Shown one piece after another: positions 1 through 50,317 of a stretch of 50,317 nucleotides of DNA. The notes under the pieces are model-generated. The model saw only the letters and a program-made list of their open reading frames with translations, had not been told where the DNA came from and did no database searches. Position numbers and translations under genes: made by a program. Source of the stretch: a virus; IMG/VR virus record IMGVR_UViG_3300035188_001652, positions 1 to 50,317 of that record; one strand, 5' to 3'. Position 1 is the stretch's first letter, and each line of letters begins with the position of its first letter.

Positions 1-687
1 TTATTCTTTTGTTGGCTTAAACCACGGACGAGCAGCATTCTCTGCTCTTAAACGTTCGTATGCATCTTTGATGCGTCCTTTTTTCCCCGCACATTGTATG
101 CGGTTTTTGGACTCTGACATCTGGAACGGGATATACTCATCCCATAAACGCTGCATAATAGCGTTTACGTCTGTATTCCGTTCCAAATATATTTCTACAA
201 CGTCACCACCTTCTTTCATCAAGGTGACGTTTTTGAATTTAAACGCCTTGATGTGTTCTTTCAAATCATCGGCATTCATGTTGCCGATGATTCTTATTTT
301 CTCTTTGATTTCTTTTTCCTCTTGAGTGAGGATTTTTCCTTCAAATACAAAGCACTCCAAGATATGACACTCGTAGTCATATCCTATCTTTTTACCTAAG
401 TTTTTGAACTTCGTTGCAGACAGTTCCTTGATTCTATTGTACTGCTCTTCTGTACAAAGCAGTCTGTTGCCTTCAACGGCAACATTGAAATGAATAGCGA
501 TCTTGGCTATCCATTCTTGTTCTAAATCACACAAGATAGTGTGTGTATGTGTCTGTTGTGTCGTCATTGTCTGTTCCTCCAATTTCGCTTCAGCGTCCAG
601 CAAGGGGAGGATGTACCGCCGGCATCCAGCTTTCACTAGCACTGTGTATTTTGCTATTTGTCTCTGAATCGCCGTCGTTGTACTCAT
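1..687 (-). CDS. Hypothetical protein, 228 aa, possible second start
   Basis: I do not recognise this protein. It is charged and soluble, rich in Lys and Glu in its C-terminal two thirds, with no membrane segment or signal peptide. The first ATG is preceded by an AGGAG-type ribosome binding site, so the 228-residue form is plausible. A second in-frame ATG (codon 41, position 567) has an even better site, GGAGG eight bases upstream. Translation may therefore start at both, or only at the inner one. The stop codon is the first triplet of the window, so the gene is complete. It is driven by the consensus promoter at 716-745 and stands alone downstream of it. Confidence 0.7.
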   Translation of the reverse strand: MSTTTAIQRQIAKYTVLVKAGCRRYILPLLDAEAKLEEQTMTTQQTHTHTILCDLEQEWIAKIAIHFNVAVEGNRLLCTEEQYNRIKELSATKFKNLGKKIGYDYECHILECFVFEGKILTQEEKEIKEKIRIIGNMNADDLKEHIKAFKFKNVTLMKEGGDVVEIYLERNTDVNAIMQRLWDEYIPFQMSESKNRIQCAGKKGRIKDAYERLRAENAARPWFKPTKE

Positions 688-715
688 CTTCCTACTCCTG
701 AACTTTTACTCCTTT

Positions 716-745
716 AATATAAACTACTTTTTTTTATAACGTCAA
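716..745 (-). promoter_or_regulatory. Sigma70-type promoter, copy 1 of a repeated early-promoter element
   Basis: On the minus strand TTGACG (740-745) is followed after 18 bases by TATATT (716-721). Transcription would start near 709, about 20 bases before the ATG of the leftmost gene. The spacer ends in AAAGTAGTTTAT, which also occurs at 1714-1743 and 4773-4801, so this is a repeated element and not a chance match. Confidence 0.75.
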
Positions 746-771
746 GTACTTTAGAAATTTTTCTTTTTTAA

Positions 772-793
772 TAACCCACCCCTTGGGTGGGTT
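772..793. terminator. GC-rich hairpin between minus-strand genes, weak terminator candidate
   Basis: AACCCACCC and GGGTGGGTT form a perfect nine-base-pair stem just downstream of the 798-1394 stop codon. There is no clean U-tract on the minus strand (ATTAAAAAAG follows) and only TTTGTGTT on the plus strand. It could be a processing or pausing hairpin and not an efficient intrinsic terminator. Confidence 0.4.
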
Positions 794-797
794 TGTG

Positions 798-1394
798 TTA
801 ATCTCTATCGTCCCAGTGGCTAACTCTTGTCTCTCTGTTGGGTTTTATCCACTCCATTGACTGGATTTCTTCCAGCTCCAAGAACTGTTTTCTCCACTTC
901 ATTAGTTCCTGTTCATCCACCATCTCCGCATCAGCAGAGTTGATTGACATTATCATCTCTCTCACTGTCATGTACTCTGTTAGTATTATTTCAACACTGT
1001 TGTCATACTTCACTATCCCTATGTCCGGGCCGTCCCTTAACACCATCCTGATTTTGAGTTTGTGTGTCAACACATCAGACAAGAAGTCTCTAGCACCAAA
1101 TCTAAAATTCGTATAAGCTGCTAAAGCAATGATTTGCCCCCTCTTGGGGGAGAGTTCTCCCGCCACAGCAGGTAGTTCCTCAGCTTCCTCTACCGTCTCT
1201 AGAGTATGTTCTATGGACGGTACATAGCACTCCTCTACTTGCTCAAAGCTGAGTCTTCCATCGCAGTAAGTCATCCTTACCGCATATTGCTTAATCGCTA
1301 TCGCCGCGCATAGCTTATGAAACAACGTATTCTCTCCACTAAGAGAGAATTTTTTAACTAACTGTTGGCTTTGTTTATAGCTTAATGTCTTCAT
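798..1394 (-). CDS. Hypothetical protein, 198 aa
   Basis: I do not recognise a family. The protein is soluble with an acidic middle segment (about residues 60-80, rich in Glu). The C-terminal half looks like a mixed alpha/beta domain. The start has a strong AGGAGG ribosome binding site. The ATG overlaps the stop of the upstream gene (1391-1684) by four bases, so the two form a translationally coupled pair under the promoter at 1714-1743. Their position among early-promoter genes suggests an early host-interaction role, but that is inference. Confidence 0.75.
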   Translation of the reverse strand: MKTLSYKQSQQLVKKFSLSGENTLFHKLCAAIAIKQYAVRMTYCDGRLSFEQVEECYVPSIEHTLETVEEAEELPAVAGELSPKRGQIIALAAYTNFRFGARDFLSDVLTHKLKIRMVLRDGPDIGIVKYDNSVEIILTEYMTVREMIMSINSADAEMVDEQELMKWRKQFLELEEIQSMEWIKPNRETRVSHWDDRD

Positions 1395-1684
1395 AACTCG
1401 TCCTCCTGTTCCTTTAAATAAATAACCGAATAATGTACTCCATCCTTGATTAAAGATGGTTCTGCATTTAAGAAAATTAAAGAGTCCAGGTGATTTCTTA
1501 ATTTCTTTATTTTTCTTTTGATAGCGGACTTTGCCGCTGGTTTTCCAGCAGCAGTCACAAAAAAGTTTTGGTGGATAAACGAGTTAAGCAAACGCTCAAC
1601 TTGTTTTTCTGTTTCCGCTTTTAGAATACACTGCGTCAGCGTGTGCGTTCTACTTTGGACAATACTTTCAATGATTTGCATCAT
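1391..1684 (-). CDS. Hypothetical protein, 97 aa
   Basis: Small basic protein without a recognised domain; residues 50-70 are strongly Lys/Arg-rich and predicted helical. It begins with two consecutive Met codons and either may be used; the ribosome binding site is weak (AAGAG). It is the first gene of a two-gene operon with 798-1394 and lies about 30 bases downstream of the -10 element of the promoter at 1714-1743. Confidence 0.65.
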   Translation of the reverse strand: MMQIIESIVQSRTHTLTQCILKAETEKQVERLLNSFIHQNFFVTAAGKPAAKSAIKRKIKKLRNHLDSLIFLNAEPSLIKDGVHYSVIYLKEQEDEL

Positions 1685-1713
1685 AAATTTCTCTTAATTG
1701 TCTTTTCTCTTTT

Positions 1714-1743
1714 AGAATAAACTACTTTTTATTATAGTGTCAA
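1714..1743 (-). promoter_or_regulatory. Sigma70-type promoter, copy 2 of the repeated early-promoter element
   Basis: Minus strand TTGACA (1738-1743), 18-base spacer, TATTCT (1714-1719). The spacer carries the same AAAAGTAGTTTAT run as the promoters at 716 and 4773, and the bases upstream of the -35 (AAAGTAC) are also conserved. It drives the 1391-1684 and 798-1394 pair. Confidence 0.7.
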
Positions 1744-1759
1744 GTACTTTAGAAAATTT

Positions 1760-1788
1760 TTGCATAAAAAACTAATATTTGCTATAAT
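1760..1788 (+). promoter_or_regulatory. Promoter for a predicted small RNA
   Basis: Plus strand TTGCAT (1760-1765), exactly 17 bases, then a perfect TATAAT (1783-1788). The expected start, near 1795, falls on the first base of a sequence that pairs with a segment about 75 bases downstream. No open reading frame follows on this strand before the converging gene at 1884, so the product is probably RNA. It lies back to back with the minus-strand promoter at 1714-1743. Confidence 0.6.
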
Positions 1789-1794
1789 GTATAC

Positions 1795-1886
1795 ACCCTG
1801 CTGCTTGCGAAGTCTCAGGTTTCACCTAAGATACGCCTAAACGCAATCTGTTGATATGCTACAGGCATAGCAAGAGCGGGGTTTTA
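1795..1886 (+). ncRNA. Candidate structured small RNA, about 90 nt
   Basis: Directly downstream of a consensus promoter, CCCTGCT (1796-1802) pairs with AGCGGGG (1875-1881). The helix continues, after one bulged G, with CTTGC (1804-1808) against GCAAG (1870-1874), giving a 12-bp closing stem. Inside are a hairpin at 1813-1831 (eight positions, one C-A mismatch, UUC loop) and a perfect five-bp hairpin at 1855-1869 that stacks on the closing stem. TTTT follows the 3' arm. The fold is cloverleaf-like but lacks a T-loop, anticodon arm and CCA, so it is not a tRNA. I cannot match it to a known RNA family. The 3' end meets the end of the HigA-like gene on the other strand. Confidence 0.45.
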
Positions 1887-2135
1887 ATTAGACAGTAACA
1901 TTCGGTACTGAAGTTCTCTGTTAAGCCAAAAGCTAGATGTACTACCAAGCACTTGTTCTAGTCTAGCTGCCACATCTTTATCGATTAACGCTTCACCACC
2001 AATTAATTGATTTGTATATTCAATTGTGTAATTCAACTGCTGTGACAACTGCTCTATTGTCCAGCCGCGCTCTTCTGCTATATCCAATATTGTGTCCCCT
2101 GGGGGAGAAATCCAGTCACTGGCAGCCATTTGCAT
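1884..2135 (-). CDS. HigA-like antitoxin, XRE-family HTH protein
   Basis: An 83-residue protein with the layout of HigA-type antidotes: a PPGDTILD start motif (family: HPGEIL), a helix-turn-helix around residues 22-60, and the characteristic C-terminal LGSTSSFWLNRELQYR segment (family: LGTSAEFWLNLQ). HigA proteins bind their own operator and neutralise a HigB ribonuclease. No HigB-like gene lies beside it here. It may instead act as a stand-alone repressor or as an anti-toxin against a host HigB. The divergent region contains an inverted repeat at 2154-2179 that is a likely operator. Start choice is uncertain: Met1 and Met3 both lack a clear ribosome binding site. Confidence 0.75.
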   Translation of the reverse strand: MQMAASDWISPPGDTILDIAEERGWTIEQLSQQLNYTIEYTNQLIGGEALIDKDVAARLEQVLGSTSSFWLNRELQYRMLLSN

Positions 2136-2153
2136 AATTAATTACTTGTGTAA

Positions 2154-2185
2154 GCAAAACTCTCCTAAGAAAGTTTTGCTATAAT
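2154..2185 (+). promoter_or_regulatory. Inverted-repeat operator next to a -10 element
   Basis: GCAAAACT (2154-2161) and AGTTTTGC (2172-2179) form a perfect eight-bp inverted repeat with a ten-base centre. It is immediately followed by TATAAT at 2180-2185, the likely -10 box of the plus-strand antirepressor-like gene at 2218. No good -35 is present, suggesting an activated or tightly repressed promoter. The HigA-like protein encoded divergently is the obvious candidate ligand. Confidence 0.5.
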
Positions 2186-2217
2186 AGTAAAATCCACCCT
2201 TTTTTGGAGCTACTATC

Positions 2218-2979
2218 ATGAAATCTATTATAGCACAGATTGATCTTGGTTTTGCAACAATCGAAGGATTAATGTTGCCAGACGGAACTTATGCTGTTTC
2301 TGTCCCTCAAATCGCCAAGTTGTTTTCCTTAGAATCTTCAAATGCTGCTAGAGACATCAAAACTTTAGTCAAAAAAAGTACTTTAGTTAATCTTTCTAAC
2401 CAAGAACAAGAAAATCAAGTTGATTTTGATTGCAGTAACTTTATTTCTCAAACCCAAATAGAAGGGCAAAGACATAAAATTAATGTAATTTACTTGGAAT
2501 ATTTTCCGTTGGTTATACATGAATTGTATAAGAAAGATAATAAATTAGCACATGCTTTTGCAGACGCATTATTTCTAGAAGGACTAGAAAGACGATTTGA
2601 CGAAGTGTTTAAAGTCAAGAAAACAGAAGAAGTAAGAAATTTAATGGCTCAAAACAGAATACAGCATTATTTAGAAGAAGCAGCAGAAAAAGAAGAAATG
2701 TGCAAAGAAGGGTTTGTATATCTTATTAAATGTGGAGAATTTTACAAGATTGGAAAAACAACAAATCTAGAAAAGAGAATTAAACAGCTTACAACTGGCA
2801 ACCCTTATCCTTTGATATTGGTAAATAGTATATATAGCTTAGATATTGACTCTCTTGAAAAGTCTTTTCATAATTATTACAGGCAAAAAAGAATAATAGG
2901 AGAGTGGTTTAAACTAAACTTTGAAGAAGTACTAGAATTTACTAATGTAGCATCTATGGCTGTAAATGTCTTTCTGTAA
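2218..2979 (+). CDS. Antirepressor-like protein with C-terminal T5orf172 (GIY-YIG-like) domain
   Basis: Two-domain protein of 253 residues. The N-terminal half (about 1-130) resembles phage antirepressor or Bro/KilA-type DNA-binding regions (ligand-testing segment, then PLVIHELYKKDN and a helical stretch). The C-terminal part (about 156-235) begins GFVYLIKCGEFYKIGKT and ends GEWFKLN, the hallmark of the T5orf172/MUG113 group related to GIY-YIG nucleases. Such fusions are common in phages and large DNA viruses. A GGAG ribosome binding site lies eight bases upstream of the ATG. It is divergent from the HigA-like gene and shares the inverted-repeat control region. Nuclease activity is not assured, since many T5orf172 domains lack full catalytic sets. 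Confidence 0.7.
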   Translation: MKSIIAQIDLGFATIEGLMLPDGTYAVSVPQIAKLFSLESSNAARDIKTLVKKSTLVNLSNQEQENQVDFDCSNFISQTQIEGQRHKINVIYLEYFPLVIHELYKKDNKLAHAFADALFLEGLERRFDEVFKVKKTEEVRNLMAQNRIQHYLEEAAEKEEMCKEGFVYLIKCGEFYKIGKTTNLEKRIKQLTTGNPYPLILVNSIYSLDIDSLEKSFHNYYRQKRIIGEWFKLNFEEVLEFTNVASMAVNVFL

Positions 2980-2987
2980 ATAATCAA

Positions 2988-3013
2988 AAAGCCTAGGACG
3001 TATCCTAGGCTTT
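2988..3013. terminator. Bidirectional intrinsic terminator
   Basis: AAAGCCTAGGA and TCCTAGGCTTT form a perfect 11-bp stem with a four-base loop between converging genes (2979 plus, 3019 minus). On the minus strand the stem is followed by TTGATTATTT, on the plus strand by GTTCGTT. Confidence 0.8.
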
Positions 3014-3018
3014 GTTCG

Positions 3019-3540
3019 TTAACCGTTAACTATCTTTTCCCATTTCTTCAAGTCATCCAGATGAATCTCATCAAATGTCTGGTATTTGTCCTCATAGATA
3101 TAGTATTTCCAATCATTTAAACTTTTGGTTGTCTCCTCTGGATTATTTTTAATTGCCAAGATATACAGCTTATCTGGCAAGACTTTATGGAACAAAAAGT
3201 CTTGTATATAGACTCCAGGATGCCAGTGCTTAACAGCATTTTTGACATCTTCGGATAATCTTTTGGAACAAGATTCAATAACAATTGATCTGTTGGTGTG
3301 ACAGATTAACCAATTGCTTTTTTCTTCTGGACTAATGTTAAAGATGTTCTCAGCCACATCGGATTGACTGACACCATTAAAGTACAAATCAACTTTTTGA
3401 TCTTTCTTGAAAATCACTTGCAAAGGTTTTTCGCCCTTTGCTTTGTGTTCCCACACCTGATAGTCACCGCAATTGATTTTGCGGCACTCGTAATGGGTTA
3501 ATGTTTTAACCGTTCCAGTGCTGTTGATATATACAAACAT
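3019..3540 (-). CDS. Hypothetical protein, 173 aa
   Basis: No family recognised. The protein is soluble, rich in Lys, Asp and aromatic residues, with several Cys and His residues (around positions 19-24, 80-92 and 105) that do not form an evident zinc motif. The start is supported by a GAGGT ribosome binding site and by a perfect consensus promoter at 3565-3593. It is monocistronic, ending at the shared terminator at 2988-3013. Confidence 0.7.
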   Translation of the reverse strand: MFVYINSTGTVKTLTHYECRKINCGDYQVWEHKAKGEKPLQVIFKKDQKVDLYFNGVSQSDVAENIFNISPEEKSNWLICHTNRSIVIESCSKRLSEDVKNAVKHWHPGVYIQDFLFHKVLPDKLYILAIKNNPEETTKSLNDWKYYIYEDKYQTFDEIHLDDLKKWEKIVNG

Positions 3541-3564
3541 TGTGTTACCTCTTATATTACTTAG

Positions 3565-3593
3565 ATTATAATATTAAAAACAAAAGCTGTCAA
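3565..3593 (-). promoter_or_regulatory. Perfect consensus sigma70-type promoter
   Basis: Minus strand TTGACA (3588-3593), 17-base spacer, TATAAT (3565-3570). The -35 sits in the context ATCTATTGACA, shared with promoters at 7434-7462 and 49558-49586. It drives the 173-residue hypothetical gene. Confidence 0.8.
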
Positions 3594-3607
3594 TAGATTT
3601 ATGATAA

Positions 3608-3630
3608 AAACCTCCCAAAAAAGGAGGTTT
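3608..3630 (-). terminator. Intrinsic terminator of the pentapeptide-repeat gene
   Basis: Minus strand AAACCTCC, six-base loop, GGAGGTTT, followed by TTATCATAAAT. It lies directly downstream of the 3635-4015 stop codon. Confidence 0.65.
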
Positions 3631-3634
3631 AATT

Positions 3635-4015
3635 TTAGTTCCAAAATCTTGTTTTATTAAAACTCGCGTTATCCAGATTAGTTTTCTGAATAGTGCAACG
3701 CCTTAGATCTGCTTTTTTCAGATTGGCATTTTTGAATATTGTCCCATTCAAATCAGAGTAAGACAAAATTGCTTCCTCTAAATTAGCGTCTGTAAAATTA
3801 GCATTTTTCAAATCAGCGCCTTTTAATATAGCACCATTTAATTTAGCGTTAATTAAAATGGCATTACTTAAAACAGCGCCTGTCAAATTAGCGTTTGTCA
3901 AGTCAGCGTTTGTTAAATCAGCACTTGTCAAATTAGCACCTATCAAATTAGCATTTGATAAGTCGTATCCTTTCAAGTCAGCATAACTTAAGTCAGTGTA
4001 TTCGAGACTTTCCAT
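3635..4015 (-). CDS. Pentapeptide-repeat protein
   Basis: Almost the whole 126-residue protein is made of A(D/N)LXX pentapeptides, for example LIGANLTSADLTNADLTNA, from about residue 8 to 120. Such repeats fold into a right-handed quadrilateral beta helix. Cyanobacteria carry very many of these proteins, and some family members elsewhere mimic DNA and inhibit gyrase (Qnr, MfpA). Nothing in this sequence specifies the target. An AAGGA site precedes the ATG and a hairpin terminator follows the stop. Confidence 0.9.
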   Translation of the reverse strand: MESLEYTDLSYADLKGYDLSNANLIGANLTSADLTNADLTNANLTGAVLSNAILINAKLNGAILKGADLKNANFTDANLEEAILSYSDLNGTIFKNANLKKADLRRCTIQKTNLDNASFNKTRFWN

Positions 4016-4049
4016 ATTGGTTTAATCCTTAATTATCCTAACTATTTTA

Positions 4050-4451
4050 TCAAAAATTTTTGACATATTTCTTAGCGTAAGTTTTGTATTTAACCACCTC
4101 CTTTAAATAAGTTTCTGGTGCAATAATCACAACTTCTGTTCTGTCTTCATGCTTGGTAAGTGATTCTACAAGTCCTTCCACAAGTGCTTTAAATGCTGTT
4201 TTTTGCCTATCATTAGAAACTAATTGGGAAAACATACTATCCAAGTTCTTGAATACTCCAACGCTTTTATTTAAGTCTGTGGAAAATAGCATTATTCCCC
4301 ATTGTTGTATCCACCGTTGTTCGGTATAGTTTTCCTCAATCAGTATTCTAGTAATAATATGTCTTCTTACAGGTGTTAATATCTCTACTACTGTGTGTCC
4401 TGGGTAAATTGCAGCTACATCAATTTCTTGAGTGTAAACACTTACAGTCAT
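4050..4451 (-). CDS. Hypothetical protein, 133 aa
   Basis: No family recognised. The start at 4451 (MTVSVYTQ) is chosen because an AGGTAG-type site lies just upstream. A longer in-frame form from 4520 would overlap the preceding gene by 44 bases and has no ribosome binding site. The sequence looks like a compact alpha/beta protein with a basic C terminus (about the last 20 residues). It follows the 4477-4746 gene by 25 bases and probably shares its promoter. Confidence 0.6.
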   Translation of the reverse strand: MTVSVYTQEIDVAAIYPGHTVVEILTPVRRHIITRILIEENYTEQRWIQQWGIMLFSTDLNKSVGVFKNLDSMFSQLVSNDRQKTAFKALVEGLVESLTKHEDRTEVVIIAPETYLKEVVKYKTYAKKYVKNF

Positions 4452-4476
4452 ATATCTACCTATAGTTTTGACATTA

Positions 4477-4746
4477 CTATAGCTTGTTTTGCCAATGGTT
4501 GCCAAATACTCTAATACCATCAGAAGTGAAAGACATTATGGCTATGGTTAATGCCAACTTATTAAATATTTCAGCAACAGCATTTTCTTTCTCTCTTGCA
4601 TCAGCAAGTAGCGTGTCACCAAGAGACTCAATTAATTCTTCTATGCTGTCTGAAATAGGTGGTAAATAACCTAATTTTTTTATCCAAAGCACATGTAAAG
4701 GGACTGCACACTCCAAAAACGGCATTAATACGTGATTTTCCATCAT
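4477..4746 (-). CDS. Hypothetical protein, 89 aa
   Basis: No family recognised. Predicted mostly helical, acidic in the middle (residues 31-60). It starts with two Met codons after an AAGGAG ribosome binding site. First gene of a two-gene unit with 4050-4451, transcribed from the promoter at 4773-4801. Confidence 0.65.
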   Translation of the reverse strand: MMENHVLMPFLECAVPLHVLWIKKLGYLPPISDSIEELIESLGDTLLADAREKENAVAEIFNKLALTIAIMSFTSDGIRVFGNHWQNKL

Positions 4747-4772
4747 AATATCTCCTTGATTACTTGCTACTC

Positions 4773-4801
4773 AATATAAACTACTTTTATTTTAATGTCA
4801 A
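4773..4801 (-). promoter_or_regulatory. Sigma70-type promoter, copy 3 of the repeated early-promoter element
   Basis: Minus strand TTGACA (4796-4801), 17 bases, TATATT (4773-4778). The spacer end AAAAGTAGTTTAT matches copies 1 and 2. It drives 4477-4746 and 4050-4451. Confidence 0.75.
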
Positions 4802-4854
4802 GTGTTTTCTGAAAAATATTTTAAATTTACACAACATTTATCACTCAACAATCT

Positions 4855-4893
4855 AAGAAAAACAACATTAGCTAGTCTAATATTGTTTTTCTT
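4855..4893. repeat. Long inverted repeat, 17-bp arms
   Basis: Arms at 4855-4871 and 4877-4893 are complementary at 16 of 17 positions around a five-base centre (CTAGT). It sits between the divergent early promoter (4773-4801) and the methylase gene. It could be a protein-binding dyad or, in RNA, a long hairpin in the methylase leader. There is no U-tract typical of a terminator. Confidence 0.6.
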
Positions 4894-4939
4894 ATGTTAA
4901 TCTAGTTTTTGTATTCATGTAATTCAATTTATTTTAAAA

Positions 4940-5782
4940 ATGAAACCATTAATTAGTTATTACGGTGGCAAACAAAGATTAGCATCTAAAATTGTTTCTT
5001 ATTTACCAAGCCATAATATTTATGTTGAGCCATTTTGTGGTGGCGCAGCAGTTCTTTTTGCTAAAGGTATTCCATATACAAATAGAAAATGTGCATACAA
5101 AGAAGTAATTAATGATACTCAAGAATTACTAATAAATATGTATAGACAAGCTATTTTACATAAAGATGAATTTGAAATAATGGTACAATCTACGATGTAT
5201 TCACAATCTGATCACAAAAGATCAAGAACAATCTTAAGAAATCTTCAAGAATACAATGACTTAGATAAAGCTTGGGCTTATTTTTTTAATATCAATACTT
5301 CTTTTGCGAATAAATTATTTGGAGGATGGGGAATCTCTCGCGATCCAAATAGTTGTCCATCCCAAGAATGGATTAATCATAAACAAAGAATTTCTGCTAT
5401 TTTAAACAGAATATCTTCTATTCATGCTTCTTGTGAAGATGCTTTGGATTGCATAAAAAGATGGGATAGTCCTAACACTTTGTTTTATGTAGACCCACCA
5501 TACATAAATACAGATTGTGGACATTATAAAAAATATTCAATTGAAGATTATAAAAATTTGTGTAATTTATTAGATACAATTCAAGGTAAATATGTTTTAT
5601 CTGGTTATCAACAAGAAATCGAACCAAAATCTTTTCATCAAAAAATTAATTTTAAAGCAACAATGAGTGCGGCAGGAGCGGGTAAAACTAAATTGCAAAA
5701 AAAAATAGAAAGCAAAAATGAGCGAGTTGAAATTATATATGTTCATGATAAAAATGCAAAAATTTTTAATTTAGAAAATTGA
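4940..5782 (+). CDS. dam: DNA adenine N6-methyltransferase, Dam/D12 class
   Basis: Transfers a methyl group from S-adenosylmethionine to adenine N6. Family motifs are present in the usual D12 order: YYGGKQRLASKI near the N terminus (SAM-binding FxGGK region), VEPFCGGAAV at about 31-40 (motif I), and LFYVDPPYIN with the catalytic DPPY at about 184-187 (motif IV). The length of 280 residues is normal. No restriction partner lies beside it. It most likely protects phage DNA from host restriction or sets methylation timing. The ParB-like gene downstream (6496) belongs to a type often linked to phage methylases. No clear ribosome binding site precedes the ATG. The recognition sequence cannot be read from the protein. 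Confidence 0.9.
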   Translation: MKPLISYYGGKQRLASKIVSYLPSHNIYVEPFCGGAAVLFAKGIPYTNRKCAYKEVINDTQELLINMYRQAILHKDEFEIMVQSTMYSQSDHKRSRTILRNLQEYNDLDKAWAYFFNINTSFANKLFGGWGISRDPNSCPSQEWINHKQRISAILNRISSIHASCEDALDCIKRWDSPNTLFYVDPPYINTDCGHYKKYSIEDYKNLCNLLDTIQGKYVLSGYQQEIEPKSFHQKINFKATMSAAGAGKTKLQKKIESKNERVEIIYVHDKNAKIFNLEN

Positions 5783-5800
5783 AGTTTTAAATACCAACTA

Positions 5801-5829
5801 TTGTCAATATGTTTGTGATATACTAAATA
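5801..5829 (+). promoter_or_regulatory. Possible promoter for the OB-fold gene
   Basis: TTGTCA (5801-5806), 17 bases, TAAATA (5824-5829). The -35 context CTATTGTCA resembles the CTATTGACA class found elsewhere in the window. TACCAA and TTGGTA flank the region as an inverted pair. The match is moderate. Confidence 0.35.
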
Positions 5830-5850
5830 AGTAACATTGGTATTAATATT

Positions 5851-6108
5851 ATGAACTCAGCTGTAATTCAAGGTGTGGTAATGGACACACCAAAAAGCAT
5901 GTTAATTAACAACAAACCAGCCATAGAGTTTGTTGTATCTGTTCCTTCCCTTAGAAAGGAGGAAAAGCCATATCTATTACGCGCTAAAGGTATGGAGATA
6001 CTAGGAATTGACATTGATGACAATGTCATTTTAGAGGGAAGAATATTGATTAACCAGGAGACAAAAAAACCTGAATTGATGTTTAAAAATGCACAAATAG
6101 TTAAGTAA
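5851..6108 (+). CDS. Small OB-fold, SSB/PriB-like protein
   Basis: An 85-residue protein whose pattern (VIQGVVMDTPKSM, IEFVVSVPS, YLLRAKGMEI, DDNVILEGRIL, PELMFKNAQIV) follows the five-strand layout of a minimal OB fold as in SSB and PriB. It lacks the acidic SSB tail. A canonical SSB is encoded at 7081-7410, so this could be a second, specialised ssDNA-binding or primosome protein. The function is inferred from fold pattern only. Confidence 0.5.
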   Translation: MNSAVIQGVVMDTPKSMLINNKPAIEFVVSVPSLRKEEKPYLLRAKGMEILGIDIDDNVILEGRILINQETKKPELMFKNAQIVK

Positions 6109-6123
6109 CATTTACAAACTACA

Positions 6124-6155
6124 CCCCTGAGATTACTCAGGGGTTATTAATTATT
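6124..6155. terminator. Intrinsic terminator between converging genes
   Basis: CCCCTGAG (6124-6131), ATTA loop, CTCAGGGG (6136-6143), followed on the plus strand by TTATTAATTATT. It ends the OB-fold gene and abuts the stop of the minus-strand gene at 6151. Confidence 0.75.
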
Positions 6156-6456
6156 TATTTTTTTTGTGAATTTTCCAAAGCTGCTCTACATATTTTGTAT
6201 AGCCAGGCAAAGCAACAGTCCAATGAATTCCAAATATTGATTGTGCCAACATTATAGCTTTAGTGGATGGTTCTACATACATGGGGATGTGAGTTCTTAG
6301 ATTAGCTTTGCAATTGTAGATAAGTATTTGAGATTTATCATCGCTAATTTCAAGTTGCGTAAACAAGTTAGTTTGTTTATTCAGACTAACCAAAAATTCA
6401 TAAATTTCCTCTACTCCAAGGAAAGATACTTCAGCTAAATGTTTGTAAGGCAGCAT
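6151..6456 (-). CDS. Hypothetical protein, 101 aa
   Basis: No family recognised. Soluble with a basic C terminus (KIHKKNK). A TAGGAG ribosome binding site lies about ten bases before the ATG. Monocistronic, divergent from the ParB-like gene with 39 bases between them. Confidence 0.6.
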   Translation of the reverse strand: MLPYKHLAEVSFLGVEEIYEFLVSLNKQTNLFTQLEISDDKSQILIYNCKANLRTHIPMYVEPSTKAIMLAQSIFGIHWTVALPGYTKYVEQLWKIHKKNK

Positions 6457-6495
6457 TATGTTACACTCCTAATAAATGTTAAATAAACTTGAACA

Positions 6496-7071
6496 ATGAT
6501 TAAAGTATCACAGATAGAACAATGGGAACTTAGTCGTATTATTCCCTATGAAGCAAACGCAAAATTACATCCAGATGAGCAGTTAGAACAGATAGCAGCA
6601 TCAATAGCTGAGTTTGGATTTTTAGATCCAATAGCTGTGGATGAATCTAACGTTATCTTAGAAGGGCATGGTAGACTTGCAGCAGCAACTAGACTAAAGA
6701 TTAAAACAGTTCCTGTTATTGTCATAGCTGGCTTGTCTAAAGCACAAAAAAGTGCATATAGACTCGCGCATAATAAGTTGACAATGAATTCCGGATTTAA
6801 TCCGGAAGTGCTTCGGAAGGAACTAGAATTTTTGGATTCAGTGGAGTTCAACATTGAACTAACTGGATTTAGTTTAGATGACTTGAACTTTGATGACTTC
6901 CCTGAGTGGGAGGAAGAGTCCAGCAAAGAAGAACCCAGTGGTGATTACACCACTATCAAAATAACTGTTAGTCCAGAGGAAAAAGACTTGTTATTTGATA
7001 TTATTGGGATTAAAAAAAATAACTCATCAGCAACAGAAATTGGTAGTGCTTTGATGAGTTATTTGAATTAA
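6496..7071 (+). CDS. ParB/sulfiredoxin-fold nuclease-like protein
   Basis: The N-terminal 130 residues match the phage ParB-like domain: LSRIIPYEANAKLHPDEQ, then IAEFGFLDPIAVDE and the signature ILEGHGRLAAATRL, where GHGR occupies the nucleotide-binding position. This type commonly precedes or is fused to DNA methylases in phages and is distinct from partition ParB. Here the methylase part is absent, but a separate Dam gene lies 700 bp upstream. The acidic C terminus (about 130-191) is unassigned. Partition is unlikely because no ParA is present. Confidence 0.8.
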   Translation: MIKVSQIEQWELSRIIPYEANAKLHPDEQLEQIAASIAEFGFLDPIAVDESNVILEGHGRLAAATRLKIKTVPVIVIAGLSKAQKSAYRLAHNKLTMNSGFNPEVLRKELEFLDSVEFNIELTGFSLDDLNFDDFPEWEEESSKEEPSGDYTTIKITVSPEEKDLLFDIIGIKKNNSSATEIGSALMSYLN

Positions 7072-7080
7072 TAAAATGTG

Positions 7081-7410
7081 TTAAAAAACAACTTCCTCTT
7101 CTTGTTTTTTACCACCTAGTAGTTCAACCTGATCTACTAGAATCACCACTTTAGTCCTTTCTTCTCCTGACTTAGTGTCAAGCCAGGATTCTGTTTTAAA
7201 TGCTCCTTTGACAGCGATTTGACTGCCTTTCCTGACATAATTTGTGATTATGTCTCCTGTCTTTCCCCATGCTTCAACGTTGAACCAATCTGTTACTTCT
7301 TTATTGCGAGTAACAGCTAAGCTAGTAGTGACTTTTACACTACCGCCTTCAAAATATTTTACAGTTGGATCTTGTCCAACACGTCCTACCAATGTAACTG
7401 TGTTAATCAT
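7081..7410 (-). CDS. ssb: Single-stranded DNA-binding protein
   Basis: 109-residue SSB with the full OB-fold signature: INTVTLVGRVGQDPTVKYF, SLAVTR, DWFNVEAWGKTGDIITNYVRKGS, GAFKTESWLD, LVDQVELLG. It ends in an acidic tail (EEEVVF), the region that in SSBs recruits replication partners, although the usual DDDIPF form is not kept. The short linker makes it close to small cyanobacterial SSBs. It coats ssDNA during phage replication and ERF-mediated annealing. Promoter at 7434-7462; its 3' end lies nine bases from the converging ParB-like gene. Confidence 0.92.
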   Translation of the reverse strand: MINTVTLVGRVGQDPTVKYFEGGSVKVTTSLAVTRNKEVTDWFNVEAWGKTGDIITNYVRKGSQIAVKGAFKTESWLDTKSGEERTKVVILVDQVELLGGKKQEEEVVF

Positions 7411-7430
7411 AACTTTATTGATATTGTACT

Positions 7431-7832
7431 TTAATTAAAACACATTTTATCTAAAGTGTCAATAGATATCGTAGTATCTAACATAACGACACATTCAATT
7501 ATGGTTTTATTAAATTGCCTTTTCTTTTTTAGTGGCAAATTATTGAATTTAAGATTTAACAAACCATCGGTTGTGTTTGTCAGGACAAATTTGTCATCAA
7601 CAAAATTGACTATTGTTTTAACAAATTGAATACTAGAATTAATGGGCAATACTTCCCTAGTATTTTCTAATAAAAATATTGATGGCACTGGAAATCCAAA
7701 CAATATATTTTCTATAGCACGTGATTGTTTAACCACGTCCCATTCTACGCAATTAGGCACAACAAGAACGCCTTTGTCAATTTGTTGCACCAACGATTCT
7801 ATAGTGTGCAACTGATTATTTAAGTACTGCAT
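7431..7832 (-). CDS. DUF262-like (GmrSD/ParB superfamily) protein lacking the DGQQR motif
   Basis: The 133-residue sequence follows the N-terminal DUF262 domain: TIESLVQQIDKGVLVVP, then SRAIENILFGFPVPSIFLLE (family: LIESLLRGFPIPPIFL), then a strand, then IVNFVDDKFVL and LNLKFNNLPLKKKRQFNKTI. At the position of the catalytic DGQQRLTT signature it reads PINSSIQFVKT. The nucleotide-handling residues are therefore missing while flanking structure is kept. DUF262 proteins include Type IV restriction (GmrSD) and DNA phosphorothioation-linked defence components. A dead copy could act as a decoy or inhibitor, but that is speculation. No clear ribosome binding site. Confidence 0.55.
   Translation of the reverse strand: MQYLNNQLHTIESLVQQIDKGVLVVPNCVEWDVVKQSRAIENILFGFPVPSIFLLENTREVLPINSSIQFVKTIVNFVDDKFVLTNTTDGLLNLKFNNLPLKKKRQFNKTIIECVVMLDTTISIDTLDKMCFN
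7434..7462 (-). promoter_or_regulatory. Promoter for ssb inside the upstream gene's 3' end
   Basis: Minus strand TTGACA (7457-7462), 17 bases, TTTAAT (7434-7439), with the ATCTATTGACA context. It lies within the last codons of the DUF262-like gene, so ssb can be expressed independently. Confidence 0.65.
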
Positions 7833-7857
7833 GTTAATCAGTGTAATTTTAGTTTCT

Positions 7858-7887
7858 ACAATAAATTAAACATTTGTTTTGTGTCAA
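7858..7887 (-). promoter_or_regulatory. Possible promoter for the DUF262-like gene
   Basis: Minus strand TTGACA (7882-7887), 18 bases, TATTGT (7858-7863), about 26 bases upstream of the ATG at 7832. Confidence 0.5.
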
Positions 7888-7978
7888 TATGTTATATAAA
7901 ATAAATTTTATTTTACAATCTACCAATAGAGACATTACTTGGTTTACAGTAAAATAGTTGTTGCATAAAAAAATCAAA

Positions 7979-10900
7979 ATGTCAGAAGATTTTGGTGCGT
8001 TGACTGGCAATCCAGTGTTCTTTAGAACATACAGCAGATTAACAGGACACGGGAGAGAGTCATGGGAGGAGATGTGCAAACGTTCCGTTGACGGATTAGC
8101 AAAGCTGGGGAAATTTACCCCAGAAGAAATAGAACTAGTCGCCAGAATGCAGAAAAGCATAAAAGCATTGCCATCTGGAAGATGGCTATGGGTAGGCGGC
8201 ACAGAGTGGCTGGATAAGCCACAGAATTACAGTGGAGCATACAATTGTACATCCACAAATTTAACCAACTGGGATGCTTTTGCATTCATGATGGATTTAG
8301 CCATGATGGGATGTGGCACAGGCGCTGTAATTGAGCCTAAATATTATCAGCAATTACCTACCATCAAAAATACAATAAACATTGAGATTATTGACAAAAT
8401 AGGCGAAACCCCACCATCTGAAAGGCTGGACGAGACAGTAACTGTCTTGACAGAAGACAGTTTTACGATAAAAGTCGGAGACAGTAGACAAGGATGGGTG
8501 GAAGCATACAAGCAATTACTTCAAGTAGCTTCTGATGACACCTTTGATGGAGTTGTGGTAGTCAAAGTGTCATTAGCCAATGTACGCCCTGCTGGGGAGA
8601 AATTAAAACAATTTGGTGGTGTTGCCAATCCAGTGAAATTAGAGAATTTGTTTTATAGATGTGCAAACATCTTAAACAAAGCACATGGTAGAAAACTAAC
8701 GTCACTGGAATGCTGCTTGCTGATTGATGAAGCAGCAAGCACTATAGTGGCTGGGAACATTAGACGCTCAGCGGGCATGCGCCAGTTCACTTCTAGTGAT
8801 AACGTAGCTGCTAACGCTAAAGCAAATCTATGGGAGCAAACACCAACTGGAGAGTGGAGAATAGATCCAGAGAAAGATGCTTTGCGCATGGCAAATCACA
8901 CCAGAGTTTTTCACCAAAAGCCTACTTATGAGGAGGTGTTTGATTCAGTAACGAGTCAATATTGGAGTGGTGAAGGAGCAATTCAATGGGCGGGTGAAGC
9001 TGTCGCCAGAGCAAATGCAGATTTATTGATTACCCAAAAACTAAAAGCAAAGTTTTTGAATGCTTACGAGAATGGTGAAGCTAAGCAATGGATAAGAAAG
9101 CATTATCCAGACATGCCACATGCGGAGATAGAACATAGAGTAAGTACATATGGATTAAATCCATGTGTTACTGCTGATACATGGATTCACACAGAGAAAG
9201 GAGCGAGGCAAGTTAAAGACTTGATAGGCAAACAAACCAGTGTTTACGTTGATGGAGAATTATTTAGCACCACACCTGAAGGTTTTTGGCTAACAGGAAT
9301 CAAGCCTGTGCTAAAAGTAATTACTCAAGAAGGATATGAGTTGCGTTTAACTGACAATCATCAGTTACTCAAAGTTACTGCTCAGACTCAGCGTAAACAA
9401 TATTCTGAATGGACTGAAGCTAAAGATTTAAGCCCAGGGCATTATATTTCAGTCCATAACCATCGTGAAGCACAGCATTGGGACAGTTTTGGAACTTTTG
9501 ACGAAGGCTGGTTAATTGGCAATTTAATTGGCAATGGCAGCATCTCATCAACACAATGGGGGAAAACAGCACTTTTGCGATACTGGGAAGATTCTCAAGA
9601 GGAAATGGGAAAACATGCTGTTGCTCTACTTAAAAAAACTGTTGATTATGCCGGAACTACAGAATCTGGGTATTACCATGAACAGCAGAATTATCGAGTA
9701 GTCCAATCAACGGGATTAGCTAGATTAGCTGCTAGTTATGACGTTACGCTAGAGAACAAAATGCCAACAGGTAAAATCGAAGAAGCAAGTTATGAATTTT
9801 ACCGTGGTTTTTTACGTGGCTTATTTGATGCTGATGGGAGCGTGCAAGGAAATCAACAAAAAGGCATTAGCATCAGATTGTCACAAAGCAATCTAGAGAC
9901 TTTGAAAATAGTCCAAAGAATGCTGGCGAGATTAGGTATTATCTCAACAATTTATCAAAAAGCACAACATGAACTTGTTATCAGCAATGATAATGTCTGC
10001 GTCTTCCAAGACATTATTGGATTCCAGAAACCTGACAAAGCAAATCGTTTAAATGAATTAATTAACGGATACAAACGAAAATTAAATCGTGAGCGATTTG
10101 TAGTTAAAATCAAAGAGATTATACCCGATGGAGTAGAAGCAGTTTTTGATTGTACTGTTCCGGGAGTTTCTCGATTTGATGGTAATGGAATTGTCACCCA
10201 TAACTGTGGTGAAATTATTGGTAGCAATTTCCACTGTGATCTTGGGGACATACACTTAAATCAGCTCAATCCTACTGACTACAAAGAGCAAGAAGATGCT
10301 TTTAGAGCAGCTTCACTCTCAGTAGCTGCATTGCTTCACCATAGATTCACCGAGCCTATTTATCAAGAATCTAGAGAGTTAGATCCTATTGTTGGTGTTT
10401 CCTTCACCGGATTATTTGACTTTTTTGTTCATGCTTTTGGAGCAGAATGGCTTCACTGGTGGCAACAAGAGAGAGAAGACAATGAGCAAGGCAGGATATT
10501 TAAACAAAAAGAACAGGAGTATTTATCTAGATGGAAAGACATAGTACATCAAACTGTTTGGGAATATTGTGATAAACACAATCTTAAACGTCCTAATCGT
10601 TGTACTACTGTCCAACCCAGTGGGTGTCTAGATCGCACCGCATTAAGAATTTTTGATCAAGGCTTACTTTATGCGGATGAATTGATAGCACCTGGCAGTG
10701 GTGAAGCTACTGATTTGAAACTAAGTGTTCGTGAAGGAGTGTCTGTCACCACAGGAATTGCTAATCAACCATTGCAATTGATTAAAGTTACATTAAACAA
10801 TGGACGTGTTTTACGTATGACTCCAAACCATCGTCTTTCTATTGATGGAAACTGGATTTATGCGTCTGACATGACTCCTGGAATGAAGATTGATTTTAGT

Positions 10901-12418
10901 CTTGGGGAATATCAAAACAGCCAAGAGACTTCACTACTTGATATAGATCAATTTAGCTATACAAGAGAAGCAAAACAATTAGAGTCTGGGCATAATCGTG
11001 GTGGCATCACAGCAACTATCATTAAAACGCCCAAGATAATGTCTCCTGACTTAGCTTATTTTATCGGAGCATTATTTGGAAATGGATGTTTAAGTGCAAC
11101 TGGACATCGTATTAGGTTTTCTAGTAATAGTTATAAATTGCTAGAAAGACTACAACAAATAGCACAAAATCTGTTTGTTTTAAATGGGAGAATCAACAAA
11201 TACTCTGACAGAGAAGCTTATGAATTAAGCATTTCTAGTGTTCAGCTTTATGATTGGTTGCAATTGAATGGAATAGCTAAAACAGAGAAAAGTCTAAATC
11301 TTGACAGAATACCATTAGCTATTCGTTGTTCCTCCAAGCAAAGTATTCTATCGTTCTTCTGTGGATTGATTGACACTGATGGATGCATTAGAGTTAATGG
11401 CTCAATGTCCATTGACAGCGCTAGTGAAGAGTTCATTAGAAACCTTCAACAAATAGGTGAAGCTGTAGGATTGTGTTTCTCCGTATTCCATAACACTGAA
11501 GGGGAGAACAACCAAGCACAGAAAAATATGTGGGGTTTATGTTTAAGCCGCATGTTATCTAAACCTGATGCTTTAGATTATCTAAACGAAAATAGTCAAA
11601 AAGCTGAGATTCGTCCTATTCCTTCACTCAAGAGAAGTTATAAATTTGATCCATATCTCATTGAATCTGTGGTGTGGGAAGAAACTCCTGACTACAGCTA
11701 CGACTTTGCGGTGCAAGGAGAGGACGATAATGATTCATGGTATTGGCAAGGAGCGATTAAATCACATAACACAAAGTCTTTGTTAACTGGCGCTTCCCCT
11801 GGTTGGCATCCTCCCAAAGCACAACAATTTATCCGTCGGATTACTTTCCGTAAGAACGATCCAGTAGCATTGGCATGCATAGACTTTGGATATAACGTAG
11901 TTCCATCACAATCAGATAAAGATGAAAATGGTAACTTATTAGACAATCCTTTTGATGAACGTTGCACAGAATGGTTAGTAGAAATACCAGTAGCAGTATC
12001 TTGGGCAAATCTACCAGGAGTTGATGTTGATATTTCTAAATTCTCGGTGTTGGCACAGTTTGATTTTTATATGCAAGTGCAGAAGTATTACACAACTCAT
12101 AATACTTCAGCCACACTTGAACTACGCCAGAACGAAATTGGTGCTTTAAGTAGAGCTATATATGACTCAATCAAGAACAATGACGGGTATATTTCTGCTG
12201 CTATCCTTAGTCGCTTTGATGATTTCCAGTCTTATCCTAGATTGCCTTTTGAGCCTATTAGCAAGGACAAATACTTGCAGTTGGTAGAAGAAGTAAACCA
12301 AAGAAGAACTAATGATTCTTTCTTAGATGCTTTGCATAAGTATGACAATGGGTTTGATGAACAATCAGGCCCTGCCCCATGTGATTCAGACAAGTGTCTT
12401 TTACCAGAGTTAAAGTGA
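7979..12418 (+). CDS. nrdJ: Class II (B12-dependent) ribonucleoside-triphosphate reductase with two inteins
   Basis: Precursor of 1479 residues encoding a mature reductase of about 750 residues after removal of two inteins (9164-10204 and 10625-11770). It reduces ribonucleotides to deoxyribonucleotides using adenosylcobalamin, supplying DNA precursors for phage replication. The mature protein matches monomeric class II enzymes of the Lactobacillus type: YNCTSTNLTN (redox Cys), NPCGE (radical-bearing Cys and Glu, first residue after intein 1), PSGTKSLLTGASPG (phosphate-binding, intein 2 before the Thr), and a C-terminal Cys pair CDSDKC for thioredoxin-linked regeneration. ATG 7979 is chosen over an upstream in-frame TTG at 7958; neither has a good ribosome binding site. 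The TPR gene overlaps its stop. Confidence 0.95.
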   Translation: MSEDFGALTGNPVFFRTYSRLTGHGRESWEEMCKRSVDGLAKLGKFTPEEIELVARMQKSIKALPSGRWLWVGGTEWLDKPQNYSGAYNCTSTNLTNWDAFAFMMDLAMMGCGTGAVIEPKYYQQLPTIKNTINIEIIDKIGETPPSERLDETVTVLTEDSFTIKVGDSRQGWVEAYKQLLQVASDDTFDGVVVVKVSLANVRPAGEKLKQFGGVANPVKLENLFYRCANILNKAHGRKLTSLECCLLIDEAASTIVAGNIRRSAGMRQFTSSDNVAANAKANLWEQTPTGEWRIDPEKDALRMANHTRVFHQKPTYEEVFDSVTSQYWSGEGAIQWAGEAVARANADLLITQKLKAKFLNAYENGEAKQWIRKHYPDMPHAEIEHRVSTYGLNPCVTADTWIHTEKGARQVKDLIGKQTSVYVDGELFSTTPEGFWLTGIKPVLKVITQEGYELRLTDNHQLLKVTAQTQRKQYSEWTEAKDLSPGHYISVHNHREAQHWDSFGTFDEGWLIGNLIGNGSISSTQWGKTALLRYWEDSQEEMGKHAVALLKKTVDYAGTTESGYYHEQQNYRVVQSTGLARLAASYDVTLENKMPTGKIEEASYEFYRGFLRGLFDADGSVQGNQQKGISIRLSQSNLETLKIVQRMLARLGIISTIYQKAQHELVISNDNVCVFQDIIGFQKPDKANRLNELINGYKRKLNRERFVVKIKEIIPDGVEAVFDCTVPGVSRFDGNGIVTHNCGEIIGSNFHCDLGDIHLNQLNPTDYKEQEDAFRAASLSVAALLHHRFTEPIYQESRELDPIVGVSFTGLFDFFVHAFGAEWLHWWQQEREDNEQGRIFKQKEQEYLSRWKDIVHQTVWEYCDKHNLKRPNRCTTVQPSGCLDRTALRIFDQGLLYADELIAPGSGEATDLKLSVREGVSVTTGIANQPLQLIKVTLNNGRVLRMTPNHRLSIDGNWIYASDMTPGMKIDFSLGEYQNSQETSLLDIDQFSYTREAKQLESGHNRGGITATIIKTPKIMSPDLAYFIGALFGNGCLSATGHRIRFSSNSYKLLERLQQIAQNLFVLNGRINKYSDREAYELSISSVQLYDWLQLNGIAKTEKSLNLDRIPLAIRCSSKQSILSFFCGLIDTDGCIRVNGSMSIDSASEEFIRNLQQIGEAVGLCFSVFHNTEGENNQAQKNMWGLCLSRMLSKPDALDYLNENSQKAEIRPIPSLKRSYKFDPYLIESVVWEETPDYSYDFAVQGEDDNDSWYWQGAIKSHNTKSLLTGASPGWHPPKAQQFIRRITFRKNDPVALACIDFGYNVVPSQSDKDENGNLLDNPFDERCTEWLVEIPVAVSWANLPGVDVDISKFSVLAQFDFYMQVQKYYTTHNTSATLELRQNEIGALSRAIYDSIKNNDGYISAAILSRFDDFQSYPRLPFEPISKDKYLQLVEEVNQRRTNDSFLDALHKYDNGFDEQSGPAPCDSDKCLLPELK
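9164..10204 (+). mobile_element. Intein 1 of NrdJ, 347 aa, with LAGLIDADG endonuclease
   Basis: Inserted just before the active-site Cys of NPCGE. It starts with Cys (CVTADTWIHTEKGA, block A), has block B with LRLTDNHQLL, and ends FDGNGIVTHN followed by the Cys +1 of the extein, so splicing residues are intact. Two LAGLIDADG motifs are visible, WLIGNLIGNGSIS and FLRGLFDADGSV; the second has the acidic residues of an active homing endonuclease, while the first has Asn at the acidic position (GNG), so cleavage activity may be weakened. Insertion at this catalytic site is a known intein location in reductases. Confidence 0.93.
10625..11770 (+). mobile_element. Intein 2 of NrdJ, 382 aa, with LAGLIDADG endonuclease
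   Basis: Inserted between PSG and TKSLL. It starts CLDRTALRIFDQG (block A), has LRMTPNHRLSI (block B) and ends WQGAIKSHN before the extein Thr +1. The endonuclease motifs are FIGALFGNGCLS and FFCGLIDTDGCI; again the first motif has Asn in place of the acidic residue. The splice-junction residues look functional. The two inteins differ in sequence and are independent insertions, not a duplication. Confidence 0.93.
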
Positions 12419-12960
12419 AAAATAACAGCAAACAATTAGGAGTTTTAGCGGTTCATGATGGAGATCATAAAACTGCTATCAAACACTATTCAGATGCCCT
12501 TGCTACTGAAAAAAGTGTTGATTTATTACGTGAAAGAGCTAAATCCTATGCTGCTTTAAAGAAGCTGGATAGTGCTATCAAAGACTACACTACAGCTATC
12601 AATATTCAGCTAGATAATTCAGCTCTTTATTGTGAGAGAGCTGAACTTTATATCAAAAAAGCTGACTATAATGCTGGATTGGAAGACTGTAATGATGCCT
12701 TGGAAATTAATCCTAAATGCCCAATTGCTTTGCTACTAAAAGGACTAATACTAGTCAAATTAGGAAGTATTAATGATGGCATGAGTTGCATCAATAATTG
12801 TTTACAAATCAACAAGTGGTATGCCAGAGCATATTACGAAAGAGCAATATTGATGGAGGGGATTGACAAAGAAAAAGCCAAATTTGATTACTACCAAGCT
12901 GCTCATATTGGCTATCCAAATGCACTGAAAAGGTACAGAATATTAGCAGGTACTAATTAA
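12415..12960 (+). CDS. Tetratricopeptide-repeat (TPR) protein
   Basis: 181 residues made of about five TPR units of the 34-residue type (for example AIKDYTTAINIQLDNSALY and ALEINPKCPIALLLKGLIL), a protein-interaction superhelix. The GTG start at 12415 overlaps the reductase stop as GTGA, indicating translational coupling; an in-frame GTG at 12394 would give seven more residues. No enzymatic domain is attached. Cyanobacteria have many TPR proteins, so it may have been acquired from the host. A strong intrinsic terminator follows at 12967. Confidence 0.85.
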   Translation: MKNNSKQLGVLAVHDGDHKTAIKHYSDALATEKSVDLLRERAKSYAALKKLDSAIKDYTTAINIQLDNSALYCERAELYIKKADYNAGLEDCNDALEINPKCPIALLLKGLILVKLGSINDGMSCINNCLQINKWYARAYYERAILMEGIDKEKAKFDYYQAAHIGYPNALKRYRILAGTN

Positions 12961-12966
12961 ATTTTT

Positions 12967-13004
12967 ACAGCAAAGACTTAGTTGGATCTTTGCTGTATTT
13001 TTTT
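12967..13004 (+). terminator. Intrinsic terminator after nrdJ-TPR
   Basis: ACAGCAAAGA (12967-12976), ten-base loop, TCTTTGCTGT (12987-12996), then ATTTTTTTT. It closes the reductase operon. Confidence 0.9.
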
Positions 13005-13046
13005 GGCAATTGATATACAATAAGAAACATATTGACAGGAGGTAAC

Positions 13047-13718
13047 ATGAAGCTTTTAATAATTGACACAGAGACAACAGGATTATCTGAGGAAGACGCT
13101 CCCATTGAAGTGGCAGGCATCTTCTATTTAGTAGGGCAAGGAATCATAAGTCAGGTTAGCACTATCGTATCTAGTGTTATACCTAACTTTGCTGTTCAAA
13201 TCAACAAAATTCAACAGGAGTTGATTGATGTTGGTACAAATAATCAGATAATCACTGTCTTGAATGACATGGCAAATGAATGTGATTATGTATTAGCACA
13301 CAATGCACAGTTTGATAAACAAGCTTGTGCTAAAATTCCTGGTTTAAATATTCACCAAAAGTGGGTGGATAGTCAGTACATAAACTTTCCAAATAGTCAG
13401 TACTGCAAGACTAACGGTTTGCACAATTTAGCTATAGCGCACAATGTGCCAGTTATAGATACGCACAGAGCGTTGGATGACTGCAGATTGCTGAGTAAGT
13501 TGTTAGATACAGTTGCTAATTTAGAACAAGAAATCTTATTAGCAGCAGAACCTAGAGTTTTGGTTAAAAGTCTAGAACCATATCCAGCAACATTGACTAA
13601 ACAAGCTGGTTTTAGGTGGAATGCCAATACTAAAACATGGGCAAAACACATCAAAGAAAAAGAGATTGTTGATTTACCTTTTCAAGTTAAAATAATAGGC
13701 ACAGACATAAATGATTGA
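13047..13718 (+). CDS. DnaQ-like 3'-5' exonuclease (DEDDh)
   Basis: Exonuclease motifs are all present: LIIDTETTGL at the N terminus (Exo I, Asp and Glu), LAHNAQFDKQA (Exo II) and HRALDDC (Exo III with the general-base His). This is the fold of the Pol III epsilon proofreading subunit and RNase T. A C-terminal extension of about 60 residues (RVLVKSLEPYPATLTKQAG onward, including FRWNANTKTWAK) recurs in phage and cyanobacterial exonucleases but has no assigned role. ATG 13047 is chosen because GGAGG lies five bases upstream; a TTG at 13032 is in frame but unlikely. It could act in replication, repair or end processing with the ERF recombinase. Confidence 0.9.
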   Translation: MKLLIIDTETTGLSEEDAPIEVAGIFYLVGQGIISQVSTIVSSVIPNFAVQINKIQQELIDVGTNNQIITVLNDMANECDYVLAHNAQFDKQACAKIPGLNIHQKWVDSQYINFPNSQYCKTNGLHNLAIAHNVPVIDTHRALDDCRLLSKLLDTVANLEQEILLAAEPRVLVKSLEPYPATLTKQAGFRWNANTKTWAKHIKEKEIVDLPFQVKIIGTDIND

Positions 13719-13926
13719 ATACAATTCTCGTGTTTACCCAATCAAAAAGCATAAAGTAAGTGCTGCTGATAAAGGCAAGTTATCGGTGTCTTTACCTAAA
13801 GCTTTGATTGACAGAATTAGATATATCGCTCAGAAAGCAAATGTTGAGCCGTCTAATGTAATGTGGGTTGCTTTTGAAGAATGGCTAACCAATCATCCCG
13901 ATGCACCAAATCTCAAAGATGAATAA
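13711..13926 (+). CDS. Small ribbon-helix-helix-like protein
   Basis: 71 residues. The core KLSVSLPKALIDRIRYIA followed by a turn and a second helix (NVMWVAFEEWL) fits the RHH/CopG DNA-binding fold, where the KLSVSLP strand contacts DNA. It overlaps the exonuclease gene by eight bases and its own stop overlaps the next gene, so the three genes are translated together. Likely a small transcriptional regulator; the target is unknown. Confidence 0.6.
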   Translation: MIEYNSRVYPIKKHKVSAADKGKLSVSLPKALIDRIRYIAQKANVEPSNVMWVAFEEWLTNHPDAPNLKDE

Positions 13927-14194
13927 ATACATCGACATTCTTAAACAGTTTAGATTCCTCCTAGGAATCAATGAGGAATTAGAACAAGTGGGAACATTCT
14001 CTGAATTATTATCAGAAATGCTTGCTTGTGAAGCAGTGCTATTAGACAAAGATTGTATAACACTTGTGCTGGAAGGAAAGGAAAGTGACAACCCAGAAAG
14101 TGTTATTAAGCAATTGTTGGTTGAACATCTTATCTACTCAAAAGAAGCTGTAGAAAATCCAAGTATTATTAACGCAATTATGCAGCTTGTTTAA
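13919..14194 (+). CDS. Hypothetical acidic protein, 91 aa
   Basis: No family recognised. Acidic and mostly helical by composition. ATG 13919 overlaps the stop of the RHH gene by eight bases; an upstream in-frame ATG at 13901 would overlap more. Last gene of the exonuclease-RHH unit, followed by a terminator at 14204. Acidic partners of RHH proteins can be toxin-antitoxin components, but the sequence gives no toxin motif. Confidence 0.6.
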   Translation: MNKYIDILKQFRFLLGINEELEQVGTFSELLSEMLACEAVLLDKDCITLVLEGKESDNPESVIKQLLVEHLIYSKEAVENPSIINAIMQLV

Positions 14195-14203
14195 TATTTT
14201 GTA

Positions 14204-14237
14204 AAGCACTACTATTAACGTAGTGTTTTATTTTTTT
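14204..14237 (+). terminator. Intrinsic terminator of the exonuclease operon
   Basis: CACTAC (14207-14212) and GTAGTG (14220-14225) form the stem, followed by TTTTATTTTTTT. Confidence 0.75.
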
Positions 14238-14246
14238 ATATATCCC

Positions 14247-14275
14247 TTGACGTAGTGTTGTCAATAAGTTATAGT
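14247..14275 (+). promoter_or_regulatory. Promoter of the 14302-16277 operon
   Basis: TTGACG (14247-14252), 17 bases, TATAGT (14270-14275), expected start near 14282, 20 bases before the first ATG. It sits immediately after the preceding terminator, defining a separate unit. Confidence 0.8.
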
Positions 14276-14301
14276 AAATATTAAAAGTTCACTGATAAAG
14301 T

Positions 14302-14520
14302 ATGTATTACTTCGCAAATGTAGAAAAAACCAAAGGTAAGAGTCATTTAGTTGACTCTAATTACAACATCAGCCAAGATGCTGCGTTAGCAGTGTTAAGT
14401 CTAGGATTAGTTGGAGCTATTCCTGACGCTGTTGTATTTAGAGAAGTACTTGATGCTGACACCATTAAGTACCATGTCGAAGCCCCTCAAGAAGAATGGG
14501 ATAAATGGAGGAAAATATGA
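14302..14520 (+). CDS. Hypothetical small protein, paralogue family A member 1
   Basis: 72 residues, unknown family. The layout is an N-terminal strand (YYFANVEK), a helix with SQDAALAVLSLGLVGAIPDA, a strand and a C-terminal YHVEAPQEEWDKW. The same layout occurs in 15757-15993 (RDLAIIALNLAKAGKLPNA, then YLIKAPKESWKKA) and more loosely in 15993-16277, so three diverged copies sit in one operon. First gene after the promoter; its stop overlaps the next ATG (ATGA). Confidence 0.65.
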   Translation: MYYFANVEKTKGKSHLVDSNYNISQDAALAVLSLGLVGAIPDAVVFREVLDADTIKYHVEAPQEEWDKWRKI

Positions 14521-14939
14521 AGTACGTTGTTAATTATGATGATCCACACCTTAAAAATTGGCTAAATGCTAATCCTGATGTGTGGGAACAATTCATCAAG
14601 AAACACAAAAATGGAAAGTTTTTAGCGCTCAAAGACAGATTTGATGCGTGTGTTTTTTATGAAACTAAATCTCAGTGGGGAGATTTTATCTATGGAGTCC
14701 AGCTTCATCCTCCCCTAAAAGAAAAAGAATTTGGTTTTCTAGATATTGAACAAATAGAAAATCGTTTTCACTCTCATTGCTTAATGCTTATAGAGAAAGC
14801 AGCAAATCCTGCTTCCAAAGAGCAACAAAAGCAGGAATACATCACTTACATAGAACTCTATGGAGTTGAAAAACTCGCACAAGTGGTGGGAGAAAATAAA
14901 ATTAGGCAAGTGTTAGGAGATTATGCAATTTATTGCTGA
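14517..14939 (+). CDS. Hypothetical protein, paralogue family B member 1
   Basis: 140 residues, unknown family. It carries WLNANPDVWEQFIKKH near the N terminus (about residues 15-30), repeated almost exactly in the next gene (WLNANPDVWEQFIKEY). ATG 14517 is chosen because GGAGG lies five bases upstream and it forms an ATGA overlap with the previous stop; an in-frame ATG at 14505 is inside that ribosome binding site region. The rest is helical and charged. Confidence 0.65.
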   Translation: MKYVVNYDDPHLKNWLNANPDVWEQFIKKHKNGKFLALKDRFDACVFYETKSQWGDFIYGVQLHPPLKEKEFGFLDIEQIENRFHSHCLMLIEKAANPASKEQQKQEYITYIELYGVEKLAQVVGENKIRQVLGDYAIYC

Positions 14940-15183
14940 CGATAAAAAAATTCAGGATTGGCTAAATGCTAATCCTGACGTGTGGGAACAGTTCATTAAA
15001 GAATATCCAGAATATTCTCACACAACTTTTGATAAAGCTATTTTTTTTACAGAAGAAATGTCGGAAAATAGCGATTATTCAATGGCAACTTTTGTCGGAT
15101 TTGAACCAAGAATCAAAACATCTGATGGGTGGTTCTTATCTGATTGTTTCTTAGATTTTTGTAAAAGGAGATGGGATGATTAA
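14923..15183 (+). CDS. Hypothetical protein, paralogue family B member 2
   Basis: 86 residues, unknown family. The N-terminal module WLNANPDVWEQFIK is shared with the previous gene at protein and DNA level, indicating a tandem duplication. The C-terminal half (a strand-rich segment ending CKRRWDD) differs. It overlaps the previous gene by 17 bases, with AGGAG just before the ATG, and overlaps the next gene by eight. Confidence 0.65.
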   Translation: MQFIADDKKIQDWLNANPDVWEQFIKEYPEYSHTTFDKAIFFTEEMSENSDYSMATFVGFEPRIKTSDGWFLSDCFLDFCKRRWDD

Positions 15184-15778
15184 AGTAGATTGTTTTGGCA
15201 CTGAATTAGTCGTTGATATTCTAATGGACAAGAATCAAATGGCAATATTAAATCTTTCTCCATTAGAAGATTATATCTGGGCAAAAATATTTTATGAATT
15301 TGGATGGAATGTGCCAGATCCATCCAACATAGCAAAGTCTTGTTTTGCCTATTCAATGGATAAGAAAGAAAGAAGCTTTGTACTCTTTTTGGAGTACAAA
15401 GAGGATTGCCTTAGGCATGTTTACAGTCAACTACAAAGCAAAATGAAACTCTACTTAGAGTACAATCCAAATGAGTTTAGATGGGATTTACCATACGTTA
15501 AAGGAACGTATGACTACCATTACTTTAGATTACTGGAAACTCCAGCTAGCATGTTTGTTGATGTAAATTACTACAAAGGCTGGGAGACTCAAACGTGGTT
15601 TGAGCAGCTTTCTGAAATCAACGACAACAAGACGAAAGAGCAATCTTTCAAAGAGGAAAAGGAAAAACTAAAACAGTTTTTCCTCAAACTCGCTTCAGAC
15701 AAGCTAGATATTGACTTGTCTAAATATACTTACTTAGACAACGCAAACACTTTGGTATGGACGACATGTACGCAATAA
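15176..15778 (+). CDS. Hypothetical protein, 200 aa
   Basis: No family recognised. The middle of the protein is rich in aromatic residues (Tyr, Trp, Phe), and about residues 145-175 are highly charged and helical (Lys/Glu). AGGAG precedes the ATG at good spacing, and the gene overlaps both neighbours. It is the largest member of the six-gene operon and a candidate effector if the operon forms one system. Confidence 0.65.
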   Translation: MIKVDCFGTELVVDILMDKNQMAILNLSPLEDYIWAKIFYEFGWNVPDPSNIAKSCFAYSMDKKERSFVLFLEYKEDCLRHVYSQLQSKMKLYLEYNPNEFRWDLPYVKGTYDYHYFRLLETPASMFVDVNYYKGWETQTWFEQLSEINDNKTKEQSFKEEKEKLKQFFLKLASDKLDIDLSKYTYLDNANTLVWTTCTQ

Positions 15779-15993
15779 TTGAAAACAAACAACTCAAAGA
15801 AGCTAGTCCTGGCATTACCAGAGACTTAGCTATCATCGCTTTAAATTTGGCAAAAGCAGGTAAATTGCCAAACGCGTCTTTCAAGAAAGACAAAGATGCT
15901 TATTTAATCAAAGCACCTAAAGAGTCTTGGAAAAAAGCACAGCGTAGATTAGACAGATTTTCGGAAAACTTCAATGGCACCTGGATACCTTAA
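15757..15993 (+). CDS. Hypothetical small protein, paralogue family A member 2
   Basis: 78 residues (or 75 from the second ATG at 15766). It shares with 14302-14520 the order: strand (YAIIEN), helix TRDLAIIALNLAKAGKLPNA, strand, then YLIKAPKESWKKA. Basic overall, unlike the acidic first copy. Overlaps the previous gene by 22 bases and the next by one (TAATG). Confidence 0.6.
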   Translation: MDDMYAIIENKQLKEASPGITRDLAIIALNLAKAGKLPNASFKKDKDAYLIKAPKESWKKAQRRLDRFSENFNGTWIP

Positions 15994-16277
15994 TGCAGCA
16001 ATACGTTGAAATCAAAACAAGTGGAGAGTTAGTCAATGGCGCTCTCCAATTAAATCAGCTAGCAATTAAAACGTTGTTAGATTTGATTGGTGATGGCAGT
16101 AATCCTGATTTACAGACAGAATATGGTTTCTTTCGTGTACTGCCAACAGTGTCTATCAGACAAGACATTCTCTACAAACAAAAAGACAAAATCTGCATGC
16201 ACGATGCGGAACTTAGTTACTTTGTTATAGCCAACGACAAAACATGGGATAATTTACTGTCAGAAACGGAACAGTAA
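15993..16277 (+). CDS. Hypothetical small protein, paralogue family A member 3
   Basis: 94 residues. It has a diverged version of the family A pattern: YVEIKTSGE strand, helix LNQLAIKTLLDLIGDGSNPD, and a C-terminal YFVIANDKTWDNLL equivalent to the Y-V-AP-W ending. An insertion of about 20 residues lies in the middle. Last gene of the operon, followed by a strong terminator. Confidence 0.6.
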   Translation: MQQYVEIKTSGELVNGALQLNQLAIKTLLDLIGDGSNPDLQTEYGFFRVLPTVSIRQDILYKQKDKICMHDAELSYFVIANDKTWDNLLSETEQ

Positions 16278-16299
16278 ATACAACTAACACGACTTCAAT

Positions 16300-16334
16300 G
16301 CACTTAGACTCATCAGCTAAGTGCTTTTTTATTT
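16300..16334 (+). terminator. Intrinsic terminator of the six-gene operon
   Basis: GCACTTAG (16300-16307), nine-base loop, CTAAGTGC (16317-16324), then TTTTTTATTT. Confidence 0.9.
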
Positions 16335-16430
16335 GATATAAAAATTTTTTGAAAAAAAAACAAAACCAGTGTCCTTTCACTGCTGGTTCTGTTATGATAA
16401 ATTTATTCTTTCTAATAAATCCATTATACA

Positions 16431-17639
16431 ATGAGTTTTGTTTTTCCGGGGAGAGTAATTGCATATTCTCCAGAAGTATCAAAAAAATTAGGATCTGTCA
16501 CCGCTGCCATCCTAGTAGGACAGTTAGAATTTTGGTTTAGCAAGTATAAGACATTTTGGAAGTTCTTAGAACCAAACAACTCTGAGAACTATAGAGAAGG
16601 CGACTCTTGGACAGAAGAACTAGCGATGTCTAAAGCAGAGTTCAAGACTGCTTTTAGCAAAGTAGGGATAAAGTATGCCTCCCAAAAAGAGTTTGAAGAT
16701 GCAGAGAATAAGTTCGTTAAAGACGGTAAAGAATATCTTTATTGTTCTTACACGAATAAATTAACGCATATCACCTGGTATGAGCGCAATGATGCCAAGG
16801 TGGAAAGATTTTGGATAGACACGTTCTTTGTGGATAGAAGTACTCTTAAAGAGCGCCCATTCTTGTCTAATGAACTACAAGACAAGAAAGAGACAAGAGC
16901 GCTCACACCCGTACTTGGTATTAGGCGGGATTTGCCACAATCACAATCTCGCTTTCCCGAAAGCAAGAAAGTTGATCTCGATTCATATACAGAGATCAAT
17001 GCAAAGAAAAAAAATAAATATAAGAAAGATGTTGTGGACAAGACTCAGAATAAGTCTGAGGAAAAGTCGGAAGTCCAAGAAGTAAAAAGTCTTCCTTTGG
17101 TAAAAACTCAAGAAGATAAGAATGTTGAAAGATTATCCGTTGATCAGGATAAACAAGCGCCGCCCGCGCCCGCGTCTTGTCAAGGCAAGGATAGTCTTGG
17201 ATTAAGCAATAATTATTATACGCGTCCAACACATCATATAAAAAAGACATCTATGAGCATTGCAACAGATGCTTGGATGGCTGGAAGCAAGCAAAATGTT
17301 AAAGCTTCGTTTGCTGAATGGGTGTATAATGAGCGGCGAAAAAGCAACCCTAATACTAATTTGGCTGATATTGTTGCTGAGATTAAAAACAATGCCGACG
17401 GCGCTGCTATTTGGTGGAAACAGTATCTTAAATACCAAGAAGAACAAGCCAAGCTAGAACAACTACAACAAGAGAAGTTGAAAGAGAAGGCATTGGCTGA
17501 AGCCAAAGAAAAGCAAGCGCAATGGGAGATAGAACAAGAAGCTGAATCTCTTGGCATGACTACCCAGGAGTACGTTCTTTACAAAAATAAAAAAGCTGAA
17601 AAGGACTTAAAAGCTAAATTCAATGAGTGGGGTTTCTAA
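16431..17639 (+). CDS. Replication initiator / helicase-loader-like winged-helix protein
   Basis: 402 residues directly upstream of dnaB. The N-terminal 120 residues have the pattern of phage and plasmid replication initiators with a winged helix: TAAILVGQLEFWFSK, then SWTEELAMSKAEFKTAF and a strand pair ending LTHITWYERN. The middle (about 170-270) is low complexity, Lys/Glu/Ser/Pro-rich and probably disordered. The C terminus (about 280-402) has a DnaD-like helical segment and a long Gln/Glu/Lys coiled coil (about 335-370). It probably recognises the origin and loads DnaB. No origin iterons were evident within the gene. Confidence 0.65.
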   Translation: MSFVFPGRVIAYSPEVSKKLGSVTAAILVGQLEFWFSKYKTFWKFLEPNNSENYREGDSWTEELAMSKAEFKTAFSKVGIKYASQKEFEDAENKFVKDGKEYLYCSYTNKLTHITWYERNDAKVERFWIDTFFVDRSTLKERPFLSNELQDKKETRALTPVLGIRRDLPQSQSRFPESKKVDLDSYTEINAKKKNKYKKDVVDKTQNKSEEKSEVQEVKSLPLVKTQEDKNVERLSVDQDKQAPPAPASCQGKDSLGLSNNYYTRPTHHIKKTSMSIATDAWMAGSKQNVKASFAEWVYNERRKSNPNTNLADIVAEIKNNADGAAIWWKQYLKYQEEQAKLEQLQQEKLKEKALAEAKEKQAQWEIEQEAESLGMTTQEYVLYKNKKAEKDLKAKFNEWGF

Positions 17640-17644
17640 TTCCA

Positions 17645-17673
17645 TTGACAGTGTGTTTTTATTGTGTTAGATT
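17645..17673 (+). promoter_or_regulatory. Promoter of dnaB
   Basis: TTGACA (17645-17650), 17 bases, TAGATT (17668-17673), start near 17680, 21 bases before the ATG. There is no strong ribosome binding site before the dnaB start. Confidence 0.7.
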
Positions 17674-17700
17674 GCTGGTGGTGTTTACCGTGGTGTTAGC

Positions 17701-19005
17701 ATGGACGTTACAATAATAAATTCTCCGGAGTCGGAGAGAGAACTTCTAAGTTATGTGTTAGTGCATGGCAACTTGGATATAGTTGAAAAATACGAGATAC
17801 AGGAAGAAGATTTTTCTGTGTTGGATTACAAAAAGCTATTTAAAGTATTTAAGACTTTAAATAATCAAGGCAAGCGCATTGACTTAATGGAAGTCAGCAA
17901 TTTCTTGACTACAAATTCTGTTAAGTTAGTGGCGGAGCCGAAAGCATTAATAGCATCTGTTCTGGATAGTGCGTATTACAATCCAGAGTCAGCAGCGTCT
18001 ATAGTTAAGGACAAATCGCTCAGGAGGCGGATTATGTCAGCTGCTGAATTTGCAAAGAAAGAGTCTAACAACTTACTTGTTGAGCCACAGGATTTGTTGG
18101 CATCTATGCAAGAGGAACTACTAAAAATAGAAAGGCAAGTTCATGGGGACAGATATCAGCTGTACTCTGCTAATAAACTTGCTGTAAGCGTGTTTGATTA
18201 CTTGACTTCAGAGCATCAAAAATTGCCTAATTTAGGCTGGTATTCACTTGATAATATACTAGAAGGCATTCGTCCGTGCGTGTACCTTGTAGCTGGCGGT
18301 ACAGGCATGGGGAAAACGTCTTTTATGTTAGCTATGGCAATGCAATTAATGAAGCTGCATGGATTGCCTGCATTGTACTTTACTCCTGAGATGACACAGG
18401 AGCAGTTTGCAACGAGAATGTTGTCAAACATTACTGGGATAAATTCTAGTGATTTGCTACAGATTGGGAGAAATGAGCAACATCACAAATGGGATGCAAT
18501 TGTTCAAGGCATTGCACAGTTAGGGGATTTACCATTGTATGTGAACGATAATAGCTCACCTAGCATGGCAATTATTGAGTCAGACATTAGGAAAGTGATA
18601 GCTCAGCGTGGTGAGAAGATGGCTGTATTTGTGGATTATTTACAGCAATTGCCACCCGTTTCTAAGGATGGTGATTCTGCATCTGAGCTAGGACGACGGA
18701 TGCAACTACTTGATAATATTTCTAAGAAATATCAAGTACCGCTATTTGTTGGTTGTCAGATTAATCGTAGTAACGCTACTACACAGGACAAACGTCCTGA
18801 TTTGTTTAGTATCCGTGGTAGTGGAGAGATCGCGGAAAAGGCAGCCGTTATCTTAGGATTGTTTCGTTCTGCTTATTATAGTAAAGATCCAGGAGATTAT
18901 AGCTTTGAAGTTTCAGTGTTAAAACATCGATGGGGAAGGATGGGAGAGACTGCATATTTACGATGTGATTTAGGCACTTCATCTTTCTGGGATGCAACAG
19001 TGTAG
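17701..19005 (+). CDS. dnaB: Replicative DNA helicase, DnaB family
   Basis: 434 residues, normal DnaB length. The N-terminal helical domain (SERELLSYVL, SVLDYKKLFKVF) is followed by a linker and the RecA-like motor. Walker A is AGGTGMGKTS at about 198-206, followed by YFTPEMTQEQFATRML (H1a-like), Walker B VFVDYLQQLPP at about 311, and the QINRS and RGSGEIAEKAAVI motifs. As a hexamer it unwinds the fork 5'-3' and would engage host primase and Pol III. Paired with the upstream initiator and driven by its own promoter at 17645. Confidence 0.95.
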   Translation: MDVTIINSPESERELLSYVLVHGNLDIVEKYEIQEEDFSVLDYKKLFKVFKTLNNQGKRIDLMEVSNFLTTNSVKLVAEPKALIASVLDSAYYNPESAASIVKDKSLRRRIMSAAEFAKKESNNLLVEPQDLLASMQEELLKIERQVHGDRYQLYSANKLAVSVFDYLTSEHQKLPNLGWYSLDNILEGIRPCVYLVAGGTGMGKTSFMLAMAMQLMKLHGLPALYFTPEMTQEQFATRMLSNITGINSSDLLQIGRNEQHHKWDAIVQGIAQLGDLPLYVNDNSSPSMAIIESDIRKVIAQRGEKMAVFVDYLQQLPPVSKDGDSASELGRRMQLLDNISKKYQVPLFVGCQINRSNATTQDKRPDLFSIRGSGEIAEKAAVILGLFRSAYYSKDPGDYSFEVSVLKHRWGRMGETAYLRCDLGTSSFWDATV

Positions 19006-19018
19006 CTTCTGTTGTTAA

Positions 19019-19065
19019 ACCTGCATTACTGTCAATATAATTAAAAAATAATGACAAATGCAGGT
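19019..19065. promoter_or_regulatory. 47-bp imperfect palindrome upstream of the zinc-ribbon gene
   Basis: ACCTGCATT (19019-19027) and AATGCAGGT (19057-19065) are exact inverted copies. Inside them TGTCA and TGACA are also inverted, around an AT-only centre. The dyad ends six bases before the ATG at 19071 and includes its AGGT ribosome binding site. It may be an operator or a translational hairpin. Confidence 0.55.
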
Positions 19066-19070
19066 ATCTC

Positions 19071-19367
19071 ATGACAGAAGAAGAAAGAGACTTAAAAAGG
19101 CGGGAAGCCCAAAAACGTTACTATGAGCGTTCCAAGCGTGGATATAAGCCATCTAGATGCAGTAAGTGTGGAGCTAGACTTAAAATTGATTCTAAGCACG
19201 CTCCTATTTGCTGGGGCTGTTGGTACAAAACTGACGAAGGCAAAGAGTATTTGCGAGACAAGCAACGTCTTTGCAGAAAGAGAAAAAAGTCAGATAATCT
19301 ATTGACAATTACTAGAAAAAATACTATAGTAGATGAAACGATTAGTGTAGGTGTAGTATGGAATTAA
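19071..19367 (+). CDS. Small zinc-ribbon protein
   Basis: 98 residues, very basic (Lys/Arg near one third of the first 85 residues). CSKCGARL at about 28 and CWGCWY at about 46 form a CxxC...CxxC zinc site. The arrangement resembles small phage transcription regulators and HNH-like zinc hairpins, but no HNH histidine is present. It lies between dnaB and the ERF gene, overlapping the latter by ten bases. A DNA-binding regulator or recombination accessory is likely. Confidence 0.6.
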   Translation: MTEEERDLKRREAQKRYYERSKRGYKPSRCSKCGARLKIDSKHAPICWGCWYKTDEGKEYLRDKQRLCRKRKKSDNLLTITRKNTIVDETISVGVVWN

Positions 19368-20083
19368 TAAAAGCATTGATAGCAGCGGAAGAAGAGTTTG
19401 AACCAATCATCAAAGACTGCCGTAACAAGGCACAGAATTTTACGTATGCTTCTATGGAAGCAATCAATCAGGCTATTAAACCTGCTTTACGCAAGAATGG
19501 CTTAAATGTCATGTTTATCAATAGTCAAGAAGCGGATGAAGAAAATCCCACCTTGACACTTGTGTTGACTCACAAGTCGGGGGAGAAGATGGAAAGTTCA
19601 ATGAGACTTACGCCATCAATTATGAAGAATAAAGATGGCAGGGAAATCCAAACATATGCTCAAGCTTTGGCTGCTGCTAATACATCAGCTAAAAGACTGC
19701 TGTTGACAAGTATGTTGAATCTTTCTTTGGAGGAAGATGAGGACAGTGTATTTAATCCTGCTGAAATGCAGGCTCATAGAGTTCCGCATCGGGCTTTACC
19801 ACAGCAGCAGCAAAAAACATTTGAGAAAATATCGTCAGAGCAGCTTTTGACATTGAATCAGTTGCTTTACAAAAAAGGAATGGTGAACGATAAATTCCAA
19901 GCAGACGATGCTCAGAGAGTAGCTGCGTCGTCTGTCATCAAGGAAGTCTGTGGAGGGATATTCGCCAGAGCTGACATTCCTCAGAAGCATTTCCAGGCAT
20001 TGATTAGCAAATTAGAAGCTATACCAGATGCATTAGAATCTTCTGAAGAGAAAAACACGGAAGACATAAGTAAGTGGATATAG
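19358..20083 (+). CDS. erf: ERF-family single-strand annealing recombinase
   Basis: 241 residues. The first 135 match the ERF superfamily: FTYASMEAINQAIKPALRK, GLNVMFINSQ, LTLVLTHKSGEKMESSMRL, then IQTYAQALAAANTSAKRLLL and the acidic LSLEEDED. ERF proteins bind ssDNA and anneal homologous ends, circularising or recombining phage genomes; SSB (7081) and the DEDDh exonuclease (13047) are plausible partners. The C-terminal region (about 140-241) is a variable helical tail. It ends at a bidirectional terminator. Confidence 0.88.
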   Translation: MELIKALIAAEEEFEPIIKDCRNKAQNFTYASMEAINQAIKPALRKNGLNVMFINSQEADEENPTLTLVLTHKSGEKMESSMRLTPSIMKNKDGREIQTYAQALAAANTSAKRLLLTSMLNLSLEEDEDSVFNPAEMQAHRVPHRALPQQQQKTFEKISSEQLLTLNQLLYKKGMVNDKFQADDAQRVAASSVIKEVCGGIFARADIPQKHFQALISKLEAIPDALESSEEKNTEDISKWI

Positions 20084-20093
20084 ATTAATTTTT

Positions 20094-20125
20094 ACCCGCT
20101 CTTAAACAAGAGCGGGTATTTTTTT
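20094..20125. terminator. Bidirectional intrinsic terminator between erf and dnaN
   Basis: ACCCGCTCTT (20094-20103), AAAC loop, AAGAGCGGGT (20108-20117), then ATTTTTTT on the plus strand. On the minus strand the stem is followed by AAAAATTAATC, so the plus direction is the stronger. Confidence 0.9.
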
Positions 20126-21236
20126 AGTTTCTTAATTGAATAGGCATTGTCAATCTGATATTCTTGTCTAAATCGTCTACATTGGTTAAAATTACTGGAC
20201 TTAACGGTTGATTTAGCTTAATTAATACTTCCTCCCCATCTAATGATTTTAATCCATCCAGAAGGTATTTTAAATTGAATGCAGTTGTTACAGAGTCGCC
20301 AGATATTTGAACTGACTCAATAGCATCAACAGCAGAGCCAAGTTGTGGTTCTTCACTACTAATTTCTAATCTTTGATTACCAGCATCAAACACAACTTTA
20401 GCTATATTGTTGCGACTATCAGCCATAACACTAACTCTCTCTAATGCGCTGATAAAGTCTTTTTTAGGAGCGATAACAAAAGTTGTAAATTCTTTTGGGA
20501 TTAGTCTTGAGTAGCTTGGGTATGTGCCTTCTAGTATTTTAGTTACTATTGTTATGTCTGCTGTTTGGAAGTAAGCAGTGTAGTCTTTGGTAGTAAAACT
20601 TAGCTCGTCATAAGCTTTAACAATCCTGGAAATTTCTGTTAAGACTTTAGCTGGAATCGTTACTTCCATTGTTTCTAATTCTTTATCATGAGCAAATTTA
20701 TGTACAGATAATCTATGCCCATCTGTACTAGCTAGTGTGATAAATAAATCAGAGACAGTAATATTTACTCCTTGTAGAATTTGCTTTGTCTCATCTGTTG
20801 ATGCGGAGAACAGTACGGCTTTTAAGCCCTGTAAAAAAGACTCTGCTGGTAATTTAAGTTTGTCATCTTCATCTTGAACCATTGGTATTTCTGGATATTC
20901 TGACGCACTTAGTGCGTTGATTTTCACCTTTCCAGTTTTGTGTTTGATAATTACTGTACTATCATCCAAAGTAACGGATAAATCGCATAATTGAATACGA
21001 TTTACTGTATCTAACAACAAACTTGCTGGTAAGCAAATTGAACCATTTGTATCTGTGCTACAATTGATTCTAGCTGTTATCCCAAAACTTAAATCGAATC
21101 CAGTGATAGTAAGCAAGTCGTCTTTAGCTGTTAACAATACCGTGCCTAATATTGGATGGGTGGGACGACTTGGGACGGCTTTAGAAACCATTCCTAAAGC
21201 ATTAGCCAGCATTTTTTGGTTAACGTGAAATTTCAT
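20124..21236 (-). CDS. dnaN: DNA polymerase III beta subunit (sliding clamp)
   Basis: 370 residues, the length of a bacterial beta clamp with three similar domains. Signatures include PTHPILGTVLLTA, LTITGFDLSFGI, LPASLLLDTVNRI, ASEYPEIP in domain 1; LASTDGHRLSVHKF and VTIPAKVLTEISRI in domain 2; and AFNLKYLLDGLKSLDGEEV and the C-terminal LTMPIQLRN in domain 3. The final MPIQLRN replaces the usual MPMRL end that lines the partner pocket. The ring tethers the polymerase to DNA. No DNA polymerase gene is present here, so the clamp would serve host Pol III or a polymerase outside the window. Divergent from the terminase gene. Confidence 0.95.
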   Translation of the reverse strand: MKFHVNQKMLANALGMVSKAVPSRPTHPILGTVLLTAKDDLLTITGFDLSFGITARINCSTDTNGSICLPASLLLDTVNRIQLCDLSVTLDDSTVIIKHKTGKVKINALSASEYPEIPMVQDEDDKLKLPAESFLQGLKAVLFSASTDETKQILQGVNITVSDLFITLASTDGHRLSVHKFAHDKELETMEVTIPAKVLTEISRIVKAYDELSFTTKDYTAYFQTADITIVTKILEGTYPSYSRLIPKEFTTFVIAPKKDFISALERVSVMADSRNNIAKVVFDAGNQRLEISSEEPQLGSAVDAIESVQISGDSVTTAFNLKYLLDGLKSLDGEEVLIKLNQPLSPVILTNVDDLDKNIRLTMPIQLRN

Positions 21237-21270
21237 TTTGTGTTAAAAACTAAAGGTGTCATTTAATTAT

Positions 21271-22776
21271 ATGATAAATGTCAAGTTAAATCCTAAAAAT
21301 AAAACAAAAATTAAACAAAAAACTATTGATATCTTGACACAAGATGGGAGATCTAATTCACTGGATAATTTTTACCAAGTCCCTAGGAAGTATGGAGATT
21401 TTTTAGAAGAATGTTGTCGTATACGTTCTGGTAATAAATTTATCCCATTTATGCCATTTGATTATCAAAAAGTTGTTAGTGACTTGATTGATGACTACCG
21501 TGGCATAATGATTTTTAAGACAAGACAATTAGGATTAACAGAATGTATTTCTGCTAAGTTCTTGCACAAAGCATTATTAAATCCAGCGTATGCTTCTGCT
21601 GTTCTATCGTTGGGACAAAAAGAGTCGTCTAACATTGCTGTACGTATTCAATCAATGCCTGCTAATGTAAAAGATCTTAAATTTTTAACTAAATCTAAAA
21701 CTGAAATTCACTTCCAGAATGCTGGTAAAATATGGTTTCGTCCAGCTACAGATAATGCTACGCGTTCTTTGGAATCTGTTAGTGATATTTTTTATGATGA
21801 AGCTGCTTTTCCTCCAAATTTTAGTGAGATTTATGCCTCATCAACACCATCTCAAGAAGCGGTAGGGGAGAATGCTAGAACTATAATGGCTACTACAATG
21901 TCACAACTAGGTAAGTTATCGACATTTTGGCAAATGTTCAATAGCGCTAATCCTGTGGATGCAGAATCTATAATTCAACGGATAAAGTTGGGGAAAGAAG
22001 AGCCATGTTATTGGTGGATAGATGACAATGGTTGGGCGAAAGTTATTATCCACTGGAAAGCACACCCTATATATTCTTCTGTACCTGACTTCTTAGAGAA
22101 AACTAAGAAGAAACACAAGCTAACAGATGATGCTTTGAACAGAGAATATAATTTAGGCATTCCTGACTCAGGTGGTGCATTATTCAGTTATGAATATGTC
22201 TCTAAATGCGCAGTCGGTAGTTGGCAATTACCAAACAAAGATAGATATTATATGGCTGCTTTAGATCCAAATTTTGGTGGTACAGACTATTGGGAATATT
22301 TGATTATTGACATTACAGAAACTCCTTATCAAGTAGTTGCAGAATATAGAGAAAACTCTAGACAATCTTTGTATTGTATAGACAAAACGCTGGAGTTATC
22401 TGATGCCTATAATCCAGTTTTAACAGTGATAGAACATAATTCAGGTGGTGCTATTATTGCAGCTGAAATCTCCAAATTGAGGCGTAATTTATCAATTGAA
22501 ACTGTAGCTACTACCAACGTATCTAAAGTGCAAAATACAGATAGATTAGCGTTAGCTTTAGAAAAACAAGAAGTTATATTCCCCTACAATTGGGATGGAT
22601 TAACAGAATTTGGCGCGTTCTCTTTGCAAAGCAGAAAAGCTATGTACGGACATGACGACTGTGTTATGTGCCTTGCTATTGCTTTTGCTAAATTAGATGT
22701 TGCTTTAAGACGCAAAGGTACTGCCCTAGAAGGAGATCTAGGAACTATCGCGGGACGTAAAAGCAGATTTAGATAA
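21271..22776 (+). CDS. terL: Terminase large subunit
   Basis: 501 residues from ATG 21271 (an in-frame GTG at 21256 is possible). The N-terminal ATPase has the modified Walker A of many phages, IMIFKTRQLGLTE (about 85-97), Walker B DIFYDEAAF and a coupling motif around IMATTMSQLG. The C-terminal RNase H-fold nuclease begins MAALDPNFGGTDYWEYLIIDI with its catalytic Asp, and a later acidic site lies in GHDDCVMCLAIAFAK. It cuts concatemers and drives DNA into the prohead through the portal encoded next. No small terminase was recognised nearby. Confidence 0.92.
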   Translation: MINVKLNPKNKTKIKQKTIDILTQDGRSNSLDNFYQVPRKYGDFLEECCRIRSGNKFIPFMPFDYQKVVSDLIDDYRGIMIFKTRQLGLTECISAKFLHKALLNPAYASAVLSLGQKESSNIAVRIQSMPANVKDLKFLTKSKTEIHFQNAGKIWFRPATDNATRSLESVSDIFYDEAAFPPNFSEIYASSTPSQEAVGENARTIMATTMSQLGKLSTFWQMFNSANPVDAESIIQRIKLGKEEPCYWWIDDNGWAKVIIHWKAHPIYSSVPDFLEKTKKKHKLTDDALNREYNLGIPDSGGALFSYEYVSKCAVGSWQLPNKDRYYMAALDPNFGGTDYWEYLIIDITETPYQVVAEYRENSRQSLYCIDKTLELSDAYNPVLTVIEHNSGGAIIAAEISKLRRNLSIETVATTNVSKVQNTDRLALALEKQEVIFPYNWDGLTEFGAFSLQSRKAMYGHDDCVMCLAIAFAKLDVALRRKGTALEGDLGTIAGRKSRFR

Positions 22777-22901
22777 GGAAAGCCCTGTTGAAGAGAAGGG
22801 CATAGAGAGGGATAAAATTATTGTACCAAAAATTTTCTATATTACAGTTTTGCGTATATGTAACATATAATTAAAATTATATTATTTAATAACATTTTTG
22901 T

Positions 22902-24173
22902 ATGGTTAATTACGGAAAAATATTTAGCAAACTTTGGCAATTTTTTAGAGGCTCTAATAATCTAGAAGGCATTAGGCAATCTGTTATTTATCCGCACACT
23001 CAAACTAAAAATTATTTCGATTTACCAGAAACGCCTATACGTCCGGTACACGGTGATTTGAATATATCTTACGAACTTCTGGAGATGTATTATTGGAGTT
23101 ATGAATACAGGCACTCCATTGATACTATCGCATCTGATTGCTTCCAGGAAGTGGAAGGACAAGTCAGCAGTTGGTATGTCAATCCTACTTTAAGTGATGG
23201 CACAGTTGTTAGTCCGGAAGTGCTGGAAATAGCCAAAGAGCTATCAGAGTACAGATATGGTAAAGAACTAGTATTAGGTGGTGATTTCTTAATTAGAGCA
23301 GCGATAGAAGCGTTAGCGTTTGGCGACAGTTTCGTTGAATTAGGCATTGGTAAAACAGGAATTGGTAATAATGATTGGGACATTGTTTCTAGTCAGTATT
23401 TACCTACTTTCTCTGTATTTGTGGAAAAGACTAGCAGTAATCAAACAGTAAGTTATATTCAACGTACAAGAGTCATGCCATCGGAGGATGATATTCAATT
23501 CAATCCTGTTAAAATACTGCATTTTAAATACAAATCTAGAGGATTGTATGGCAATTCTATTGGATTTCCTTCTATAGAAACATGGCGTAAATTCAAAGAG
23601 TGTTCTGTGGCATTAGAGACAGCAGCGCGAGATGTGGGGATTACTCCATGGTTGCATATTTTACCAGAAGACAAGACGGAACAAGACAGAATAGATTACA
23701 TGCAGCGTCATGAATCTATGTCAGCAAGTGGTATTATTACCAATTTGTATTTACTGTCTGGCTCTGATGTCAAGAAAGCTGCTGGAACAAGTGGTGATTC
23801 ATTAGCTCCTTTAATTGATTATTGGCTAAAGCTAAGATATCAATGCATTCCTCCTAGAGTGCCTGCCTGGATATTTCCAGGATTAGCAGAATCCACAGGT
23901 TCTAGAGATATTCATGGACAGCCAGCGTTAACTTATAGTCGTCTGATTGGTGAAGTCCGTTCCTTGATTGGAGAGCAAGTTAGATGGGCGATTTGTCTAA
24001 AAATGGTATTAAGATATGGATACGATTTTTACATTGCTAACAGGCATTTTGATGTCAAATGGCCTAAGTGGGTATTAACTCCTAACTCTGAATACACACA
24101 AGTCATGGGTGAGTTTGCTTCTCCTACTGATATTCCAACAACTACAGAATCTCCGGAGTCATATGGAAACTAA
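22902..24173 (+). CDS. Portal protein
   Basis: 423 residues with the portal fold pattern: a YWSYEYRHSIDTIASDCF core, an IEALAFGDSFVELG strand-helix, VKILHFKYKSRGLYGNSIG (the H-K/R-G-YG loop common to portals), and a long helix IDYWLKLRYQ leading to the clip and stem region. As a dodecamer it forms the DNA gate at the capsid vertex. Position directly after terL and before the Mu-F-like gene agrees. The 125-bp gap upstream has no obvious promoter or strong ribosome binding site. Confidence 0.88.
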   Translation: MVNYGKIFSKLWQFFRGSNNLEGIRQSVIYPHTQTKNYFDLPETPIRPVHGDLNISYELLEMYYWSYEYRHSIDTIASDCFQEVEGQVSSWYVNPTLSDGTVVSPEVLEIAKELSEYRYGKELVLGGDFLIRAAIEALAFGDSFVELGIGKTGIGNNDWDIVSSQYLPTFSVFVEKTSSNQTVSYIQRTRVMPSEDDIQFNPVKILHFKYKSRGLYGNSIGFPSIETWRKFKECSVALETAARDVGITPWLHILPEDKTEQDRIDYMQRHESMSASGIITNLYLLSGSDVKKAAGTSGDSLAPLIDYWLKLRYQCIPPRVPAWIFPGLAESTGSRDIHGQPALTYSRLIGEVRSLIGEQVRWAICLKMVLRYGYDFYIANRHFDVKWPKWVLTPNSEYTQVMGEFASPTDIPTTTESPESYGN

Positions 24174-24336
24174 TTTTATTCCAACTGAACAATCAAATTT
24201 AGAGCCGTTAGAAACATTGCTAAGACGTGCTTTAATCTTCCCTGAAGATGTTGACAAATACATTGAAGATTGGGACGAAAATAATCCAGATTATGCCGGA
24301 TTACTCAATGCTGAAATTTTACCAGAGGAGACATAA
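24163..24336 (+). CDS. Hypothetical small acidic protein, 57 aa
   Basis: ATG 24163 is chosen because GGAG lies four bases upstream and the start overlaps the portal stop. The protein is acidic (PEDVDKYIEDWDENNPD) and unlike any family I know. Its stop overlaps the next ATG (TAATG). It may be a small portal- or head-associated factor. Confidence 0.6.
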   Translation: METNFIPTEQSNLEPLETLLRRALIFPEDVDKYIEDWDENNPDYAGLLNAEILPEET

Positions 24337-25034
24337 TGGATTTTGCGTTTGATCCAAAAACTCAAAGATTTAGATATACTTCTGGTATTTTTGCTGGTAA
24401 ATTTGTGTCTAGAGCAGATGTCCAAGAAATTATAGAAAATGGAATTAAACGATTAAAAACTGATATAAAAACTGTAACTGAATTATTATTAAATAATAAA
24501 ATCAGTGTAAGTACTTGGGAATCTACTATGGCTGAGATTATCAAGAAAGGAGACACACAATCTTATCTAGCAGGCAAAGGAGGCAAGTACATTTTTAAAT
24601 CTAGAGACAAAGGCATTGTAGGTAAAGCCTTAGCTGAGGAATATGCTTACTTACGTCGTTTCTCTCAAGAAATTAAAAATGGCAATTTATCACCTTCTCA
24701 GATAAAAGACAGAGCTAACAAGTACGGAGATTCTTTCTATAAATTCTATGAAAGAGGACGTGCTGAATCTCATAAAGAAGCTGGATTTAGATGGGAGAAA
24801 TGGATAATTGGTGCTTACAACAATGTTTGTCCAGATTGCATAGCTTATTCATTATCCGGCTGGCAATTAATTGGACACTTCCCATCAATTGGTGTGGCAA
24901 CAGCATGTAAAATGCGTTGTAGATGTCATAAAGACTATTCTAGTAATGTTAGTAAACCTGATTTAAATTTATTAAATTCAAGACAAGGATGGATTAATCA
25001 TGCTGCAAATTATGGAACTTACAAAGTCCGCTAA
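24336..25034 (+). CDS. Mu gpF-like minor head protein
   Basis: 232 residues with a helical N-terminal two thirds and the C-terminal signature of Mu-F-like head morphogenesis proteins: KWIIGAYNNVCPDCIAYS followed by a GW...IGHFPSIG segment and KMRCRCHK. The two Cys pairs probably bind zinc. Such proteins follow the portal in many tailed phages and help internal head assembly. GAGGAG precedes the ATG. It overlaps the next gene by 23 bases. Confidence 0.8.
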   Translation: MDFAFDPKTQRFRYTSGIFAGKFVSRADVQEIIENGIKRLKTDIKTVTELLLNNKISVSTWESTMAEIIKKGDTQSYLAGKGGKYIFKSRDKGIVGKALAEEYAYLRRFSQEIKNGNLSPSQIKDRANKYGDSFYKFYERGRAESHKEAGFRWEKWIIGAYNNVCPDCIAYSLSGWQLIGHFPSIGVATACKMRCRCHKDYSSNVSKPDLNLLNSRQGWINHAANYGTYKVR

Positions 25035-25704
25035 ACGTGTTTTATACATGGGAACTCCTATTCCAGAAGATTTGGATAAAATCAAATCATTGACAAAACA
25101 AGAATGGGAAGCTGATGAATGGTTTATTGTTCCTTTAAGAGCATCTGATAATTTGGTAAGTCGCAATTACAAAGTATGGCATGACAATGTTTTAGAACAA
25201 ATGCCACAGCAATTAATTGGTAAAAGTTTACTTAAAAATCATGATTGGGATAATGTAGAAAATTCTACTGGTTTTATTTTAGATGCTTTTTTGGCTAATG
25301 ACTCCTTGCCAGAATATAGTCAAGATAAAATGTATAAAAACTTATCCTCTATTAAAGATAAAGGATATAAATGTGTTTACTGTATTGCTGCTATCCATGC
25401 TTCAAAAGCACAAGATATCATGGATATTAAGACAATGCGGATTAGTAAATGTTCTACTGGTGGTGTCTTATCTGAAGTAGATATTATTTGCCCAAACTGT
25501 TCTGCTGAATATGGTAGAGAAGTTAGCTTTTTTGAAGTAGATGAATATGGCAATTATATTTGTCCTCATCAAATACCAGGTGGATACGATTATGATGAGG
25601 ACGACGAATTAGCTGATTACGCTATTTGGAATGGAGTGTTCGATGGAGTCGAATTGTCCTTGGTTGTTTGCGGCAATCTGTTCAAAGCTGAAATCATTAG
25701 ATAG
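25012..25704 (+). CDS. Putative capsid maturation protease-like protein with zinc-ribbon insert
   Basis: 230 residues. Position after the Mu-F-like gene, and the sequence, suggest a prohead protease: LRASDNLVSRNYKVWH, LIGKSLLKNHDWDNVENSTGF (candidate catalytic His), STGGVLSEVDI (candidate Ser), and near the end GVELSLVVCGNLFKAEI, resembling the ELSLV-GA-P-A strand of these enzymes. CVYCIAA and CPNCSAEYG...CPHQIPGG add a zinc-binding insert seen in some phage relatives. The assignment is tentative. The start may also be ATG 25000. The last 96 bases overlap a minus-strand gene. Confidence 0.45.
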   Translation: MELTKSAKRVLYMGTPIPEDLDKIKSLTKQEWEADEWFIVPLRASDNLVSRNYKVWHDNVLEQMPQQLIGKSLLKNHDWDNVENSTGFILDAFLANDSLPEYSQDKMYKNLSSIKDKGYKCVYCIAAIHASKAQDIMDIKTMRISKCSTGGVLSEVDIICPNCSAEYGREVSFFEVDEYGNYICPHQIPGGYDYDEDDELADYAIWNGVFDGVELSLVVCGNLFKAEIIR

Positions 25705-26004
25705 TTCCTCTAATTCTTCACTAGAGATTAGTTGATAAGTCACAGGCATAATAATCTGTGGTAATATCAAATCTCCTACATCTTCCTGTGTTGGAACTGG
25801 GAAGATGTAAAAATCTTTGAACTCTTTAATCTCCGCCCATGTTGTAGTCTTGGCAGCATTTATATCCGGTTCTCCTGTCTCTGCATTTACAGATATTATG
25901 CCTTCCGGCGTGACTAATTCTGGTGGAAACATAGATGCTAAAGTGACATTAATATAATTTAATGCCGTCTGTGCGTCTTCTTTGTTTGTGAATTTGTAAT
26001 ACAT
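25609..26004 (-). CDS. Hypothetical tail-fibre-module protein, 131 aa
   Basis: No firm family. The N-terminal YYKFTNKEDAQTALNYINV and the acidic VNAETGEPDINA segment resemble small proteins that accompany phage tail fibres. It is the last gene of the minus-strand adsorption module, two bases after the previous stop. Its final 30 codons lie antisense to the 3' end of the protease-like gene; that tail (about residues 102-131) has a less protein-like composition. Confidence 0.55.
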   Translation of the reverse strand: MYYKFTNKEDAQTALNYINVTLASMFPPELVTPEGIISVNAETGEPDINAAKTTTWAEIKEFKDFYIFPVPTQEDVGDLILPQIIMPVTYQLISSEELEELSNDFSFEQIAANNQGQFDSIEHSIPNSVIS

Positions 26005-26005
26005 A

Positions 26006-27880
26006 TTAAACAGCAGTTAATTGAATGTTGGCGGAAGTTAAGGTATTAGCCGTGTAATTGAACTCTTGGAAGCTCCCATAGTATCCTAATAGTAATAATA
26101 CTTCAGTTTCATTAACTGCGGTAGTTGTAACCATAATACTAATTATTGGTAATTCAGTAGTACTATTTGTAGATATTCTTAGGTTTGTAGCAGTAGGTGG
26201 TGTTATTTTAACATATCCGTAAAGAGTTCCTATGTATACAAAATTTCCAGTATTTGTAACACTTATTGAATTAAGAGTAATTGTTTTTGCGCTACTGAAC
26301 ATAATACATTCTATGAGATTTATTGTCTGAGTTGTTAAACCAGATATTGTTTGTTGACTACTATTTTGTCCACTACTAGGGAATGCTGTAGCCCAAGATG
26401 TAACATTGTTATTAGTAGCGTTCATTCCTGATGAAGTGCGATAAATTCTGATTGTGGTATTCGGAACAGGCGGGAGTGATCCTAATGTAATGTTTCTGTT
26501 TTTTTTGGCTAGCATCCAGTAATATGCTTTTTGTGCTGACACTGTTCCGTTTGAAAAGTTGTATAATACTTCATTTAAAGACTCATTAATGTTCCTTAAT
26601 GCTTGTTCCCATGATTTCCATCTAGTGTTGTAAGTATTTATTGCATTTGCGTGCTGATTTCTCATTTCCGTTAAAGTAATTTGATTACTTAAATAACTGT
26701 CGATTATTGTATTCCAATTAGAAATCGTGTCTTGTGTGTTGGTTTCGTTAAGATCAGCCTCTGGACGACGGTTTATATTACTTATTGGTATGCCGCTGCC
26801 AAAAATACCTGAAATATTTGATATCTCTTTATTAAGATTGTTTATCCATCCTGCTGCTATTGATATTATAATATTGTCTATCGATAGCTGTGATAATGGG
26901 CAGCCACTCCAGGTTTGTATAAAACTAGTTAATTTTACGGTATTAATAGCGGGGAATGATGTTAATGAGCTGCATGTAGTCCAAGCCGAAGACACACTAG
27001 TCACATTCTGAGTATTAATAGCGGGGAATGATGTTAATGAGGTGCATTGATACCAAGCCGCTCCCATATTAGTCACATTCTGAGTATTAAGCAATGGGAA
27101 TGATGTTAATGAGGTGCATTGATACCAAGTTTGATTCATATTAGTCACATTCTGAGTATTAAGCAATGGGAATGATGTTAATGAGGTGCATCTAACCCAA
27201 GTTTGATTCATATTAGTCACATTCTGAGTATTAAGCAATGGGAATGATGTTAATGAGGCGCAGTCTCTCCAAACAAAGGTCATATTAGTCACATTCTGAA
27301 TATTAAGCAATGGAAATGAGCTAACACGACAAGCAAAAAAAGAAGTACTTAATTCAGTTGGCCAAAAATTCTCAAGTGTAGTCGCATTACTGTATTTTAA
27401 ATTTTGGGATTTACTTCCAAAGTAATTTTCTATAATAGATCTATGATTTGGATTAGATGTAATAACAATTCCTATAACTTTTAGAAAAGCACCTGAAGTG
27501 CGTGGTTGAAAATTTGCGTTAGTCCAAACATTTAAAATAGTATTAGCACCAACACTAATAGCAAAATCAAGCACACCATGATCTGCATCAGCAATATAAA
27601 CAGTTCCACTAAAAGCATTTGTCCCAAAATTTATTGAGAAATTTCTAATAGGACTCATGTTTATAGTTTTATTGATAGAATCGTAAATTGGCTGCTCATT
27701 AAGAACAGTTTGTGTAGCTGCTATATTATTAACACTCCTATCCCCCCAGCTAGTTATATTATTAGTGCCAGAAGCTCTAGCAATTGTAGAAGTAGCTGTA
27801 GCATCATAAAATCTTAATACTTCAGGGAGTATTGATGATATATCAGCTGTTGCGTTTGTTTTAATTGCGATTTTGCCCAT
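26006..27880 (-). CDS. Tail fibre-like protein with DUF285/BspA leucine-rich repeats
   Basis: 624 residues. After an N-terminal beta-rich region (about 1-185) there are about six 24-residue repeats (about 185-325) of the form LTSFPLLNTQNVTNM plus W and Cys, typical of BspA-type or DUF285 surface repeats that mediate binding. Then a helical segment (IDNIIISIAAGWINNL; EQALRNINESLNEVL) and a C-terminal beta domain (about 455-624). AAGGAG precedes the ATG. This is a likely host-receptor-binding fibre. The repeats are nearly identical at DNA level (72-bp period), giving scope for copy-number change. Confidence 0.75.
   Translation of the reverse strand: MGKIAIKTNATADISSILPEVLRFYDATATSTIARASGTNNITSWGDRSVNNIAATQTVLNEQPIYDSINKTINMSPIRNFSINFGTNAFSGTVYIADADHGVLDFAISVGANTILNVWTNANFQPRTSGAFLKVIGIVITSNPNHRSIIENYFGSKSQNLKYSNATTLENFWPTELSTSFFACRVSSFPLLNIQNVTNMTFVWRDCASLTSFPLLNTQNVTNMNQTWVRCTSLTSFPLLNTQNVTNMNQTWYQCTSLTSFPLLNTQNVTNMGAAWYQCTSLTSFPAINTQNVTSVSSAWTTCSSLTSFPAINTVKLTSFIQTWSGCPLSQLSIDNIIISIAAGWINNLNKEISNISGIFGSGIPISNINRRPEADLNETNTQDTISNWNTIIDSYLSNQITLTEMRNQHANAINTYNTRWKSWEQALRNINESLNEVLYNFSNGTVSAQKAYYWMLAKKNRNITLGSLPPVPNTTIRIYRTSSGMNATNNNVTSWATAFPSSGQNSSQQTISGLTTQTINLIECIMFSSAKTITLNSISVTNTGNFVYIGTLYGYVKITPPTATNLRISTNSTTELPIISIMVTTTAVNETEVLLLLGYYGSFQEFNYTANTLTSANIQLTAV
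26929..27310 (-). repeat. 72-bp tandem repeat array inside a fibre gene
   Basis: The marker TCACATTCTG (plus strand) recurs at 27001, 27073, 27145, 27217 and 27289, exactly 72 bases apart, with AGTATTAA and GAATGATGTTAATGAG following at fixed offsets. Each unit encodes one 24-residue BspA-like repeat. Central units are almost identical; outer ones have diverged. Confidence 0.9.
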
Positions 27881-27896
27881 TGGTTTCTCCTTTTAA

Positions 27897-30203
27897 TTAG
27901 TATGCAGCTCCAACGCCTTCAAATAAGTAAGTAAAGGCAGCAGGTACATTTCTGTATTCAACACCATTTGCATCATTGTGAGTCACAATAACTGTTTGTT
28001 CCAAGGTATTGGTATATGTATTTGTTGTTATCGCTTCGGTAGTTGTTGAAGGAAACTCATAATTAAACACTGCTGTTTGGTTATTAAGATCAGCAGTAAT
28101 CCCATCACTGGCAGTTCCTTTCGACACTGTAACAGATTGATTGTTGGAGGATTTATCTACAACAATCGAAGGTGTTAAATTGCTGGGAAGACTCACAGAG
28201 CTAACTCTTACAGTATCTCCTATGCTTATACTACTAAAAGCTTGACTAGTCCCAGACGTTAAAGTGAAATAACTTCCCCCTGCTCCAGCGGCATAAGTGT
28301 TGTCTGCTGCTATTGTTAATCCAGAAATAGACGATTGATTTTTAACTGCATTTAGATTAAATGTGATGGTTAAGGTGCCATTATTAGCACTTGTCCAAGC
28401 AAATGTAGGACTTCCTATTCTTCTTAATTCAGGAGAACTGCTATTTCCAGTCCATCCAGATAGAATTATATCACCACCTACAGTGCTAACTACACTTTCG
28501 TACCTTGGTTGTTTCTTAAAACAAATAAGAGCATTTGCTATGAAATAATTTGTCCAATTTGTTTGTGATGCATTTGGTATCCCTTTTAATGTTATTGTGC
28601 ATTGCGTACCATTGTTAGCAAAACTTAATCCACTACTAACAAGTGCGCTACCAGCAAAATATACAGCATTTCCAAGCCCTAAAGGTGTGCTTCCACCATT
28701 GAAGCTAAAGCCATAATTAGCTCCATAAGGTAAACTTACCAAACCACCTAATTTTGTATGAGTCCAATTATTATATAACTTTATTGCAGACACTTGCGCT
28801 ATTGCTAATTCAGCATACTCTGATGCTAGATAATTTACTCCACTAGGATAACCATAATACAATCCATGAGTTGCGCTTGTTCTGCTTGGATTAAACAGTT
28901 CTCTAAATCCAGTAAAGACAATACCAGTTGTGCCTAATCCAGTGAATTTACTAAAATAAAGAAATCTAAGTTTTCGCATTGCGCTAACTTTAAATGCATA
29001 AAGATTAAGCGACAAATCAGAATATAATTCCTCAAGATTTATGCATTTATGTAAATTATTTACTATTGAATTAACATCAAAAGAACCTTCTATAATCAAA
29101 GATTTTAGATTCTGTAAAGGCAATGGTGCTATACCAATTCCTGGGCCGAATCTAGACTGAGTAGGACTATTTGAACTCCTTAATTGTAGTTCTTCCAACT
29201 TACTTAAATTTGTTCTTAATGTTGTATTATTTGCTCTAAATCTAGTCAAACTAGTTTCTGTACCTGTCATTTGACAGATAATTTTTAATCCTCTTATTTC
29301 AGTAAAATTATTAAATTTTAGTTTAACAACAATAGGAACTTGAGCGCCTATAACTTTGTCATTAGGTGTTGTTTTGTAACTATTATCAAGTTGATCAATA
29401 ACTCTATTTGATTCATCCGGAAACTCTATTGTAAATGAGGCGTTTTGCTGTAATTTAACATCAAGTCTTGTCAATGTGCTTGCTACTGCTGGATTAATTT
29501 GTTCAGGAGTGTAATAATAATTTTGCGAACTATTTGTTAATCCATTGCATAAAATCCAAATTTCTTTATTATCCCAGTCTGGAACAGTCACATTAAATCC
29601 AGAACCTCCATCTAGTCCAAGATTGATGACTGAATTTCCTTCATATCCACAAGCAGCTACTACATATAAATGCGCATCTGTGTAAGATATTGTTCTCTTA
29701 GCTAATTCAATAGCACCGGCATAATAGGTTACTTGATCTCCTTTCACTACGATAGATAAATTATTTATTCCAGGCTTAGGGAGAACTTGAGTTAATGTAT
29801 TTTCGTGAACAATCCATAAGCTATCGTTATTTGTCATTGGACTATGGATAAAACCATAAGCAACAGATCTAGCAATTGTGTTGATATGTGTTGCGTATAA
29901 AGGTGGTATTCCAACTGTAAATCCACAAATAGCACTTAATGGATTGCTAGTTGTATTGTTTTGAAATCCAAACTCAAGTCTGCCATCATACGTGGCTTTG
30001 GCAAGACGTAAATTTAGCATTTTCCACTCAGCGGAACTGACAAAAGGATTATTATATCCACTTCTACTGCTATTTCCGTAATACAGCGTCCATATGCTGC
30101 CATCGATTCCGCCAATAGCATTATTTTGATCAGGAATTTGTGTATGTTTATAAACAAATTGTCCGTTTGTATTTGTGTTTCTAGTTAAACTATTTGTAGC
30201 CAT
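27897..30203 (-). CDS. Tail fibre/adsorption protein with LRR-like core, copy 2
   Basis: 768 residues, closely similar along its length to the next gene upstream (30303-32606). Shared blocks: MATNSLTR, QIPDQNN, GNSSRSGYNNPFVSSAEW, LSAICGFTVGIPPLYATHI (a concanavalin-like N-terminal beta domain), then an LRR-like stretch (LEELQLRSS, LQNLKSLIIEGSFDVNSIV, MRKLRFLYFSKFTGLGTTG), and a C-terminal beta domain ending YMFEGV- or YLFEGV-like. It probably forms part of a receptor-binding apparatus. The start is supported by an AGGA site. Confidence 0.75.
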   Translation of the reverse strand: MATNSLTRNTNTNGQFVYKHTQIPDQNNAIGGIDGSIWTLYYGNSSRSGYNNPFVSSAEWKMLNLRLAKATYDGRLEFGFQNNTTSNPLSAICGFTVGIPPLYATHINTIARSVAYGFIHSPMTNNDSLWIVHENTLTQVLPKPGINNLSIVVKGDQVTYYAGAIELAKRTISYTDAHLYVVAACGYEGNSVINLGLDGGSGFNVTVPDWDNKEIWILCNGLTNSSQNYYYTPEQINPAVASTLTRLDVKLQQNASFTIEFPDESNRVIDQLDNSYKTTPNDKVIGAQVPIVVKLKFNNFTEIRGLKIICQMTGTETSLTRFRANNTTLRTNLSKLEELQLRSSNSPTQSRFGPGIGIAPLPLQNLKSLIIEGSFDVNSIVNNLHKCINLEELYSDLSLNLYAFKVSAMRKLRFLYFSKFTGLGTTGIVFTGFRELFNPSRTSATHGLYYGYPSGVNYLASEYAELAIAQVSAIKLYNNWTHTKLGGLVSLPYGANYGFSFNGGSTPLGLGNAVYFAGSALVSSGLSFANNGTQCTITLKGIPNASQTNWTNYFIANALICFKKQPRYESVVSTVGGDIILSGWTGNSSSPELRRIGSPTFAWTSANNGTLTITFNLNAVKNQSSISGLTIAADNTYAAGAGGSYFTLTSGTSQAFSSISIGDTVRVSSVSLPSNLTPSIVVDKSSNNQSVTVSKGTASDGITADLNNQTAVFNYEFPSTTTEAITTNTYTNTLEQTVIVTHNDANGVEYRNVPAAFTYLFEGVGAAY

Positions 30204-30302
30204 TGATTTTGTCCTGTATTTTTAGAATTGTTTTGCGGTTTAACAATATTGTTTTTAAATAAAGAAAAAATAGAAGTAACTAAAACATTATAAAACATTT
30301 GG

Positions 30303-32606
30303 TTAATATCCTCCCGCAACTCCTTCGAACATGTAAGCAAAAGCAGCAGCCATGTTTGTGTATACTCCAGCAGGAACCCAAGTTACAATAACTGTCTTAT
30401 CTATATCATTGGTATATGTCAACGTATCTGTTATTGCTTCAGTAGTTGCTAAAGGAAACTCATAATTAAATATTGCTGTTTGGTTGTTGCCAGCACCAAT
30501 GTCGTTCTCAATGCTTCCTTTTAACACTGTAACAGTCTGATTATTGGAGGATTTGTCTACAACAATTGAAGGTGTTGCATTACTAAGAGGAAGATTCACA
30601 TTATTAACTCTTACAGTATCTCCTATGGATATATTATTAAAAACTGCGCTATTTGCGGATAAAGTAAAGTAACTGACTCCTGTTATGCCAGCACGATAAG
30701 CATCATCTGTCGTTATGTTTAAGCTGGAAATAGATGATTGGTTTTTAATTGGCTTTAGATTAAATGTGATAGCTAAGGTGCCATTATTAGTACTTGTCCA
30801 AACAGATGAAGGACTACCAACTCTTCTTAATTCTTGATTAGTGCTAACTCCAGTCCATTGAGAAGGAGTTGGATCATTGTTTCTTTCTTGTTTTTTAAAA
30901 CAAATAAACATATCTTCAGGGAAAAATTGTGTCCAGCCTGGTATATCAGTTTGTATTATTTCTTTTAATGTTATTGTGCATTGTGTCCCATTATTAGCAA
31001 AACTTAATTCACTATTGGTTTTATCACTTCCAGATCTGTGTGCATAATTTGTCGATTTTAAAGCTTTATTCCCGCCGTTAAAATTAAATCCAAAATTAAG
31101 CATCCCAATAAATGTTGTGTAGGTAGTAGTTTCAGTATTATTAAATCCTAATTTTGTGTGACTCCAGCCATATAATTTTATTGCAGAAACTTGTGCTGTT
31201 GCTAATTCAGCATATTCTGGGACTAAATTGCTTTCTGCCCCAACCCATGTATAATACAATCCATGAGTTATATTGCTTGTTCTACTTGGATTAAACAGTT
31301 CTCTAAATCCAGAAAAAGTAATGCCAGTTGTGCCTAATCCAGTGAATTTACTAAAATAAAGATATCTAAGTTTTCGCATTGCACTGATTTTGAATGCATA
31401 AAGACTAAGAGATAAATCAGAATATAATTCCTCAAGATTTACGCATTTATGCAAATTATTTACTATCGAATTAACATCAAAAGAACCTTCTATCACTAGA
31501 GATTTTAGATTCTGTAAAGGCAATGGTGCTATACCAATTCCTGGTGCAAATCTAGACTGAGTAGAACTAGCTGAACTTCTTAATTGTAATTCTTCTAAAT
31601 TGTTTAAGTTTGCTCTTAATGTTGTATTATCTGTTCTAAATCTAGTCAAGCTAGTTTCTGTGCCTGTCATTTGACAGATAATTTTTAATCCTTTTATATC
31701 AGAAAAATTATTAAATTTTAGTTTAACAACAATAGGGATTTGAGCATTTATTGTCTTGTTATTGGGTGTTGTTTTGTAATTATTATCGGATTGAGTAATA
31801 GCGGTAGTTGATTCATCCGGAAACTCCATTGTAAATGAGGCATTTTGTTGCAACTTGACATCAAGTCTTGTTAATGTGCTTGCTGCTATTGGGTTAGTTG
31901 TCTCATGAGGCGTATTGTAATAATTTTGAGGATTATTTGTTAATCCGTTACACAAAATCCAAATTTCTTTATTATCCCAATCCGGAAGACTTGCATCAAA
32001 TCCGCTACCATTTTCTAAGCCAACATTTACGATTGAATTTCCTGCATATCCGCATGCGCCTACTACATATAAATGCGCATCTGTATAAGTTATTGTTCTT
32101 GTACTTAATTCAGTATCTCCTGTTTTGTAGGTTACTTGATTCCCTTCTACCGTGATAGACAAATCATCTATTCCGTAAGTGCCAGACAATTGATTTATAG
32201 TGTTTTCATGTACAATCCATAACGAGCCGTCGTCTGCCATGGGATTGCGGATAAAGCCATAGGCAACAGATCTAGCAATTGTATTGATATGTGTTGCGTA
32301 TAAGGGAGGTATTCCAACTGTAAATCCACAAATAGCACTTAATGGATTGCTGCTGTTGTTGCTAAAGCCAAACTCTAGTTTGCCGTTATACGGAGATTTA
32401 GTAAGACGTAAATTTAGCATCCTCCACTCAGCGGAACTGACAAAAGGATTATTATATCCACTTCTACTGCTATTTCCGTAAAACAATGTCCATATACTGC
32501 CGTCTTGTCCATAAACAGAATTATTCTGATCAGGAATTTGTGTGTGTCTATAAACAAATTGTCCGTTAACGTTTCCGCTAGTTCTAGTTAAGCTATTTGT
32601 AGCCAT
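30303..32606 (-). CDS. Tail fibre/adsorption protein with LRR-like core, copy 1
   Basis: 767 residues, a tandem paralogue of 27897-30203. The N-terminal 350 residues and the LRR-like centre (about 330-460) are the most conserved. The segment around 470-620 is the most variable, as expected for a receptor-contacting or immunogenic region. The ATG overlaps the preceding stop by one base (TAATG). A 99-bp spacer separates the copies and has no clear terminator. Confidence 0.75.
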   Translation of the reverse strand: MATNSLTRTSGNVNGQFVYRHTQIPDQNNSVYGQDGSIWTLFYGNSSRSGYNNPFVSSAEWRMLNLRLTKSPYNGKLEFGFSNNSSNPLSAICGFTVGIPPLYATHINTIARSVAYGFIRNPMADDGSLWIVHENTINQLSGTYGIDDLSITVEGNQVTYKTGDTELSTRTITYTDAHLYVVGACGYAGNSIVNVGLENGSGFDASLPDWDNKEIWILCNGLTNNPQNYYNTPHETTNPIAASTLTRLDVKLQQNASFTMEFPDESTTAITQSDNNYKTTPNNKTINAQIPIVVKLKFNNFSDIKGLKIICQMTGTETSLTRFRTDNTTLRANLNNLEELQLRSSASSTQSRFAPGIGIAPLPLQNLKSLVIEGSFDVNSIVNNLHKCVNLEELYSDLSLSLYAFKISAMRKLRYLYFSKFTGLGTTGITFSGFRELFNPSRTSNITHGLYYTWVGAESNLVPEYAELATAQVSAIKLYGWSHTKLGFNNTETTTYTTFIGMLNFGFNFNGGNKALKSTNYAHRSGSDKTNSELSFANNGTQCTITLKEIIQTDIPGWTQFFPEDMFICFKKQERNNDPTPSQWTGVSTNQELRRVGSPSSVWTSTNNGTLAITFNLKPIKNQSSISSLNITTDDAYRAGITGVSYFTLSANSAVFNNISIGDTVRVNNVNLPLSNATPSIVVDKSSNNQTVTVLKGSIENDIGAGNNQTAIFNYEFPLATTEAITDTLTYTNDIDKTVIVTWVPAGVYTNMAAAFAYMFEGVAGGY

Positions 32607-35260
32607 TAATTTTGCCCTGTAATTACTGAAAGTGTTCCGCTGCCTGTGTTAACAATATGTAATGGATTTGTTGCGGTAGGAGTTGCTATTATATTAAAAT
32701 TTGATGTTCCTACGTTTGCTTGCCAGCTAATTTGTTCAGTTGTTTTACTAATCAATTCTCCTAAATGCTTTAAGAAAAATAATATTAAATCCTGTGACTC
32801 TATTTGATTAGTAAAACTATCATAACTTGTTGCAAAAAATTCTCTATATTCTTGGAATGCGTGAGTCAAATCTATTTGTTTAGCACCACCTCCTATAACT
32901 ATATTTGATACTATATCTCCTACTGGCTGAAAACCGTCTTTGCTTATTAGAGCAGTTATACCAGCAGCTAATAGATTGCCTTTTAGGAATGAATTAGCTG
33001 ATGTTAAATCAATGAAAGTTCCACCTGAATTTAATTCTAGGACAACTTGAGTAGAATTATATAATAACGAATTTAAGTTTGGATCTACAACTATACCTAT
33101 ACTAGGAGCATTAGTTAATATTGTGTTTACAGCACTTGCGTAATTGCGTTTACTTATTACATTTGAGTTAGTTGTGCTTGCCACATACACAATATCTACA
33201 CTGTCTACAGCGACAATAATGTCTGGATTTGACAGACTATGGCTAAAACTAAACTCACTACTATTTGTGTATTGGCTACCACTAAATCTTGTTAGGCAAG
33301 AAACACTCCCAGATGACAAGGAAATAAATAGTTTAAGTTGGCTGTATGCTATTCCTAGAATAGAAGAAGCATTGTTAAAAGACGACTCTAAACTAGGAGC
33401 TGTTGTAGTCGTAGCAGAATAGATATTAACATTATTTTGCAGTGCAACAAAAAATCTATTATCAGCAGCTAATACTTGGGCAGCCAGAGGAACAGTCAAT
33501 CCAGTAACACTATAAATTAGCAATGGAGATAAAAATCCTCTTGGGTTAGTTGTGTCATCCGTGATGTTCCATACGGTAAAACCTGAGGAATTAGTAATTA
33601 TTAACCTATCTTGCAGAACATTGTTGATAGTGACAGAAGAAAAAGCCAAATCTATTGCGTTAGAACTGTTGGTGAGAAAGCTATCAATAATATCTCCAGT
33701 GCTTCCATTGATTGCTAAAATAGCATCACTTGTGGTAGTTGCTACGTACAAAATATCGTATTTTTGTACATATAATATATTCCTAGCATTGCAATCTACC
33801 GTTTTAATCAAAGTCTGTAACGTAGTTGAGATAAATGATATTTTGCCTGATAGTGAATCAACAACATAAAGTAAATTCTGACTGTCATATTGTTCTTGTA
33901 CAGTAGGTTCTAATTTTATAGTAGATGAATTAGATTCATTAAGTCTATATCTTCTAATTGTTAATTCTGTAGGAACATTAGCTGTAGCTGTTAGATATTT
34001 TGGAAAATGTCTAGTGTAGTTTCTTTTTTCATTTAAAGAATCTTTAGTTAATAATCCAAATATAAAAGACTCCTTGAAAGGAATTAATTCTTTAAATTGT
34101 CCAGCAGCAGAAAACATTTTTATTACTGCTGTACTCGCCCCTACTCTAGTGACTGACGTTCCGTATTTACTTAACTTACTAACGCCTGAAATTAATGGGG
34201 TTGTAGAGTGAAAAAAAGTTAAAGGAAGTGCTGATGCGTTCCTTTCTGGGAATTGATTCAATGTATCTGAAATGCCTATTTTATGGAACATTGTCCATGT
34301 ATGTCTTCCCGCTCGTTTATCAGGAATATAAGCATAAAACTTAACAGCACTGCCATCATAACTTCCTATTTCAATGGCAAACATTGTTACATAGGAAAAA
34401 TCTATTACATGTCCAGATACTCCGCTACCATCTAATTTATCAACAAATTCATTTCTATAAAAAACTTGATCTATAGTCTTATTGGGAGTTGTAATTCTAG
34501 AATCTGTATATCTTCTAACAACTTTAAAATTGTCTCCAGCGCCAGATCCACTAATCTCGATAAACCAACCAGTTTCAGATGAATAAATTCCACATCTTGA
34601 TAAACAGCTTTCGTTTTTATGCTCTCTTTTAAGTCCAAAAGAAACAAAAACATTGGCTGCTACATCACAGTCAAATACTTGCTTGGTGGCACAAGTGACA
34701 TACCTTCTGGCGGTGCTGCCAATGTCATACTTAGAATCTATAATTAAATCAATTGCAGAATTACCGTAATCTTCATAAGAAATAATCCCTTCATATTCGT
34801 CTTGTATTGACTGACTTCCTATACTCCAAACGCCTTTGTAATAAGGAAATAAATCATTACTGATAGCATTACCAGAAGTGGATGGCAATTCATTTTTCTT
34901 AATATCATTTCCGTCTACACTTCCATATTGTATTACCCAATCGTTAGGATCTATTCCATAAGAATGCGTGTCAGCAAATACTATCTGACGCTTGTCTTCA
35001 ATTGGATAACCAAAAATCGTTTCTTCAATTGGCTCTGGAAATGAGATTGCTCTGTTAATTGTTACAAATGTGCCTTCTGTACTTAATACAGCAGGATAAT
35101 GTTTTGGAGTGCTTAAAGGCTTAAGTCCTAAATCTTTAAGAGACTCTCCTAGATCTTCGGGTAAATGTACAAATTCTGGTTTTGGAGGGCTTAAAGGCTT
35201 AAGTCCTAAATCTTCAAGAGACTCTTCTAGATCTTCGGGTAAATGTACAAATTCTGGCAT
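32606..35260 (-). CDS. Large tail/baseplate protein with N-terminal tandem repeat and beta-propeller-like region
   Basis: 884 residues. The first 53 are two 26-residue copies of PEFVHLPEDLxESLxDLGLK. Then comes a domain (about 65-420) sharing IFGYPI...RQ...YGIDPNDW with the next upstream gene (MFGFPI...RQ...YGIDSSVW). About 430-760 has repeating strand patterns such as NLLYVVDSLSGKISFIS and DILYVATTTSDAILAINGS, suggesting an NHL/SMP-type beta propeller. The C terminus contains a helix and an IVNTGSGTLSVITGQ beta end. Likely a structural hub of the tail tip carrying the fibres. Confidence 0.65.
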   Translation of the reverse strand: MPEFVHLPEDLEESLEDLGLKPLSPPKPEFVHLPEDLGESLKDLGLKPLSTPKHYPAVLSTEGTFVTINRAISFPEPIEETIFGYPIEDKRQIVFADTHSYGIDPNDWVIQYGSVDGNDIKKNELPSTSGNAISNDLFPYYKGVWSIGSQSIQDEYEGIISYEDYGNSAIDLIIDSKYDIGSTARRYVTCATKQVFDCDVAANVFVSFGLKREHKNESCLSRCGIYSSETGWFIEISGSGAGDNFKVVRRYTDSRITTPNKTIDQVFYRNEFVDKLDGSGVSGHVIDFSYVTMFAIEIGSYDGSAVKFYAYIPDKRAGRHTWTMFHKIGISDTLNQFPERNASALPLTFFHSTTPLISGVSKLSKYGTSVTRVGASTAVIKMFSAAGQFKELIPFKESFIFGLLTKDSLNEKRNYTRHFPKYLTATANVPTELTIRRYRLNESNSSTIKLEPTVQEQYDSQNLLYVVDSLSGKISFISTTLQTLIKTVDCNARNILYVQKYDILYVATTTSDAILAINGSTGDIIDSFLTNSSNAIDLAFSSVTINNVLQDRLIITNSSGFTVWNITDDTTNPRGFLSPLLIYSVTGLTVPLAAQVLAADNRFFVALQNNVNIYSATTTTAPSLESSFNNASSILGIAYSQLKLFISLSSGSVSCLTRFSGSQYTNSSEFSFSHSLSNPDIIVAVDSVDIVYVASTTNSNVISKRNYASAVNTILTNAPSIGIVVDPNLNSLLYNSTQVVLELNSGGTFIDLTSANSFLKGNLLAAGITALISKDGFQPVGDIVSNIVIGGGAKQIDLTHAFQEYREFFATSYDSFTNQIESQDLILFFLKHLGELISKTTEQISWQANVGTSNFNIIATPTATNPLHIVNTGSGTLSVITGQN
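35101..35256 (-). repeat. Two-copy 78-bp direct repeat at the start of a tail gene
   Basis: Units 35101-35178 and 35179-35256 differ at only a few positions. They encode two tandem copies of the PEFVHLPEDL module. In-frame and abutting, consistent with slippage or unequal recombination. Confidence 0.88.
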
Positions 35261-37200
35261 TATTGTACTCCATAAACAAGACTACAAGAGACTGTTGCAT
35301 CTGTTGATGATACCAAACTTCTTGCTATAACCATTAACGTGTCTCCAGCATTGTTAGGTGTAACATTCTCAGCGCGTCCTAATAACTCTCTTTGAGGATC
35401 GAAAATTTCTCTTAAATCAAATTCAACACCTTGGTTATTGCCGCAGTAAAAAGCTCCTATTAATTTTTCTTGTCCAGTTATGCTGGTTGGATATCCGCTA
35501 GATACATTAATTGTTGTAGTAGTAAACTGTCCTTGACTAGCGCTTGCTACGGCAACTGGTTTTAAATCACTATTTAATGTTTGGGCATACCATGTTGGAT
35601 TACTATTAAAATAATTACTTGCAGCTAGCGCGTGAGAGCCTTTGACTAAATAAAATTCCGTGTTTTGTGTTGAACTGACATACAATTTAATAGGATACGC
35701 TCTTGATTTTTGCGGACGTTGTACATCAGCCGCAGCAACAGTACTGTTATACACAAATGGCTTTAGAGCTATTGCCAGCATTGGAGTGTAGACGTTATTT
35801 ACCACTGTAATACCAGTTGCAGATGCTGATTCAATAGTTGCAGGACGTGGATCTCCTCCATCAATCCAAACAGATACTCCAAATCTGTCTAAAAATACGC
35901 TGCCGTCAATAGTAGCAGTTGTTGCATTTGCTTTTTTACCAACTCTGTATGTAATTGGCATATCTGGATTAGACATACTCGGAGTGGGTAAAGTGTCTCC
36001 AATCCTAATTTCATGTCCTGTTACCCACCTTGTAGCACCATTGTATGGAGGATTTTGATCTGGAATATACATCAATCCTCTACCACCAGCTCCACCATAC
36101 CAGCTTCTTTGTATAAGAAACATACAAAGATTTGAACGCTCATTAGCAAATATTGTTGTACTTGCGGTAATATTGCTTGTTAAATCTCGCGATAGAGTAA
36201 CTTGTGTTCTACTAGTATTAATAGCGGTAATATATGTATTGGGTTGAATACCACTTCCGCGAATAGTCATTCCTACTTTTAAAGGAATCTCACTAGGTAC
36301 TGTTATAGTGTTTAGATTAACGTTACCACTAGTATTACTAAATTCATAGCTATCCGAAATAAAAGACACTTGTCTTGCAGATTGTCCTCTTGTGCCATCA
36401 GCTGCTGGTGTTCCATCAGCGTCTTTACCAGTATATCTATCTCTGTTAAAACTAACAGATCTACTTGTATCTAAAGTCGTAAAAGCTATTTCTTCCCATG
36501 TATTTGTATTTATATAAGATGTGTCTGCACCATCAGTGTCAACTAAATAAGCAGGACGGTACATTGTTGTTTGATTAACAAGCCTTCCTGTAGTAGCGCC
36601 TTCATATACATCCTGTTGTACTACGCCTGTAGGAGTATTTTCCGGCATTGCTGAAGTACGCCTAAAGAATAGTAAATAATTATGCCAAGGGGTGTAACTT
36701 CCAGCAGAAGTTCCTTTTCTAGTTAATACTCTCCATCCGTAACCATCGCTTTTAGTGAATTCTCCCCATTCAATTACACAATTTTCTATCACAGGCCCAA
36801 TGCTACATTGGATAGCTTGTGATATGGAGATTTGTTTGCCAGGCTGGTATTTGTAAGCAAATTTGCTTTGATGAGTGGAAATTGCAGTATCTCCGCTTGT
36901 CCCAACTTTTATATTTACACAACTTCTGGATGGCAAATACGTTACACTACCTCCTGGATTGTTCCCCCACACAGAAGAATCAATGCCATAGTTAGGTAGT
37001 TCTTGTAATAAAAATTGTCTTTGTTCTGTAATAGGAAAACCAAACATTGATGCTTTTACATCACTAGGTATTGCAGCAGCATCCAATACATTTAACGCTG
37101 GTTGATCTGAAGCTAATACAACAGATATTGACTCTGATGCTTGTTTTCTTCCTGGTGTGATAGGAATACTTCTAGAAACTATAACTCTATCATCGCTCAT
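35260..37200 (-). CDS. Tail/baseplate structural protein, 646 aa
   Basis: No named family. The sequence is beta-rich. The N terminus has SIPITPGRKQASESISVVLA and ASDQPALNVLD, followed by the MFGFPITEQRQ...YGIDSSVW block shared with the 884-residue protein, indicating a common fold and ancestry. Aromatic-rich central strands and a C-terminal part (PIKLYVSSTQNTEFYLVKG) follow. The start overlaps the preceding stop by four bases and the stop overlaps the next start by one, so it is translated in the same polycistron. Confidence 0.65.
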   Translation of the reverse strand: MSDDRVIVSRSIPITPGRKQASESISVVLASDQPALNVLDAAAIPSDVKASMFGFPITEQRQFLLQELPNYGIDSSVWGNNPGGSVTYLPSRSCVNIKVGTSGDTAISTHQSKFAYKYQPGKQISISQAIQCSIGPVIENCVIEWGEFTKSDGYGWRVLTRKGTSAGSYTPWHNYLLFFRRTSAMPENTPTGVVQQDVYEGATTGRLVNQTTMYRPAYLVDTDGADTSYINTNTWEEIAFTTLDTSRSVSFNRDRYTGKDADGTPAADGTRGQSARQVSFISDSYEFSNTSGNVNLNTITVPSEIPLKVGMTIRGSGIQPNTYITAINTSRTQVTLSRDLTSNITASTTIFANERSNLCMFLIQRSWYGGAGGRGLMYIPDQNPPYNGATRWVTGHEIRIGDTLPTPSMSNPDMPITYRVGKKANATTATIDGSVFLDRFGVSVWIDGGDPRPATIESASATGITVVNNVYTPMLAIALKPFVYNSTVAAADVQRPQKSRAYPIKLYVSSTQNTEFYLVKGSHALAASNYFNSNPTWYAQTLNSDLKPVAVASASQGQFTTTTINVSSGYPTSITGQEKLIGAFYCGNNQGVEFDLREIFDPQRELLGRAENVTPNNAGDTLMVIARSLVSSTDATVSCSLVYGVQ

Positions 37201-38333
37201 TGTAAATCACTCCAACTATCTGTAAATGTACAATTCCCTTCCATAACTCTAACAGTGTCTCCGTTATTCAATCTAACTAATATTTCATATCCATATTCTC
37301 CATCCATATCGTAAAATTCAGCGCTGTTTACGTATAATTCTAAACTAATTGTGTTGAATGGTATTACTCCAACCATGAATTTGGAATAAGGAGGGATGAT
37401 AACATTACCTTCGGGTGCCAAAAGTTTTACTGTTGGTGTAGTTAATGCGGTAGGAGGGATTCCTATAAAATTTTCCTTGAAAGCTACTGCTCCTACATAT
37501 TTCCATTCTTTATCAACATTAGAATAAGATTGAACATACAATCTTGTATTTGCAGTCATTGCGGGTAAACCTAAATACCAGCCTTGGATGCTTACATCTA
37601 CTCCTGTTGCATTAGTTGAGTTAATCGCTATATCCGCACTTCCGTTATTTAAGTAACCAACAGTATTTGTAACATAACAGTTGTAGCCATTAAGAGTGCC
37701 AGCGACAACTGTTTCTCTAATTCCAATACTTGTTTGTCCAGCATTTACAGTGTTTGCTACTGTAACTCCTGTAACTCCTGTTACTCCTGTACCATTTGTA
37801 AAAGCAAGTATACTACCAGCGGGGATTTGTTGAGTTACGCCTGTTACAGTTAACGCATTTTGTGTGTTGCTAGTTATATTTACGGTAAAACTGCTTGCTA
37901 CGTTAGCATGAAACGCAGCCACTGATGCAGAACGATTGAATATTCTAGCTTCACTAACTGTTTTAGTTGCATTAGAATTTAAAACAAGAGTAGAGTCAGT
38001 GACAGCATCTACTTTAGCAATTGCAACAGCGCCTTCAACAATTACTTTATCCCCAACTCTAACAGGCAGTAAAGACAATATTTTACTTTTGTCAGCTGTA
38101 GCAGGATATGCTTTAATTTGTACATTTGGGGTGTTAATTGTAGTAGATGCAGTAAATCGTTTAACTAAACTAAATCCCGGAGATTTACGTCGAACTTCTC
38201 CAAATACCAAAGCATTTGCAAAGTTCATGCCATAACTACCTGTTACAGTTAAATTAAATCTAGCTGTCTCACCTTTTTTAAGTAATAAATCTAATTTTTG
38301 TGTATTAAACTGAGGTTTAAATGGTTCAGTCAT
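37197..38333 (-). CDS. Tail/baseplate structural protein, 378 aa
   Basis: Beta-rich virion protein, family not named. It has KKGETARFNLTVTG near the N terminus, Ig-like or carbohydrate-module-like strands, and a short GVTGVTGVTV run (about residues 184-193) from a nine-base DNA repeat. Second gene of the minus-strand module, overlapping the HTH regulator by eight bases and the next gene by four. Probably a wedge or hub protein. Confidence 0.6.
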   Translation of the reverse strand: MTEPFKPQFNTQKLDLLLKKGETARFNLTVTGSYGMNFANALVFGEVRRKSPGFSLVKRFTASTTINTPNVQIKAYPATADKSKILSLLPVRVGDKVIVEGAVAIAKVDAVTDSTLVLNSNATKTVSEARIFNRSASVAAFHANVASSFTVNITSNTQNALTVTGVTQQIPAGSILAFTNGTGVTGVTGVTVANTVNAGQTSIGIRETVVAGTLNGYNCYVTNTVGYLNNGSADIAINSTNATGVDVSIQGWYLGLPAMTANTRLYVQSYSNVDKEWKYVGAVAFKENFIGIPPTALTTPTVKLLAPEGNVIIPPYSKFMVGVIPFNTISLELYVNSAEFYDMDGEYGYEILVRLNNGDTVRVMEGNCTFTDSWSDLQ

Positions 38334-38532
38334 AATCTAATTCCAATAAATAAGACGGACTAATTTCCAATACTTTAGCTATTTTTTTAATTAAGCAAGC
38401 ACGTTTAATTCCATTACTTTCCGCCCTAACGAGAGTCATGCGGCTAACTCCAATACAATTTGCTAGTTGTTGGCAACTAAAACCTTTTTCAATTCTACAT
38501 TTTTTTAAATAGCTTCCCTGCCTTTTGGACAT
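38326..38532 (-). CDS. Small XRE-family HTH regulator of the fibre module
   Basis: 68 residues consisting almost only of an XRE/Cro helix-turn-helix: YLKKCRIEKGFSCQQLANCIGVSRMTLVRAESNG, then IAKVLEISPSYLLEL. It is the first gene of the minus-strand adsorption operon and overlaps the first structural gene by eight bases, so the regulator and tail proteins are co-expressed. The divergent region contains a perfect 11-bp inverted repeat (38595-38623) that is a likely operator. It may balance fibre and capsid transcription. Confidence 0.8.
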   Translation of the reverse strand: MSKRQGSYLKKCRIEKGFSCQQLANCIGVSRMTLVRAESNGIKRACLIKKIAKVLEISPSYLLELDYD

Positions 38533-38594
38533 AATTTAATACCATAAAAGATACAGCTACAATAATTATTGCCATTATAATTAGCGAGAATAGT

Positions 38595-38623
38595 TTAAGC
38601 TAAAAACAAGTGTTTTAGCTTAA
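38595..38623. promoter_or_regulatory. Perfect 11-bp inverted repeat, likely operator
   Basis: TTAAGCTAAAA (38595-38605) and TTTTAGCTTAA (38613-38623) are exact inverted copies with a seven-base centre. The repeat ends four bases before the capsid ATG and lies 60 bp from the divergent HTH gene. It could bind the XRE protein, or form a hairpin masking the capsid start, since no other ribosome binding site is visible. Confidence 0.65.
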
Positions 38624-38627
38624 TTGT

Positions 38628-40376
38628 ATGTCACGGAAATTTATAAAAGAATTATCAGAACAGCAAGTCATAGATTCAATTAATCAAGCAAAAAGAGAAA
38701 AAATGTCAGACAAACCAAAAGGATTTGCTATTGCCAACTCCGTCAAGATTCAAGACAGCGTATCAGTAGAATCTACTACAGATGTTTCAGCTCCTGCACC
38801 TACTCCTGCTCCTGAGCATGATGCGCCCAAGCCTTTGTCTTTAGACGACGTTGAACGTGTTTTATCTGTTCATTTAGATAAAATGCAATCTTCTTTAGAA
38901 GCGGAAAAACAAGCTAAAGCAGAATTAGAAGCTGCTTTACAAAAAGAACGTGCTGAAAAGGACGCTCTTAAGTCTCAATTAGATACGGCGAGATTAGCCG
39001 AAAAAGTATTAAATGATATTGGTAGAATGCAAGGAAAAACTGAAAACGTTTCTGTTCCTAATGTTAATAGAGTAATAACATCTAAAGCAGATGCGCCACA
39101 AGGTGCTTTAAAAGATTGGTTTAACATTTTTGATGACTGCTCCAAAGTTATCAAAGTACGCGCCAATGGCTCCCAGTATGTTACTCAAGACAACAGGCAG
39201 TTGAATCAATTTGTTAAAGAAAACAAAGCAGCTGTTATTAAAGACTTAGAGTCTTGGGCAAAAGCCAATGGTATGTTGCGTGGTTCTTCTACCATTTCCA
39301 AGGATGCTGCAACAGTTGGTGGAGACATCCAAGGCGGCTTTTTGTCTGTTTTGTCATCAATTATGCGTACTAACAATCGTCAAGGATTTATCTTTTGGCA
39401 ATTTGCTAATACTGTAATTGATTTTGGCAAAGGATTGGGAGACAACATTAAGATTCCTAGAGCGGCTTATTTACCTGCTCCTAACGCTCCTGAAGACAGA
39501 TTGCTGTCAAGTGCTGGTGCGTATACTCGTATTGACTCTGGTAATCAAAATTTATCCACTGGAGTTGTAACAGCTCAGTTAAGTGAATGGGGTTTAGGAC
39601 GTAATTCCCAATATCCTCCTGTTACTTTAGTTAGCTTTGTAACTGCCTATTCAATGATTGAACTATTGTCAATTTTGAATAGAAACTTAATGCGAGATTA
39701 CTACGCATGGGAAGATTTGCAGATTAGAAGCTTGTGGACTGGCACAACTCGTGTTGTTTACAATGATAAAAACGCTGTTACCACTGCGATTGGTGATGTT
39801 GCTACTGCTGGAGATGATGGAACTTTATCTCGCAAATTCTTAGCGTCTCTGTATGGTTACATGAAAGAGCTACAGATTCCTCCATTTGCTGGTAACAAGT
39901 ATGGCTTGGTAGTTAACAGCACAGCTTTGACTCAATTAAAAATTAGCTATGACACTTTGTGGCATGCTGCTAGTCCTAGCGAATTGCAAGCTTTGACAGA
40001 GTTCTTAAATCCTGTTCTAATCTCTCCTGGTGAGACAGATAAGCTAACTGGATATTGTGGAGATTTTGAGAACTTCATGATTTTCGAGACTAATGCTTAT
40101 GGTGTTGGTGGTAGCGGCGCTCCCGGTGTTCAAACAGAAAGCAGCAAAGTCACTCACACTAGCTTTGCTTTTGGTTCTGACACAATCGGACGTGGCATCG
40201 GCACTGAAATGGAAGTTCGCTTTGATGATGACACTGATTTTGGACGTGCTACTAGAACTATCTGGCGCTCTGAAGAAGGATTTGTTCAAATGGATGTTGA
40301 TGGTGCAGGAGACAGTAGTGCTGTCCCACAACAACTTAGAGTTATCAAAGTTAACACACTCAAAACCGCAGTTTAA
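38628..40376 (+). CDS. Major capsid protein with fused scaffold-like N terminus
   Basis: 582 residues. The first 70 are flexible and Pro/Ala-rich. About 75-140 is a strong coiled coil (LEAEKQAKAELEAALQKE), the usual form of a capsid delta or scaffold domain. The rest is a capsid-type domain, with SMIELLSILNRNLMRDYYAWED and LWTGTTRVVY resembling N4-gp56-type major capsid proteins, and FAFGSDTIGRGIGTEMEVRFDDD near the end. The scaffold would be removed by a maturation protease, possibly 25012-25704. The exact capsid family needs a structural search. Confidence 0.8.
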   Translation: MSRKFIKELSEQQVIDSINQAKREKMSDKPKGFAIANSVKIQDSVSVESTTDVSAPAPTPAPEHDAPKPLSLDDVERVLSVHLDKMQSSLEAEKQAKAELEAALQKERAEKDALKSQLDTARLAEKVLNDIGRMQGKTENVSVPNVNRVITSKADAPQGALKDWFNIFDDCSKVIKVRANGSQYVTQDNRQLNQFVKENKAAVIKDLESWAKANGMLRGSSTISKDAATVGGDIQGGFLSVLSSIMRTNNRQGFIFWQFANTVIDFGKGLGDNIKIPRAAYLPAPNAPEDRLLSSAGAYTRIDSGNQNLSTGVVTAQLSEWGLGRNSQYPPVTLVSFVTAYSMIELLSILNRNLMRDYYAWEDLQIRSLWTGTTRVVYNDKNAVTTAIGDVATAGDDGTLSRKFLASLYGYMKELQIPPFAGNKYGLVVNSTALTQLKISYDTLWHAASPSELQALTEFLNPVLISPGETDKLTGYCGDFENFMIFETNAYGVGGSGAPGVQTESSKVTHTSFAFGSDTIGRGIGTEMEVRFDDDTDFGRATRTIWRSEEGFVQMDVDGAGDSSAVPQQLRVIKVNTLKTAV

Positions 40377-40390
40377 TATTGATATTTCCT

Positions 40391-40621
40391 ATGACAGAAC
40401 AAGATGAAAATAAGGAAATAATCAAAGAAGCCAAAGAGGTAAAGGAGTCAAGGAAAAAAACATCTACGGCTCCTACCCCAGCTTTTCAGCATCCTGGCTT
40501 TGACTCACAGTTCAAATGTTTGTTGTGTGGGCAATTTAGAACTAATTTGGTTGGTACAATATTTTGCCCAGAGTATTTAAAAGAATGTCCTAGATTTGTG
40601 GAGGATAGACGCAATGCCTAA
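40391..40621 (+). CDS. Small zinc-ribbon protein following the capsid gene
   Basis: 76 residues. The first half is highly charged (Glu/Lys). The second has CLLCGQF and, 14 residues later, CPEYLKEC, a likely zinc site. ATG 40391 is preferred over an in-frame TTG at 40379. It overlaps the next gene by eight bases. The role is unknown; possibly capsid-associated. Confidence 0.55.
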   Translation: MTEQDENKEIIKEAKEVKESRKKTSTAPTPAFQHPGFDSQFKCLLCGQFRTNLVGTIFCPEYLKECPRFVEDRRNA

Positions 40622-41033
40622 GTTAAATACAATACCAACTAGAGTCCAAGATGACTCCATTGGTGGAATCGTTAAAGTTATTTATGATTTTGCTGATGTA
40701 GGCGGGAAAATTGGGAACATTCCATTAGAGCTAGAATTACCCCCTGGCTCCATTATTCATCGTGGTTTTATAGACGTTGTCACTACTATAACAAGTGGTG
40801 GTAGCGCTACAGTTGGATTAAGTTTCATCAATAATGCGTCATCTCCAGTGGCGCAATCTATCTATACTGCTACAGCAATTGCTTCTGTAACAGGAGTTGT
40901 AGCTTTAACTGCTAACACTACACCAGTTAAATTAGCTGGCGGTACTAAATCTGCGCTTAATTTAGTAGTAGCTACTGCTGATTTAACCGCTGGCAAAGCT
41001 AACATTTATTTGCAATACTTCGGGGTTGCTTAA
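40614..41033 (+). CDS. Putative capsid decoration/stabilisation protein
   Basis: 139 residues, beta-rich with LPPGSIIHRGFIDVVT and GGSATVGLSFINN, patterns common in small virion proteins placed after the major capsid gene. ATG 40614 is chosen for the GGAGG nine bases upstream. The function is inferred from position and composition only. Confidence 0.55.
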   Translation: MPKLNTIPTRVQDDSIGGIVKVIYDFADVGGKIGNIPLELELPPGSIIHRGFIDVVTTITSGGSATVGLSFINNASSPVAQSIYTATAIASVTGVVALTANTTPVKLAGGTKSALNLVVATADLTAGKANIYLQYFGVA

Positions 41034-41034
41034 T

Positions 41035-41748
41035 ATGCCGTGGCTCTCTAATCAAGACTGTATTAGTTATGCTCCCAGCATTACTTTGACTGGAGAGCCA
41101 TTGACTACTGCAATAACTTTAGCTCAAAGTTTAGTGGAAGGAGTTAATGGCTCTAACCGTCCATTAGCTCTAACAGAATTTACTAAAATTTTGTCTATAC
41201 CAAATACTGGAAGAGTGATTGTGCCAATACGTCCACTACTTCCTTCTCCTGCTCCTGTAATAGAATTAAGAGGGAGTGATACTCCGCCTCGCTTTGGTGT
41301 TTATTCTTTACAAGAATGGGAATTACTTACTTTAGATAAAGATTATATTATTGATTACGATAACAATGAAGTTGGCTTATTGTCTCTTAGTCGAGTGTTA
41401 AGACATGAATATTTTTATCACACTGGATTTAGGAGATATAGTCGCAGTCCAACAGTTCCTAGACTAAAAAAACAACTTAAAATTACTTATTATTCTGGTT
41501 TTAATTTTACAACTAACACAGAGGAAGTTGTAATACTAAAACGTGCTTTAGCTAGTATTGTGGCTATGAGAATTTCTCCTCAATCACAGGGAGTAAAATC
41601 TGTAGATGTTTCTGACGAGAAGTACAAAGTAGAGTATGCATCACAGTCAGATTATCTTGGAATAAGTGGCAACAAAACTAGTGGTAGCCCAATAAATGAG
41701 TTATTATCAATATTTAGAAAATATCGCCCAAGTGAGTACACGTCATGA
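41035..41748 (+). CDS. Putative head-tail connector protein, 237 aa
   Basis: Soluble alpha/beta protein located where head completion proteins usually lie. Features: an N-terminal helix with LAQSLVEGVNG, EWELLTLDKDYIIDYDNNEVGLLS in the middle, and LKITYYSGFNFT ahead of a helix ALASIVAMRIS. The combination of a substrate-like strand, YYSGF and a late helix is common in gp6-type adaptors. Overlaps the next ATG by four bases. Confidence 0.55.
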   Translation: MPWLSNQDCISYAPSITLTGEPLTTAITLAQSLVEGVNGSNRPLALTEFTKILSIPNTGRVIVPIRPLLPSPAPVIELRGSDTPPRFGVYSLQEWELLTLDKDYIIDYDNNEVGLLSLSRVLRHEYFYHTGFRRYSRSPTVPRLKKQLKITYYSGFNFTTNTEEVVILKRALASIVAMRISPQSQGVKSVDVSDEKYKVEYASQSDYLGISGNKTSGSPINELLSIFRKYRPSEYTS

Positions 41749-42185
41749 ATATTGAGCAACTTGTCAGTGGCGCGTTAGAACATTTGCCCGATAATTATTT
41801 TAGTACAGTTAATTTAGAGTTAAAATTCAACGTTGGCAGTGGTAGTTTTACAGTAGATCCAGAGACTGGGAATTATGTTCAATCATCTACTCCCACCACA
41901 CTATTAGTTTCTGCAACTGAATACAAAGATCCAAAAGTGCTGCAAATGCCTGGCAGCTACAGTACTAGCTTAATCCAAGTCGAAGGACGGCTGAGTAATC
42001 CAAAATTGATGCCAACTACAATCACTGTTCAATCTGTTGGTACAGCTAAACTAACTAATAACGATGGTTCTATATTTCAAGGAACTTGGAAGTTCATAGC
42101 TATTACACAGAATAGAATAAATGCTTACACAACTAAAAGAGGTACGTTAATACGAGGTACTATAACGCTGCCAACAGCAGTCTAA
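41745..42185 (+). CDS. Putative head completion/neck protein, 146 aa
   Basis: Beta-rich protein with a VSATEYKDPKVLQMPG loop and a C-terminal KRGTLIRGTITLP, translationally coupled to the connector gene through an ATGA overlap. Its place between the connector and the gp10-like gene (43621) suggests a head-closure or neck role. Family not proven. Confidence 0.5.
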   Translation: MNIEQLVSGALEHLPDNYFSTVNLELKFNVGSGSFTVDPETGNYVQSSTPTTLLVSATEYKDPKVLQMPGSYSTSLIQVEGRLSNPKLMPTTITVQSVGTAKLTNNDGSIFQGTWKFIAITQNRINAYTTKRGTLIRGTITLPTAV

Positions 42186-42204
42186 ATAATTTTTCAGAAA
42201 ACTA

Positions 42205-42233
42205 TTGACAGCAATAAAATAGGATGCTATATT
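42205..42233 (+). promoter_or_regulatory. Promoter of the DUF3310 leader
   Basis: TTGACA (42205-42210), 17 bases, TATATT (42228-42233), in the extended context CTATTGACA. Expected start near 42240, about 150 bases before the DUF3310 ATG, leaving a long leader. Confidence 0.8.
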
Positions 42234-42264
42234 AATTTTATTCGATAAGCAATAGGCAAATTCT

Positions 42265-42312
42265 ATGGTTGATTATGATTATCCTGAACGGGATAAAAAA
42301 GACAAACAGTAA
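42265..42312 (+). CDS. Possible 15-residue leader peptide
   Basis: ATG to TAA open frame encoding MVDYDYPERDKKDKQ, about 25 bases after the predicted transcription start and about 50 bases before a terminator-like hairpin. Highly charged, Asp/Lys/Tyr-rich. The ribosome binding site is weak. The arrangement resembles an attenuator leader but could be coincidental. Confidence 0.3.
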   Translation: MVDYDYPERDKKDKQ

Positions 42313-42363
42313 GCTCTAACTTACTAACTTGCAATAGCTACACCACACACAACACAAATGGGG

Positions 42364-42384
42364 CCTCCGCAAGGAGGTTTTTTT
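42364..42384 (+). terminator. Attenuator-like hairpin containing the DUF3310 ribosome binding site
   Basis: CCTCC (42364-42368), GNRA-type loop GCAA, GGAGG (42373-42377), then seven Ts. The 3' arm GGAGG is also the Shine-Dalgarno site for ATG 42388 (ten-base spacing). Folding would both block translation and allow termination. Confidence 0.6.
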
Positions 42385-42387
42385 ATT

Positions 42388-42606
42388 ATGTCAAACGTAG
42401 ATCACCCACAGCATTACACAACAAGTTCAGTTGAATGCATTGATGCAATTGCAGCAGCTTTATCTCCGGAAGAGCTAAGAGGATTCATCAAAGGCAATGT
42501 CATTAAATACTTATGGAGAAGCGAACACAAGAATGGTAGTGAAGATTTACAGAAAGCTTTATGGTACTTAAATTGGTATGTCAATAAAATCAAAAATCCA
42601 TCATAG
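42388..42606 (+). CDS. DUF3310 family protein
   Basis: 72 residues matching the small phage DUF3310 family: DHPQHYTTSSVECIDAI, GFIKGNVIKYLWRSEHKNG and DLQKALWYLNWYV (family: NPxHY, GNAIKYLWR, DLxKAxWYL). The conserved His/Tyr/Lys/Arg positions are kept. The biochemical role of the family is not established, although it is widespread in phages. An upstream in-frame ATG at 42358 lies inside the hairpin and is less likely. The 3' end overlaps the converging sigma gene by 17 bases. Confidence 0.85.
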   Translation: MSNVDHPQHYTTSSVECIDAIAAALSPEELRGFIKGNVIKYLWRSEHKNGSEDLQKALWYLNWYVNKIKNPS

Positions 42607-43549
42607 AGTTTTTGTGTAATTTTCCATTTACCACCTTATATTGCTTTAGCCAGTTATAGGCAGTAGATTGGCAAACACCTAAATAGAGTTTGCACCATGC
42701 GAATGATTTGCCATTAGAAAGTGCGTTTAAGACTGTTATCTTGACATTCTCATCGTAAGAAGGCCTGCCAATTTGTAATGGATTTTCAACAAACTGACTT
42801 TGGCAACTTTTGCATAAATATTGCTGCCTATTTCCTCTTTTCCCGTTCTTGACAACATTTTTGCTTAAACAGCTAGGACAAACAACAATATCGTTGACTA
42901 CATTTTTAAGTAGTTCTATACCTTCAGATTCTAGTTGTTTAATTTGGTATACTGACAAATTTAATAATGACTTAATATCTTGTATTTTATAATCTTCAAT
43001 ATAAATTAATCTAAGTATTTGTGCGTGCTTGCTTGGAATTTTAGCTAGTATTATCTCTAATTCATCGATAGTAGAGTTATCAAAGTAACTGATTTCAGGA
43101 AGTTCTATGTGAATTTTATCATGAGCTATCGCAGCTTCTTTGGCGGTTAATTCTGAAATAGTCAAGTCCCTAGCTGATTGTTCATAAGTAATACCTTTCT
43201 TTTTAGCATTACGCATTATTTTCTGATAAATGTCTTGGATGTTCCTAGGGATTTTAACTAATCTGTCTTTGTCCCGCAGGAACATTAACATATATCCATT
43301 TATGAAAGGAACAGCAAAGCTGGACAGCTTTTTAGATTTCTCAGGATTATATCTTTCAATAGCTTGGATTAATCCTAGACACCCAATTTGTACTAAATCC
43401 TCTAATGGAACAGAGCAAGACTTCTGGACTTTTTGAGCAACAGAGTAGACAAGTCCTAAATTTTTTTCTACAATCTTATTTCTTATTTTTATGTCTTTAC
43501 TCTCGTAGTATTTGATTAGCAGCTGTTGGTTAACATCAAAATTCATCAC
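42590..43549 (-). CDS. Sigma factor fused to IS1-type zinc ribbon and helix-turn-helix
   Basis: 319 residues in three parts. Residues about 8-110 are sigma region 2: RNKIVEKNLGLVYSVAQKV, DLVQIGCLGLIQAIERYNP, FAVPFINGYMLMFLRDKD, typical of SigF/B/G-like factors. Residues about 160-215 look like region 4, with AQILRLIYIEDYKIQDIKS and an HTH. Residues about 222-252 form a zinc ribbon, CPSC...KNGKRGNRQQYLCKSC, as in the N terminus of IS1 InsA-like transposases, followed by a transposase-type HTH (about 258-302; YDENVKITVLNALSNGKS, then AYNWLKQY). It would direct RNA polymerase to phage late promoters, with the extra domain giving DNA binding. No transposase catalytic domain is attached. Confidence 0.82.
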   Translation of the reverse strand: MMNFDVNQQLLIKYYESKDIKIRNKIVEKNLGLVYSVAQKVQKSCSVPLEDLVQIGCLGLIQAIERYNPEKSKKLSSFAVPFINGYMLMFLRDKDRLVKIPRNIQDIYQKIMRNAKKKGITYEQSARDLTISELTAKEAAIAHDKIHIELPEISYFDNSTIDELEIILAKIPSKHAQILRLIYIEDYKIQDIKSLLNLSVYQIKQLESEGIELLKNVVNDIVVCPSCLSKNVVKNGKRGNRQQYLCKSCQSQFVENPLQIGRPSYDENVKITVLNALSNGKSFAWCKLYLGVCQSTAYNWLKQYKVVNGKLHKNSMMDF

Positions 43550-43620
43550 ATTAACACAAATGTTACATATTTATGTTACTTTAAAAATGGCAACTTTATA
43601 GGTAAACTATTCAGGAAACT

Positions 43621-44028
43621 ATGAAAGCTATTTGGAATAAAAATATTAATATTTCCCCTAAAACTGCTACTTATACTTGGAGTGCAAATTACGCTCCTAT
43701 TGTTCATGAAGGCGGTACAAGAAAGGATGGGAGTGATTTTCCTGCTCGTCCCTGGGTTTGGAGAACCGTAGGATTAAATGGACAGGAAAGACGTTATGAT
43801 ATTGTACAAGATTTTAATGATAAAATACGTACAGCGAATAGTTTCGATCAATTGTTTGAGGACATTGCAAATAAACTTGATAGTGAATTTAGGAAGACTA
43901 TAGAAGCTGAAATATTTACATGGGATGCAGCGACAAAAAGGAAAAATAAATTTACAGTTACGACTCCAAGAGATATTGTTGATTTAGGATTTTTAAGAAA
44001 CTCTCAATCTAAGTCTATACAGCCATGA
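43621..44028 (+). CDS. Putative HK97 gp10-like tail completion protein
   Basis: 135 residues. It contains YAPIVHEGGTRKDGSDFPARPW, split here as NYAPIVHEGG and FPARPWVW, the pattern of gp10/tail-completion proteins (YA..vHfGt and ipaRPF). An AGGA site precedes the ATG. It overlaps the next gene by four bases. Such proteins join the tail to the head or help end tail-tube growth. Confidence 0.65.
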   Translation: MKAIWNKNINISPKTATYTWSANYAPIVHEGGTRKDGSDFPARPWVWRTVGLNGQERRYDIVQDFNDKIRTANSFDQLFEDIANKLDSEFRKTIEAEIFTWDAATKRKNKFTVTTPRDIVDLGFLRNSQSKSIQP

Positions 44029-44399
44029 ATGTAGCTGAATTAAACACACAACTAAGAACGCTATTAAGCACAGAGTTAGGAGTATACAGCAATGGTACTC
44101 CTAGTATTTGGGTGTATGGTTCAGCAAGCAGTCCACCATCTGTAAGTAATGGATTGGAGTGCTTAATACGTCAGAATCCGATTGGATATGCCGGCGGATC
44201 TAGTGCTGGGCAAAGATATAAACCGCAGCAGTGGGAGATAATTCTTAAGAACTGGAAGCGAGATTCTAATTTAATAAAAGCAATATCTAAAATAGAGCAA
44301 CGTTATTGTGTTATGTCTTTGACACACATACCATTTAGCAATGAATTTATAGAACAGGCAACTATTTTTATTAAAGATCCAATTTTCATTAACACTTAG
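44025..44399 (+). CDS. Putative tail terminator-like protein, 124 aa
   Basis: Small alpha/beta protein in the tail-terminator position (after the gp10-like gene, before the tail tube). It begins with a helix NVAELNTQLRTLLST, then PSIWVYGSA and GLECLIRQNP, then QQWEIILKNW, a strand-helix order seen in gpU/Gp17-type terminators. The assignment rests mostly on gene order. Confidence 0.5.
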   Translation: MNVAELNTQLRTLLSTELGVYSNGTPSIWVYGSASSPPSVSNGLECLIRQNPIGYAGGSSAGQRYKPQQWEIILKNWKRDSNLIKAISKIEQRYCVMSLTHIPFSNEFIEQATIFIKDPIFINT

Positions 44400-44437
44400 T
44401 CTTGGCAACTATTAAGAAAGAAATATAGGGGATTTAT

Positions 44438-45421
44438 ATGCCTTTAGCAACTAGTTCTTTAATATTACAGAATACAAGCTTAGATTTGATTTTATTACCA
44501 CTTGATGCAAATTATGGTGTACCTAGTCGTACAGTTTCTTTTGCTACTTTAGCGTTGGAGCAAGCACAAATTATTGGAGATACCTCTATTAGTGTTTTAT
44601 CAAGCACTGCAAACACTCCTGTTTTTTTGCGCCAAGGAACTTCTTTATCATTTAGTGGTAATACTGCTGCTCCATTTAGGAGGCAAGTAATTGTCAATGA
44701 AGACAAAGTTGTTGGGACATCAGCTACTACTTTAAGTGTGACTCCTTTGTTGCGTCCTCTCGTTTTTGGAAGCAATCCAATAGGAAGAGCAATTGTTCCT
44801 TTTGTGTCTAATCACGCTAATTTAGAAATTACGGCATGTAGCACGACTAATAATTCATCAACTATTACTACTACTAACTCTTTTGTCGACGTTGAAGTTG
44901 GTGATTTTGTTACTGGTGGTGCTGGCACTGGAATACCAACTAATGCGTATGTTGTGTCAAAAGCAAGTAATACGTCTTTAACTATTAGTGCAAATGCAAG
45001 TGCCACTGGCAGCGAAGTTGCTTTAACTTTTATTTCTCGTGTTACTCCAACACCATTAACTGGTATTCAAACACTTGATTTAAATAATCAAGAAACTCAA
45101 GTTGATACTACTCATTTTGGCTCTGGCGCTGGCACTGAAGCTGCAATTGTTAGATTTAATAGAAGCTACTCAGCATCTGGCATTGCGTTAATTGGTGATG
45201 AAGCGCTAGAAAGAATTGTAAAAAGAGTAGCTGGTTTTGACAATGCTTTCTTAGGCAGAGAAGTATATGCTGTTTCAACCACCTCAGATGGTGAATCTAT
45301 TCATGGTGTTGCAAAAATTATGGCATTAAACTTGCCTGCTAACCAAAACGAAGTTAAGAAATACTCTTTTACATTAATGTATCAAGGCAATGCTGCTTGG
45401 GTACAACCTTACTCTTATTAG
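44438..45421 (+). CDS. Tail tube-like protein, paralogue 1
   Basis: 327 residues. The C-terminal 120 are nearly identical to the next gene: GIQTLDLNNQETQVDTTHF, NRSYSASGIALIGDEALE, then VAKIMALNLPANQNEVKKY and SFTLMYQG. This follows the beta-sandwich pattern of major tail tube proteins. An extra segment of about 75 residues (about 125-200) is absent from paralogue 2 and may be an exposed Ig-like insert. A strong ribosome binding site precedes the ATG. Confidence 0.7.
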   Translation: MPLATSSLILQNTSLDLILLPLDANYGVPSRTVSFATLALEQAQIIGDTSISVLSSTANTPVFLRQGTSLSFSGNTAAPFRRQVIVNEDKVVGTSATTLSVTPLLRPLVFGSNPIGRAIVPFVSNHANLEITACSTTNNSSTITTTNSFVDVEVGDFVTGGAGTGIPTNAYVVSKASNTSLTISANASATGSEVALTFISRVTPTPLTGIQTLDLNNQETQVDTTHFGSGAGTEAAIVRFNRSYSASGIALIGDEALERIVKRVAGFDNAFLGREVYAVSTTSDGESIHGVAKIMALNLPANQNEVKKYSFTLMYQGNAAWVQPYSY

Positions 45422-45432
45422 GAGAATAAATC

Positions 45433-46230
45433 ATGCCTTTAGCTACCGCGTCTCAAATTTTACAGTCTTTTTCTCTCGAGATGATGCTTTTGCCGTTAGA
45501 TAATTTCGGTGCTGCCAGTAGATCTTCTACTGGGTATCCTTCTGCAATTATTAACACAACTGGTGCTGCTGTAGGTGCTACTTCTTTAAGCATAGGTACT
45601 ACTTCTGCTATTACTGGTACTTCAACAAACTTTGCTATTAATGCTGGAACAGCTTTATCTTTTGCTGCTCCTAGCGGTGCTGTAAATGCAAAATCTAGGC
45701 AACAAGTTGTAGTAACTCAAGATGTTCAAAGTATTGCAACTTCAGGTACGTCAATTTCTATTTCTCCATTACTTCGCCCAATAGCAGCCTCATCAACTGC
45801 TACTTTAATTTATCAAACAGACGCTAATATTACTGCTGGCGCTACAAAGCTATTGCCATTAAGTGGTATTCAAACAATGGATTTGAATAATCAAGAAACT
45901 CAAGTTGATACTACTCACTTTGGCTCCGGAGCTGGAACTGAAGCTGCAATTGTTAGATTTAATAGAAGTTACTCTGTATCTGGAATTGCATTAATTGGTG
46001 ATGAATGCTTAGAGACTGTTGTTAAAAGAGCAGCTGGTTTTGATAACGTTAGACTTGGCAGAGAAGTGTATGCAATTACAACAATGCCTGATGGGGAAAG
46101 AATTGCTGGTGTTGCAAAAATCATGGCATTGAACTTGCCTGCCAACCAAAACGAAGTTAAGAAATACTCTTTCACATTAATGTATCAAGGTTCTATTTAC
46201 GAATGGACTGCTCCTTACTCTAATTTTTAG
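45433..46230 (+). CDS. Tail tube-like protein, paralogue 2
   Basis: 265 residues, clearly homologous to the gene on each side; the region from ETQVDTTHFGSGAGTEAAI to KKYSFTLMYQG is almost unchanged from paralogue 1 at both protein and DNA level. The N-terminal 140 residues are more diverged and Ala/Thr/Ser-rich. AGGAG lies at good spacing. It may be the main tube subunit, since it is the shortest complete form of the pair. Confidence 0.7.
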   Translation: MPLATASQILQSFSLEMMLLPLDNFGAASRSSTGYPSAIINTTGAAVGATSLSIGTTSAITGTSTNFAINAGTALSFAAPSGAVNAKSRQQVVVTQDVQSIATSGTSISISPLLRPIAASSTATLIYQTDANITAGATKLLPLSGIQTMDLNNQETQVDTTHFGSGAGTEAAIVRFNRSYSVSGIALIGDECLETVVKRAAGFDNVRLGREVYAITTMPDGERIAGVAKIMALNLPANQNEVKKYSFTLMYQGSIYEWTAPYSNF

Positions 46231-46258
46231 TATGGCTTACTAAAAGCTAGGGGGATAA

Positions 46259-46987
46259 ATGGCTTCTACTTCGCAACCACTAAGAAGTTGCTGCTTAGAA
46301 ATATTGCTGCTTGACGTTAATTCTGATGGCAGCACTATTACTGATTTATTTAAGACAGAAATAGAAGTAGTAGAGACGGCAAACATCTCTGCTACTTCTG
46401 TTAAACTGCGCAGTTATACTGATGTATTCTTACCTGCTGGCACTTCTCTATCTTTTGTTAATCCAGACGCTGACGGCATAAATACATACAGAAAGCAAAT
46501 TATATTAACAGAAGACACAACGATAGAAGAATTTACTACAACTGTTAAAATCTATCCTTTACCTTATTCTTTGCGGCAAGGTGATATAGCAGAAGCCATA
46601 GAAGGAATTTTGCCATTATTTGGATTGCAAACAATTGATTTATCTTCTCAGGAAACTCAAGTAGAAACAACAAATTTTCGCTCTGGAAAAGGCGTAAATA
46701 ATGCTTTTGTAAGATTAGCTAAAACATGTAATGTTACTGGCATAGCATTAGCAGGAGATAGAGCATTAGAAACTATAGTAAAACCAGTTGGTATTTTCTC
46801 TAGTGAACTATTTGGCAGGGACGTATATGTAGCTGTTACAATGCCAAATGGCGAGCGATTTGAAGGTATAGCTAAAATAGGATCTATGGCATTACCAGCT
46901 AATCAAAATGATGTTCAAAAATTTAGCTTTACTTTACTATTCCAAGGTGAAGATTTTGTTTGGCATCCTCCCTTCATTTTTAGTTAA
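46259..46987 (+). CDS. Tail tube-like protein, paralogue 3
   Basis: 242 residues, the most diverged copy: LQTIDLSSQETQVETTNF, CNVTGIALAGDRALE, and IAKIGSMALPANQNDVQKF before SFTLLFQG. The same core fold is implied. AGGGGGA precedes the ATG. Three consecutive tube-like genes suggest specialised subunits, such as a tube end or a decorated variant, and not just redundancy. Confidence 0.68.
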   Translation: MASTSQPLRSCCLEILLLDVNSDGSTITDLFKTEIEVVETANISATSVKLRSYTDVFLPAGTSLSFVNPDADGINTYRKQIILTEDTTIEEFTTTVKIYPLPYSLRQGDIAEAIEGILPLFGLQTIDLSSQETQVETTNFRSGKGVNNAFVRLAKTCNVTGIALAGDRALETIVKPVGIFSSELFGRDVYVAVTMPNGERFEGIAKIGSMALPANQNDVQKFSFTLLFQGEDFVWHPPFIFS

Positions 46988-47030
46988 TCCATGATATTAT
47001 TATTGTGCAACTAATTTGGTACAACAATAA

Positions 47031-47273
47031 TTGAAAATACTAACTGATAACACACGAGTGCTAGCAATTCTGGTAAACTGTAGACAAAACGGCAATAAAT
47101 TATTGTGTGGAGCAGCAGTTTTTAAGGGCGGATTATCAGGAAACATAAAAGTATACGATATATCAGATCCTTCTGTGTCGTTTACTATCAAAGTCCCGGA
47201 GTCAGTTGCTTTAGTTGCTACAACAGAAACATTTGCTGATTACTACGATTCGTTTGAACTATTATTGGTGTAA
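47031..47273 (+). CDS. Hypothetical protein, 80 aa, TTG start
   Basis: No family recognised. Beta-rich, with VAATEx-like ends (LVATTETFADYYDSFELLLV). TTG at 47031 is the most upstream in-frame start that keeps the conserved-looking N terminus (KILTDNTRVLAILVN); no ribosome binding site is obvious. It lies between the tail-tube genes and the chaperone-like gene, so a tail role is likely. Confidence 0.5.
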   Translation: MKILTDNTRVLAILVNCRQNGNKLLCGAAVFKGGLSGNIKVYDISDPSVSFTIKVPESVALVATTETFADYYDSFELLLV

Positions 47274-47278
47274 TAAAC

Positions 47279-48043
47279 ATGCTGCCATTAATTCAAAAAA
47301 AAAGTTTACCAGAAATTATCAAAGTCGGAACTGATGAATCTGGATATTTGTATTTAGCTAAAACAAAATCTATCACAGTTGGGGAGAGGCAAGAACTATC
47401 TGAACACGAAAGAAAGCGTGGGCAAGGTAGCGTAATGGCATCAAATCTAATTAACAAAATTGCCAAAGAAAAAAGCATCAGCACAGTTGAAGCACGTAAT
47501 CTACTTGGTGGTATTGATAACTTAGATAATAGTCAAATTGTGGAAGAATATGCCAAAGAATTTTACGATTTGTCTACATTTATTGGCTCTGCTGACTTAG
47601 ATATTAAAGTTGCTGTAGCGCATATCATTATTAAGAATAGAGTTGCTTACCCAATCAAAGTTGCTGTAGATGGCAACATAAATGACAAGAAGTTAACAGT
47701 TGAACCATTAACAGTTAATTTAACACATAGGCAAGGCATTAGAATAGGCAGTAGCTACATTATTGCTGAAGGAAATTATGAAATAGATAACACGTTGATT
47801 AAAACGCAGCCATTACCAGCTTCTATTAAAGCAGGCAGTGTTGGATTTTTGTCCTCTAATTATTTCTATGTGCTTGGAAGTTCTGAGTGGACACTAGAAA
47901 TGACTAAGCAGCTAGATGAAATTCTTATTAACGATATTTATGACTTCTTCCAAAATGAATCTAACAGATGGGAATCTGTAGAGACAGTTGTACAAGATGA
48001 GCCGGGGGAGGACAAGACTCAACTAGCGTTACCGATGGAATAG
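47279..48043 (+). CDS. Putative tail assembly chaperone (gpG-like), 254 aa
   Basis: Located immediately after the tail-tube genes, where the lambda G/T pair lies. It is soluble with a helical N-terminal half and an acidic C-terminal tail (VETVVQDEPGEDKTQ). The gene ends shortly after a run of five Gs (48004-48008); a -1 shift there continues into 48001-48414. The longer fused product would be about 378 residues. No family motif is certain; the frameshift arrangement is the main support. Confidence 0.55.
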   Translation: MLPLIQKKSLPEIIKVGTDESGYLYLAKTKSITVGERQELSEHERKRGQGSVMASNLINKIAKEKSISTVEARNLLGGIDNLDNSQIVEEYAKEFYDLSTFIGSADLDIKVAVAHIIIKNRVAYPIKVAVDGNINDKKLTVEPLTVNLTHRQGIRIGSSYIIAEGNYEIDNTLIKTQPLPASIKAGSVGFLSSNYFYVLGSSEWTLEMTKQLDEILINDIYDFFQNESNRWESVETVVQDEPGEDKTQLALPME

Positions 48044-48414
48044 ATTGGAAAAAACTGTATTGGCGTATTCAATCTTATCAAATCAAAGATAGAAGATTTA
48101 GTGACTGGGAAACTTATTTGCAGCAGCCAGATTATGTAGTATTTGAATGTATTACTGAGATGGAATCTTTACGCATGGCTCAGTCAAACATTGACTCTAG
48201 AGTTCATGCAATTGGCTGGGCTGGACTATTCAATGGATTCAAAGGAAAGGAAGATCCATCTATTGATTACACTGAATTGTTGCCTTTTCCAAATCAAGCC
48301 CACAATCCAAAATGCAAATTGAGTGATGTCACAAAAGCGATTATTAACGAAGCTATACGTAAAAAAGATTTACCATTGATTTCGTTGACTAGCTTAGCTC
48401 TACTGTTAAATTAA
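48001..48414 (+). CDS. C-terminal extension made by -1 frameshift (gpT-like)
   Basis: Open frame in the -1 phase relative to the upstream gene, immediately preceded by a stop at 47998-48000 and with no ATG or ribosome binding site near its beginning. The translated start is protein-like (DGIDWKKLYWRIQSYQIKD, SDWETYLQQPDYVVFE), which argues for entry by frameshift at the G run and not initiation at a TTG (48118). It ends at a strong terminator. In phages with long tails such G-GT fusions guide tape-measure assembly. Confidence 0.6.
   Translation, partial: AGGGQDSTSVTDGIDWKKLYWRIQSYQIKDRRFSDWETYLQQPDYVVFECITEMESLRMAQSNIDSRVHAIGWAGLFNGFKGKEDPSIDYTELLPFPNQAHNPKCKLSDVTKAIINEAIRKKDLPLISLTSLALLLN
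48002..48010 (+). other. Candidate -1 ribosomal frameshift site
   Basis: Zero-frame codons read CCG GGG GAG. After decoding GGG (48005-48007), slipping back one base re-pairs the tRNA fully on GGG, and the next codon becomes GGA. It lies in the overlap where the -1 frame is open (48001 onward) and before the zero-frame stop at 48041. It is not a classical X-XXY-YYZ heptamer for both tRNAs. Confidence 0.5.
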
Positions 48415-48444
48415 AAAGCACTGCATTTATCAGCAGTGCTTTTT
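48413..48444. terminator. Bidirectional intrinsic terminator
   Basis: AAAAAGCACTGC (48413-48424), eight-base loop, GCAGTGCTTTTT. It ends the tail operon on the plus strand and the small-gene cluster on the minus strand. Confidence 0.9.
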
Positions 48445-48448
48445 AGTG

Positions 48449-48607
48449 TTATATAATTATTGCTCCAAACATCAATGCCGCCGATTCTAAGGACGATTCA
48501 ATTGTTAGCTTTTTGCCATCGCTAGCGTAGATTTTTCCACCAACACTCCTGACATAATCAATGAAAGCATTCAGGCTTTCTTTGTGTTCAAATATAACCT
48601 GAGTCAT
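48449..48607 (-). CDS. Hypothetical small protein, 52 aa
   Basis: A 52-codon frame beginning MTQVIFEHKESLNAFIDYV. Its ATG overlaps the stop of the upstream gene as TAATG, and its stop lies five bases before the terminator at 48413-48444, so it fills the operon end precisely. The composition is protein-like and soluble, with a short hydrophobic C terminus (ALMFGAIII). No family recognised. Confidence 0.65.
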   Translation of the reverse strand: MTQVIFEHKESLNAFIDYVRSVGGKIYASDGKKLTIESSLESAALMFGAIII

Positions 48608-48972
48608 TAGTCATTTGATGCCCATTGCAAGAAATTATAGAATTCTAACGCCCACTCTAGAAAGTTGTAAACAACGTTTCTAACAGCTTCCTGATTGCTT
48701 CTTTGCTCAGGAGATAATGTCTCTCCCCCAAAGAAAGAAAGAGTCTCCTCAGAGAAATTTTGCCATGGTGAGATGGCGTGATCAAACTCCTTGTCAGAAT
48801 CAATGCCAATTTTGACGTTTTGCTTGATTTGTTCAACTATCAAGCTATCCAAATCGGACGTTAATTCGGCAAATTGTTCCTCTTCGGTATATCTTTGCCA
48901 CAAATTGAAATCATCTGATTTAATTATCTCTCCAAAATCAAATGAATCGTACTCAGTGACTACTTCAATCAT
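48607..48972 (-). CDS. Hypothetical acidic protein, 121 aa
   Basis: Very acidic (Asp/Glu in runs through the first 60 residues), with Trp/Phe-rich helices at the C terminus (NFLEWALEFYNFLQWA). Acidic small phage proteins are sometimes DNA mimics, but nothing here proves it. Overlaps the preceding gene by eight bases and the next by one. Confidence 0.65.
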   Translation of the reverse strand: MIEVVTEYDSFDFGEIIKSDDFNLWQRYTEEEQFAELTSDLDSLIVEQIKQNVKIGIDSDKEFDHAISPWQNFSEETLSFFGGETLSPEQRSNQEAVRNVVYNFLEWALEFYNFLQWASND

Positions 48973-49342
48973 ACAATTTCCCTCCCCTGTTTGTCCGCTT
49001 TGTACGACTTGTTTTAATTATCTCACTATCATGAAGCACTACTAGACGTGCTTCATCCGTTGAGTATATCGTCTTACCCCCGGTAGCAGGACATAACAAC
49101 AACACAAGAATATCAGTGCTGTTGTCTTTGGCTGGGATAATTTGATTGTCCACTAGCTGGACTTCTCCTTGTGTCCAGCCGACTCCATCAGGAAGAACTC
49201 CTTTGGGGACAAAGTCGTCGTACCCATGATACGAAACTTGAATTTCTGGCGATACATTGATGTCCGTCCCTTGACATTTGCCATCCAGCGTTTGTATGCC
49301 GGCAAATTTAATTCCAAACTCATCGATAGTGTATGTATTCAT
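48965..49342 (-). CDS. Hypothetical protein, 125 aa
   Basis: No family recognised. Beta-rich first 90 residues with a hydrophobic strand (TDILVLLLCPATGG) and a basic C terminus (KTSRTKRTNRGGK). It overlaps its upstream neighbour by four bases (ATGA) and its downstream neighbour by eight. Part of the minus-strand operon starting at the promoter 49558-49586. Confidence 0.65.
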   Translation of the reverse strand: MNTYTIDEFGIKFAGIQTLDGKCQGTDINVSPEIQVSYHGYDDFVPKGVLPDGVGWTQGEVQLVDNQIIPAKDNSTDILVLLLCPATGGKTIYSTDEARLVVLHDSEIIKTSRTKRTNRGGKLYD

Positions 49343-49530
49343 TCCTCTTCCTCCTTCAATATTGTTTGTGCTACCATTAGCAGCGAATATGCTTGCTGCT
49401 GAATTTCTTGTTCATCTGTAAACAGATATTTACAGTATGCGTAGGCAAGTGAGCCACCTTGCTCACTGCTTACATCAATCCCTTGCTCTTTAGCAAAGCT
49501 AACGAATAGATAGATATCTTCCAAGTCCAT
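49339..49530 (-). CDS. Hypothetical protein, 63 aa
   Basis: Small acidic helical protein ending in ILKEEEE. First gene after the promoter at 49558-49586, overlapping the following gene by four bases. No family recognised. Confidence 0.6.
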   Translation of the reverse strand: MDLEDIYLFVSFAKEQGIDVSSEQGGSLAYAYCKYLFTDEQEIQQQAYSLLMVAQTILKEEEE

Positions 49531-49557
49531 ACCAAAACTTAAAACTCAATCCATCTA

Positions 49558-49586
49558 ATAGTAGATGATTTTCAGGATAATGTCAA
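49558..49586 (-). promoter_or_regulatory. Promoter of the right-end small-gene operon
   Basis: Minus strand TTGACA (49581-49586), 17 bases, TACTAT (49558-49563), with the ATCTATTGACA context seen at 3588 and 7457. Start expected near 49551, 20 bases before the 49530 ATG. Confidence 0.75.
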
Positions 49587-49595
49587 TAGATTATC

Positions 49596-49910
49596 TTATT
49601 TTTTCTTATGCAATTGCTTATAATTACGCTGTAGCATTTTAGTGAAAGCTGGAGTATTTTTATTTTTCCAGACTGGATTATCTTTATTAGTTAACCAATT
49701 AGTAGTAGAGTGGCATATATTTTTATGACAGTATTTGCATACGGGGAAGATGTTAATTCCGTATCTGTCTCCTGACTTTCTATAGCTAGAATGATGTATT
49801 TCTTGACTGTCATTGATTTTGCAGCAACAACACTTACCACCAACATTGCTATGTGCTATTGCTGCTTTCTTTTTATACTTCTTTAGATTGCCATATCTTT
49901 GCTGATACAT
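49596..49910 (-). CDS. HNH endonuclease-like protein
   Basis: 104 residues, basic. CCCCKINDSQEIHHSSY, then INIFPVCKYCHKNICHSTTN, give the HNH pattern: a CxxC pair, the HH catalytic pair, the central Asn (NIFPVC) and a second CxxCH. Zinc-ribbon HNH proteins act as homing, packaging-linked or restriction nucleases. No terminase is adjacent, so a free-standing homing-type enzyme is possible. It overlaps the M15 gene stop by one base (TAATG). Confidence 0.85.
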   Translation of the reverse strand: MYQQRYGNLKKYKKKAAIAHSNVGGKCCCCKINDSQEIHHSSYRKSGDRYGINIFPVCKYCHKNICHSTTNWLTNKDNPVWKNKNTPAFTKMLQRNYKQLHKKK

Positions 49911-50317
49911 TAATAGGGGAATATTACTCTACCACTTGGGCGTATATCAGCATGGAAAAATCCTTTATTTCTTCCCATAAATACGGCATCTCCTAGTCCT
50001 GTAAAATTGGAGGACAAAAGCACTTGCCAAAGTCTTCTAAAATCACCATTAACTGGTTGCATATCTAATGCTTTAAAATAAATATGCTGACTATTCCTAG
50101 CTCCACCAATAGATTTGTTTACAGCAGGTGGGCGATAGCCGGAAGTAATTCTAATTGGTGAGCCAAATTTATCTCTGACTTCTCCCCATGCTCTAGCTAA
50201 TCTGATAGCGTTTGCCACATGCTCCGACGATATAGGAACTCTTGTGCAGTCTTTAGTAGCTTCTCCCCAAGTCAGTGGAACATTATCAACAATTAATGTA
50301 TTTGCATACACTGTTTT
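49910..50317 (-). CDS. Peptidase M15-like endolysin, truncated by the window edge
   Basis: Peptidase M15A-type domain: ITSGYRPPAVNKSIGGA, then SQHIYFKALDMQ (the S-x-H-x(5)-A-x-D zinc ligands, His and Asp) and FFHADIR (third ligand His). It cleaves peptide cross-links in peptidoglycan and is probably the lysis enzyme or a virion-associated hydrolase. The frame stays open to the edge. The first in-window start candidate is a GTG at 50311, but the segment VYANTLIVDNVPLTWGEATK looks internal, similar to cyanobacterial relatives that have an N-terminal SH3-like domain. The true start is probably outside. Confidence 0.85.
   Translation of the reverse strand, partial: KTVYANTLIVDNVPLTWGEATKDCTRVPISSEHVANAIRLARAWGEVRDKFGSPIRITSGYRPPAVNKSIGGARNSQHIYFKALDMQPVNGDFRRLWQVLLSSNFTGLGDAVFMGRNKGFFHADIRPSGRVIFPY

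Follow-up and report, generated by a model that had tools for sequence, protein, structure and literature searches.

A sigma factor tells RNA polymerase where to start. Region 4 of the factor contacts the −35 element, and the normal sources of specificity are regions 2 and 4 or separate activators. The sigma factors of two Cylindrospermopsis phages, CrV-01T (AXK90437) and Cr-LKS4 (WHL30591), lie at the same head-completion locus, and in the same strand relation to it, as the protein studied here, which is encoded in the window, i.e., the whole 50,317-nucleotide stretch (50.3 kb) of the virus record IMGVR_UViG_3300035188_001652. These two proteins share 46% identity with the window protein over residues 2–218, but they are 225 amino acids long and stop right after region 4, without its ribbon or HTH tail. 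The SigF/SigB/SigG-type (group 3) sigma factors have regions 2 and 4 and region 3-like helices in common with the window protein and provide its best NCBIfam and PDB matches, but no match of the SigF/SigB/SigG models reaches into the ribbon-HTH tail.

The tail itself resembles the N-terminus (InsA) of IS1 transposases, which also consists of a zinc ribbon and an HTH. Unlike IS1, however, it is without the DDE catalytic part (insB) and is fused behind a sigma factor, and its HTH carries a W-C-x-x-Y-L signature that is absent from the IS1 sequences aligned. InsA requires both its ribbon and its HTH to bind the ends of IS1, and it is a repressor of the IS1 promoter (PMC12428005). CorE-type ECF sigma factors are also followed by a Cys-containing tail, but the metal-sensing end of CorE, an ECF factor, has 38 residues (PMC3107203), whereas the window protein is SigF/SigB-like with region 3-like helices and a transposase-type ribbon-HTH tail of about 100 amino acids, and it is not of the CorE type. 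A plasmid C5 methyltransferase of Pseudanabaena sp. PCC 7367 (positions 1544–2773 of NC_019690) carries the IS1 ribbon-HTH module at its C-terminus like the sigma tails, but it is an enzyme and not a sigma factor, and its tail is nearer to IS1 than the sigma tails are. This second recruitment of the IS1 module suggests that the module is taken up by other DNA-acting proteins as well. The part of an account of jumbo-phage sigma factors drawn on here mentions no ribbon fusion (PMC7824862), and no description of a sigma-InsA fusion was found in the portion of the open literature covered, nor did one appear in the part of the chromosomal sigma factors searched.

Architecture of the sigma-tail protein

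The protein is encoded by a single open frame on the minus strand. The initial annotation had read this frame as sigma region 2, a region 4-like segment, a zinc ribbon and a transposase HTH; its location is right, the strand, which it left unstated, is minus, and all four parts are recovered by the Pfam and NCBIfam profiles. The features are as follows.

42590..43549, minus strand, sigma factor with C-terminal IS1-type tail, 319 amino acids (GTG start at 43549; ATG is codon 2)
43262..43474, minus strand, sigma-70 region 2, residues 26–96 (Pfam PF04542, E = 3.3e-17)
43121..43246, minus strand, region 3-like helices, residues 102–143 (AlphaFold2 model and alignments with SigF/SigB models)
42905..43048, minus strand, sigma-70 region 4 with HTH, residues 168–215 (Pfam PF04545, E = 9.7e-7)
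About residues 200–218, minus strand, region-4 recognition helix (model helices)
42800..42886, minus strand, InsA/IS1-type zinc ribbon, residues 222–250 (Pfam PF03811 above cut-off; NF050000, E = 1.7e-12)
42632..42760, minus strand, transposase-type HTH, residues 264–306 (IS1 transposase model, hhalign and AlphaFold2 model)

PF04542 (Sigma70_r2) scores 62.5 bits (cut-off 24) and PF04545 (Sigma70_r4) scores 28.7 bits (cut-off 24.1), and PF03811 (Zn_ribbon_InsA) narrowly passes its cut-off of 26.1, with 26.5 bits on the whole protein and 29.1 bits on the tail alone. The ribbon Cys are C224 and C227, and C246 and C249, with the spacing CxxC-x18-CxxC. NCBIfam models of the SigF/SigB/SigG type match about residues 8–150 with E values from 1e-40 to 1e-21, and the SigF/SigB models align up to about residue 137. 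The curated cut-offs of the group 3 models are missed (PRK07408, 139.8 versus 261 bits; TIGR02980, 106.6 versus 234), and SigF/SigB/SigG, at scores below these cut-offs, appears to be the nearest sigma type. The profiles over residues 1–215 are clearly those of sigma factors, which answers the concern, raised by the initial annotation, that this part might show no sigma similarity.

For the tail, the NCBIfam IS1 family transposase model covers both ribbon and HTH (E = 4e-14), and the IS1/IS1595 Zn domain model also matches (E = 2e-12). When a profile of nine sigma tails was compared by hhalign with cyanobacterial IS1 N-termini (six sequences, namely five IS1 N-termini and the one methyltransferase tail), the alignment spanned ribbon and HTH over 81 columns with 33% identity (E = 3.3e-24). 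The tails are basic, with a net +7 to +15. These results bear out the proposed IS1-type ribbon and transposase HTH, and the profile evidence firmly supports an architecture of sigma regions followed by an IS1-type ribbon-HTH tail.

Structure prediction, suggested earlier as a check, points the same way. The AlphaFold2 model of the window protein (mean pLDDT 78.6, pTM 0.39) contains the helices of sigma regions 2, 3-like (residues 102–118, 122–128 and 133–143) and 4, followed by ribbon strands (232–254), three HTH helices (267–303) and a beta hairpin (304–313), with moderate confidence in the tail part (pLDDT about 55–84). The best PDB matches found by Foldseek are sigma factors or complexes containing them. 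The tail model of a long-form relative has the same ribbon and HTH plus an extra helical hairpin; Foldseek with this tail model gave nothing significant, the top match being the IstA transposase (E = 0.06).

Three forms of the protein and the history of the tail

The protein family occurs in three forms: the window's form of 311–319 amino acids, a long form of 369–373 amino acids with the extra helical hairpin, and a tail-less form of 222–227 amino acids. Near-identical copies of the window protein (99–100% identity) are found in several separately assembled contigs, and diverged tailed relatives share 63% identity (L010, L011 and L017), 50–54% (L037) or, among the long forms (L102–L110), 41–49%; L190 is a tailed relative available as a fragment only. 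The tail-less form is found in CrV-01T, Cr-LKS4 and contigs L097–L101 at 45–46% identity. Relatives with as little as about 45% identity therefore retain the same domain order, but the Cylindrospermopsis phages, which are tail-less, do not have it. These are the closest annotated phages to the window virus, in keeping with an earlier guess that it is a cyanophage.

The tail is found in at least eight distinct lineages, and all four Cys and a GKS-xx-WC / W core are kept in all sampled and aligned tailed lineages; the long forms L102, L103, L104 and L107 score under the PF03811 cut-off. In the middle-length (window's) and short forms, the sigma gene sits within one shared set of head-completion genes, in antisense orientation. 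The long forms have it divergently oriented to a homolog of one head-completion gene, and L190 has it on the head-completion strand. When viral contigs were scanned by the tail signature, this sigma family was recovered together with one weak match, to an unrelated protein whose ribbon is similar. A search for a cellular parent among 84,980 species by sigma-part patterns yielded nothing beyond ordinary sigma factors, with matches that end by residue 219. The alignment of PHROG_351 up to residue 304 was rejected as a sign of the tail in other annotated phages, because the tail alone has neither a PHROG_351 match nor a tblastn match among 50,697 phage records.

Some further features of the long-form phages were observed. 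The last ~60 residues of the sigma factors in L102–L110 fall into two exchangeable allele classes, and the hairpin predicted there weakly matches phrog_1454 (E = 8e-4 in L103). A ParB-like gene (5975–6952 in L106 and 5975–6907 in L104) overlaps the long-form sigma gene at its stop, as if co-transcribed. Aphanizomenon phage CL131 has one protein in common with a long-form phage, and its annotation lists no sigma factor.

In a midpoint-rooted tree of three neighboring proteins, the window and L010 join the tail-less clade (100/100), followed by the tailed L190, with the long forms outside; in the sigma-domain tree, the three forms do not separate in a clear order. Every clade except the tail-less one carries the tail, so that a single loss in the Cylindrospermopsis-phage clade would be the simplest history; in view of the midpoint root and the sigma-domain tree, the tail may possibly have been transferred between phages. 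The tail is older than the split of several phage lineages. The initial annotation had also proposed domestication of an IS element, which our comparisons support as ancient homology only. The IS1 transposase model NF033558 scores 52.9 on the window protein (cut-off 100), and no DDE/insB remnant is present at the window locus, where the next gene overlaps the stop and leaves no room. A recent IS insertion was rejected, as there is no insB, there are no inverted repeats flanking the sigma gene, and each record has one InsA match and no second InsA domain.

Selection, block exchange and the proposed role of the tail

Between the window and L010, the tail is 66% identical and the sigma part 63%, so that the two are about equally conserved; synonymous sites are saturated in this pair. 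In closer long-form pairs, dN/dS is mostly 0.04–0.09 in the sigma part (0.23 in one comparison with almost no changes) and 0.16–0.31 in the tail. These ratios show that purifying selection acts on the tail, and that in long-form pairs the tail evolves faster than the sigma part.

The strongest observation is an exchange seen when the long-form contigs L107 and L108 are compared. In L107 coordinates, the region from 2877 to about 8700 has 0–1 differences per 150 columns outside the sigma gene, and the gene is flanked on each side by about 2.5 kb of almost identical sequence. Within the gene, codons 1–203 are identical, and about 100 bases differ, all from codon 204 on. The identity is 72% in the recognition helix, 83% in the ribbon, 98% in the HTH and 67% in the C-terminus. 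This contrast shows that the recognition helix and the tail have been swapped as a block, as seen in metagenome contigs, for which a chimeric assembly is possible; L109 equals L107 over 9.7 kb. The low identity in the recognition helix, ribbon and C-terminus indicates that what was exchanged is, for the most part, the portion of the protein that would be expected to contact DNA.

On these comparisons, we consider it reasonably probable that the protein is a late sigma factor of the phage that carries its own second DNA-binding module, derived from a transposase. Core RNA polymerase binding and initiation are predicted: a SigF/SigB-type phage sigma factor would bring the host RNA polymerase to the promoters of the phage, and most likely to the late ones that serve virion genes. 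Its C-terminus would have captured the DNA-binding part (InsA-type zinc ribbon and HTH) of an IS1-family transposase. With region 4 at −35, the module directly behind it would lie beside the −35 contact and reach the DNA immediately upstream. It would thus serve as a built-in activator through which promoter choice is made tighter or is shifted. The initial annotation had suggested that the tail adds sequence-specific DNA binding; this is plausible and is strengthened by the L107/L108 cassette swap, although the DNA contact, like the promoter position and the late-gene role, is what we infer. Because the tail is kept in many relatives and is sometimes swapped as a block, it probably helps these viruses choose their own promoters. 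A more far-reaching proposal, that a family of phage sigma factors reads promoters with three DNA-contacting parts, the third from IS1, and that late transcription is re-targeted by swaps of the helix and tail cassette, is tentative. The tail-less sigma factors at the same locus in Cylindrospermopsis phages count against a built-in activator, indicating that not every such phage needs the tail.

The tail might instead be a regulatory or docking module, i.e., a metal or redox sensor or a binder of a phage co-activator, clamp or anti-sigma factor, and the extra predicted hairpin of the long form could bind a protein. C-terminal Cys-rich extensions can switch sigma activity, as in CorE (PMC3107203), but the CorE extension has six Cys in its 38 residues, whereas the sigma tail combines CxxC-x18-CxxC with an HTH in about 100 residues. 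The IS1 match spans the HTH as well as the ribbon, and the tail is basic and was exchanged together with the region-4 recognition helix, all of which make this reading unlikely. A tail that binds DNA but mainly represses or targets, holding the sigma factor on phage sites such as its own divergent promoter, seems quite unlikely: no site was found, and conservation tracks the sigma gene rather than one neighbor arrangement, as the same-strand order in L190 indicates, even though InsA is itself a repressor (PMC12428005) and only 71 bp lie between the sigma gene and the divergently oriented gene at 43621. Absence in the Cylindrospermopsis phages and faster evolution than the sigma part would be expected of a leftover of IS capture that hitch-hikes on the sigma factor with little function, but such a leftover is very improbable given the open frame, the Cys and core residues kept throughout, and dN/dS well under 1 where measurable. 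An assembly or sequencing error joining two genes, also considered in the initial annotation, is refuted, because the fusion recurs intact in separate and diverged contigs (99–100%, 63% and about 45% identity), and the one frame break inside the sigma gene, in L037, is in a contig that breaks other genes too.

If the late sigma reading is true, a fused transposase DNA-binding module would make a natural activator built into a sigma factor, and a case of transposon domestication in phage gene control. Versions with the tail, with a longer tail and without it, all at one locus, form a natural test set, and L107 and L108, a near-identical phage pair differing in the DNA-reading end, are natural test material.

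Promoters and neighboring genes in the window

Canonical TTGACA-N17-TATAAT promoters in the window are found before early and middle genes and before almost no virion genes, so that another specificity is needed there; this scarcity fits a phage late sigma factor. A canonical host-type promoter is present within the virion-gene block at 42205 on the plus strand, upstream of a small gene at 42358, and a similar one is found at the same place in the related genome G004. We have also noticed a candidate late-promoter motif at two sites.

43589..43594, plus strand, (T)GGCAAC, candidate late-promoter motif preceding the gene at 43621 (a lead only)
44404..44409, plus strand, (T)GGCAAC, candidate late-promoter motif preceding the gene at 44438 (a lead only)

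A diverged copy, AATGGCAATTAT, is present at the orthologous site of G004, corresponding to that before the gene at 44438. GGCAAC is the top 6-mer at −22..−52 of starts in the window-clade genome, with 7 seen versus 0.42 expected (P = 3e-7 uncorrected; about 1e-3 after correction for the 4096 words tested). It is weak in the L010 clade and, in the same enrichment test, not enriched in tail-less or long-form phages, and because of this weakness or absence in other clades it should be considered a lead only as a late promoter motif. No motif could be linked with the tail.

Upstream of the capsid gene is a conserved block that could not be told apart from a small divergent Cro-like gene. This gene, at 38327–38533 on the minus strand, encodes 69 amino acids, and its homolog at the same place in Cr-LKS4 is annotated as Cro/C1-type; the block upstream of it is common to the window, G004 and L037. 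Elsewhere in the window, a ribonucleotide reductase frame of 1486 amino acids (7958–12418, plus strand) has three separate matches to the reductase and an endonuclease match at residues 1026–1166, and probably contains an intein. The Cr-LKS4 record (OQ625504.1) has annotated CRISPR arrays at 87526–88160 and 88835–89093.
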